IMG/VR virus record: IMGVR_UViG_3300048026_001054
Span: 1 to 34,194 of that record
Length of the DNA stretch: 34,194 nt
Source: a virus
Reading direction: 5' to 3' (one strand)
Part shown: piece after piece, positions 1-34,194 of the stretch
How the letters are laid out: every line of letters starts with the position of its first letter
How positions within the stretch are numbered: position 1 is the stretch's first letter
Program-made: the position numbers and the translations under genes
Notes under the pieces: model-generated
What the model saw: the letters and a program-made list of their open reading frames with translations, nothing else
Told to the model about the DNA's origin: nothing
Database searches by the model: none

Positions 1-759
1 GACATCGAACCTCATGCAGATGAGACACCCGATGAGCACGATCATGATTGGCAGAAGCGATACAAGGACGCGCAAGCGGAATTGACAAGGCTGCAGCAAA
101 GCCGAGATGAATTTGAAGGTGAATTAACTCACCAACTGACGGAAGTGAAGCGCCGCGAGTACGAGCTGGAGGATGTCCTGGTCGAATCACGCGGTAACGC
201 CGAGCTATTGTTGAACGCACTAAAGGGGCAGGCAGATAAATTCAGAAGTTTGGATTTTTCGCAGATCCCGGCCGACCAACTGCCAGCAGTACAGCAGCAG
301 GCGGCGGCCGCGTTCCAGCATGAGCAGCAGGTGATGGCTGCGCTGACTCACATCAAAGAGCAGCACAAAAACGCGCATGAGATGCAGGTGAAGAGAGAGG
401 CCGACCTGGCACTGACACGATTGCGTAGGACCATCCCTGGGTGGAGCAATGACAAGTACCGGGAGCTGGCTGAGTACGCCCAGCACCGGGGCCTTGATCC
501 TACATTGTTCAATGCAGTCACAAACCCAGCAGTGATTGAGATGTTTCACGATTCAATGATGTATCGGCAAGCGGGCAGCAAAGCGAAAACCGTTTCTAAA
601 CACAAGATGTCGAAACCGGCCAACGCTAATAGCCCCACTCGCACCCGAGACGCGAGAGGTAAGTTTGTCAGTGCAAAACAAGCTTTTGATCAGGCACCTA
701 ATGAGAAAGGTGCGTTTGCAAAGATGAAGGAAGCGCAATTAGCAATGGAGCGGAGGTAG
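1..759 (+). CDS. Capsid scaffold protein, 5'-truncated
   Basis: Frame 1 is open from the first base, so the N-terminus lies outside the window; 252 residues are visible. The first visible residues are very acidic and histidine-rich, followed by DWQKRYKDAQAELTRLQQ, a charged segment that begins a long predicted coiled coil (about residues 15-65). The whole protein is helical and rich in Q, E, A and K, with a basic C-terminal tail (PTRTRDARGKFVSAKQAF). Scaffold proteins of T7-like and related podoviruses have this make-up and sit just before the major capsid gene, as here. The role is inferred: it would direct procapsid assembly and leave before or during packaging. A TTG at 82 could be read as a start, but the coding frame clearly continues upstream of it. 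Confidence 0.7.
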   Translation, partial: DIEPHADETPDEHDHDWQKRYKDAQAELTRLQQSRDEFEGELTHQLTEVKRREYELEDVLVESRGNAELLLNALKGQADKFRSLDFSQIPADQLPAVQQQAAAAFQHEQQVMAALTHIKEQHKNAHEMQVKREADLALTRLRRTIPGWSNDKYRELAEYAQHRGLDPTLFNAVTNPAVIEMFHDSMMYRQAGSKAKTVSKHKMSKPANANSPTRTRDARGKFVSAKQAFDQAPNEKGAFAKMKEAQLAMERR

Positions 760-790
760 ACATCTGAGCTGATACCGTAGGAGGTACACA

Positions 791-1720
791 ATGGCTCAGG
801 TAGACAATACATATCATCAGACGCGACAAGCCGAAGATGTACAGGACGTAATTTACAATATTAGCCCCATCGACACCCCCGTTGTCTCGATGAGTAAGAC
901 CATCCGCGCAACTGGAAAGCTGCATGAGTGGTCAGAGGACGACTTGAACGCGCCAGGAGAGAATGCTCTGGTTGAAGGCGCAGCCGCTGGCTCTGACATT
1001 TCTAAGCCCATTGTGGAGCGAAAGAATGTCTGCCAGATCATGGGCAAAGTGGCCGAAGTAACGGGCACAATTGAGGTGGTCGATAAATATGGCCGCGACT
1101 CTGAGATGGCGTACCAGCTGGAGCTGCGTTACGGCGAATTGGCTAATGACCAGGAATGGGCAGTAGTCGGAGCACGGCAGACCCAGGTAGATGGTCAGGC
1201 AACGGACGGTGATGCACCTATGTTCGTCCCCAACCCGCCAGCACGTAAAATGACCAGCTTTGTACCGCAGCTCGACTCATCAGTCGTGGTTGACGGTTCT
1301 AGTGCTGCTGACGCAGCGGCCGTTGAGACTCTCTTGCTTGACGCGCACTTGGCAACGTACATGGAAGGCGGCAACCCGTCTTACCTGGTTACTGACCCCA
1401 AGACTGCAGGCATTGTTTCAAGCTTTGCCCTGGCAGCTGGCCGTCACCGTGATCTCCGCAACGAGCGCAAGATCGTCAACGTCATTGACCTGTACGTATC
1501 TACGTACGGCGAGCTGGACGTTGTCCTGGATCGGAACATGGAAGCGGGCACAATGCTGTTGGTTGATTTCAACTACACAGCGACCCCTGTGCTGCGCCCC
1601 ACGTTCGACTCTCCGATTGCCCGCATGGGTGACTCAGAGAAGCGTCAGATCCTGTGGGAGGGCACGTTTGCGGTCCTCAATGCGCGTGCGCACGCTGCGG
1701 TAACGGGCGTTAGCCTCTGA
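791..1720 (+). CDS. Major capsid protein, SU10/DUF5309 type
   Basis: 309 residues, ATG start with a strong ribosome site (GGAGG, 5-9 bases upstream). The N-terminal pattern EDVQDVIYNISPIDTPVVS, then a HEW...D.L motif near residue 47, is characteristic of the SU10 major head protein family (DUF5309). These proteins have an HK97-like fold. The C-terminus contains W-E-G-T-F followed by LNARAH, the usual closing strand and helix. Length is normal for the family. It follows the scaffold gene and precedes the adaptor, the standard head-module order. It forms the icosahedral shell. The stop codon shares one base with the next start (TGATG), so the two are translationally coupled. Confidence 0.88.
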   Translation: MAQVDNTYHQTRQAEDVQDVIYNISPIDTPVVSMSKTIRATGKLHEWSEDDLNAPGENALVEGAAAGSDISKPIVERKNVCQIMGKVAEVTGTIEVVDKYGRDSEMAYQLELRYGELANDQEWAVVGARQTQVDGQATDGDAPMFVPNPPARKMTSFVPQLDSSVVVDGSSAADAAAVETLLLDAHLATYMEGGNPSYLVTDPKTAGIVSSFALAAGRHRDLRNERKIVNVIDLYVSTYGELDVVLDRNMEAGTMLLVDFNYTATPVLRPTFDSPIARMGDSEKRQILWEGTFAVLNARAHAAVTGVSL

Positions 1721-2061
1721 TGTCTGATTTTAGACATCGTCTTGTAAAGGCCGGGGGCGGAAGCTCCCGGACCTTTTCATATGAGGACGGCAAAGCTTAC
1801 CGGGGTTATCACTTTGACACCGAGGCAGCCAAGTCTCATGTGCGTTACAAGCAAGACATCGACAGCTACCGTAAGGGCAAAGATTGGCAGTACGTTGGCT
1901 CAGTGCCAATGGAGACGATCATAAAATACCAGCTCACTCTCCCGGAGGATGAGCAGCAAGATTTCTGGCATCGCTTTGCAACTGATAAACTAACAAAACA
2001 AGCTTTTTTGACATGGTTCCGTAAGAATTACCCGGAGCTGTTACCAGGGCATAGCAAATGA
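1720..2061 (+). CDS. Small head-module protein, unknown function
   Basis: 113 residues, starting in a TGATG overlap with the major capsid gene and overlapping the adaptor gene by four bases (ATGA). There is no separate ribosome site, so expression probably depends on translation of the capsid gene. The protein is basic and aromatic-rich (YRGYHFDTEAAKSHVRYK, then DWQYVGSVP), with a helical C-terminal half that ends TWFRKNYPELL. No signal peptide or membrane segment is visible. A gene between capsid and adaptor may encode a head-completion, decoration or adaptor-accessory protein, but I do not recognise a family. Confidence 0.72.
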   Translation: MSDFRHRLVKAGGGSSRTFSYEDGKAYRGYHFDTEAAKSHVRYKQDIDSYRKGKDWQYVGSVPMETIIKYQLTLPEDEQQDFWHRFATDKLTKQAFLTWFRKNYPELLPGHSK

Positions 2062-2780
2062 AAACGTACGAGGACCTCGTTGATGATGTGCGCCAATTCC
2101 TTAATCGTAAGGACCTGGATGAGTACATCCCGCGCTTTATCATGCTGGCTGAGTCGGACCTGTTCCGCAGGCTCCGGGCAACCTGCAACGAGGCCCTCGT
2201 TACTTACACTGAGGCATACGCTGGCTACCCCATCATTGGTGCCGTGCGGCTGCCTGATGGCTGCCTGGAGCTGAAGTCAGTCATCTACAACGGCGTCCCG
2301 CTCAAGTACGTGACGGATGCCGAGTATTTCCGCAGGCTCACTGCGTTCCCACCCAGGTCGGAGGAGGTTGATGAGCCGGAAGTCCACACCTGGATGACCC
2401 CGGAGCCCGACTACCCTGATTGGCTGCAGCCACAACCAGGCCACGCCCTTATAGGTGATGGGGCGCCGCAGGTGTTTACCCGCATCCAAAACTATCTATG
2501 CGTCCACCCAATTGCTAGTCGCCGGGACAGCACCTTGTACGTGTCCATGTACGCCTTTGATGGGCCCCTGGACAGTGTCAACCATCACACCAACACATTG
2601 CAGGATGCCTACAACGCTTACCTGTACGGCGCTCTCAGCCACGCGGAGGGCTATCTCATGAATGACCCCAGGATTGCGCTCTGGAAATCCAAGTTTGAGG
2701 AGTGCCTGGGATCGCTGAATGGCACCAAGACAGACGCCGATTTGGGATCGGTCCAGGAGGTGAAAAGTGCATACGCCTAA
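2058..2780 (+). CDS. Head-tail adaptor protein (SU10 adaptor-like)
   Basis: 240 residues. The N-terminus (MKTYEDLVDDVRQFLNRKDL, then DEYIPRFIMLAESDLFRRL) is the helical start typical of podovirus adaptor proteins that dock under the portal. A beta-rich middle follows (VRLPDGCLELKSVIYNGVPL, then KYVTDAEYF). A late helical segment (LQDAYNAYLYGALSHAEGYL, then MNDPRIALWKSKFEE) resembles the C-terminal docking helices of SU10-type adaptors. It overlaps the previous gene by four bases and contains the ribosome site of the next. Role inferred from family resemblance and position: it joins the portal to the tail nozzle. Confidence 0.68.
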   Translation: MKTYEDLVDDVRQFLNRKDLDEYIPRFIMLAESDLFRRLRATCNEALVTYTEAYAGYPIIGAVRLPDGCLELKSVIYNGVPLKYVTDAEYFRRLTAFPPRSEEVDEPEVHTWMTPEPDYPDWLQPQPGHALIGDGAPQVFTRIQNYLCVHPIASRRDSTLYVSMYAFDGPLDSVNHHTNTLQDAYNAYLYGALSHAEGYLMNDPRIALWKSKFEECLGSLNGTKTDADLGSVQEVKSAYA

Positions 2781-3234
2781 GAACAGGAACGTCTGGAATT
2801 ACGTACCCCCGCACCGAGGCGCCCAGCTCGACGGTGGCAGCCCAGGGAGCCTGTCTGACGATCAATCCGTTGATGGCGGTTGGTCTGACCGCTCTACCCT
2901 GGGCAGCACCACTAGCGGCTTTCAGTATTGCCCAGAGGCGCCCTATGACGGCCGCAGCTACGTGCGCCGTGATGGCCTATGGCGGGAGCTATTTGAGGGC
3001 ACAGAGGCACTGGATAGCTTTAACGAGCTGGTGCAGCTGGTGGTGGATTTAGAGGCGCAGGTGGACTCGCTGCAGACCACGGTTAACAACCTAGTCATCC
3101 AGGCAGAGGGTTGGGATGAGGAGCGTGTCGTTGCCATTGAAACCACCCAGCAAAACATATTGAAAGGCGATGTGGTTTTAGACCGCGTGAGCGCTAAAGG
3201 CAACATCACCGCCTACGTGGATGAATCATCATGA
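2767..3234 (+). CDS. Virion-associated protein with coiled coil, unknown function
   Basis: 155 residues. The start is a GTG at 2767, chosen because AGGAGG lies at 2755-2760, six bases upstream. A longer frame from 2702 in another phase has no such support. The N-terminal half is rich in G, S and D, with a short YVRRDGLWRELFEG strand segment. Residues about 80-115 form a heptad-like coiled coil (LVQLVVDLEAQVDSLQTTV). The C-terminus is beta-like (GDVVLDRVSAKGNITAYV). It overlaps the adaptor gene by 14 bases and the next gene by four. Such small trimeric-looking proteins upstream of nozzle genes are often fibre-attachment or tail-accessory proteins, but the assignment is only contextual. Confidence 0.62.
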   Translation: MHTPKNRNVWNYVPPHRGAQLDGGSPGSLSDDQSVDGGWSDRSTLGSTTSGFQYCPEAPYDGRSYVRRDGLWRELFEGTEALDSFNELVQLVVDLEAQVDSLQTTVNNLVIQAEGWDEERVVAIETTQQNILKGDVVLDRVSAKGNITAYVDESS

Positions 3235-3824
3235 GCGACTACGTACAGGACCTAGACAAGACATCTCCCACTGAGTTTGACCCGGTAGCAGATGGTGCCC
3301 GGGAGATACGGGACGTAAAGATTGCGCTGCGCAATACGTTTCCGTATGCCAATAGCTCACTGGATGTGTCTAACGAATCCATAAACATCCTACTGAATGA
3401 GACCATCCCCAGCATCCTGGACAGGCTTAATGATTTCGATGGCGAGGGTGGCGGCGACATCGACCCCGGTCCACCCCAGGAGCCGGCAGCGGAAGTCATT
3501 GTGGCGTCCTGTAAGTACAACGGCACTGACATGCCCTACAGCCACAACGTCATTAGCGTTGAGATTCCTGCGCCGATAGAGGGCGCCTCTGGGTTTGGCT
3601 CATGCCGTGTGACGTTCCAAAGGCCCGTGCCGGAGTTTGATCAACACTTTGCTGTATTGATTCAGCCCTACGCCACTAACAACAGGCACGTAATCGCTAC
3701 GGTTACTAACCAGCAACCAGAGTACGTGGAGTGGACCTGGTTGGAGTGGGATGGCGCCACCTGGAAGGAACCAGCAGGAAAAATTGGGTTCTCGTTCATG
3801 GCAGTAGACATAGAGCAGAGCTGA
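3231..3824 (+). CDS. Tail-associated structural protein
   Basis: 197 residues. The N-terminal 55 residues carry a pattern recurring in podovirus tail proteins: a DxDxTxPxxxDPVxDGAREIRD stretch, then VKIALRNTFPYANS. A helix of about 20 residues follows, then a Gly/Asp/Pro linker near residues 80-88. The second half is a beta-rich domain (AEVIVASCKYNGTDMPYSHN, later VEWTWLEWDGATW). This suggests a virion attachment domain fused to a small beta domain. It starts within the ATGA overlap of the preceding gene and ends in a TGATG overlap with the nozzle gene. The exact place in the tail cannot be told from sequence. Confidence 0.6.
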   Translation: MSDYVQDLDKTSPTEFDPVADGAREIRDVKIALRNTFPYANSSLDVSNESINILLNETIPSILDRLNDFDGEGGGDIDPGPPQEPAAEVIVASCKYNGTDMPYSHNVISVEIPAPIEGASGFGSCRVTFQRPVPEFDQHFAVLIQPYATNNRHVIATVTNQQPEYVEWTWLEWDGATWKEPAGKIGFSFMAVDIEQS

Positions 3825-5581
3825 TGGTTATTCCCCACGCAAAACTAGGCGAGATTGGCGTAGTAGGCGACCAGAATGGTCAGGCCCTGCCTGTTAATGC
3901 GTGGACCAATTCTATGAATGTCCGGTTTGGGCAGCTGGGCGTGGAAAAGATCAAGGAGCCGGTGCTGCGAGTTCCGACACCGGAGGTGATGGAGATATTC
4001 ACCACCAAGCTATACAAAAGCAAAGCCTACACATTCTGTGCATCAAGTGAGCGCCTGTGGACGTTCATACCCGAGGTTGTGTCAGACGATTCTGGGATGA
4101 CCGGGCGGTGGGTATCGACAGAGTGCTACCCGGACGGGCCATCTGATTTATCTGCCTCAGACAAGCAGTGGAATTTCTGTCACTGGGGCGACACTGTCAT
4201 ATTCAACTGTTACGCCCTGGCGCCCATGATGTGGGATTGGGACGCGGAAGAGTGGGTGGTGCTACCAAAGTGGGGCATCGTGAGTACCGAGTGGGACCTT
4301 ACTGCCGGCGAGGACCCAAGCTTTGACACTGAGCTGCGCTGTCAGCGCCTCCTGGCGTACAAGTCGCAGCTGGTGGCGATAGGCGTCTCCCACAAAGATC
4401 CGCTGACCGATGATGAGATAGACCCGGAGGTCCCGGTTGCTGACCAGGACCCGCCAACGTATTACGGCGGCGAGCGCCAGGACAAAAACAATGTCTGCTG
4501 GGTAAGTGACACCACATCAAACCCCACGTTTAAGGTCCCGGAGGGCTCTGCTGGCGGTGGCGCCGATAGCGGCGTTACTGGTGCGATCCAGGGCGGTCCA
4601 CCCTCATGGGATTACGTGAGCCCCGCTACGTTATCGGTGCAGCAGGTCGTAGGCCCTGGCGATGGCCGGTACATTGCAGCCGAGCCGCTGCGTGAGGCAA
4701 TCATCATTTACACCATCACCGCGGCGCATGCCCTGGTGTTCACTGGAGGCCAGTATGTTGTTCAGACTCAGCGCCTGTTTCAGCGTGGCTGCGCTGGCCC
4801 TTTGGCTCTTTGTGAGTTTGACGGCAACCATTTTGTTATCGGTCCCGATCAAATTTATATCCATGATGGAAGCTCTGCCACGCGCCTGGGCGAGGACATG
4901 TTCGACCAGGAGTTTTATGAGCGAGCGGTCAACCTAGAGACCGCCACTGTTGCCCATGACCCGCCGAATAAGGAGCTGTGGGTTTATTTTGACACCAACT
5001 ATGGTCGCAAGGGCTGCATCTTTAACTACTCAAATGGCACCTTTGGCTGGACCGATGGCGAGGCTGCGCGGAAGCAGCCCATCTCGTATGCGTCCCGGGG
5101 ATATCTGCCGAAGACCGGCGCCACCTGGGGGGACATGATTGGCCCCTGGCGAGAGAGCAAGGGCGCCTGGAATGAGCAGGATGTGTTCAGTTTTAACCCA
5201 TTCCATCTTGGCTTGGCGGCCAATGGCATTTACCAGTGCCAGGCATTTTATGCGATCAACAAAGACTGCTGGCTGGAGCGCATATCGATGGATTTCGATG
5301 ATGTCGGGCTAAGTCACTGGGCCAATAAGCACCTCAAGCAATACTGGCTGCAGATGAGCGGAGATGGCGTCCTGGGTGTCCGAGCTGGATGGGCAGAGTC
5401 GCCGCTGGAGCCGCCAACCTGGGAAAAGCCGGTGTGGCTAAACACAGAATTTGATCACCCGCTGCGGGTCGATGTACGCACCACCGGCCGGGTGCTCAGT
5501 ATGCGCTTTGAGCTTGCGGAGCTGACTGAGTTTCGGTGGCCTTCTGGCTCATTCAACGTAGAGGGGGCGGGCGTTCGATGA
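3824..5581 (+). CDS. Putative tail nozzle / tail tubular protein B-like
   Basis: 585 residues from an ATG at 3824 that shares a base with the upstream stop (TGATG). An in-frame start 93 bases upstream lies inside the previous gene and is not preferred. The opening pattern NAWTNSMNVRFGQLGVEKIK matches the beginning of podovirus nozzle proteins, where a WxxxxNVRF..G strand leads into a beta-propeller. Repeated beta blades follow (for example FTGGQYVVQTQRLF and GNHFVIGPDQIYIHDGSSA). Length and mostly-beta character fit T7 gp12-like nozzles. It would form the tube below the adaptor through which DNA leaves. I infer this from pattern and position; a stabilisation protein of P22 gp10 type is the main alternative. 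Confidence 0.6.
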   Translation: MVIPHAKLGEIGVVGDQNGQALPVNAWTNSMNVRFGQLGVEKIKEPVLRVPTPEVMEIFTTKLYKSKAYTFCASSERLWTFIPEVVSDDSGMTGRWVSTECYPDGPSDLSASDKQWNFCHWGDTVIFNCYALAPMMWDWDAEEWVVLPKWGIVSTEWDLTAGEDPSFDTELRCQRLLAYKSQLVAIGVSHKDPLTDDEIDPEVPVADQDPPTYYGGERQDKNNVCWVSDTTSNPTFKVPEGSAGGGADSGVTGAIQGGPPSWDYVSPATLSVQQVVGPGDGRYIAAEPLREAIIIYTITAAHALVFTGGQYVVQTQRLFQRGCAGPLALCEFDGNHFVIGPDQIYIHDGSSATRLGEDMFDQEFYERAVNLETATVAHDPPNKELWVYFDTNYGRKGCIFNYSNGTFGWTDGEAARKQPISYASRGYLPKTGATWGDMIGPWRESKGAWNEQDVFSFNPFHLGLAANGIYQCQAFYAINKDCWLERISMDFDDVGLSHWANKHLKQYWLQMSGDGVLGVRAGWAESPLEPPTWEKPVWLNTEFDHPLRVDVRTTGRVLSMRFELAELTEFRWPSGSFNVEGAGVR

Positions 5582-5742
5582 AAAACACAGTGATTTACAG
5601 CCCGGAAATGACCGGTACTGACAATCGGTCAATGATGATTCGGGAGCTTACAAAGCTGCAGCGAGTCATTGCCGAAATCAGCGATCAATTAGTGCAAATG
5701 AGTCAGCGCGTAGAGATGCTGGAGAAAAAAGATGCGAAATAG
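5578..5742 (+). CDS. Short coiled-coil protein
   Basis: 54 residues, starting at an ATG that overlaps the nozzle stop (ATGA). A longer in-frame start at 5536 lies inside the nozzle gene and has no better ribosome site. After a short N-terminal stretch, residues 18-50 form a continuous amphipathic helix with heptad spacing (LQRVIAEISDQLVQMSQRVE), likely an oligomerising coiled coil. It overlaps the following gene by 11 bases. It may be a tail chaperone or a small fibre-linker subunit; nothing in the sequence separates these possibilities. Confidence 0.55.
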   Translation: MKNTVIYSPEMTGTDNRSMMIRELTKLQRVIAEISDQLVQMSQRVEMLEKKDAK

Positions 5743-6406
5743 GTTAAGCCCAATACAAACCGTTAGCCCCACGTACCGGGAGACAGTGAAAGCTAATTAC
5801 GATCACAAATCTATTCAGCTGCGCCGGGGCAATACTGCTGAGTGGGCTGATTTTGGCGAAAAGTGCTTCCCCCTGGCCGGCGAGATGTGTGTCGAGTTCC
5901 ATCAAAAGCCTGATGGCTCCAGGGATGGTCGAGTAAGCGTCAAGATTGGTAATGGCGTCGATGCCTGGAACGAGCTGCCGTATCTGATCACTGACTCTGA
6001 CCACCCGGCGTTTGAGCTGACCGAAGAGGACATCATCGCAATCAAGCAGGGATCAGGTGGCCTGGTGATATCACAGGAGCCCCCGGATTCTGACAAAGAG
6101 GGCCTGATGTGGCTCAACTCCATCACGGGTGACCTAAGCGTGCTGAGTTTCGACACCCAGGACAACCCTGTCTGGTTTGAGTTCCCCTCTACAGGCATCA
6201 GTGCAGACGGCACGCTGATCCCCTATGGCGCTACTGGCGCCTCCGGGCCCGTCTACACAGACCAGGTATTGCTGCGCGTTCCAGAGCGCTCATCAATGAC
6301 ACAGAAAGACGCAAACGAATACATATACGAGAGATTGGAGTCCCTAGAGACAGGCGGCTCCCTGGAAACTATAGACGGTGGAACCTACGGAGCGAAAATA
6401 CTATGA
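5732..6406 (+). CDS. Tail protein with Mtd_N-like module
   Basis: 224 residues. Residues about 27-85 match the small beta module found at the start of many phage adhesins (Mtd_N-like). It opens with SIQLRRGNTAEWADFGE, continues PLAGEMCVEFHQKPDG and closes VSVKIGNGVDAWNELPYL. A linker follows, then a strand-rich region with MWLNSITGDLSVL, and a GATGASGPVYTD segment. The last residues are ETIDGGTYGAKIL; the IDGGTY tag recurs at the end of the next protein. It is probably a virion-bound baseplate or fibre adaptor protein. It overlaps both neighbours (11 and 4 bases). Family resemblance is from memory of the motif, not from a search. Confidence 0.65.
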   Translation: MRNRLSPIQTVSPTYRETVKANYDHKSIQLRRGNTAEWADFGEKCFPLAGEMCVEFHQKPDGSRDGRVSVKIGNGVDAWNELPYLITDSDHPAFELTEEDIIAIKQGSGGLVISQEPPDSDKEGLMWLNSITGDLSVLSFDTQDNPVWFEFPSTGISADGTLIPYGATGASGPVYTDQVLLRVPERSSMTQKDANEYIYERLESLETGGSLETIDGGTYGAKIL

Positions 6407-7215
6407 CCACTATCAGACTAAAGCGCGGCACAGGCGTACCCAGTTCACTTGAGTATGGCGAAATCGCCGTTGATACCGGGGCCCAGCTGCTATATGCCGG
6501 CACTGCAGACAACAAAGTCATTGAGCTGTCCGGTGGTGAGATTAGCTGGAATCAGCTGGTTGATTTGCCTGATTGGATTATTGAGATAGACCCTAATAAA
6601 CCTGATTCGATCAATCTCAGTGAGCTGGAAAAGCAGGTCAACGCTAACGCCGAGGAAGTAGGCAAGCTGCAAACTGACGTTAATCAGATTTGGTCCACGC
6701 TGCATGAGATTTCGCAGCTGGCCAGTAGCGCCCTCGACAAAGCGAATGACAACGCTGAAAAGATTGCGATCAATACAGAGGAAATTGACGCGCTCAAAAA
6801 TGAGATCAGCGCGATTGAGTCTGGCCTGATCTTTGGTGGCGTGTACAGCCCGGCGACCAATCAAATCACCCAGGTCGATAAGTACGCCTCTGATCGTGGC
6901 TTCCAGGAGGGCGCGGTCCTAACCACAAACACCACTGCCGAGCAGCAAGGCATTTACTTCATTGTCAGCGTGTCGGGTGACGCCGTCACTGGCGAGGCGG
7001 TCAAGGCGGGTGATTGGCTAATTGCTAATTCATTGTCCTGGACGGTGGTTGGCTATGGCTTTGAAACCATAACGATTGACCAGGTCGCCGGCTTGGCAGG
7101 TGAGCTGGATACGCTGTCAAAACGAGACCAGGACCTTGAAGTCAGGGTGACTGCCCTGGAGGAAGAGATTGACGGTGGCACCTACGCAGGAACGCCTCCC
7201 AACTTTCGGAGCTAA
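6403..7215 (+). CDS. Tail fibre protein with coiled coil and GGxYxPxTNQ domain
   Basis: 270 residues. Residues 1-45 (TTIRLKRGTGVPSSLEYGEI, then AVDTGAQLLYAG) form an Mtd_N-like attachment module. Residues about 70-142 are a long heptad coiled coil (ELEKQVNANAEEVGKLQ and onward), probably a trimeric stalk. Residues about 144-225 form a domain beginning FGGVYSPATNQ and ending AGDWLIANSLSWTVVGYG. A related copy occurs in the large fibre at 10372-12546. After a second short coiled coil it ends EEEIDGGTYAGTPPNF, sharing IDGGTY with the previous protein. It starts in an ATGA overlap. It is most likely a homotrimeric fibre or fibre-hub subunit. Confidence 0.7.
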   Translation: MTTIRLKRGTGVPSSLEYGEIAVDTGAQLLYAGTADNKVIELSGGEISWNQLVDLPDWIIEIDPNKPDSINLSELEKQVNANAEEVGKLQTDVNQIWSTLHEISQLASSALDKANDNAEKIAINTEEIDALKNEISAIESGLIFGGVYSPATNQITQVDKYASDRGFQEGAVLTTNTTAEQQGIYFIVSVSGDAVTGEAVKAGDWLIANSLSWTVVGYGFETITIDQVAGLAGELDTLSKRDQDLEVRVTALEEEIDGGTYAGTPPNFRS

Positions 7216-7218
7216 TCC

Positions 7219-8712
7219 ATGACAACAATCAAGCACAAGCGCGGCGCAGGAGTACCCAGCCCTGATGATTTAGAGGTTGGTGAAATTGCCATCGATACCT
7301 CTACTGGCACGGCTTACACAAAGACCAGCGACGGCGATATTGTGCCTGTTGTCGGCGACCCTGAGTGGGCAAAAGTGGGCAAGGCAGAAGCGGATGACGG
7401 GAATCAGTCTGTCTACTTAGGCTATACAGACAAGTCGAACCCTTTTTATACGCAGGCCGCAGTCGCTGTCGGATTCAATGCTACGGCTGGGTTTGGTGGG
7501 GTGGGGATTGGTCACGATTGTCAGGGTGGAATGGTTGGAGTGGCCGTGGGCGCTGAGGCTAAGTCAAGCGACAACGCCACCGCCATTGGCACTCAGACAA
7601 AGGCACTTAATACTCTGAGCATTGCGTTGGGACATGGAGCGGAGACAACAATGGCGTATGAGTTTGCCATCTCTCCTCACATTCAACATGTCAACTTTTC
7701 TCAGGCGACAGTACAGGCCGCAGACTATCTCGACGCAGACGGCAACAGCATTTTCAGCAACTTCATGTCACTAAACTCTACGAACCAGTGCCGCGCAGAA
7801 GAATGGGGAGTGATTGGCGAGGGTTTTGAGTTAAGAACAAACGGCATTATTACGAACCGTTTCTTCAAGAATCTATACAGCGAGGTATACGACGTTGCGT
7901 CTACAGCAGATCCTGATAACCCGCAGCTCAGGATGACGGCTGGGGCGGCAAAATTTGATTGTACTGTACAGGCGACAGATTTCCTCGACGAAGACGGCAA
8001 CAGCATTATCGGTACTGGTGGTGGTGGCGGCGTTGAGTTCCCAACCGAAGACAATGGATATGCTTGGGTTGCCACGCCAGAAGGCTGGAAAGAAGTGGAC
8101 GGTTATCACCAAACCGAATACCTGTTTAAAAATCACAACGGCGCGATGATTTGGGAAGGCAAGAAAGGCTACCTCAATAATGCTTACGATTACTCGCTTT
8201 GCGCTGGTCGTGAGAACCAAGCCAGCGCCAGATATGACATTTTGATCGGCAACAAAAACATGGACATGGGCCCCGAAAAGGTCGGATACAACATCCTGAT
8301 CGGCACCGGCAACAGTTGCGTGATGGTGGATGGTGCAATCGCTATCGGCAAAGATCACTTCATCATGCCGGGAGACGAAGGAACGCAGATTGGCTTTGCT
8401 CTGGGCGAAGGCAACACCGTTCAAGGCGACGGCATCGCCATCGGTAAAAACGTCAGCGCAGGCAGGGGTCAGGTCGTAATCGGTGACAAGCAGATTTCAT
8501 TTGCCGATGATCTCGTTGAGGCATTCACTGCTCTGCAAGCCGCGATAGCGAAAGAGGATAACGCAGAAGACGCCATAGCCACCCTTACCGATACCCTGGG
8601 CGATCTGATCAGAAAGTTTAAGCAAAAAGCGAGAGTCGAACCCTTGCAGAGAATGTCGGCTGAAGAGGCCGAGGCTGCTGGTCAGTCTGCGAGAGCGAGG
8701 CTAGATGCCTAA
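7219..8712 (+). CDS. Tail fibre with YadA-head-like repeats
   Basis: 497 residues, ATG preceded by GGAG with good spacing. The start (TTIKHKRGAGVPSPDDLEVG) is clearly related to the previous protein's Mtd_N-like module, a likely duplication. Residues about 85-145 contain repeats like trimeric autotransporter head repeats (AVAVGFNATAGFGGVGIGH, then VAVGAEAKSSDNATAIGT). A second set appears near residues 340-430 (ILIGNKN, AIAIGKD, GIAIGKN). An internal repeat LDxDGNSI occurs at about residues 173-181 and 256-263. The middle has glycine and tryptophan-rich linkers. From about 7700 to 8500 the DNA is more AT-rich with different codon choice than its flanks, suggesting mosaic exchange. Function: receptor-binding or fibre shaft protein. 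Confidence 0.7.
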   Translation: MTTIKHKRGAGVPSPDDLEVGEIAIDTSTGTAYTKTSDGDIVPVVGDPEWAKVGKAEADDGNQSVYLGYTDKSNPFYTQAAVAVGFNATAGFGGVGIGHDCQGGMVGVAVGAEAKSSDNATAIGTQTKALNTLSIALGHGAETTMAYEFAISPHIQHVNFSQATVQAADYLDADGNSIFSNFMSLNSTNQCRAEEWGVIGEGFELRTNGIITNRFFKNLYSEVYDVASTADPDNPQLRMTAGAAKFDCTVQATDFLDEDGNSIIGTGGGGGVEFPTEDNGYAWVATPEGWKEVDGYHQTEYLFKNHNGAMIWEGKKGYLNNAYDYSLCAGRENQASARYDILIGNKNMDMGPEKVGYNILIGTGNSCVMVDGAIAIGKDHFIMPGDEGTQIGFALGEGNTVQGDGIAIGKNVSAGRGQVVIGDKQISFADDLVEAFTALQAAIAKEDNAEDAIATLTDTLGDLIRKFKQKARVEPLQRMSAEEAEAAGQSARARLDA

Positions 8713-9749
8713 TGGCCATTCCCTGCCCACCCAGCGCAGTGAAACAGTCGGTAATCATGGCTGAGTTTGGTCGCGGCGGTCAGTCTGGGCTATCGCAGCA
8801 CCTGGCGCCGTTTATTGGCAAGGCCGCCGGCAGCAGGGTAGCGATGAGCGACTTCTGTGGGGCATCTGCAAACTCAGGCCCAGACGCAAGCGGCGGCACC
8901 ATCCAGGACACGAATGGATACCGCCACCATATTTTCACTGGCGCCGGCCAGTTTTGTATCACAACCCCTGGGGTGGGCGGTGCTGATCAAACGACGATCC
9001 ACCTACTCACCCAGGCGGGAGCTGGCGGCGGCGGGTCGGGCGGGATCGACGCCAGGGAAAAGCGAGAATTTGGCGCGGGCGGTGGTGCTGGAGGCCAAAG
9101 CATTAGCAGCTCAGTCATTCCAAATGCGGCGCAGTGCTACTCAATATCAGTCGGATCTGGTGGAGCTGGGGCGAGCGCGACAAGCCTCGCTCGCGGCTGG
9201 GCGGGTGGCGCGACTTCTGTCTCCCGGACGGGCGGGACGGCAGTTTCCACTGCTTTTGGCGGTGGAGGTGGTGGCTCTATGTACAACGGGCAGTGGGATG
9301 GGGGCTCTGGCGGCTGCGGCGGTGGCGGTGGCGGAAAATATCAGGGCACAAATGGCACGGTGGGTGGTAGTGCTACTGTTCCTAGCCAGGGCTTTGCTGG
9401 CGGCAATGGTGGCGCCTACGGGGCAGGCGGCGGTGGTGGAGTTCGCACCAAAGGCAACACCCAGAGCGTTTCCGGCAACTCAGGCGGGGGTGGAGGCGGT
9501 GGGACGACTTATTCGCCAAATGCCACGAGTTATGGCGTGGGCGGGGGTGGTGCGGGCGCGTACGCTGGTGGATCTGGGTACAACCAGGCTGGAAATGGCG
9601 GGATTTCGCTTGGCGGCCGTGGTTCGGCGACTTCAGCTACCCGAGAGGGCTGCGGTGGCGGTGGCGGCGGTTCCGGTGGTGCATCTAATGGCGGCGAGAA
9701 CGGCAAAGCCGGCAAAAATGGCATCGTCATTTTTTCTTATAAATTGTGA
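8712..9749 (+). CDS. Glycine-rich tail tip / receptor-binding protein
   Basis: 345 residues, starting in a TAATG overlap. Residues 1-50 form an N-terminal module common in phage tail proteins (PSAVKQSVIMAEFGRGGQS, ending VAMSDFCGAS). The rest is dominated by polyglycine runs of four to seven glycines, separated by short polar segments. It closes with GIVIFSYKL, the usual last strand of glycine-rich phage proteins. Glycine-rich adhesins such as S16 gp38 fold as stacked polyglycine-II helices and bind the bacterial surface; a similar role is likely here. The opposite-strand and shifted-frame open frames over this gene are composition artefacts of the GGN codons. Confidence 0.7.
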   Translation: MAIPCPPSAVKQSVIMAEFGRGGQSGLSQHLAPFIGKAAGSRVAMSDFCGASANSGPDASGGTIQDTNGYRHHIFTGAGQFCITTPGVGGADQTTIHLLTQAGAGGGGSGGIDAREKREFGAGGGAGGQSISSSVIPNAAQCYSISVGSGGAGASATSLARGWAGGATSVSRTGGTAVSTAFGGGGGGSMYNGQWDGGSGGCGGGGGGKYQGTNGTVGGSATVPSQGFAGGNGGAYGAGGGGGVRTKGNTQSVSGNSGGGGGGGTTYSPNATSYGVGGGGAGAYAGGSGYNQAGNGGISLGGRGSATSATREGCGGGGGGSGGASNGGENGKAGKNGIVIFSYKL

Positions 9750-9757
9750 GGCAGGTG

Positions 9758-10375
9758 ATGGATTTAAATTGGAAAATCATCGAATCGAATCCAGAATTTG
9801 AATTGCTGACTGTCAGATATTCTAATTCTGGCGGCCAGGAATATTGGAGAAATCTGAACCCAATGGTGTGGACGCAGGACGCTATCGTGTCCCTCATCGA
9901 AAGTCACGGCCCACATGTCGCTGCGTTTTTTCAGAGAGGCGCAGAGCGCAAGGCGGCGCCTGCAGCTGTGCTGCCTGAGTCAGGCGGTTTTTCCTGTGAG
10001 CCTCAAAAGTATTGGTTGGAGGATGAGATCCCGCCAACAGTTATCCCGGAGCAGCCCGAGTTTGACATTTTCACGCAGCGCATTGAGATGTCAGAGCAGG
10101 AGCCCGGTGATCCCGAGCACACCTGGCGCGTGATTGACCTAACAGCTGAAGAGCAAGCCGAGATGTTGGTCCTGGTTGAGGATGGTCTGCGCATGCAGCG
10201 CAACCAGATGCTGCTGGAATCTGATTTCTTTAACTTCCCTGACGCCTGTGTTGCCAACGTCCAGGATTGGCTTGACTACCGCCAGGCGCTCCGCGACTTG
10301 CCTACTGACCCAAGCTGGCCCAGGAACGTGCTTTGGCCAACCAGGCCCGCAGTGGTCAAGGAGTCCAACCAATGA
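9758..10375 (+). CDS. Tail fibre assembly-like protein
   Basis: 205 residues. The ATG at 9758 is preferred because GAGG lies six bases upstream; in-frame GTG codons at 9746 and 9755 are alternatives. The C-terminal part contains RNQMLLESDFFNFPDACV and then WLDYRQALRDLPTDPSWP. This matches the pattern of small phage proteins placed beside fibre genes, in which R-N-x-L-L-x-x-S-D-(W/F) is followed by WxxYRQALRD. The N-terminal half is a small alpha/beta segment (MDLNWKIIESNPEFELLTVR). Position between a tip protein and a large fibre supports a chaperone or fibre-associated role. It overlaps the next gene by four bases. Confidence 0.6.
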   Translation: MDLNWKIIESNPEFELLTVRYSNSGGQEYWRNLNPMVWTQDAIVSLIESHGPHVAAFFQRGAERKAAPAAVLPESGGFSCEPQKYWLEDEIPPTVIPEQPEFDIFTQRIEMSEQEPGDPEHTWRVIDLTAEEQAEMLVLVEDGLRMQRNQMLLESDFFNFPDACVANVQDWLDYRQALRDLPTDPSWPRNVLWPTRPAVVKESNQ

Positions 10376-12546
10376 GCGAGATGAATTTCCCCACCAATCC
10401 CTACGATAAGCAGCAGTGGCTTAATTGGCAGTGGAACGCAGCGGAGCAGCGCTGGAAACTGATACAGGGCTACAACGTCACCACGGTGAATGGGAAGTGG
10501 GGCGACGTTTTCATTGACGCTGCCGACATAGACCATGACCACGATGAGCTGTATTCAAAGCTGGACCACACTCATGATGAGTTTGCCCTGGTAGACCATG
10601 ATCATGATGAGTACGCGCTCGCAGATCACGGCCACGATGTAAGAGATATCGATGGGCTGATGGATTGGCAGGAGGGCATTGAGGATGACCTGGCTGTTAT
10701 CCAGGGTGACCTAGTCTTTGCGGGCGGTTACGACCCCAACACCAACCAATTAGCGCGACTCACTGTTAGGGCCGAGGGGCTGGGCTTTGAGACGGGCAAG
10801 GACCTGCCCGCACCTGCAGAGCCGCTGCGGGGTATGTACGTGATCATCAACGCGGATGGCGGGACCTGGGATGGCGAAGTTTTAAGCAGGGGTGATTGGA
10901 TCATCTGTGATGGCACCTCATGGGTGCCACTCAATTATGTGAATAGCGATTTCGCCAACGTCCCGGCAGGTCAAAACCCTGGTGAGATGCTGTGGTGGGA
11001 TGATTTCTCTGGTCTGTGGCTGCCGCACCCGGTGATCTATACAGATGAAACGGGCCGCTTCCACTCGCACACTCTGGAGATGAATGGCAAGGTGCCGCAC
11101 ATCACCCTTGACTCAGATGCTGACGATACAGACCCCAGCTATATTGAGTTCCTGGGCGGTAACGCCGAGCCTGTCTTTATTGGCAGGGCAATCAAGGACG
11201 GCAATTTCACCAACTCGTCAAAGGCGGGTGACCTGGTGGTTGAGGTTTCCCCTGGTCAAAAGATGCTGTTCTGCGACCAGCCTGGCCATCCTATCGCGTC
11301 CTTTGCAGATGCCGGAGCTGCGTTTTACGGGAATGTAGTAGTAACCAATGAGGCCGCCACAAGTCAGCTGACAGTCGTAGATGGCATTATCACGGCAGAT
11401 GAGGGTGTTTATGAGGACATCACGGTTGCCGATAAATTCACTGTTGGCGCAGTAACGTACCCCAAGGCCCACGGCACGAATGGCCAGGTACTGCACACAG
11501 GTGGCAGCGGCGAGCTGTACTGGAAGTTTGCGGATGACCTGATCGAAGATGACCCCATCTTTAAAGCGCACCCCACCTACAAGATCACGCAGTCTGACAT
11601 TGATAAGTGGAACAGTGGCACGGGCGATGGTGGCGGCACCACTGGCGTTAGCAGTTTCAATGGCAGAGATGGCGCGGTCACTTTAACCAAGGCAGATGTA
11701 ACTAGCGTATTTAGCGAGTCAGACCCAACAGTGCCATCGCACGTTAAGGGCATTACGCAGACTGACATCAACAACTGGAATAATGCAATCGGTGGCGGTG
11801 AGGTCGATCTGTCGAATTACTACACCAAGCCTCAGTCGGATGGTAAGTACCAGCCAAAAGGCGACTATGCGGCATCCAACCACACGCACACGCAGTACGC
11901 TGCAGCGAGTCACACTCACAACTACGCAGCGGTAAATCACACACACAGCGAGTACCAGCCAAAGGGCTCCTACGCTGCAGCAAACCACACGCATACGGGA
12001 TATGCCCCAAGCGGCCACACTCACTCTGAGTACGCCGCCAGCAGCCACACACACCCGCTAAGTTCAATCAGCGGTGGCACGGCATCTGGCAGCGGGCCGT
12101 TTGTCTTTAACGGAGCTGTTGAAACAAAAAAGGGTCTCAATGTCTCCGGCGGCGCGTTCACTGTTGCTGCATATATGAGCACCAATGGCTACGTCTATGC
12201 GGGCACCGATTTACGCGCAGGCGGCGATGTCATTGCCTACTACTCATCCGATGAGCGGCTAAAGGATGACATTAGGCCAATAGACAATGCGCTCGCAAAG
12301 CTGCTGACACTGCGCGGTGTTGAGTTTGATTGGAATGACAAGCAAGACCGCTACACCGGGACCGATGTCGGCGTAGTCGCCCAGGATGTCGAAACCGTAT
12401 TCCCGAGCCTGGTTAGTGAGCAGTCCAACGGGTTCCTGGGTGTGAAATACGAGAAGCTTGCGGGGCCGATTATCGCTGCTGTTACTGAGTTAGCAGATGA
12501 GGTTCGCCGGCTCAAGCAAGAGGTGAAGGAATTAAAAAGTGCTTGA
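10372..12546 (+). CDS. Large tail fibre with HxH repeats and S74 chaperone
   Basis: 724 residues from an ATG at 10372 that overlaps the upstream stop (ATGA); an in-frame start 39 bases upstream is inside the previous gene. Residues about 53-92 hold four H-x-H repeats (DHDHDELY, DHTHDEF and so on). Residues about 115-185 carry the GGYDPNTNQ domain shared with the protein at 6403-7215. Residues about 425-480 hold two common fibre motifs (FNGRDGAVTLTKADV; ITQTDINNWN). A second block of six H-T-H repeats lies at about 505-565. The C-terminal 100 residues are a peptidase S74 intramolecular chaperone, beginning SDERLKDDIRPID with the likely cleavage serine at 626. H-x-H repeats coordinate iron in T4 gp37, so a metal-stabilised trimer is likely. 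Confidence 0.82.
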   Translation: MSEMNFPTNPYDKQQWLNWQWNAAEQRWKLIQGYNVTTVNGKWGDVFIDAADIDHDHDELYSKLDHTHDEFALVDHDHDEYALADHGHDVRDIDGLMDWQEGIEDDLAVIQGDLVFAGGYDPNTNQLARLTVRAEGLGFETGKDLPAPAEPLRGMYVIINADGGTWDGEVLSRGDWIICDGTSWVPLNYVNSDFANVPAGQNPGEMLWWDDFSGLWLPHPVIYTDETGRFHSHTLEMNGKVPHITLDSDADDTDPSYIEFLGGNAEPVFIGRAIKDGNFTNSSKAGDLVVEVSPGQKMLFCDQPGHPIASFADAGAAFYGNVVVTNEAATSQLTVVDGIITADEGVYEDITVADKFTVGAVTYPKAHGTNGQVLHTGGSGELYWKFADDLIEDDPIFKAHPTYKITQSDIDKWNSGTGDGGGTTGVSSFNGRDGAVTLTKADVTSVFSESDPTVPSHVKGITQTDINNWNNAIGGGEVDLSNYYTKPQSDGKYQPKGDYAASNHTHTQYAAASHTHNYAAVNHTHSEYQPKGSYAAANHTHTGYAPSGHTHSEYAASSHTHPLSSISGGTASGSGPFVFNGAVETKKGLNVSGGAFTVAAYMSTNGYVYAGTDLRAGGDVIAYYSSDERLKDDIRPIDNALAKLLTLRGVEFDWNDKQDRYTGTDVGVVAQDVETVFPSLVSEQSNGFLGVKYEKLAGPIIAAVTELADEVRRLKQEVKELKSA

Positions 12547-13336
12547 GTTAAGCCGCAGAGCATTTGGCAGGCAGCTGCGAGACGCCGACATTGGCTGGTC
12601 GCGTGACATTACGGCCGTGCCTAAATCTGGAAGGGTGCGATTTTCTGACATTGGCAATTTGTCAGAGCTTGAGCATGCCGGAGCGAAAGGCGTGGACCTA
12701 GCAAGCATCAAATACCAGCAAATGCTGGGGCGCCTGGAAGCAGAGAAACCCATCGACCCTATTGAGTGGCGCGGTGCTATTTATGCAATGGGCAATCCGA
12801 CAAAGATAAACAGTGAGCCCGAGCAGCCACCGCCTAATCCCGATGCCTGGATGTCGGGCCGCATACAGCCCTTCCCAGGCTCACGCTCTGGCGCAGACAT
12901 TGATGATGAGCAAAACGCCATACGCATATTCACCGACACCCCTTCCTGGAACATGCAGCCAACCGCTACAGCTTGCATTTATTACGTCGGAAAACTGCCG
13001 GCGGGCACAAAATTGAAAGTAGGCGTGGAGCTGACAGGTCGCAACCAGGAGCGGTGGGGGCAGCCTATTGTTGCGTCATTCCGGGGCTGGCCAGCTGGTT
13101 GGTTTGGAAACGAAACCGGGCAGGGCGTAGATATCGATTATGCAAATTTCGTTCAGTTTAAGAGGTTCACAAGTCAAGGCCCAGGCGAGTGGCGAGAGTA
13201 CGAGGCAGAGATAGAGATTACGCCTGGCTTTGAAGATTTGTGGGTGGCGGTTGAGTGTAGAAGTAACGAGTCGGGCATAGAGCAGGGGAAGCTCAATATC
13301 GGTTACTTCCGCGGAATCAAAATTGAATTGGCATAG
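12539..13336 (+). CDS. Tail-associated protein with possible beta-sandwich domain
   Basis: 265 residues with a GTG start at 12539, overlapping the fibre gene by eight bases. The first 85 residues look like a virion attachment segment (ELSRRAFGRQLRDADIGW, later FSDIGNLSELEHAGA). After a proline-rich linker (EPEQPPPNPDAWMSGR), residues about 115-265 are beta-rich with many aromatic residues (WNMQPTATACIYYVGKLPAG, then FRGWPAGWFGNETG, ending NIGYFRGIKIELA). The alternating strands and exposed tryptophans suggest a jelly-roll or carbohydrate-binding type fold, which is inference. Position directly after the S74 fibre supports a receptor-binding or fibre-tip role. Confidence 0.58.
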   Translation: MLELSRRAFGRQLRDADIGWSRDITAVPKSGRVRFSDIGNLSELEHAGAKGVDLASIKYQQMLGRLEAEKPIDPIEWRGAIYAMGNPTKINSEPEQPPPNPDAWMSGRIQPFPGSRSGADIDDEQNAIRIFTDTPSWNMQPTATACIYYVGKLPAGTKLKVGVELTGRNQERWGQPIVASFRGWPAGWFGNETGQGVDIDYANFVQFKRFTSQGPGEWREYEAEIEITPGFEDLWVAVECRSNESGIEQGKLNIGYFRGIKIELA

Positions 13337-13345
13337 GGGAGAGAG

Positions 13346-14269
13346 ATGAGACTTTTGCCGTATTTGCTGCTGCCTATCCTGGCGGCTTGCACCTCGACAG
13401 AGGAAAAGGTTGCGCACAATGAGGCGCAGATACGAATGATTGCGGTGCAGCGGGAGGCGCAGAAAGAGGAACGCGCAGCCGCAGCGGAGGCGCAGAAAGA
13501 ATTGTATAGGGCGCTGCTTGGTGTGGCCCAGGCAGATCCCTCACAGAGCGGGGTCGTTGCAATGGCCCTTGCCTTCCAGGGGATGAATGAGGGGGATAGT
13601 GACGATGCATCAGCACCCATCGTGCAGTTACAGGCTCGCCAGCAGTCCGAGGCAATTCAGTGGGCGCAGGCTTTATCTCCGGTTGCGGGCGGTCTTATTA
13701 CAACTTTGGGCGTCAGCGCCATTAACGCCTCTGTCCAAAAAGACCAAATTGCTGCGACCCGTGACATACAAACCAACTCTCAGAACCAGTATGCAAACGT
13801 GGTCACGGCGGTGGCTGGATTGGGCGAGCAGGCGCTACTCAATGCTGGTGACAACTACGCAGGTGATGTTTATACGCTTTCAGACCAGGCTAGTATTGAT
13901 CAAAGTACATCTACGGTTACGACTACTACAACAACCCAGACGCTGACCGAAACCAACACCAACACCACCGACTCTTACAACGACAGCTCGACATCAGATT
14001 CCTATAACCAGGACAGCTCAACGTCGATAACGGATTCGTACAGCCCCACCACCGACAATGATCTCACCACAAGTACCAGCTTAACCTGGGGTGGAGAGGA
14101 AACAACGCTGGGCGCGTTGCTGGCCTACTTGGCCGGTTTAGGCAGCCCATACAGTTTAACCATTGATGGTGTGGTGGTGGCGTCAAGCGATGAAGGCGAA
14201 GGGGAGGCGACGGGCGTCACATGCGTCCCTGATTTCTCGCCAAGTGGTTACAACTGCACCGGAGGATAA
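13346..14269 (+). CDS. Phage lipoprotein with Ser/Thr/Asn-rich tract
   Basis: 307 residues, ATG with GGGGAGAGAG upstream. The N-terminus MRLLPYLLLPILAAC is a clear lipoprotein signal: a short basic start, a hydrophobic core and a lipobox LAAC with the acylated cysteine at residue 15. Residues about 18-55 form a charged coiled coil. Residues about 105-130 are mildly hydrophobic. Residues about 185-250 are a low-complexity tract dominated by T, S, N and D, including a run of threonines. The C-terminus has two cysteines (GVTCVPD, YNCTGG). It would be anchored in the host membrane or carried in the virion. It could act in lysis (spanin-like), exclusion or entry; the sequence does not decide. Confidence 0.68.
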   Translation: MRLLPYLLLPILAACTSTEEKVAHNEAQIRMIAVQREAQKEERAAAAEAQKELYRALLGVAQADPSQSGVVAMALAFQGMNEGDSDDASAPIVQLQARQQSEAIQWAQALSPVAGGLITTLGVSAINASVQKDQIAATRDIQTNSQNQYANVVTAVAGLGEQALLNAGDNYAGDVYTLSDQASIDQSTSTVTTTTTTQTLTETNTNTTDSYNDSSTSDSYNQDSSTSITDSYSPTTDNDLTTSTSLTWGGEETTLGALLAYLAGLGSPYSLTIDGVVVASSDEGEGEATGVTCVPDFSPSGYNCTGG

Positions 14270-14270
14270 A

Positions 14271-14756
14271 ATGTACGGATTACCCGATCTTAGTTTTTTA
14301 CAGTCACCAGAGTGGCAAGCCTACATACAGCAAATCATGGGGGGCGGCGCTGCCGGCGGTCAATATAAGCAGGCTTATACGCCATCCGGCGAGGTTTATA
14401 ACGGCCCGTTTGGTAACGATACCCGCACGCCGTTTCGCACGGTAGACAATGGCTTTCAGTACGGTAATGGCCTTAACGCATCTGCGGGTCAGCTATACAA
14501 CCATTTCCACCGCAAGGCGGCACTGGACAAGCAGGCGGGCAACCCCAACGCGACCATCGCTGATTACGGCTTAACACCCGGGCACCAGGTTCAGACACTT
14601 GAAGATTTTGCAAACCGCGGCAGGTTAATGATGCCCGAGGTCCCTGTTCCCCCAACTGTTCCAGGCCCCAACCCCGACACCAACACCTCCAATAACGCTG
14701 CTAGTTATGCAGGCATGGTGCCAGACATTTTCAGAAACGCTCAGTTTAGGAGATAG
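14271..14756 (+). CDS. Small structural-region protein, unknown function
   Basis: 161 residues. The ATG at 14271 is chosen because GGAGG lies five bases upstream; a longer in-frame start at 14163 lies inside the lipoprotein gene and encodes improbable Trp/Arg-rich residues. The protein has a glycine-rich early segment (QIMGGGAAGGQYKQAYTP), aromatic turns (FRTVDNGFQYGNGLNASAG), a short helix and a proline-rich C-terminal region (VPVPPTVPGPNPD). No membrane segment or signal is visible. It lies among genes that precede the ejection-type proteins, so a minor virion protein is likely. I do not recognise a family. Confidence 0.6.
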   Translation: MYGLPDLSFLQSPEWQAYIQQIMGGGAAGGQYKQAYTPSGEVYNGPFGNDTRTPFRTVDNGFQYGNGLNASAGQLYNHFHRKAALDKQAGNPNATIADYGLTPGHQVQTLEDFANRGRLMMPEVPVPPTVPGPNPDTNTSNNAASYAGMVPDIFRNAQFRR

Positions 14757-14758
14757 AC

Positions 14759-15244
14759 ATGTCCCAGATGCCAAATTCACCGATGCCGCCGATGCCCCCT
14801 TACGACATCTTTAATCGGCCGCTCCAGCCCAACCTTGGGGGAATGGGGCAGATGCCGCAGCCAACGCAAGGCAATCCAATGGCAGCCTCTGGGCACCCGC
14901 TGGCCGGTATGCTGCTGGGAGGGGGCGGTGTGCCGATGCCTCCCCAGGGGGACGTTCGCGCTCAGGTTAACCCGAGGGTCCCTGCGCAGCTTGGTCCAAG
15001 TGCTCCTCCCACGATGCAATTCAACAACCTGCTGAACAGTCTCCAGGCACAGACAAACCCGCATCAGCAGATGCCGCAGCAGCCGCCACCGTTTGAGATG
15101 CCGCAGCCGATGCCATTCATACAGTCGCAGCCCATGCAAATGCAGATGCCTAATTTCTCTCAGATGGGCGGGAGAACGGCGCCGCCCGACCCGGCAATGA
15201 ACATGACCATGCCATCGATGAAGGGGCTATTCGGCGTCAGATGA
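14759..15244 (+). CDS. Met/Pro/Gln-rich low-complexity protein
   Basis: 161 residues, ATG with AGGAG seven bases upstream. It is almost entirely low complexity: methionine, proline and glutamine repeats (SPMPPMPPYDIF; PFIQSQPMQMQMPNFSQM), with few charged residues and little predicted order. The frame is real: it has a ribosome site, is followed by an ATGA overlap with the next gene, and sits in an unbroken same-strand operon. Disordered proline-rich proteins occur beside internal virion proteins in some podoviruses. The next large protein at 17068 also starts with a proline-rich tract. Function unknown. Confidence 0.58.
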   Translation: MSQMPNSPMPPMPPYDIFNRPLQPNLGGMGQMPQPTQGNPMAASGHPLAGMLLGGGGVPMPPQGDVRAQVNPRVPAQLGPSAPPTMQFNNLLNSLQAQTNPHQQMPQQPPPFEMPQPMPFIQSQPMQMQMPNFSQMGGRTAPPDPAMNMTMPSMKGLFGVR

Positions 15245-15714
15245 ATAAGGTAGTCGCTATAGATGACAAGGATGGGCGCCTGGCAATGCGGGCGTCCATT
15301 GAGAAGTACCAGACCGCTCTACAGGATGTGGTGGGTGAGTGCGGTGACATGGATGAGATCAATGATAAGGGGCTGCAGGAGTACCTGGTGGGTGGCGCCT
15401 ACACCCGTGTTCTAAAGATTCCAGCGGGGCACACCATTGTTTCCGCGCTGTGGAAGAAAGATCGGCTCTGGATAGTGATCTCCGGGACGGTACACATCCG
15501 CACAGAGACGGGGGATGACACGATTACGGGCCCAGACATCAGGGTGGCCCCCTATGGCAGCAAGGTGCTGCTGCTGGCAGAGACAGACGTTTTGTGGGCA
15601 GCGATTACGGGCGTCACAGAGACAGATGATGTGGACGATATTGAGCAATTTGCAATAGCAGAAGGGTATGAGGCACTGGCCTATCCCTGGGACAAATTGG
15701 AGAGTGAAAAATGA
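15241..15714 (+). CDS. Cupin-like protein
   Basis: 157 residues starting in an ATGA overlap. Residues about 50-115 show the alternation of a small cupin barrel: YTRVLKIPAGHTIVSALW, then KDRLWIVISGTVHIRT, then APYGSKVLLLAETD. The PAGHTIVSALWKK segment contains only one of the histidines expected for a metal site, so an enzymatic role is doubtful. Small cupin-like proteins of this shape recur in podovirus structural modules beside internal virion genes. It may be a scaffold-like, assembly or minor capsid protein. The preceding helical region (residues 10-45) is acidic. Confidence 0.62.
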   Translation: MNKVVAIDDKDGRLAMRASIEKYQTALQDVVGECGDMDEINDKGLQEYLVGGAYTRVLKIPAGHTIVSALWKKDRLWIVISGTVHIRTETGDDTITGPDIRVAPYGSKVLLLAETDVLWAAITGVTETDDVDDIEQFAIAEGYEALAYPWDKLESEK

Positions 15715-17006
15715 CATGGGGAGTAGTCGGATCAGTAGCGGCCACCGCAGTAGTTAGCGGCTTTGGCGGCAGCAGCGATAAATCAAGCACAGAGGTAAAT
15801 TTCCCGCCATGGCTGGAAAACTACATGACCTCGACTGCGGGCAACCTGACAAACAGCCCGGTCCCGCAGATAAACCCCGACAACGTGACTGCGAATCTCA
15901 ACCCGTGGATTATGGATTCCCTGGGCCAGGCAGCAAATTACGCCACAGGCGCTGGCCAGGATCAGGTCAACGCAATGAATGCTATGGGGTTCAACCAGGC
16001 TGCGGTAGGCGGTCAACTGGAGGGCCTCGCTGGACTGCAGGGGATGTACGGTGCCAATGCTCTGGACGGTGCTGGCAGCTGGTTGATGCAGGAGCTGGCA
16101 AGTGGCGCCGGGAATGGCCCGGGCGGCAGCCCTTACGGTGGCAATTACAACGTGACCTACGACGGCCCCGGGCAAGATTGGCAGGCGCCCGATTCGCTGA
16201 AGTTCCAGTATGACCAGGGGACGTTCGATCAGTCTTATAACAACCTAATCGGGTCTGCCCAGGGGGCATTTGATTCCTATTCCAATAGAACCAAAACCGA
16301 CAACCTGTTTCAGAATCTGCCGGGCCTAAAGATTGGCTCGCAGCTCCTGGGCGGCGCCAACACCAAAGTAGGCCAGGGCGCCAATCTGCTGGACGCGATG
16401 ACCAACCAGCAGATCATGGATTATGGCGCTCAGATGCAGCAGTGGGCCTCTGGTACTGCCGACTCCAACGCGATGCAGGCGGGCATGGGTAACCTGCAGA
16501 GTGCTACCAGCGCGTACGGTGTGGACGTTAACGCAGCCACAAGCCGAGCAAATGCGGCGCTTGCTGCAGCGACTAATCGCGCCAACGCAGCGCTCGCAGC
16601 TGACACCTCCAGGTACAACGCCCTGGTGGGAGCTGCCACAAACATGTACGGCTACGGCGCCGGCATGCTGGGTGACGCAGGCACATCGCTCAGTAATGCG
16701 GGCAGTGTATATGGCCTGGCGGGCGATACGTTCGGTAACGCAAACATCCAGGCAACCAACAACATGAACACAAGCCTGGCAGCGGGCAACTACATCCAGC
16801 AGTACGACCAGCAGGCGCTGGATCGTTGGAATGATGCGCTTCTCTACAACACAACAGCGCCGTACGAGATGAACCTGGCTAATTACAACGCCTTCAATGG
16901 CACCGCGACAGGCTCAACCACCAGGTCGCGGCCGAGCTTCTTGAACACGTTCGGTAGCCTTGCTAGTTCCGGGATGCAGTTTTTCCCTGGCGCGTTCCCC
17001 ACGTAG
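15711..17006 (+). CDS. Internal virion / ejection-type protein
   Basis: 431 residues, starting in an ATGA overlap. It begins with a hydrophobic glycine/alanine segment (WGVVGSVAATAVVSGFGG) that could insert in a membrane. The body is rich in N, A, G, Q and Y, with long helical alanine tracts. Residues about 275-305 contain a degenerate repeat (RANAALAAATNRANAALAAD). There are almost no cysteines. This composition is typical of podovirus proteins packed in the capsid and ejected with DNA to form a conduit. It lies first of four consecutive large proteins of this sort. Role inferred from composition and position. Confidence 0.6.
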   Translation: MTWGVVGSVAATAVVSGFGGSSDKSSTEVNFPPWLENYMTSTAGNLTNSPVPQINPDNVTANLNPWIMDSLGQAANYATGAGQDQVNAMNAMGFNQAAVGGQLEGLAGLQGMYGANALDGAGSWLMQELASGAGNGPGGSPYGGNYNVTYDGPGQDWQAPDSLKFQYDQGTFDQSYNNLIGSAQGAFDSYSNRTKTDNLFQNLPGLKIGSQLLGGANTKVGQGANLLDAMTNQQIMDYGAQMQQWASGTADSNAMQAGMGNLQSATSAYGVDVNAATSRANAALAAATNRANAALAADTSRYNALVGAATNMYGYGAGMLGDAGTSLSNAGSVYGLAGDTFGNANIQATNNMNTSLAAGNYIQQYDQQALDRWNDALLYNTTAPYEMNLANYNAFNGTATGSTTRSRPSFLNTFGSLASSGMQFFPGAFPT

Positions 17007-17067
17007 GCGTTGACCGGCATGGCTACTACACAGTCGATTACAGCAAGCTGCATTAAGGAGCGCAAAT

Positions 17068-18609
17068 ATGTTTATTGATCAGTTCGGTCTAGGGAATCTC
17101 ATGATGCCGGTGCAGCGGTATCAGCCCTTTAATCCCGGCCAGGGTAATCAGCAAAGAATGCTGACGGGCCCTGGGCAGACTGCAGCGGGCGCCCAGCAGA
17201 TGCCAGATCCATTCAGCTCTGGCACGGCGGCAATAGCGTCAGGCGCACCGCCCAGCGCACCGCCCGCCACATCGCCCACTATGCCCCCAGGCTGGTCCAC
17301 GCCGCCATATAACCCCAATGGCACACCACCGCCCACCAACCCGCCACCGACTACTGTGAGCGGTCCTGTGGCGCCTGGCGCTACGCCAGACCCGGCAGCT
17401 GCAGCAGCGTCACCTGTTGAGCCGGTTACGGTAGACGAAGAGGGCAAGGTAGTCGGAGCAGAGCAGTCCGATTTTGGGCCCGGGGTATACAAGCTAAAAG
17501 AGGGGATTACCGCAGGCGACAGAATGAGAGCGGGGTTCATGATGCTGTCGCAGTCTGGTCAGCCTGGATTCGCCAACGTGGCAGGCGGTTTAAATGCTGG
17601 ATTGAATCAAAAGCAACAACAGGCCGATACGTACAACCAGCAGCTGCTGCAAATGACGAAACCCCGGTACGAGGAGGGAGAGGACAAGGACGGGAGGATA
17701 TTGCGCAAAACGTACCCTGCGGCGTACGAGTATGACCCCGTCACTAGCACGGTCAGGGAGATCCCCGGAGCTGCGGCACAAAAGCCCAAGATAGAGGTGC
17801 TGTATGACCCCACCGAAAAAGAGGGCAATGAAGACCGCGGAACATTTACAGATTCACGCGGTTGGCTCAGATACAAAGACGACAATAGTCTCGTTGAGCC
17901 GAATGCGTACGAGGAGGGTTATGAGTTAAGCGCAGAGGGCCGGCTGTCTGCTACCAGAATTTTGCGGGAAGAATACAAATCAGACATCAAGCCGATTGAG
18001 GATGAAATTAATCAGATTGACCTGGGGGTAACGACAGCAGCGAAAGCCTACCTAGACCCAGAATCCACAGCGGCGCAAAAGGCTGAAGCAGACCGCGCAC
18101 TAGTGAAGCTGGTGGAGAAGCTGTGGGACCCAACGTCAGCGGTACTGGGTGGAGAGTTTGAGACTGCCCAGGCAGCGCAGTCGGTCATAGACCAAGCAGT
18201 TAGGACGCTGGATCTCTCCTCTGGTGAAACCCTGGGTAATGACAAGCGCCGAGCGCTGCTCGACATACTGCGTCTCGTGGGTGAGGAAAAGGTCGGCGTG
18301 TACAACGAACGCGCAGGCGATCTCTCCTCTCGGGCCTCTTCTGTTGTTGAGCCATATCGGGCAAGTCAGGCGGCAGGCGTCATTGATGCCGCGCTGCCAA
18401 GGTCCTGGCGCCAGGATGGCCAGGGCAACCCCGCAGATGGCTACGTTCCGAGAGCTTTAGATCCGAAGTGGCAGGAGCTTATGAGTTCGCAGTGGTGGAC
18501 AGAGCGAGCCCCGATTCCTGATGACTTGCCCCCGCCATCTGATGATTTGAATGAACAAGCTCAAAGAATTATCAGGGGTCGATCCAGCAGCCTGGGTGGT
18601 AGGCCATGA
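17068..18609 (+). CDS. Internal virion protein with proline-rich N-terminus
   Basis: 513 residues, ATG with AAGGAG eight bases upstream. The 61-base gap before it is one of the few in the late operon and has no convincing promoter. Residues 30-120 are proline, glycine and threonine rich and probably disordered (APPSAPPATSPTMPPGWS). Residues about 145-195 are helical (ITAGDRMRAGFMMLSQSGQ, GLNAGLNQKQQQADTY). The remainder is helical and charged with aspartate and arginine. It overlaps the next gene by four bases. The length, disorder followed by helices, and place between two other ejection-type genes suggest an internal virion protein. Confidence 0.58.
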   Translation: MFIDQFGLGNLMMPVQRYQPFNPGQGNQQRMLTGPGQTAAGAQQMPDPFSSGTAAIASGAPPSAPPATSPTMPPGWSTPPYNPNGTPPPTNPPPTTVSGPVAPGATPDPAAAAASPVEPVTVDEEGKVVGAEQSDFGPGVYKLKEGITAGDRMRAGFMMLSQSGQPGFANVAGGLNAGLNQKQQQADTYNQQLLQMTKPRYEEGEDKDGRILRKTYPAAYEYDPVTSTVREIPGAAAQKPKIEVLYDPTEKEGNEDRGTFTDSRGWLRYKDDNSLVEPNAYEEGYELSAEGRLSATRILREEYKSDIKPIEDEINQIDLGVTTAAKAYLDPESTAAQKAEADRALVKLVEKLWDPTSAVLGGEFETAQAAQSVIDQAVRTLDLSSGETLGNDKRRALLDILRLVGEEKVGVYNERAGDLSSRASSVVEPYRASQAAGVIDAALPRSWRQDGQGNPADGYVPRALDPKWQELMSSQWWTERAPIPDDLPPPSDDLNEQAQRIIRGRSSSLGGRP

Positions 18610-20489
18610 GCGCCCTAGACGAGCTTTCGCTGCAGGAGCTGCTCATCCTGCGGGCGCAGAATATAAAAAATCCAGAGAGCCTGGAAGCTATTGAGGCGCG
18701 GATCGACGCCATTAAGGCAAGGCGGTTTGGCATAGGAGAGTTAGCGGCCGTTGCTGGCCAGGGCGCTACGATGGGGTGGGGTGATGAGGCCCTGGCCGGC
18801 GTCACTACCCTGGGTGGGCTGATGGGTGACTACGAGCAAACCCGAGACGGCTATCGGCAATACCTAGATGACACCCGGCAAAAAAATCCGGGCCTTTACG
18901 ACACAGTAGAGTTTGCTGGTGGATTCATGACCCCCGGGGGCCTTGGTGCAAAAGCTATCCAGGGAGCAAAAACGATTCCGCAGCTCGTAAAGAATCTCAG
19001 CATTACAGGTGGCGGCTACGGGACTGCTGCGGGCCTGGGGTATAGCGAAGGCGAGACACTACCGGAGCTGGCGTGGGACGGCTTTAAAGGCGCAGGCACT
19101 GGTGCGCTAACAAATACAGTAATCGGTGCAGGCTTGCCGGCATACAAAGCGTTTAAAAGCAGGGGCCGAAATGAGCAGCAGGTGCTTGCTGACATCGCTG
19201 CAGAGGCCGGTATCACGGTAGAAAAATTGCAAGCCAGGATGGAAGAGCTGGGTCCAGAGGCCACGCTCGCAGATGCGTTCCCAAAGCTGAGAGAGTCTGC
19301 CTACGGTGCGTACGGTCTTGGTGGATTCGTTGATGCACAAACCAACTTGACGACTAGAAACCAGACCGCGGGCGGGCGCCTGCTGGATGACCTGGAGGAC
19401 GCCACTGGCCGGCAACCAGGTGACGCTAGACAAGAGGTTGAATTCCTCACAACGCAGCGTGGCGAGTTTGGCAACGAAGACTACGCAGTGCTGGAAGGCG
19501 TGAACATTCCCATAGAGGCGGTGGATCGAATCCTAAAGTCTAAGACAAACAAGTCCGAAGTGCGCAAGGCGCTGGATGAGTGGGAAGACAGGACCGGGCA
19601 AAGTATGGATTCGTTTGAAGAGATGGGTGGGGTGCCGGCGCAGGTGCTGCAGCGCATCCGATCTCTCACTAAGCAAAAGGCAGACGACCTGCGGAGAAAG
19701 GACCAGACGGTAGAGGCCAGCATGCTTGAGAGCAGGGTGGAGCTTATTGATGATGAGCTGCGAAGAATCCCAGGATGGGATCAGGCGCGAAAAAATTATG
19801 CAGTACGTTCAGAGGAGATTTCTAATATCGGGCTAGGCCGCACGGCAGGTCGGCAGCCAACCAAGATTGATGACGACCAGGGCGTCCTGGAGGAGATACT
19901 AGACCCCAATAAGACAACGCAGCGCAACAGGGACGCCTACGCCCTGGGGGCACAGCAGCAGATCATCGACAACATCCAGGCAGCGGGAGGCGCTAACGAT
20001 ACCGGGAGCGTCATTACGCGCCTGGGCAATCCCCGGCAGCAGGAAATTAAGCTGGAGGGTGCGGGCATTCCTGAGTACCGAAAAAGCATAGACCGGGAAC
20101 GCTCATTTAACGAAACCTACATGATGATCGGGGAGAACCAGGGAGCCAAGACCAACGCAGGACGCACGGCGAGAGAGGTGTTTGAGGATGACTCAAGCCT
20201 CCTAACAGGGGCGCTGCGCACGGGGATGGACCCCACGATTGTGACATTGGAGGCAGCGAGTAATGCAATTCGCTCGGCGTATGGGCTGAAGTCCAAGACG
20301 GCAGCGCAGAGGTTTTTGCGGCTGATGTTGCGGCAGTACAAAGACATGACACCCGCAGATATCGTTGCGCTCCTGGATACTGAGACAGGTGCCAGGCAGC
20401 TCATGGAGGCGATGCAGAACGGATCAAAATTCACGGGACCGGCCGGTGTCGGTGCTACAGGCTTGCTAACGGACTATGCGGTAGATTGA
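18606..20489 (+). CDS. Internal virion / ejection protein
   Basis: 627 residues, starting in an ATGA overlap. Residues about 40-175 contain glycine and alanine-rich hydrophobic stretches (GELAAVAGQGATMGWGDEAL, later GGYGTAAGLGYSEG). They follow a pattern frequent in podovirus ejection proteins: G-(W/F)-G-D-E near the start, then a helix with YRQYLDDTR and a hydrophobic FAGGFMTPGG segment. The remaining 450 residues are helical and charged, probably elongated. There is no recognisable catalytic motif. It probably leaves the capsid with the DNA and helps it cross the cell envelope; this is inferred. Confidence 0.62.
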   Translation: MSALDELSLQELLILRAQNIKNPESLEAIEARIDAIKARRFGIGELAAVAGQGATMGWGDEALAGVTTLGGLMGDYEQTRDGYRQYLDDTRQKNPGLYDTVEFAGGFMTPGGLGAKAIQGAKTIPQLVKNLSITGGGYGTAAGLGYSEGETLPELAWDGFKGAGTGALTNTVIGAGLPAYKAFKSRGRNEQQVLADIAAEAGITVEKLQARMEELGPEATLADAFPKLRESAYGAYGLGGFVDAQTNLTTRNQTAGGRLLDDLEDATGRQPGDARQEVEFLTTQRGEFGNEDYAVLEGVNIPIEAVDRILKSKTNKSEVRKALDEWEDRTGQSMDSFEEMGGVPAQVLQRIRSLTKQKADDLRRKDQTVEASMLESRVELIDDELRRIPGWDQARKNYAVRSEEISNIGLGRTAGRQPTKIDDDQGVLEEILDPNKTTQRNRDAYALGAQQQIIDNIQAAGGANDTGSVITRLGNPRQQEIKLEGAGIPEYRKSIDRERSFNETYMMIGENQGAKTNAGRTAREVFEDDSSLLTGALRTGMDPTIVTLEAASNAIRSAYGLKSKTAAQRFLRLMLRQYKDMTPADIVALLDTETGARQLMEAMQNGSKFTGPAGVGATGLLTDYAVD

Positions 20490-20490
20490 T

Positions 20491-23400
20491 ATGAGAGGCA
20501 GACTCGCCACTGGCGCTGGATTAGGCGCACTCGCAGCAACGGAGTCAGAAGACGCAGAAGCTATCTTTCTGGGCACGGGCGCCAAGAACGCTGCGCATGA
20601 CATGCTGGGCATGGCCAAGACGATGGAACACCGCGGTGTAGATAGAAAGGAAATTTGGCAGAAGACCGGATGGGGCCGAGGCACTGACGGGCATTGGCGG
20701 TTTGAGATGGATGACCGCGAGCTGTTTGCCCCGGTTCCCGAGGTGATAAAGCAGGGGCAAAAGCCTGGCGGGAAGTGGGAAGGCAGAGAGGCGTGGTACA
20801 AAGATGATGACGGCGTAGTTACAGCGAAGCGGCCTTTAGGATATGACTTTAATGGCAAGCGCATTGGTTGGAATCTGTCGCCCCGCAACCTGCAAAACTT
20901 AGCTGGCGGTGATCAGCTGATTGAAAACTACCCTGCGCTTGCAGCGATAGACATCCCTAATACCAGAATACCAGAGCCTGCGATTATGAAGACGGGCAAT
21001 GGCGGCTCTATGTATGGGATCGGAGAGGGGTATTTATATGCGGATGATCCAGATAACACTTATCTCGCGCCAGTAACCCCGTCCTGGAGTCAGGAGCAAC
21101 ACCAATATTATGGGAGCGGGGCGTATGGAAACCCGCCCAGGATGAAAATAAATCAGCTGCACGAACCTGTCCCCAGCTCCCCGGCAGGCGCTGATGAGAT
21201 GCTAGAGGGCGCTCTGGGCACGTACCGCAATGTGGCGGTGCATGAGCTGCAGCACTCCATCCAGGACCTAGAGGGCTGGGCCCAGGGGTCGGCGTTTGAG
21301 GAGGGGAAGCAGTCAGCGAGCAAGTCTGCCTATTGGGAGGATAGATTACTTTGGGATGGCGGCGAGTCTACCCGCGAGGTCGATCCGCTAATTGATGAGT
21401 ACGACAAACTAGTACAAAGGTGGACTGACCTTGATCGTGAGATAGCGGGTGATTTTGAGGATGCCCCGAAGGAGCTGCTGAATCGGTATCAAAAGGTCGA
21501 TGAAGAATTAGAATTTCTCAACCTGCGGTATCCCTATGTGCGAAAAGCATCAGTAGATCGAAACTTAGGTGAGGCTGAGTCTCGCCGGGGAGATTACATC
21601 TCCGACATGCAAGCCTACCGGAACACGGCGGGCGAGGTGGAGGCGAGAAACGCGCAAAAGCGCCGTGACATGACGCCGCAAGAGCGCAGAGAGAACCCCC
21701 CGTGGAAAACGGCAGACACGCCAGAGTATGAGCAAACGACTATTGGCCTCGCACCTAGAGAGGATAACCGTTACGTTACCGAGTGGCAGCCGCAGCGTGG
21801 GCGCCTGGTAAAAGAAAATATTTTAAGCTCCAATGGATTCCCGGAAGTGCGTGATTTGATGCGCAGCGGCATGGCGTATGAGAGCGATGCCTGGAACCTG
21901 GTGCAGCCGCAGCTCAACCTCGACAAGCAAACCCTGGAAGACAACCTGGATAATTATTTTCAGTTTGCGGGCGGCACTCCAGAGCAGCGCACAGAGATGA
22001 TGATGGAGGCCGAAAGGATCAACACCTCCAACAATGGCAGGTATTCCCCGTACACAGGAAAAGCCACTATGGCCGCAGCAGGGGCTGGCGGTGGCGTCCT
22101 GGCAACAATGGCTGCCAACCTTGACAGCATACTGCCGCGGGGCACTGCAAATGCGGTGAGTGATCTAGGCGCGGTTGACTCAGGTATTGCTGCAGCTGAC
22201 ACCGCGGTGCGAGCTGGCCAGGGACTAGTCAACGACATCATCACGGGTGGCACGATGGTCACCAACGCTGTCGCAGATGAGGATTACGAGCCCTACGAGG
22301 TAGACATCGATCCGGGCACAGAGCAAGGCAATACCCTGGCCCAGGGATTGATGGAAGACATGGGCCGCCTTTTTGAATACAAGGGGATCATGGGTAACAT
22401 GCCCAGCGCCAATGAGATGATCGGCGGCGGCATCGATCTCTATAACGAGCATGTATCCCCCTATATGAATGACCGGGTCGAAGAGGGCCTGGGAGGGGCT
22501 GCCCTATTGGCGGCCTCTACGCCTTTCATTCCTGGTGGCCGGTCCACAATCCGGGGCGCTGAGAGGAAATACAAGCCAGGCATTTACCAGGAGCCTGGTG
22601 CGCTACTGGAGCGGGCTACCGAGGAGGTGGCAGAAGAGTCTCCCAATCTGCCGGCCGTGTTCGATGTAACCCGGCAGGATCTGTATGACATTGGCTCTAC
22701 CCGCCAGGGCAACCAGGATGTGCAGCTGCTGGGTGCGCCAGCGAATCCCAAAGGCACCGCCCACGCCGGCAAGGTGACAAAGCCTGCCAATACGCAGCGA
22801 CTAGTAAATGCTCTGGAAAACGCCAGGGGCTCCGAGCTGGAGAAAGGCATGGTGGGTTGGTACGTGATGGACCCGCTCTATCAGGCTTACAAAGACATGG
22901 GGCTCAGTGATGAGGAGGCTGTCAGGCGCTTTAATGACTTCCAGGCCGTTACCGGCATCCACTCTGCAAACTCAGATGTGGTCACTGAGCTGAACCGCGG
23001 AACCGGGGCCCTGTATCTGAACGAGCAGGGACGGCTGGACGATTACTTTAAGTTCGGTGGCAAGATGGGCCAGCCTGGCGCTCCTGCTGACATGGATAGG
23101 ATACGTGGACACATGGGGCACAAGACTGCTCACGGTGTACCTACGGGGCGGTACTTTGAGTCGGGTGCGCTGCAGATGAAGTCACCCAAGGTGCCGGCGT
23201 ATATCCAGGCAGCGGGTGTACCGGAGACAGGATTCCAAACTAGCTTCCCGGTAGGGGACGCGCATTATTCCAGGGCGATTGGATTGTCAGATGTCAGACC
23301 GGAGCTGGCGGGTGGTCCTGGCGCGTCCTGGTCAATGCCCGAGGCAATGCAGCTGGCGCCGTGGTGGAGAGACGATGTAGCGGGCCAGGTGGGCTTGGAG

Positions 23401-23598
23401 TCTGTGCCTGCCCAAGCACTGGCCTGGGGTCTGTTCGGCCCTCAGACGGGCGTGGAGACAAAGATAGCGGCACCTAAGCTTGAGATTCTCGCTGACATGA
23501 TTGCAGAGCGAGCGAGGGACAGGGGTATATCGATTGAGCAGGCCAGGGATGAAATCCTAATGGGCCAGGATTACGTGGGCGCGTTAACGTCCAAGTAG
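20491..23598 (+). CDS. Polyvalent ejection protein with HExxH metallopeptidase domain
   Basis: 1035 residues. Residues about 20-75 (AIFLGTGAKNAAHDMLGMA, then GVDRKEIWQKTGWGRGTDG) match the start of large polyvalent protein domain 23 (LPD23). Residues 251-255 are HELQH, a zinc-peptidase HExxH motif, followed by SIQDLEGWAQGS. A later GEVEARNAQ at 381-389 could give the third metal ligand (E382 or E384). Residues about 525-545 are a small-residue hydrophobic segment. From about 787 (GWYVMDPLYQAYKDMG) to the end is a second domain with patterns seen in polyvalent proteins (DUF7178-like, tentative). Polyvalent proteins are multi-domain effectors injected with phage DNA. The stop overlaps the convergent next gene by 15 bases. 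Confidence 0.75.
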   Translation: MRGRLATGAGLGALAATESEDAEAIFLGTGAKNAAHDMLGMAKTMEHRGVDRKEIWQKTGWGRGTDGHWRFEMDDRELFAPVPEVIKQGQKPGGKWEGREAWYKDDDGVVTAKRPLGYDFNGKRIGWNLSPRNLQNLAGGDQLIENYPALAAIDIPNTRIPEPAIMKTGNGGSMYGIGEGYLYADDPDNTYLAPVTPSWSQEQHQYYGSGAYGNPPRMKINQLHEPVPSSPAGADEMLEGALGTYRNVAVHELQHSIQDLEGWAQGSAFEEGKQSASKSAYWEDRLLWDGGESTREVDPLIDEYDKLVQRWTDLDREIAGDFEDAPKELLNRYQKVDEELEFLNLRYPYVRKASVDRNLGEAESRRGDYISDMQAYRNTAGEVEARNAQKRRDMTPQERRENPPWKTADTPEYEQTTIGLAPREDNRYVTEWQPQRGRLVKENILSSNGFPEVRDLMRSGMAYESDAWNLVQPQLNLDKQTLEDNLDNYFQFAGGTPEQRTEMMMEAERINTSNNGRYSPYTGKATMAAAGAGGGVLATMAANLDSILPRGTANAVSDLGAVDSGIAAADTAVRAGQGLVNDIITGGTMVTNAVADEDYEPYEVDIDPGTEQGNTLAQGLMEDMGRLFEYKGIMGNMPSANEMIGGGIDLYNEHVSPYMNDRVEEGLGGAALLAASTPFIPGGRSTIRGAERKYKPGIYQEPGALLERATEEVAEESPNLPAVFDVTRQDLYDIGSTRQGNQDVQLLGAPANPKGTAHAGKVTKPANTQRLVNALENARGSELEKGMVGWYVMDPLYQAYKDMGLSDEEAVRRFNDFQAVTGIHSANSDVVTELNRGTGALYLNEQGRLDDYFKFGGKMGQPGAPADMDRIRGHMGHKTAHGVPTGRYFESGALQMKSPKVPAYIQAAGVPETGFQTSFPVGDAHYSRAIGLSDVRPELAGGPGASWSMPEAMQLAPWWRDDVAGQVGLESVPAQALAWGLFGPQTGVETKIAAPKLEILADMIAERARDRGISIEQARDEILMGQDYVGALTSK

Positions 23599-23817
23599 CT
23601 CATCAGTAGTGCATTCCTCTAGGGCGTCGTTGCCGCTCCAGCCGCACTTGCAGGTCAGGTCGATAATTTCACCCTTTGACATCTTGGGTGGAAACTCGTT
23701 TCCGCACTCCTGACAGGTAAACATGGGCATGACCGTAACGCCGGTATTGAAATCGGCCGGGTTGGGCAAACCGAGCCCCTCTGGTGAGTCGTAAATTGTT
23801 CCGTTCATAGGGTCCAT
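23584..23817 (-). CDS. Small zinc-ribbon protein beside attP
   Basis: 77 residues on the minus strand. The ATG at 23817 is chosen because AGGTGA lies five bases upstream. An in-frame TTG at 23841 would extend the protein by MTTNLGDT, but those codons are the arm repeats of the attachment site and have no ribosome site. Cysteines 35, 38, 56 and 58 (CQECG, then CKCGW) form a zinc-ribbon-like set. The C-terminus is acidic. It is convergent with the 1035-residue gene, overlapping its 3' end, and is cut off from the integrase operon by attP. After integration it would lie at the opposite prophage end from integrase. Function unknown. Confidence 0.6.
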   Translation of the reverse strand: MDPMNGTIYDSPEGLGLPNPADFNTGVTVMPMFTCQECGNEFPPKMSKGEIIDLTCKCGWSGNDALEECTTDELLGR

Positions 23818-23830
23818 TGTATCACCTAAA

Positions 23831-23851
23831 TTTGTGGTCAATTTGTGGTCA
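23831..23851. repeat. Left pair of integrase arm-type repeats
   Basis: Two exact copies of TTTGTGGTCA at 23831-23840 and 23842-23851, start-to-start 11 bases. An identical pair lies on the far side of the tRNA-like core at 24025-24046. Pairs of short direct repeats flanking a core about 80-100 bases away are the usual layout of arm-type integrase sites in attP. Confidence 0.65.
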
Positions 23852-23867
23852 AAGTGTGTCCAGGTAA

Positions 23868-23917
23868 GGGGGTGTAAGTCCAGAGAAATGGCTTAAACAC
23901 TGGACTCAGACACCCCC
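23868..23917. repeat. Long inverted repeat next to the att core
   Basis: GGGGGTGT (23868-23875) pairs with ACACCCCC (23910-23917), and AGTCCAG (23877-23883) pairs with CTGGACT (23900-23906). That gives 15 pairs, with one base opposite three between the two stems and a 16-base loop. There is no T-run on either side, so it is not a standard terminator. It sits between the left arm repeats and the tRNA-like core, where excisionase or a host bending factor could act. Confidence 0.6.
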
Positions 23918-23931
23918 ATATACCCCCAGAT

Positions 23932-23991
23932 GGGGACTTAAAATCCCCAGGAGGAAACTCCGTGCCGGTTCAAGTCCGGCCCCGGGCACCA
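23932..23991 (+). other. attP core: 3' part of tRNA-Leu(UAA)
   Basis: The segment folds as the 3' portion of a leucine tRNA. It has an anticodon stem GGGGA/TCCCC with loop CTTAAAA (anticodon TAA at 23939-23941), a class II variable arm GGAG-GAAA-CTCC (23950-23961) and a T stem GCCGG/CCGGC enclosing TTCAAGT (23964-23980). It ends with the acceptor 3' strand CCCGGGC, discriminator A and CCA (23981-23991). The D arm and 5' acceptor strand are absent upstream, so it is not a functional tRNA gene. Tyrosine integrases commonly use tRNA 3' ends, and the integrase lies 30 bases away. Recombination here would restore the host tRNA-Leu gene. Confidence 0.85.
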
Positions 23992-24020
23992 CTTTCAGCG
24001 ATAGTAGTGACTAACTTTTT

Positions 24021-25040
24021 TCAATTTGTGGTCAGATTTGTGGTCATTTTTTCAAGCTGCGCTGCAAGCTTGTCAGTCGCTGCCTGCTTTTCTTCACTGC
24101 GCAAATGAGCGTACTTATTGGTGACCACAATTGAGGAGTGGTTCATCAAGTCCCGTATCAATGCAAAGGGGACTGTAGGATCAGCTGCTAACCAGGACGC
24201 GAACGTATGACGCAGGTCGCGGTACTGAACATGCAGCAGACCGGCCGCCTTCCTGGTATTGCGCCAGGCATATTCCAGGGCGTCATCATTAACCTCCCAG
24301 ACCCTGTCTGTGCCATCCATTTTGACCACATCAGGTTTGTGCATGAGCGCCTCTAGCTGATCCCACAGAAAGTCAGGCAGCGGCACAGAGTGCGGCTTTT
24401 TGCCTTTCATATCGTTTGCTGTGAATCTCAGCTCGGGGCGATGCAGGTTGCGCCTTTCCATGTTGATCACGTTATTCCTGCGGAGCCCGGTGTATGCCGA
24501 GATAAGCAGGATCGTGCGGTATGGCTCCTCAAGACCCTGGGCAAGCGCCTGCACTTCCTCATGGCTCAGATATATTTCTCGCTCAGTACCTGACTCATCA
24601 AGCTTTCTGATTTTCTTCACTGGGTGTTCCAGCCAATTCCATTCCTGGAATGCCAGGTTGTTTATTCGGATGCAGATTGCCAAAAGGCGGTTGATGGTGC
24701 AGGGCGAATAGCCCTCCTCATACATTGCATCACGCATGTCATGCGCAGCTGCAGGTATGAGGTGAAGGGGGAGGTCCAGCATCTGAGGCGCGTGGAGTTC
24801 AAGCTGCTGTGCTTTCTTCCACATCGATGCAGGTGCTGACTTTTGATACCGCTCTAATGCCTCCCTAAGTGTGCGCTCAAGGTAACGACTACCGGCTATG
24901 ATCTTTCGGTATTCCTCGTTTGCGTATTTCTGGGCTTCCTTTTTATTGGTGGTGTTGCATGAGAACCTGTACCGCTCTGTGTCATGCCGTATCTGGACCC
25001 ACCAGGTTCCCTTCTTTCCTCGTTGATAGAAGTGGTGCAT
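24021..25040 (-). CDS. int: Tyrosine integrase
   Basis: 339 residues; the ATG at 25040 has GGAGG five bases upstream. Residues 1-50 are an AP2-like arm-binding start (FYQRGKKGTWWVQIRHDTER). Residues about 55-150 are the SAM-like core-binding domain, and 155-330 the catalytic domain. Catalytic residues visible are R187 (AYTGLRRNN), a beta-hairpin lysine near 212, R277 (RDLRHTFASW), H301 (MNHSS) and nucleophile Y310 (NKYAHL). The usual HxxR box reads R274-D-L-R277, so the first histidine is replaced by arginine, an accepted variant. The gene ends in the right arm repeats of attP and overlaps the excisionase-like gene by 145 bases. It catalyses integration at tRNA-Leu and, with excisionase, excision. 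Confidence 0.92.
   Translation of the reverse strand: MHHFYQRGKKGTWWVQIRHDTERYRFSCNTTNKKEAQKYANEEYRKIIAGSRYLERTLREALERYQKSAPASMWKKAQQLELHAPQMLDLPLHLIPAAAHDMRDAMYEEGYSPCTINRLLAICIRINNLAFQEWNWLEHPVKKIRKLDESGTEREIYLSHEEVQALAQGLEEPYRTILLISAYTGLRRNNVINMERRNLHRPELRFTANDMKGKKPHSVPLPDFLWDQLEALMHKPDVVKMDGTDRVWEVNDDALEYAWRNTRKAAGLLHVQYRDLRHTFASWLAADPTVPFALIRDLMNHSSIVVTNKYAHLRSEEKQAATDKLAAQLEKMTTNLTTN
24025..24046. repeat. Right pair of integrase arm-type repeats
   Basis: Two exact copies of TTTGTGGTCA at 24025-24034 and 24037-24046, start-to-start 12 bases, matching the left pair. They lie inside the last codons of the integrase gene and encode its repetitive C-terminal TTNLTTN tail on the minus strand. 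Confidence 0.65.
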
Positions 25041-25252
25041 TTTTCCTCCAGCAGCCTTTCAAGGCTCTCTCTCGTCACTCTGTCGGATTTGCCGTCTTTC
25101 CCTAAACGGACGGTCCTTAATCTACCGTCCTGGATCATGCGCTTCAACGTCTTGTCGGAAATATCCAGCAGGGAACAAACCCGAGTGGGTTTGAACACCT
25201 GCAGGTTTCCCAGTTCATCAAGCCAATTGGCGTCGATGTCTTGGATGATCAT
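24896..25252 (-). CDS. Excisionase-like HTH protein
   Basis: 118 residues, ATG with GGAG five bases upstream and an ATGA overlap with the gene before it. Residues about 18-70 form a winged helix-turn-helix of the MerR/excisionase type (VFKPTRVCSLLDISDKTLKR, then MIQDGRLRTVRLGKDGKSDR, then VTRESLERLLEE). The last 48 residues are basic and polar and are read in a different frame from the first 48 codons of integrase. Both genes have good ribosome sites, so the overlap looks real. Position immediately before int supports a recombination directionality factor, which would bind between the arm repeats and the core; a transcription factor is the alternative. Confidence 0.68.
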   Translation of the reverse strand: MIIQDIDANWLDELGNLQVFKPTRVCSLLDISDKTLKRMIQDGRLRTVRLGKDGKSDRVTRESLERLLEEKCTTSINEERREPGGSRYGMTQSGTGSHATPPIKRKPRNTQTRNTERS

Positions 25253-25569
25253 ATTGCTCCGGGCCCCCTATCATTTTGCACATCGTCAAACGCAGGCATG
25301 GGCGGTGTGGCGCCATTGGCTTTCCTGGCGGGGTCGGGCTTCCATGTGTTCAGCGTGATGTTGTAGCTGTCACCTGGCTCCCAGGGGTCGCACACATCAA
25401 TGTTGATCCACCCATCCCGGTCCTCAATGTTTCCGTTTGCCAGCTGCTCTGCCAGCCACCCACGGAATTTCTCCAGGTTGATCCCTACCTCAAATTTTAC
25501 AAAACCACCGCGGCCCGTTTTTGGCTCTTTGAGGTTCATGCCTTTAACGTAAACTTTCTTCTCTTTCAT
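25249..25569 (-). CDS. Recombination-module protein, possibly SSB-like
   Basis: 106 residues, ATG with GAGGAA eight bases upstream, overlapping the ERF stop by ATGA. The first 80 residues are beta-rich and basic (KEKKVYVKGMNLKEPKTGRG, FVKFEVGINLEKFRGWL, GWINIDVCDPWEPG, YNITLNTWKPD). A short acidic tail follows (MPAFDDVQNDRGPG). A compact beta domain with an acidic tail beside an annealing protein would fit a single-stranded DNA-binding protein, but the tail lacks the classic end motif and the gene is short. I treat SSB as a possibility only. Confidence 0.6.
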   Translation of the reverse strand: MKEKKVYVKGMNLKEPKTGRGGFVKFEVGINLEKFRGWLAEQLANGNIEDRDGWINIDVCDPWEPGDSYNITLNTWKPDPARKANGATPPMPAFDDVQNDRGPGAI

Positions 25570-26252
25570 AATATTGCTTCCTCTTGAAATACATCGCTAT
25601 TAAGAATGGCGTCTGCCTCTCCGATTGATTCCCTAACGCCGTCAGCCTTGGAGTAGGTGCGGGCGTAGGACGCTAGGACATCCCACACCACAACGCGGTC
25701 ATCCATTGGAATGTGGGTCACCTGCTTAACAAATTCCATCTCATCCTGGGCTTTCGCTGCGGCGTTAATGGCGTTGATCTGCCGGTAATACTTTTTCTTC
25801 ACCTGCTCTTTGGACATGCCAGACTCATCGACCCCGGGGGCCTCTGTTGGCTTTGGCTGCGCAGGGGTTTTGCCTTGCATTGGCTTAACGTCCTGGTCGG
25901 CATCTGCCTCAATACCCAGGGCGGCGAGTAATGCGTAACGCTTTGCGTAGGTCGCTGCTGCGCCAGTGGTGCCAGGCTTTTTGTCCGTGAGCATGATTAG
26001 TGGGCCCTTGGTTCTCAGCATGGCGCCTGTTTCATGAATAAACATATTCACTGCACGCACCCCGCCACGCGCAGACTGTATGTCCTGCATGAGGATCACG
26101 CCCGACGCCTGGAGGTGCGGCTGCACTGCGTCCAGGACATTCTCAAGGGCCGCGTACTTATGGCTGGCGAACATCCCGACCTTGTCTCTCTCGGGGTTGG
26201 TTATTGCTGCCCGGGCTTTCACCAGGGCGGCCGCTAGTTTTGCGTCAATCAA
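25566..26252 (-). CDS. erf: ERF family single-strand annealing protein
   Basis: 228 residues. The start is a TTG at 26252 with GGAG seven bases upstream; no closer ATG covers the conserved N-terminus. The ERF family pattern is clear: an N-terminal helix (LAAALVKARAAITNPERDKV), YAALENVLDAVQPHLQASGV, then LMQDIQS, MFIHETGAMLRTKGPLIML, and the signature GAAATYAKRYALLAALGI (97-114) followed by acidic residues. The C-terminal 90 residues are a linker and a helical region. Erf anneals complementary single strands and promotes circularisation or recombination of phage DNA. Neighbours in the same leftward operon are int, xis-like and possibly SSB-like genes. Confidence 0.9.
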   Translation of the reverse strand: MIDAKLAAALVKARAAITNPERDKVGMFASHKYAALENVLDAVQPHLQASGVILMQDIQSARGGVRAVNMFIHETGAMLRTKGPLIMLTDKKPGTTGAAATYAKRYALLAALGIEADADQDVKPMQGKTPAQPKPTEAPGVDESGMSKEQVKKKYYRQINAINAAAKAQDEMEFVKQVTHIPMDDRVVVWDVLASYARTYSKADGVRESIGEADAILNSDVFQEEAIL

Positions 26253-26490
26253 AGGGGAACTCCTTAACGTGTGTTTCTGTTTTCACAAAATCGCCTGCGC
26301 AGTAATTGAGGGTGTGACACACGCCATCTATGCCTTTACCCAGGTCGCAACTGATCACGCGAAACGAATAAGGAATCCCGTGCTCATGCAGCTCCGCTGT
26401 GCAGCCCTGTGTCTCCACCACCGATGTGAAAAACCACCGATGACCATTAGTGTCGATACAGTAAATATGTTCAATGTGCTCATCTTCCAT
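26245..26490 (-). CDS. Small early protein, unknown function
   Basis: 81 residues, ATG with GAGG seven bases upstream, overlapping the ERF start by eight bases. Mixed beta strands with several cysteines and histidines (EHIYCIDTNGHRWFFTSVVE, ISCDLGKGIDGVCHTLNYC). The cysteine/histidine spacing is irregular and does not make a recognised zinc finger. It is part of the coupled leftward operon. No family is recognised; small early proteins in this position sometimes modify host functions, but nothing in the sequence shows that here. Confidence 0.6.
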   Translation of the reverse strand: MEDEHIEHIYCIDTNGHRWFFTSVVETQGCTAELHEHGIPYSFRVISCDLGKGIDGVCHTLNYCAGDFVKTETHVKEFPFD

Positions 26491-26492
26491 TG

Positions 26493-26753
26493 TTAATCCT
26501 CTGGGGGCAGGCGGTTGGCGATGTCATGCTGCATGTCCTCAAGGTGCGAAACAAAAGCGTTGGTCGCATCGTGAAGCTCGCCAGCAGCTGCCCATAGTTT
26601 TTTGAAGGTAGGGTGCGAGCGATCACCGCCCGCACGCTCGTAAAGCTCCGCTGCCCAGGTGAGGTCAACCTCCTCTGGCAGCACCTCATGAATGATGCGG
26701 TCTAGGCGGCTGTAGTTATCTTCTAACAACCAAGCGGGAACGGAGCTGCCCAT
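26493..26753 (-). CDS. Small helical early protein, unknown function
   Basis: 86 residues starting in a TAATG overlap with the preceding membrane protein gene. Nearly all helical and acidic (EDNYSRLDRIIHEVLPEEVD, then KKLWAAAGELHDATNAFVSH). No signal, membrane segment or metal motif. It probably forms a small helical bundle or coiled-coil dimer. It is translated with its operon neighbours; no family recognised. Confidence 0.58.
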   Translation of the reverse strand: MGSSVPAWLLEDNYSRLDRIIHEVLPEEVDLTWAAELYERAGGDRSHPTFKKLWAAAGELHDATNAFVSHLEDMQHDIANRLPPED

Positions 26754-26950
26754 TACAGGTGGCCTTTACCGTTGCGCCTGGTGGCGTAATCGGTTTCCTC
26801 TGCCCACATCTGCCATTTCACAATCCATTTTGCGATCACCACTACGGTCAACACGGCCTGGATGGCCAGCCATAGAATGGAGACGAACTCATAGTTAGTG
26901 GTCGCGGAGAAGCCTACAAACAGGCAGGCAAGCCAAAGTATCTCAATCAT
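26753..26950 (-). CDS. Small membrane protein, two predicted transmembrane helices
   Basis: 65 residues, ATG with GGAG six bases upstream and an eight-base overlap with the gene before it. Two hydrophobic segments are obvious: EILWLACLFVGFSATT at residues 2-17, and SILWLAIQAVLTVVVIAKWI at about 24-43. A charged C-terminal tail follows (EETDYATRRNGKGHL). The short polar turn between them suggests a hairpin in the inner membrane. It lies in the early leftward operon, away from the late genes, so exclusion or a host-membrane effect is more likely than holin function; this is inference. Confidence 0.62.
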   Translation of the reverse strand: MIEILWLACLFVGFSATTNYEFVSILWLAIQAVLTVVVIAKWIVKWQMWAEETDYATRRNGKGHL

Positions 26951-27287
26951 TGAGTGCTCCCTTTACCAATGCGATGCGCTCTGCGACGGCAGCGGAGGAG
27001 TGCTCTGCCCGGGTGATAGCTGACTCCAGAAAGTAAAGCTCTGCCCGGACCTGGACATGCTCCGGGTCGGGCTCGGTGCCATGAGGCTGGTTTCTGTCGA
27101 GCTTTTCATTCAGCTCACTGATCATGTCCCTGCGGGCTCTCAGAGCCTGCACCAGGGCGCCGTGGCTGTTGGTGAGGTCATGCAGGCAGGACACCAATTC
27201 TGTCGCAACAGAGGTCATTGAGAGGCTCCTAGGTGTAAGGTCGCGCCTAATTCTGTTAGGTATTGCAGGCGTAGCTATAGCGTTCAT
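26943..27287 (-). CDS. First gene of the leftward operon, coiled-coil protein
   Basis: 114 residues. The ATG at 27287 is chosen for its strong AAGGAG site seven bases upstream; an in-frame start 30 bases earlier has no such site. The N-terminal 25 residues are polar and basic (PNRIRRDLTPRSLSMTS). The rest is two long helices with heptad spacing (VATELVSCLHDLTNSHGALV, then ALRARRDMISELNEKLDRN; VRAELYFLESAITRAEHSSA). It lies 45 bases after the predicted -10 element at 27332-27337, so it is the first gene of the operon. No family recognised. Confidence 0.62.
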   Translation of the reverse strand: MNAIATPAIPNRIRRDLTPRSLSMTSVATELVSCLHDLTNSHGALVQALRARRDMISELNEKLDRNQPHGTEPDPEHVQVRAELYFLESAITRAEHSSAAVAERIALVKGALND

Positions 27288-27331
27288 ATAAGTCTCCTTG
27301 GAATAAGCCGGACACACCCGGCCACACCCAG

Positions 27332-27360
27332 AATATACCCGCCTAACATAACTAGTGCAA
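27332..27360 (-). promoter_or_regulatory. Sigma70-like promoter of the leftward operon
   Basis: Read on the minus strand: TTGCAC (27355-27360), 17 bases, TATATT (27332-27337). Both boxes are close to consensus and the spacing is ideal. The next gene downstream starts at 27287 with a strong ribosome site. The pair TTGTAA/TATGTT overlaps it and could be an alternative. Confidence 0.65.
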
Positions 27361-27387
27361 GCGCCCTTACAATACTTTCAGAAGTCT

Positions 27388-27416
27388 GCGGTAAAAATAC
27401 AAAATAATTTTACCGC
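27388..27416. promoter_or_regulatory. Perfect 9-bp-arm palindrome, probable operator
   Basis: GCGGTAAAA (27388-27396) and its exact reverse complement TTTTACCGC (27408-27416) are separated by 11 AT-rich bases. It lies 28 bases upstream of the -35 box of the leftward promoter. The centre-to-centre spacing of the arms is 20 bases, about two helical turns, so both halves face the same side of the helix. That suits a dimeric regulator. There is no T-run, so it is not a terminator. Confidence 0.55.
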
Positions 27417-27600
27417 GTCATGTTTCTCATTAATAAACAAATGTTTAACACTAGACGAAAGGTACACTAGCAGCGCGCGACGAATTTTACATTTGTCACT
27501 TATTGCTATTTTATTTTGCTAGTCACTGTTGAACGCCTGCGCAACAAGCCTTATTCTGAACGGCCGTCCCGGGGACCCTCACATGGATGTGAGGCTGAAT

Positions 27601-27819
27601 ATGTTAGGGATGACCATTGCCCCGGAAGGTAAGAGCGGCTTAATGAGTAAGATAACAACCGACCAGATAGAAGATGAGGTGTGGATTGCTATCCGCGCCG
27701 TGCGACCCGATCTACTGCCAGGCCAGCCAGACTCTCAATTGCCGTCAGCAGATCCTCATGAGACAACCGACGCGCTACCAGATGAAGTATCTTTATTGCG
27801 TCGTCAGAGTTCATTTTAG
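27601..27819 (+). CDS. Candidate small gene, tail-to-tail with the repressor
   Basis: 72 residues from an ATG at 27601 with GAGG six bases upstream. The in-frame TTG at 27529 has weaker support. The reading frame ends inside the opposite-strand repressor gene, overlapping its last 131 bases. The N-terminal part (MSKITTDQIEDEVWIAIRAV) is a plausible helix, while the C-terminal 35 residues are simply the antisense of the repressor. The only support is the ribosome site and the lack of any other gene in 27288-27688. It may not be real. Confidence 0.28.
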   Translation: MLGMTIAPEGKSGLMSKITTDQIEDEVWIAIRAVRPDLLPGQPDSQLPSADPHETTDALPDEVSLLRRQSSF

Positions 27820-28150
27820 AAAGAGCTGTACGTAAATCATCGACGGAGGGGGGCTCTGCGAATTCACCGCGGAGTTCCGGGTCGATGTCGTACGGAGTCA
27901 CATTAAAAAATTCGGCAAACTTAAACACGGCTTTCGGTCCCGCTGGGACGCGGCCGTTGATGTACTGCCCAACTACCGAGTGAGACCAGCCCAGCTGCTT
28001 ACTTGCCCTTGCCTGGGTAAGTCCAGGCTCATTGGCCTGCTTTTGCAGCCAGTACCGTTTGATGTTCTGAGCGACCACCTGTTGTCTGCGGTCTAATTTA
28101 CGGCCAGTGGGCACCACGCCGTACGCTATAAAGTTTTCTTTCTCTTGCAT
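27689..28150 (-). CDS. XRE-family repressor
   Basis: 153 residues from an ATG at 28150; in-frame GTG codons at 28159-28165 are possible starts. Residues about 44-68 form a helix-turn-helix (LTQARASKQLGWSHSVVGQY, then INGRVPAGPKAV), followed by FKFAEFFNVTPYDIDPEL, the usual end of an XRE domain. The remaining 55 residues are helical (SKMNSDDAIKILHLVARRLS). There is no S24 peptidase domain or catalytic Ser-Lys pair, so induction would not work by LexA-type self-cleavage. It faces away from the replication operon across an upstream control region. It most likely maintains lysogeny by binding the nearby palindromes; target sites are inferred. Confidence 0.78.
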   Translation of the reverse strand: MQEKENFIAYGVVPTGRKLDRRQQVVAQNIKRYWLQKQANEPGLTQARASKQLGWSHSVVGQYINGRVPAGPKAVFKFAEFFNVTPYDIDPELRGEFAEPPSVDDLRTALSKMNSDDAIKILHLVARRLSHEDLLTAIESLAGLAVDRVARRG

Positions 28151-28225
28151 TGCCGTCACCACCACGGATTAACCCCTAGGTTTGCGTTAAGTCCCCGGCA
28201 ACTTTCGTTGCCTTGCACATGGCGA

Positions 28226-28265
28226 CTGAGTAAATTCTTTATCAATCGATAAAAAAATTTCTCAG
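28226..28265. promoter_or_regulatory. 40-bp imperfect palindrome, probable operator
   Basis: The segment runs from CTGAG (28226-28230) to CTCAG (28261-28265), with inner halves TTTATC and GATAAA around AATC. By direct pairing, 16 of 20 positions are complementary. It lies in the control region upstream of the repressor gene and upstream of the replication operon, where a repressor or Cro-like protein would bind. Confidence 0.5.
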
Positions 28266-28379
28266 CACCATAGCACCAAAAAGGATAGGTGTGTATCAAA
28301 AACTTACATTTATTTATGGCAATGCAATAGTTCCCTAGCAGCTGTAAGCAGGCCGTATTGCAAAAATAGTGACAAAAGC

Positions 28380-28407
28380 TTGCAGGGACTAGTGGGTGTG
28401 GTAGTCT
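28380..28407 (+). promoter_or_regulatory. Possible rightward promoter with extended -10
   Basis: TTGCAG (28380-28385), 16 bases, TAGTCT (28402-28407), with TG at 28399-28400 giving an extended -10. Box match is moderate. It is the best candidate I see for the replication operon beginning at 28564. Transcription would start just before a strong hairpin, which would lie at the very 5' end of the RNA. Confidence 0.3.
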
Positions 28408-28408
28408 T

Positions 28409-28445
28409 AAAAAATGGCCCCGGGGAGTTTGCGCTCGCCGGGGCC
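28409..28445 (-). terminator. Intrinsic terminator reading leftward
   Basis: GGCCCCGG (28416-28423) pairs with CCGGGGCC (28438-28445), and GAG pairs with CTC inside, closing a 6-base loop; only one G-G mismatch interrupts the stem. On the minus strand the stem is followed by ATTTTTT (28409-28415 complement). It would stop leftward transcripts before the repressor gene. No T-run follows it on the plus strand. Confidence 0.6.
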
Positions 28446-28447
28446 GA

Positions 28448-28490
28448 ATCAGGGATGTCTCTGTTTCCAAGGAGTGGAAGGGACCCTGAT
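28448..28490 (+). other. Leader hairpin before the replication operon
   Basis: ATCAGGG (28448-28454) and CCCTGAT (28484-28490) are exact complements enclosing 29 bases that include a smaller TTCC/GGAA pairing. Together with the strong hairpin just upstream it makes a structured untranslated leader for the primase operon. The remaining bases to 28563 hold no gene I can support. Confidence 0.4.
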
Positions 28491-28563
28491 CCGCGCAGTA
28501 TACCTGGACGGATTACCCCCGCAACCTGATTCAACAAAAACTAACAGAATTAGGTAAGGCGAA

Positions 28564-29295
28564 TTGGATCTACTAGAGAGATTTGAGAAGGTGAGGCCCG
28601 CGGGCAGGGACACCTGGTCATGCTGCTGTCCTGCGCATGACGATTCATCACCATCATTAACGGTCAGCCAGGAAGCAGGGAAGTGGCTGTTTCACTGCTT
28701 TGCCGGGTGCAGCACGTACGACATTTTGGAGGCTGTTGGTCTGAAGTGGGGCGACCTATTCCCAGACTCCAACTACAAAAGCGATACGGCCGATTACGCC
28801 AGGCAGCTGTGGGGCGAGGCCAGCGCGGGTTGTGTTCAGTCCCATCCTTACGCCATGAAAAAGAAGATCGCCCACGACTTTGGCGCCCGGCGGGGCAGGG
28901 CCTCTGGTCGGATTGTTGGGCGCGATAAGGATTGCATCATCATCCCTATGCGCTCCTGGGACGGCGACCTGGTTGGTGTTGAGTGCATCAATTGGGAAGG
29001 CGACAAGCAAACCTTTGGCTCCAAGGGCCAGCTAATCCTGGGGCACCCAGAGGGCGCCGAATACGTCCACGTTGCTGAAGGCTGGGCAACCATGTGGGCC
29101 ATCTCCCAGCTGCGCCCCAGGTCATTCGCCGGGGTGGTGGCCTTTGGCAAAAAGCTACGGCAGAAGGCTGAAGAGATCAGCAATCGGTTTCCAGGCACCG
29201 CGGTCACTCACCCAGAGGGAGCTGATAACCAGGACGTTTGGGATTACTGGAGCGCCGGGCACGGCGATCAGTATTTCGGAGGGAAGTGCTTATGA
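28564..29295 (+). CDS. DNA primase with CHC2-type zinc finger and TOPRIM-like region
   Basis: 243 residues with a TTG start at 28564 (AAGG five bases upstream). Residues 19-67 are a primase zinc finger: SCCCPAHDDSSPSLTV, then WLFHCFAGC and DILEAVGLKWGDLFP, with likely ligands C22, H25, C45 and C49. The region from about 115 to 225 resembles a TOPRIM fold (IIIPMRSWDGDLVGVE, VHVAEGWATMWAISQL, HPEGADNQDVWDYW). The glutamate in VAEGWATMW fits the first TOPRIM motif. I do not see the usual D-x-D after the next strand, where the sequence reads VVAFGKKLRQ. It heads the replication operon with an initiator and helicase and would lay RNA primers. Confidence 0.82.
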   Translation: MDLLERFEKVRPAGRDTWSCCCPAHDDSSPSLTVSQEAGKWLFHCFAGCSTYDILEAVGLKWGDLFPDSNYKSDTADYARQLWGEASAGCVQSHPYAMKKKIAHDFGARRGRASGRIVGRDKDCIIIPMRSWDGDLVGVECINWEGDKQTFGSKGQLILGHPEGAEYVHVAEGWATMWAISQLRPRSFAGVVAFGKKLRQKAEEISNRFPGTAVTHPEGADNQDVWDYWSAGHGDQYFGGKCL

Positions 29296-29402
29296 CAGAT
29301 CAGGAATGGCTGGCGCTGGCCCTGGCGCCCACATGTGAAGAGGAGCGCGAGGCCGTAAACAAGGGCCCCGACGATAGTGGGATTTTGATAGATGAGTCAT
29401 GA
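29292..29402 (+). CDS. Small acidic protein between primase and initiator
   Basis: 36 residues: MTDQEWLALALAPTCEEERE, then a polar, acidic end. The ATG overlaps the primase stop (ATGA), and its stop lies 11 bases inside the next gene. This bridges what would otherwise be a gap of nearly 100 bases and maintains coupling through the operon. Too short to recognise. The coupling on both sides is the main evidence that it is translated. Confidence 0.45.
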   Translation: MTDQEWLALALAPTCEEEREAVNKGPDDSGILIDES

Positions 29403-30045
29403 AGCGACCAACTGGGCGTCAAAGGTGCGCGGCATTAGCCCGATGCAGAAGCTGGTTCTAATGCTTATGGCTGACTGCCACAACGGTCACACCCGGGAGT
29501 GTTTCCCCTCCATCGATACGTTGGCAGAAGACGCATGCGCATGTCGCAGAACAGTAATACGGGCCATTCATGGTCTTGAGGCTGCGGGGCTCGTTTCAGT
29601 CAAAAAGCGGGGTGGGAAATCTAACCGATACATCCTGCATACCCGTGTCACAGAGTCACCCGTGTCAGAGAGTCACGGGTGTCAGAGAGTCACTAAACCC
29701 GTGTCAGAGAGTCACCCCACCCGTGTCACTGTGACACCCGAACAGGAAATAACAGGAAAGAACAGGAATAAGGGCGTTAAAAAAATCTCTGAAAAAAAAC
29801 TGCTTTCCATTGGTGATGAAATTCGATGCTGGGATCTCTGGGTTGAATACCGGACTGAGATTAGAAAACCGTTAACGGAGAAGGGGTGGGAATTGCTCGC
29901 CAATAAGCTACGGAAATATAGCGCAGCGGAGCAGGCGGCAGCGATTGAGAAATCCATCACCAATGGATGGCAGGGCTTGTTCCCTGAGAAAAGCGACAAG
30001 CCTGCTGATGACCTGCCAATGAGCGCGAGGTATCGGAATGGGTAA
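29392..30045 (+). CDS. Replication initiator, lambda O-like (HTH)
   Basis: 217 residues from ATG at 29392. Residues 1-80 form a helix-turn-helix domain of the HTH_36 type used by phage initiators (WASKVRGISPMQKLVLMLMA, then CFPSIDTLAEDACACRRTVI and AIHGLEAAGLVSVKKRGGKS). A repetitive linker follows, encoded by the iterons, and then a basic lysine stretch. Residues about 140-200 form a C-terminal domain (CWDLWVEYRTEIRKPLTEKG, later AIEKSITNGWQGLFPEK) of the kind that recruits a helicase. An origin inside the initiator gene, with primase before and helicase after, matches lambda O/P-type organisation. It overlaps the helicase gene by eight bases. Confidence 0.78.
   Translation: MSHEATNWASKVRGISPMQKLVLMLMADCHNGHTRECFPSIDTLAEDACACRRTVIRAIHGLEAAGLVSVKKRGGKSNRYILHTRVTESPVSESHGCQRVTKPVSESHPTRVTVTPEQEITGKNRNKGVKKISEKKLLSIGDEIRCWDLWVEYRTEIRKPLTEKGWELLANKLRKYSAAEQAAAIEKSITNGWQGLFPEKSDKPADDLPMSARYRNG
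29645..29790. other. Predicted replication origin: iterons, 10-bp repeats, A-rich tract
   Basis: Four iterons of GTGTCAGAGAGTCAC start at 29645 (one variant with CA for GA), 29662, 29679 and 29701. A fifth unit, GTGTCACTGTGACAC at 29723, is a perfect palindrome. Start spacings are 17, 17, 22 and 22 bases. Three tandem 10-base repeats AACAGGAA-NN follow at 29741, 29751 and 29761, then an A/T-rich stretch to about 29800. This is the lambda-like layout of initiator sites followed by an unwinding element, inside the initiator gene. Confidence 0.75.
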
Positions 30046-30997
30046 GATCATTGAGTTTAACGGCGAGTTTAGTCTCAGGCAGCACCGGGACCGAATTGCG
30101 GATCTACGGGTGGGAGAGATTGTTAGGCCGGCCGACGTTAGGGCGGCGGTGGACGCCGACATGGACCGAGGCAAGGGGCCGCACGGTGCGCGTTGGCCCT
30201 GGCCCAGTTCCCGGGATGATTTCGCGCTAGGTGAGGGCTGCATTTCGGTATTGGCGTCTGATGGCGGGGTGGGCAAATCCACCCTGGTCAGCCAGTGGGC
30301 CCTATCGATGATGCCTGATTTCCCTGTTGGGATAATCTCAGTGGAAGAGGGCACGATTAAGGTTGTGCGCCGGCTGATCACGCAGTTCAGCAACACTGTG
30401 GAGCCTTCCAAGTCTCAACGTGAGCAGTATTGGGATACCGCTGCGCACCGCAACGCTTTGATTTACGACTGCCCCCAGGCCATCAAGCCGGTTGATGCCT
30501 ATGCCGCCTGCTGGTCGATGTTTGATGAGGGCGCCAGGGTCATTTTCCTGGACAACATGCAATCGTGCGGGTGCAGGACAGACTCAGATGAGGAGCGCGA
30601 TTTCATTAACGAGGTCAAGGCGATATGCCAGGCCACGAAAATGCACATCGTGCTTGTCCACCACGTACGCAAGACGGGCGGCGATTCTGAAAACCCCAAG
30701 CCCACCCGCGACAGGGTGAAGGGCAACGGGGCGATAACCCAGCTGGTGGATAACGTGTTGCTGTTGTGGCGAAACCGAGACCGCCAGGAGGCCCGGCGCC
30801 TGGAAGACTACGGGCACCCGCTCACTGAGGATCAGCGCCGGGTCTTAAACGAGAATCCAGATTTGGAGCTGACGGTCAGCAAGCAGCGAGACGGTGAGGA
30901 TCACTGGGTTTTGGCGCTATGGGATGGCAATGGCTTGACGTTCAAGGATGAGCGTTATGGCGATGATCTGAAGCTAGGCAGGATCAGCCTTATATGA
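30038..30997 (+). CDS. Replicative helicase / RecA-fold ATPase
   Basis: 319 residues from ATG at 30038. Walker A is ASDGGVGKST (residues 73-82, K80), preceded by GEGCISVL. SVEEG at 101-105 fits the catalytic glutamate position. Walker B is ARVIFLDNM with D172. IVLVHHVRKTGG (204-215) is the conserved histidine/arginine segment of the DnaB/RepA class, and AITQLVDNVLLLWRN follows with the usual spacing. The protein lacks an N-terminal DnaB dimer domain and is closer in size to RepA-type hexameric helicases. With the neighbouring primase it would make a primase-helicase pair. It overlaps the next gene by four bases. Confidence 0.85.
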   Translation: MGKIIEFNGEFSLRQHRDRIADLRVGEIVRPADVRAAVDADMDRGKGPHGARWPWPSSRDDFALGEGCISVLASDGGVGKSTLVSQWALSMMPDFPVGIISVEEGTIKVVRRLITQFSNTVEPSKSQREQYWDTAAHRNALIYDCPQAIKPVDAYAACWSMFDEGARVIFLDNMQSCGCRTDSDEERDFINEVKAICQATKMHIVLVHHVRKTGGDSENPKPTRDRVKGNGAITQLVDNVLLLWRNRDRQEARRLEDYGHPLTEDQRRVLNENPDLELTVSKQRDGEDHWVLALWDGNGLTFKDERYGDDLKLGRISLI

Positions 30998-31443
30998 ACC
31001 AGGGCGAGTTTTTAATCATCCGCAGCCGGGATCAGATCGCCCAGCGGCTTGAGTACCTGGGGCAGCTGCTGAGTGAGTGGGATTTCACCCACCCAATCAG
31101 CGTCAAGCATGGCAAGTACACCAACCCCAGGACCCTCAACCAAAACGCGCTTTTCCACATGTGGCTGAACGAGGCCAGCAAGCAATTTGAGCGCAGAGGC
31201 AAGCAAAACGTAGAGCCAGAGCGGCTCAAGCTGCTGCTAAAAAATCATTTCCTGGGGACCATCGATGTGGAGGTGGGCAGCCAGGTGGTGAAGGGCGTCA
31301 TTCGCTCAACTAAGAAGTTAGACCGCGGTGAGATGCAGCACTTCATGGAGCAGTGCGAGCAATGGTTTTTAGATATGGGGGTGAAGCTCACCATCCCCGG
31401 GGACAGTGAGTACATGAAGCTACGGGAGGCGCAGCATGCCTAA
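30994..31443 (+). CDS. ninB: NinB-like recombination mediator
   Basis: 149 residues, starting in an ATGA overlap. Family features: an early I-R-S-R-D helix (FLIIRSRDQIAQRLEYLGQL), the characteristic NPRTLNQNALFHMWLNEAS (about residues 45-65), and IRSTKKLDRGEMQHFMEQCE followed by QWFLDMGVKLTIPGDSEY. This is the NinB (Orf) pattern, with R-x-T-K-x-L-x-x-x-E-M before the last helix. Lambda Orf binds SSB and single-stranded DNA and helps recombination replace RecFOR. Its place after the helicase is standard for lambdoid replication regions. Confidence 0.82.
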   Translation: MNQGEFLIIRSRDQIAQRLEYLGQLLSEWDFTHPISVKHGKYTNPRTLNQNALFHMWLNEASKQFERRGKQNVEPERLKLLLKNHFLGTIDVEVGSQVVKGVIRSTKKLDRGEMQHFMEQCEQWFLDMGVKLTIPGDSEYMKLREAQHA

Positions 31444-31810
31444 ATCACGAATGCAGGAAATCCGGGAGCAGGTGGAAGCCTACAACAGGAAGCACCCGGA
31501 GGTATGGGAGGAGTTTGTCAGGTTCAGCCTGGAGAAAGCCGAAGGGGCTCGCTGCAGGCACTACTCCGCGATGGGGGTGTGGCAGCGCCTACGATGGGAG
31601 TTCAGTGTGGGCGCTGATGGCGAGAGTGAGTTCAAGATCAACAACAATTTTGTGCCGCACTATGCCAGGCAATTTATGAAGGCATACCCGAAGTACGCTT
31701 CCCCTGCGCCCGGGGAGCACGGTTTTTTCAAGCTGCGCAAGCTGACCAGCGAGGACGCGGTAGCCACCAACCTGCCGCCCCTGGGCCCGGGAGATTACCC
31801 CTATGTCTGA
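31436..31810 (+). CDS. Phage protein of the nin-type region, unknown function
   Basis: 124 residues, overlapping ninB by eight bases. An N-terminal helix (MQEIREQVEAYNRKHPEVWE, then FVRFSLEKAEGARCRHYSAM) is followed by KINNNFVPHYARQFMKAYPK and GFFKLRKLTSE. The N-N-N-F-V-x-x-Y-A-R pattern with a terminal GFF is seen in small proteins of many phage replication regions, with no function I can name. No signal or membrane segment. The stop overlaps the start of a zinc-ribbon microprotein. Confidence 0.65.
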   Translation: MPKSRMQEIREQVEAYNRKHPEVWEEFVRFSLEKAEGARCRHYSAMGVWQRLRWEFSVGADGESEFKINNNFVPHYARQFMKAYPKYASPAPGEHGFFKLRKLTSEDAVATNLPPLGPGDYPYV

Positions 31811-31979
31811 TGACAAAGAATCTGAGCCCAGCCGAAAGTGCTGGTATTGCGTCGATGGGCTGCTCATCTGGGGCGGTGATCATGACTGTGAGGATGGTGA
31901 CCACCTAATCAGGACCAATCTCACCTGCCAGAAATGCGGGACGTTTTACGAGATGTGGTGGGGCAAGAAAGATGGATAA
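31803..31979 (+). CDS. Small zinc-ribbon protein
   Basis: 58 residues. The ATG lies eight bases before the end of the previous gene, and the stop eight bases into the next. Two cysteine pairs, CWYC (13-16) and CQKC (42-45), with a third cysteine at 29 and two nearby histidines, give a treble-clef or zinc-ribbon pattern. The end is aromatic (FYEMWWGKKDG). Such proteins usually bind nucleic acid or a polymerase subunit, but the target is not visible. Confidence 0.6.
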   Translation: MSDDKESEPSRKCWYCVDGLLIWGGDHDCEDGDHLIRTNLTCQKCGTFYEMWWGKKDG

Positions 31980-32055
31980 CGAGATGTGGATTGCGGCGGT
32001 GTCTTGGAGCCTCGCCTGCGGTTGTTTTTTACTATGGATGGAGCTGGTTGCGTAA
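31972..32055 (+). CDS. 27-residue single-span membrane peptide
   Basis: The peptide starts MDNEMW and then has one hydrophobic segment, IAAVSWSLACGCFLLWMELV, covering nearly the rest. It overlaps the zinc-ribbon gene by eight bases and shares one base with the XRE gene (TAATG). Overlaps on both sides fix the frame well for such a short gene. It may be a small membrane regulator, or its main use may be to couple translation of the XRE gene; I cannot tell which. Confidence 0.45.
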   Translation: MDNEMWIAAVSWSLACGCFLLWMELVA

Positions 32056-32333
32056 TGGCTAAATACCGAGAGTTAACGGCGCGAGAGAGAGAGATGGCGC
32101 TGGTCCTGGCAAGGAAAGCTAAGGCGTTTATGGACCTGCACGGGCAAAGCCAGCGCAAGATGGCGAGCGGCATGGGGTGGACGCCAGGCACGCTGAACCA
32201 GTACCTCCTGGGTAACCAGGCGATCAACTATGACGCGCTCTTTACCATTTGCGCGTACCTGCAGATCAGCCCCCTGGATGTGGACCCCACCCTGGCGTCT
32301 CGCCTAGGGCACCCGGAGCTGCAGCGGCTGTGA
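32055..32333 (+). CDS. Second XRE-family regulator
   Basis: 92 residues from the ATG at 32055 (TAATG with the preceding peptide). An in-frame start 69 bases upstream runs over that peptide in another frame and gives an unlikely N-terminus. The helix-turn-helix is QSQRKMASGMGWTPGTLNQY (31-50), then LLGNQAINYDALFTICAYLQ and ISPLDVDPTL. The last segment resembles VTPYDIDPEL of the repressor at 27689-28150. Late in the replication operon, it may be a Cro- or CII-like switch, or control the nearby late promoter. Which site it binds is unknown. Confidence 0.72.
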   Translation: MAKYRELTAREREMALVLARKAKAFMDLHGQSQRKMASGMGWTPGTLNQYLLGNQAINYDALFTICAYLQISPLDVDPTLASRLGHPELQRL

Positions 32334-32710
32334 TTAGGCGTGATGCAGCTGACGATTGGTGCAGCAAGGTGGTGAGGGCCCGGGACAAGGCGTGTGTGCG
32401 CTGTGGTAATACGGAAAACGGCCAGGCATGCCATATCTGGGGCAGACGTTTGAAGATTCTCAGATGGGATTTAATGAACCTGGTGCGGGGGTGCTCCGGA
32501 TGCCACAGGAGGTGGACCGAAAACCCCATAGAGTTTGCTGATTTCTGTGACATGTACCTGGGGGAAGCCCACATGGAGATCCTGCGGGAGAAGGCCCGCG
32601 GCATACTGAAGACCAACAAGGGGCTGCGCAAAGAGGTGGCAGCACACTACCGAGCCGAGTACCGGAAGATGGAGGAGGACCCTGATTATGCCCCGGTCAG
32701 TTACGTGTGA
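32330..32710 (+). CDS. HNH / NinG-like endonuclease
   Basis: 126 residues. The start is a GTG at 32330 that overlaps the XRE stop (GTGA); the upstream extension is an out-of-frame shadow of the XRE gene. An HNH motif is visible: ARDKACVRCG with a zinc pair C22/C25, ACHIWGRR with H35, then N50 in LMNLV and CSGCHRRW with C55, C58 and H59. The spacing fits HNH nucleases and the NinG (Rap) type of lambdoid nin regions. The C-terminal 55 residues are helical and charged. Role inferred: recombination junction processing, as for lambda Rap, or a helper of packaging. Confidence 0.75.
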   Translation: MIRRDAADDWCSKVVRARDKACVRCGNTENGQACHIWGRRLKILRWDLMNLVRGCSGCHRRWTENPIEFADFCDMYLGEAHMEILREKARGILKTNKGLRKEVAAHYRAEYRKMEEDPDYAPVSYV

Positions 32711-32867
32711 GTCTGTCGAGGAGTACCTGGCGCGGGGTGGTGTGATCCAGGAGATCCCCCAGGGCGTGAGCGGTGACCCGTGGCTCAAGTTTAACAACGT
32801 GCCCCTGGATCAGCGGATTGCCATGCAAAAGCGCAAAACATACGCAACAAAAAAGCGCTCTAAATAA
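32688..32867 (+). CDS. Small basic protein at the end of the early operon
   Basis: 59 residues. The ATG at 32688 has GGAGGAGG about ten bases upstream and lies 23 bases before the end of the HNH gene. CESVEEYLARGGVIQEIPQG is a pattern I recognise from many small phage proteins of unknown function; the C-terminus is strongly basic (MQKRKTYATKKRSK). It is the last gene before the late promoter. A DNA- or RNA-binding role fits the charge but is not proven. Confidence 0.6.
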   Translation: MPRSVTCESVEEYLARGGVIQEIPQGVSGDPWLKFNNVPLDQRIAMQKRKTYATKKRSK

Positions 32868-32868
32868 C

Positions 32869-32897
32869 TTGCATAATTAGTTTTACGCGCCTATCTT
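32869..32897 (+). promoter_or_regulatory. Sigma70-like promoter before the packaging genes
   Basis: TTGCAT (32869-32874), 17 bases, TATCTT (32892-32897). The -35 matches consensus at four positions and the -10 at four, with ideal spacing. It begins two bases after the last early gene and lies about 120 bases upstream of the small terminase gene. It is the likely late promoter. A perfect 10-bp palindrome AGTGATCACT lies downstream at 32948-32957. Confidence 0.55.
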
Positions 32898-32968
32898 CAT
32901 TAGTCATGGTGCGCTGATGATGGAGTCAGTGTATCTGTGATTGCGGTAGTGATCACTCCTTAGTGGTT

Positions 32969-33004
32969 GGGGCCTGCTGCAGCGACCAGGGGCTCCCTTT
33001 TTTT
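32969..33004 (+). terminator. Possible terminator between late promoter and terminase
   Basis: GGGGCC (32969-32974) can pair with GGCTCC (32991-32996) with one G-T pair, followed by a run of seven T (32998-33004). A competing CCTG/CAGG pairing exists in the same loop. The stem is only moderate, so the call rests mainly on the T-run. The rest of the 147-base gap holds the late promoter and the palindrome and could also hold a packaging site. Confidence 0.35.
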
Positions 33005-33014
33005 AGAGGGCAGG

Positions 33015-33323
33015 ATGGATCACGGCGTAAGCAGAGCGCAGACCCAGAAACGCATCCGACAGGACGCGCTGCGGGAGTACCTCGCAGAGAGGGGGTCTGT
33101 TCAGCATCTGTTTGACCTGATTGAGAAAATTGAAGGTTTAGAGCCCGACCACCCCAATTTCGATAAGGACCTGGCCAAGTACGACAAGGCCATATCCCAA
33201 AGACAGAAGCTGCTGGGCAAGTACATGCCCGATCTGAAAGCCAGCGAAATCAAATTAGACGCCCAGATCCAGGCCACCGAGGTGAACCTCATGGGCGTGG
33301 ACATGGATGATGCTGATGAGTGA
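33015..33323 (+). CDS. terS: Terminase small subunit
   Basis: 102 residues. The ATG at 33015 has GAGG five bases upstream; an in-frame start at 32967 would cover the putative terminator and is not preferred. Entirely helical and charged: RAQTQKRIRQDALREYLAER, then VQHLFDLIEKIEGLEPDHPN, then KDLAKYDKAISQRQKLLGKY, with an acidic end. Length and position directly before the large subunit fit the DNA-recognition subunit, which forms a ring that binds the packaging site. It overlaps the large subunit by eight bases. Confidence 0.68.
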   Translation: MDHGVSRAQTQKRIRQDALREYLAERGSVQHLFDLIEKIEGLEPDHPNFDKDLAKYDKAISQRQKLLGKYMPDLKASEIKLDAQIQATEVNLMGVDMDDADE

Positions 33324-34194
33324 CCTGGCGCGAGCCCATAGCATCCAGGCGGTTCACAAGCTTGGGTACAGTCCCCAGGGCCCGGTGCTCAAGAGCTTCC
33401 ATGAGAGCAAGCACTTTATGCGCTGCATTGTGGGCCCACTGGGATCAGGCAAGACCCAGGCGTCCATTGTAGAGATCATGCGCCGCATCATGACGCAGCC
33501 TGTGTCCAAGGACGGTGTGCGCAAGTCACGGTGGCTGGCAGTACGTAACACGCTGCCCGACCTTGAGAGTACGACGATCAAGGATTTTAAAGAGATTGTC
33601 ACTGAGGGCATGGGCCTGGGCACCTGGAAGCACTCAAGCCCGGTGACCTGCAGCATTGAGACATACGACACCCAGGGCATCCCGGTAAGAGCAGAGATAC
33701 TGTTCCGCTCGTTTGATGTCCTGACGGATGAAAAGAAAGCCAGGGGCATGCAGCTGACAGGTGTGTGGCTAAATGAGCTGAAGGAGCTGCACAAGCTCAA
33801 TGTGGACATGGTGATGGCGCGTGTCGGCCGTTACCCCAGCAAGCTGGAATGTCCAAAGAGCTGGTACGGCTGCATCGCTGATAGCAACGCACCAGATGCT
33901 GATCACTGGCTGGGCAAGATGATGCTGGAGGATAAGCCAGAAAACTGGTGGATCGGCCGGCAGCCAGGCGCAGTGACCAAGGTGGACGGCCGGTGGGTAG
34001 TGAATCAGCTGGCAGAGAACATCCGCAATCTGACTGATATGTACTACGAAAACCTACGCCAGGGTAAGGCAGAGAATTGGATCAGGGCAAACCTGGGCAA
34101 TGAGCTGGTGTATGTAACGGACGGCCGGCCAGTGCATCCCGCATTTACTGAATCGGTGCATGTGAAGCATTGCGGGCCTCACCCAGGGCAAACG
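33316..34194 (+). CDS. terL: Terminase large subunit, 3'-truncated
   Basis: 293 residues visible, open at the window end. Walker A is GPLGSGKT (residues 40-47, K46), following FMRCIV. An adenine-motif-like RSFD strand (131-134) is followed by Walker B MQLTGVWLNEL, with N153-E154 as the acid pair; N for D is common in this group. The nuclease domain would lie mostly beyond the window. The protein is the packaging ATPase and endonuclease that docks on the portal. The missing C-terminus and the absent portal gene are the reasons to think the genome continues into the scaffold gene at base 1. Confidence 0.88.
   Translation, partial: MSDLARAHSIQAVHKLGYSPQGPVLKSFHESKHFMRCIVGPLGSGKTQASIVEIMRRIMTQPVSKDGVRKSRWLAVRNTLPDLESTTIKDFKEIVTEGMGLGTWKHSSPVTCSIETYDTQGIPVRAEILFRSFDVLTDEKKARGMQLTGVWLNELKELHKLNVDMVMARVGRYPSKLECPKSWYGCIADSNAPDADHWLGKMMLEDKPENWWIGRQPGAVTKVDGRWVVNQLAENIRNLTDMYYENLRQGKAENWIRANLGNELVYVTDGRPVHPAFTESVHVKHCGPHPGQT

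Follow-up and report, generated by a model that had tools for sequence, protein, structure and literature searches.

The question that this locus raises is why the 3' half of a bacterial tRNA-Leu(UAA) gene should lie beside an integrase gene in viral DNA. The window (the whole stretch analysed, 34,194 nt, IMG/VR record IMGVR_UViG_3300048026_001054) carries such a half, and we consider it very probable that this element is the attP core of a temperate tailed phage that recombines at the anticodon loop of its host's tRNA-Leu(UAA) gene and is seen here unintegrated. The tRNA half, the arm repeats, the gene layout and the free and integrated states of relatives were read from sequence; from there on, the position of strand exchange, the activity of the integrase and the host are what we infer.

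The sequence-only reading of the window had described a tRNA-Leu(UAA) 3' half with its arms and CCA intact and its 5' half missing, and the structure (Table 1) bears this out. A degenerate tRNA-Leu(UAA) pattern has one match in the window and none in 100 shuffles, and the core is 95% identical over 59 nt to a gammaproteobacterial tRNA-Leu gene (E 5.7e-21), so that the resemblance to tRNA-Leu is not due to chance. The 5' half is absent across the whole window, where the longest match to it is 10 nt. Neither ARAGORN nor Rfam at its gathering threshold calls any tRNA gene in the window, which for the core is explained by the element being half a tRNA gene; when the 5' half from a related host is joined at 23937 to the 3' half in the window, ARAGORN does call tRNA-Leu(taa). 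A tRNA-Sec identity, raised by a permissive Rfam search, was rejected as a weak match only.

Table 1. Features of the attP region and of the genes that place it within the phage genome (positions in the window).
Feature	Position	Strand	Remarks
Probable scaffold protein	1..759	+	Cut by the record's left end; its position before the capsid gene equals that of the L004 scaffold gene
Major capsid protein (SU10-like)	791..1720	+	
P-arm: tandem pair of arm-type sites TTTGTGGTCA	23827..23851	+	11 nt apart
Strong hairpin between P-arm sites and core	23864..23920		z about -4; arms GGGGGTGT/ACACCCCC
attP core region: tRNA-Leu(UAA) 3' half, anticodon stem to CCA	23932..23991	+	Read from sequence
Anticodon stem GGGGA	23932-23936		
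Anticodon loop CTTAAAA	23937-23943		Anticodon TAA
Anticodon stem TCCCC	23944-23948		
Likely 7-bp crossover (overlap) region	23937..23943	+	Anticodon loop, between GGGGA and TCCCC; placed from the G116 repeat boundary and related attP boundaries
Likely exchanged identity segment	23937..23991	+	55 nt, anticodon loop base 1 (C32) to CCA; equals the G116 direct repeat
Class II variable arm A-GGAG-GAAA-CTCC-GT	23949-23963		15 nt, stem 4 bp
T arm GCCGG-TTCAAGT-CCGGC	23964-23980		
Acceptor 3' strand CCCGGGC	23981-23987		
A + CCA	23988-23991		
P'-arm element CTTTCAGCGATAGTAGTGACTA	23992..24013	+	Partly common to related attP sites L190 and L194
P'-arm: tandem pair of arm-type sites TTTGTGGTCA	24021..24046	+	12 nt apart, within the int 3' end
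Tyrosine integrase (int), 339 aa	24021..25040	-	PF00589 and PHROG integrase matches; 3' end facing the core
Small HTH protein, likely excisionase (Xis)	24896..25252	-	Pfam HTH_17 2e-7; PHROG excisionase 8e-6
Terminase large subunit (terL)	33307..34194	+	Cut by the record's right end

The surroundings of the tRNA half are those of an attachment site, as had been proposed: the 3' end of the integrase gene faces the core, and repeats of the arm type occur in pairs on both sides of it. The motif TTTGTGGTCA is present in exactly four copies in the 34-kb window, all on the plus strand (23831, 23842, 24025 and 24037), which places one tandem pair on either side of the core, the pattern expected of arm-type sites. 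Two features of anticodon-loop-type tRNA attP sites are present: the core corresponds to the 3' end of a tRNA gene, from the anticodon stem-loop onward, and paired arm-type sites flank it. The hairpin between the P-arm sites and the core could possibly serve as a terminator between converging transcripts; a CCCATATACC string adjoins it and recurs near the L186 attP.

We propose that the integrase would bind both pairs of arm sites and that the attP anticodon loop, CTTAAAA, would recombine with the same loop in the host tRNA-Leu(UAA) gene. After integration, the host 5' half and the phage 3' half would form a complete tRNA-Leu gene beside int, and the host's own 3' half would end up at the opposite end of the prophage. 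Of the 60 bases, probably only the 55 from 23937 onward pass between phage and host. The first five (23932-23936) are the phage's own anticodon-stem strand; they are not conserved in related attP sites and are not part of the 55-nt repeat in G116, a more distant relative that is integrated.

This relative, a gammaproteobacterial prophage, follows a complete tRNA Gly-Cys-Leu(UAA) operon, with a convergent integrase directly after it. An exact second copy of the last 55 nt of its tRNA-Leu, which start with the first anticodon-loop base and run to the CCA, stands 39,371 bp away. The interval encodes phage connector, protease, capsid and tail proteins, and arm repeats of the GCGGTGACG type, the same kind as those of the window, occur at both prophage ends. 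Because its integrase is only 31% identical to the window's, G116 tests the mechanism and not the window's own phage. A second complete junction is found in L222, where a complete tRNA-Leu stands after tRNA-Cys and beside the integrase, while its sister integrase L210 has the half site (attP) only; L209 has a complete tRNA-Leu in the other orientation. The prediction that integration rebuilds tRNA-Leu is thus backed by two complete junctions, and the prophage anticipated by the sequence-only reading, seated in tRNA-Leu(UAA) with the core as a direct repeat at both ends, is found in G116 with its 55-nt repeats, at 31% integrase identity.

The choice of target could also be examined independently of the core sequence, since relatives were collected by integrase protein similarity alone, in alignment-based searches of IMG/VR. 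The single-protein search of IMG/VR for integrase relatives gave no match; the relatives obtained are 36-40% identical to the window's integrase over about 307 residues, and those with downstream DNA present have tRNA-Leu(UAA) halves adjoining int. In a tree of 38 integrases (built quickly, without bootstraps, and with a long branch for the window), a clade of ten members with SH-aLRT 98 includes the window, and 10 of 10, that is, nine besides the window, carry a tRNA-Leu(UAA) half beside int. Integrases with Met, Phe, Ala, Arg and Lys targets all lie elsewhere in the tree. The earlier assignment of the site to tRNA-Leu(UAA) agrees with all ten clade members, which supports, as far as this comparison of sequences goes, tRNA-Leu(UAA) as the target of the clade. 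The first integrase relatives, from a single gammaproteobacterial order, occupy Met, Ala, Phe, Pro and Leu(UAG) genes, which initially pointed to a variable target; this reading was dropped because those of them included in the tree fall outside the window's clade.

Whether the DNA is free or integrated follows largely from the layout. The core lies between the gene for the LPD23 protein, whose end is at 23598, and the integrase gene (24021-25040, minus strand), so that it has phage genes to the left and to the right; the earlier description had virion genes on one side and the integrase on the other. The record, which is incomplete and shows no end repeats, ends in terL and the probable scaffold gene. 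In a relative, L004, terL, one unidentified gene, the portal, the scaffold and the capsid gene are contiguous in one run; the window is accordingly a single phage genome whose record opens among the head genes, with about 5.6 kb absent. For an internal attP to have both arms, the DNA has to be unintegrated, replicating or packaged, unless the site lies between two tandem prophages. With phage genes on both sides of the core and ends that are joined in L004, the window is most likely unintegrated phage DNA, as the sequence-only reading had it. The middle junction of a tandem double lysogen would mimic an internal attP and give the same sequence picture as a free phage, and the incomplete record without end repeats would allow for it; but no host DNA or tRNA 5' half is present in the window, the genes at the two record ends are ordered as they would be in a single circular or permuted genome, and tandem lysogens are uncommon, so that we regard this origin as very improbable and unintegrated DNA as by far the simplest account. 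Still less credible, and close to negligible, is that this is a phage tRNA gene in decay or a resemblance that arose by chance. Many phages do have tRNA genes, some of them degraded, but here the gene is cut at the anticodon stem-loop as in the nine other clade sites, always beside int and with arm repeats.

A more substantial doubt, though we judge it unlikely, is that the attP is real but the integrase impaired, the phage now being lytic and its tRNA half a relic. The catalytic residues R187, K212, R277, H301 and Y310 are present, but the HisII position holds Arg274 (codon CGC, window 24219-24221, minus strand), against His in 103 of 103 readable relatives, a count from a sample biased against other residues in that two of the relative-collecting searches used seed patterns allowing only H or R at this position. 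In the same direction, the int and att queries gave no match to G001, which is closely related in its head genes. Yet the reading frame is unbroken and every other catalytic residue is in place, the likely xis overlaps the start of int, all four arm sites are kept, two of them within the coding end of int, and an Arg at HisII may be tolerated. We return to the attP of a temperate phage, with an integrase that is presumed active from its sequence. By ancestry the phage is temperate, even though the cassette is missing from a head-gene relative, and the lysogeny site of these undescribed environmental phages with SU10-like capsids is very probably the anticodon loop of tRNA-Leu(UAA).

Some of the head-gene relatives merit mention for themselves. 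Three entries (L002, L016 and L017) are one 34,781-bp contig, with a capsid protein 91% identical to the window's and a different early region; this contig gave no match to the window int or att region, nor was an integrase found among the ten of its proteins scanned. The head-gene relatives L002-L015, most of them short fragments, likewise gave no match to the window int or att. The early region of the window carries two tandem 22-nt repeats, GTGTCAGAGAGTCAC..., at 29679-29722.

The search for the bacterial target gave a gene and not a host. The exact core (as a 59-60-mer) has no copy in IMG/VR or in 84,980 species genomes; a relaxed core pattern matched at least 117 loci, nearly all of them gammaproteobacterial tRNA-Leu(UAA) genes. 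The closest bacterial genes among the matches listed show 3 mismatches over the 59 bases. One of these is at position 43, the pairing partner of 27, so that G27 in place of A27 is probable in the true host. Samples of more than 1,000 genomes (Gammaproteobacteria, the G015 phylum and the G019 phylum) held no match better than 3 mismatches. Assigning a host by tRNA match was abandoned; a Bacillota bin matches as well as the gammaproteobacterial genes. Thus, the suggestion that the core identifies the exact integration site stands for the type of gene, tRNA-Leu(UAA), and not for a named host, the exact core being in no genome searched; likewise, the proposed search with the 60-base core returned a bacterial tRNA-Leu gene at 56/59 identity but no exact copy. 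The attP core nevertheless offers a sequence handle toward finding the host.

The arrangement is a well-known strategy, found here in an undescribed phage. In the Cluster J mycobacteriophages (Omega, BAKA), in which integration was shown by plasmid assay, a tyrosine integrase likewise has its attP 3' of int, with a tRNA-Leu core that starts in the anticodon loop (PMC3706429). Pairs of 10-bp arm-type sites flank their 44-bp core, and the window also has arm-site pairs; it differs in that the Cluster J hosts are actinobacterial, the tRNA-Leu gene is another one and the core is shorter (PMC3706429). The anticodon-centred subsite (class A) of the Islander collection, with 2083 islands, is similar in its anticodon-loop crossover and in the 3' tDNA fragment in the island that restores the target, but Islander describes integrated islands whereas the window has a free attP (PMC4383910). 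The tRNA-dependent lysogeny of mycobacteriophages also combines a tyrosine integrase with an attB in a host tRNA gene; there, however, a core of about 10 bp leaves the tRNA unrestored (PMC10865867), and such lysogeny also involves a replacement tRNA encoded by the phage. The window core, by contrast, spans the whole 3' half (55-60 nt), and no tRNA gene was found in the window (with about 5.6 kb of the genome missing).

Un-annotated tRNA-Leu 3' halves also lie directly 3' of int in four isolates: Acidovorax phage AP1 (OM049504; L135:2501-2557), Pseudanabaena phage Pan4 (ON968455; L136:2501-2558), Pectobacterium phage ZF40 (JQ177065; L137:379-432) and Aeromonas phage A051 (OP484843; L138:2501-2550). 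These predicted attP cores are absent from the public records. AP1 differs from the window in its anticodon, CAA, and the four integrases are only distantly similar to the window's or undetected by BLASTP.

Several phages carry the 5' half of tRNA-Leu(UAA) rather than the 3' half: L187 (4009-4050), L196 (4096-4134) and L279 (3981-4022), and also L201 (4010-4050). The first three belong to the window's clade and have a complete 5' half with arm repeats on both sides; the 3' half is carried by the window and six other clade members, and the sister integrases L187 and L188 have opposite halves. We lean toward the view that the loop target and crossover are fixed across the clade while the half supplied (the 3' half or its mirror image, the 5' half) has flipped repeatedly. 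If so, phages with a 5' half would need to provide a promoter for the rebuilt tRNA, and the clade would be a natural case for asking why phages take one tRNA half over the other. In a limited look at the literature, we found no description of such alternation inside one integrase clade. Islands with a 5' half are themselves rare but known, since Islander counts 159 with 5' fragments against 3760 with 3' fragments (PMC4383910).

Follow-up and report, generated by a model that had tools for sequence, protein, structure and literature searches.

In the window (the whole 34,194-nucleotide stretch of viral DNA that was analysed), an initiator gene is flanked, within positions 28,564 to 30,997, by separate genes for a primase and a DnaB-like helicase (Table 1); in phage vB_Pae_U7 (L233), a single primase/helicase gene follows the O-like gene. 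The window also carries NinB, NinG, Erf, integrase, excisionase-like, and repressor-like genes, which together mark the phage as temperate. No close DNA relatives of positions 1 to 25,000 were found among sequenced phages. The contig is incomplete, since a terminase-like frame (named from reading its sequence) runs past its end. A P-type loader, the kind of protein that brings in the host DnaB, was found nowhere among the neighbouring genes that were scanned; because part of the genome is missing from the contig, this does not prove that the phage has no loader.

Table 1 Features of the initiator locus, in positions of the window
Feature	Position	Strand	Sequence or basis
Primase-like gene (CHC2 zinc finger)	28564..29295	+	Domain/profile matches
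Initiator gene, 217 aa: winged helix, repeat-encoded flexible linker, helical C-terminus	29392..30045	+	Pfam, PHROG, AlphaFold2
HTH_36 winged-helix DNA-binding domain, residues 14-68	29431..29595	+	Pfam and structure prediction
Recognition helix, residues 52-64 (Arg53 codon, 29548-29550)	29545..29583	+	AlphaFold2; column association
Iteron 1	29645..29659	+	GTGTCACAGAGTCAC
Iteron 2	29662..29676	+	GTGTCAGAGAGTCAC
Iteron 3	29679..29693	+	GTGTCAGAGAGTCAC
Iteron 4	29701..29715	+	GTGTCAGAGAGTCAC
Iteron 5	29723..29737	+	GTGTCACTGTGACAC, perfect palindrome
Putative unwinding element: 10-bp repeats and A-tracts	29740..29826	+	Low duplex stability
Three AACAGGAA repeats, 10-bp period	29741..29768	+	Synonymous-recoding test
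C-terminal helical domain, residues 144-191, then ...NGWQGLFPEK	29821..29964	+	Identity in relatives
DnaB_C/AAA_25 helicase-like gene, overlapping the end of the initiator gene	30038..30997	+	Domain/profile matches

The initiator matches HTH_36 in Pfam (E = 1.6e-16; other HTH models are weak) and PHROG 678, "replication initiation O-like", over residues 14 to 202, which include both the HTH and the C-terminus (6.6e-28). AlphaFold2 predicts a confident winged helix (residues 1–82), an unstructured stretch (residues ~87–142), and three C-terminal helices, with pLDDT values above 90 for most of residues 11 to 70 and below 50 for most of residues 87 to 142. The low-confidence stretch coincides with the codons of the repeats and the AT-rich tract discussed below. 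The C-terminal domain is 37 to 47% identical in relatives, in several of which the HTH and the repeats are quite different, and from its position only it is proposed as the part that would recruit the helicase. Searches by sequence identified no solved structure for the initiator, and the HTH profile gives weak MarR-type matches. Similarly, a fold search of solved structures returned nothing at E < 0.001, and the "initiator" structure 4pt7 is matched only weakly (E = 0.02).

The original prediction for this region described five iteron-type units with spacings of 17, 17, 22, and 22 bp, followed by three 10-base repeats and an A-rich tract. Both parts of this description are confirmed. The 21-nt unit starts at 29641, 29658, 29675, 29697, and 29719, and each copy contains a GTGWC-N5-GWCAC dyad core (the iterons in Table 1). 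These are the only five such dyads in the 34-kb contig, in which 0.15 would be expected and shuffled versions contain at most two (n = 100). Each iteron is an inverted repeat: the core is GTGTC-N5-GTCAC, an imperfect dyad, in four of the five, and the full palindrome GTGTCACTGTGACAC in the fifth. The palindrome at the end of the array had been suggested to represent a dimer site or an anchor. The palindrome itself stands; however, every one of the five units is a dyad built of GTGWC half-sites, which in the last unit are identical, and this unit is therefore not a different kind of site. Moreover, symmetric and asymmetric dyads are mixed in many of the initiator families with Arg at residue 53 (see below), and a special anchoring role was rejected.

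On the 3′ side of the iterons, the copies of AACAGGAA(A) at 29741, 29751, and 29761 give 17 of 18 matches, a score equalled by 1 in 20,000 synonymous recodings, and A-tracts follow at 29779–29785 and 29792–29799. The adjoining downstream tract has an AT content of 65%, compared with 48% for the gene. In terms of duplex stability, 60- and 80-bp segments at 29740–29826 fall in the least stable 0.25 to 0.3% of the contig, in which several other spots are weaker. Cumulative GC skew was uninformative as an origin marker. It has a local minimum at ~26.5–28 kb, coincident with a block of minus-strand genes, and does not mark the array; because the skew follows gene orientation, it cannot place the origin.

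The same DNA was also predicted to encode a repetitive linker (VTESPVSESH, VTKPVSESHP) and to work as protein and origin at once. The first point is borne out, as the repeats lie in linker codons. The units have frame offsets 1, 0, 2, 0, and 1, such that all three frames are used. Neither 17 nor 22 is divisible by three, so the copies are translated in different frames and yield different peptides (VTESP, VSESH, CQRVTK, VSESHP, and VTVTP). In 3,000 synonymous recodings of the stretch the maximum was three copies, while the number observed is four (2 mismatches) or five (3 mismatches). The three-frame reading and the failure of the recodings to reach the observed copy number show that the repeats are constrained as DNA, and the recoding result for the 10-bp repeats leads to the same conclusion. 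These results suggest that selection acts on the repeats as DNA binding sites and that the encoded peptide would be a tolerated flexible linker. Every comparative test agrees with, and thus supports, a lambda-type origin within an O-like initiator gene and the dual use of the linker DNA.

To look for this arrangement elsewhere, the dyad was used as a probe without reference to the protein, and both IMG/VR and bacterial genome contigs were scanned. Tandem GTGTCA-N4-GTCAC pairs are present at 39 places in IMG/VR, 22 of which are inside an HTH initiator ORF, and four further places are within 6 to 61 bp of one; a scrambled-motif control gave one match. Widening the probe to a pair of GTGTC-N5-GWCAC and GTGWC-N5-GWCAC identified at least 113 new loci in IMG/VR. 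Among the matches listed, the tandem dyads are inside an HTH initiator ORF at 91 of 113 loci and were assigned to no detected HTH ORF at the other 22. The profile used to detect HTH initiators was seeded from the loci found with the first probe, and these fractions therefore describe this initiator family and are no survey of all origins. In the genome scan, the strict probe gave 118 matches, mostly 8-bp (GTGTCACC)n arrays, with only 8 in HTH ORFs. These 8-bp tandem arrays, among the matches L070–L187, occur in many genomes, mainly Chloroflexi, outside initiator genes; as they are unrelated to initiators, they were set aside as candidate origins.

The spacing between dyads follows a rule. Across 88 families the spacings are bimodal, with 27 cases at 17–18 bp and 143 at 21–24 bp, two at 20 bp, and none at 19 bp, and for spacings up to 50 bp their distribution modulo 3 is even (78/74/71). 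In the 15 families that have both classes, the short spacings precede the long ones in 14 and never come last, and the order is mixed in the remaining family (p = 1.2e-4). Loci L045 and L060 have spacings of 17, 17, 22, and 22 bp, exactly as in the window. In the families L047, L048, L065, and L066, the dyad spacings are mostly multiples of three, and the arrays encode long peptide repeats such as PPSDIVTPPSDIVTP. The AT-rich side also recurs. In 73 of 86 GTGWC families, the 60 bp downstream of the array have a higher AT content than the gene, and the same holds for 26 of 27 O-like cases chosen without the GTGWC motif, a partly redundant set with some near duplicates. Repeats of the EPxxEP type (e.g., EPVKEPVKEPVNEP) are encoded by AT-rich DNA just after the iterons in L033, L068, L193, L238, L246, and others; this DNA may form a second repeated element in the unwinding tract, comparable to AACAGGAA of the window.

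Residue 53, at position 2 of the recognition helix (Arg in the window), is the HTH column most associated with the use of GTGAC (eta-squared 0.50; next column, 0.33). With Arg53, GTGAC is present in 28 of 34 units and 294 of 532 half-sites, and GTGTC is also used. With Ser, Ala, or Lys at this position, GTGAC is present in 0 of 24 units and 0 of 244 half-sites, that is, GTGTC only (Fisher 5e-11). The residue at 53 switches within one family, L058 (SRRTV, GTGTCACACAGTCAC) versus L276/L351 (SRSTV, GTGTCACACAGACAC), and within a second, L309 versus L313/L319/L326/L328. The L042–L061 group taken with L276/L351, and L309 taken with its four relatives, represent natural one-residue Arg to Ser switches with a change from GTGAC to GTGTC. 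It was predicted beforehand that GTGAC-N5-GTCAC arrays would all be accompanied by Arg53. In a new scan for GTGAC arrays, Arg was found in 34 of 35 clusters (three of them from families already in the first set), and 48 of 106 loci were assigned to no detected HTH ORF. The one exception, L406, has Ser53 (SSKSPVIKAI) together with GTGAC, in GTGACCTGTGGTCAC repeats; in this initiator, Lys replaces the usual Arg later in the recognition helix. When column 53 is left out of the tree building, the residue class changes ~20 times on the tree; of 18 independent Arg/non-Arg pairs, 14 differ as predicted, none go against the prediction, and four are ties (p = 1.2e-4). The window, with Arg53 and GTGAC in 4 of its 10 half-sites, fits the code. 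The covariation between residue 53 and the half-sites ties the initiator to its own linker DNA, and the simplest reading is that the window protein would bind this DNA.

Related initiators show how the repeats travel. Many O-like initiators collected without GTGWC have different linker repeats at 17–18 or 22–24 bp, and these often exceed 60 synonymous recodings. A window-type C-terminus is present in L007–L020, L026, and L028 (37–39% identical in those compared). BLAST does not align the HTH of the three initiators compared from the main group with that of the window, and these initiators have, in the same linker, a different 22-bp-spaced repeat around CCCTCACGCCA. At the level of sequence, the repeat goes with the HTH and not with the C-terminus, and in L007–L020, L026, and L028, where the HTH differs strongly from that of the window and most linkers contain the CCCTCACGCCA repeat, HTH and origin seem to have been exchanged together. 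O-like initiator frames without an annotated gene lie between annotated neighbours in a Providencia IncC plasmid (L243:2501-3148) and in phage Pam5 (L236:2501-3100). HTH initiators with linker repeats are also found in an Arsenophonus plasmid (L248) and a Sulfitobacter plasmid (L244), where they adjoin replication P or DnaB_C genes; L248 also has parM. The initiator module may therefore drive plasmids or phage-plasmids too.

Intragenic iteron origins are already known from lambda and pSK41. In lambda, the O iterons are inverted repeats of 19 bp, and an AT-rich region adjoins them (PMC7466680). As in the window, lambda and the Stx lambdoid phages have imperfect inverted-repeat iterons that lie within the initiator gene and separate the codons of the DNA-binding N-terminus from those of the C-terminus, and lambda has an AT-rich/A-rich tract downstream of the iterons with a purine-rich top strand. 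The lambda spacings (20, 24, and 23) share with the window a shorter first spacing; however, a spacing of 17 bp is absent from lambda. The iteron sequences also differ (TCCCTCAAAACGAGGGA in lambda and GTGTCAGAGAGTCAC in the window, which has five units), and the window initiator is an HTH_36 protein whereas lambda O is Phage_rep_O, a domain that Pfam does not report in the window initiator. Furthermore, the window has its own primase and DnaB-like helicase genes and no P-type loader was found among the neighbouring genes scanned, whereas lambda has such a loader. Hence, the description of this locus as a "lambda-like" origin inside the initiator gene applies to the mechanism but does not extend to membership of the lambda group, given HTH_36 and the phage's own primase and helicase. 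In pSK41 Rep, the N-terminal domain binds boxes central in rep, and the central linker encoded by the ori is dispensable as protein (PMC5703833). The position of the array in the window initiator gene and the predicted disorder of its linker agree with the pSK41-type RepA_N arrangement; the RepA_N Pfam model has no match in the window initiator. Repeats within an O-like gene have already been described for Pseudomonas phage MD8 (PMC8508860). The spacings in the MD8 and LESphi3 O-like initiators (17, 17, 17, and then mostly 21–23) are short and then long, as in the window. Their repeat sequence differs from that in the window, and downstream of the MD8 O-like gene lies an annotated P-like gene. 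Phages mEp021 and mEp554 and the phage of L031 have the same tandem arrangement in the linker, but their C-termini differ. The 15-mer GTGTCAGAGAGTCAC in L031 is identical to that in the window, mEp554 has four GTGTC-N5-GACAC dyads, and the motif in mEp021 is a variant that the strict GTGWC pattern does not cover.

Taken together, the DNA-level constraint, the gene neighbourhood, the recurrence in HTH initiators, the AT-rich downstream side, and the covariation of recognition helix and half-site, all of them computational results, indicate that a temperate phage very probably has its replication origin here, inside the gene for its own initiator. We infer binding, melting, helicase recruitment, and origin activity, which would proceed as follows. 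The N-terminal winged helix would bind the 15-bp dyads, probably as dimers whose two subunits each contact one GTGWC half-site, and five such dimers would build up an O-some-like complex. The neighbouring AT-rich tract (29740–29826) would then melt, the C-terminal domain would recruit the DnaB-like helicase encoded by the next gene, and primers would be made by the product of the primase gene at 28564 or by the host primase.

Winged-helix proteins often regulate genes by binding dyads, and the same winged helix would bind here if the repeats were an operator that represses the replication operon, through the initiator or another regulator, with the origin elsewhere. We consider this unlikely, as the array is located mid-gene, a simple scan of 27.5–31.5 kb detected no sigma-70-like promoter, there is no further GTGWC dyad in the contig, and an AT-rich tract on a fixed side combined with two-valued spacing is typical of origins. 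Plasmid iteron arrays can also act in copy-number or incompatibility control. With this precedent, the repeats might bind the initiator mainly for such control, while melting and helicase loading occur at a different site; this is quite improbable for an array that is the only one of this dyad and is joined directly to the weak-duplex tract. Finally, the encoded peptide does contain repeats (VTESP, VSESH) and such linkers tolerate change, but that the repeats are a low-complexity linker or slippage product, similar in DNA because the peptides repeat and without function as DNA, is very hard to credit given units in three frames with different peptides, 0 of 3,000 recodings matching the observed count, the identical dyad in unrelated initiators, and the covariation of recognition helix and half-sites.

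An origin embedded in the initiator gene thus remains the preferred reading, and with it a replication origin is assigned to an uncharacterised phage. Beyond this phage, the data point to what is likely a very widespread class of phage initiators with a readable origin code, in which residue 53 sets the half-site and the dyads are packed at 17–18 or 21–24 bp with the tight pairs distal to the unwinding tract. In the literature of one open-access library, no account was found of the residue-53 link, of the 17/22 spacing and polarity rule, or of the breadth of the GTGWC dyad. The link between residue and base offers a cheap and direct test of how initiators choose their origin, and the two spacing classes in their constant order provide a testable hint of how initiator complexes assemble on DNA. 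A single dyad motif would mark the origin in phage initiator genes of a large class, so that many phage origins would be findable by sequence. Moreover, with the code obeyed in unrelated reading frames and in many phage families, origin and initiator specificity would be predictable, and perhaps switchable by a single residue.
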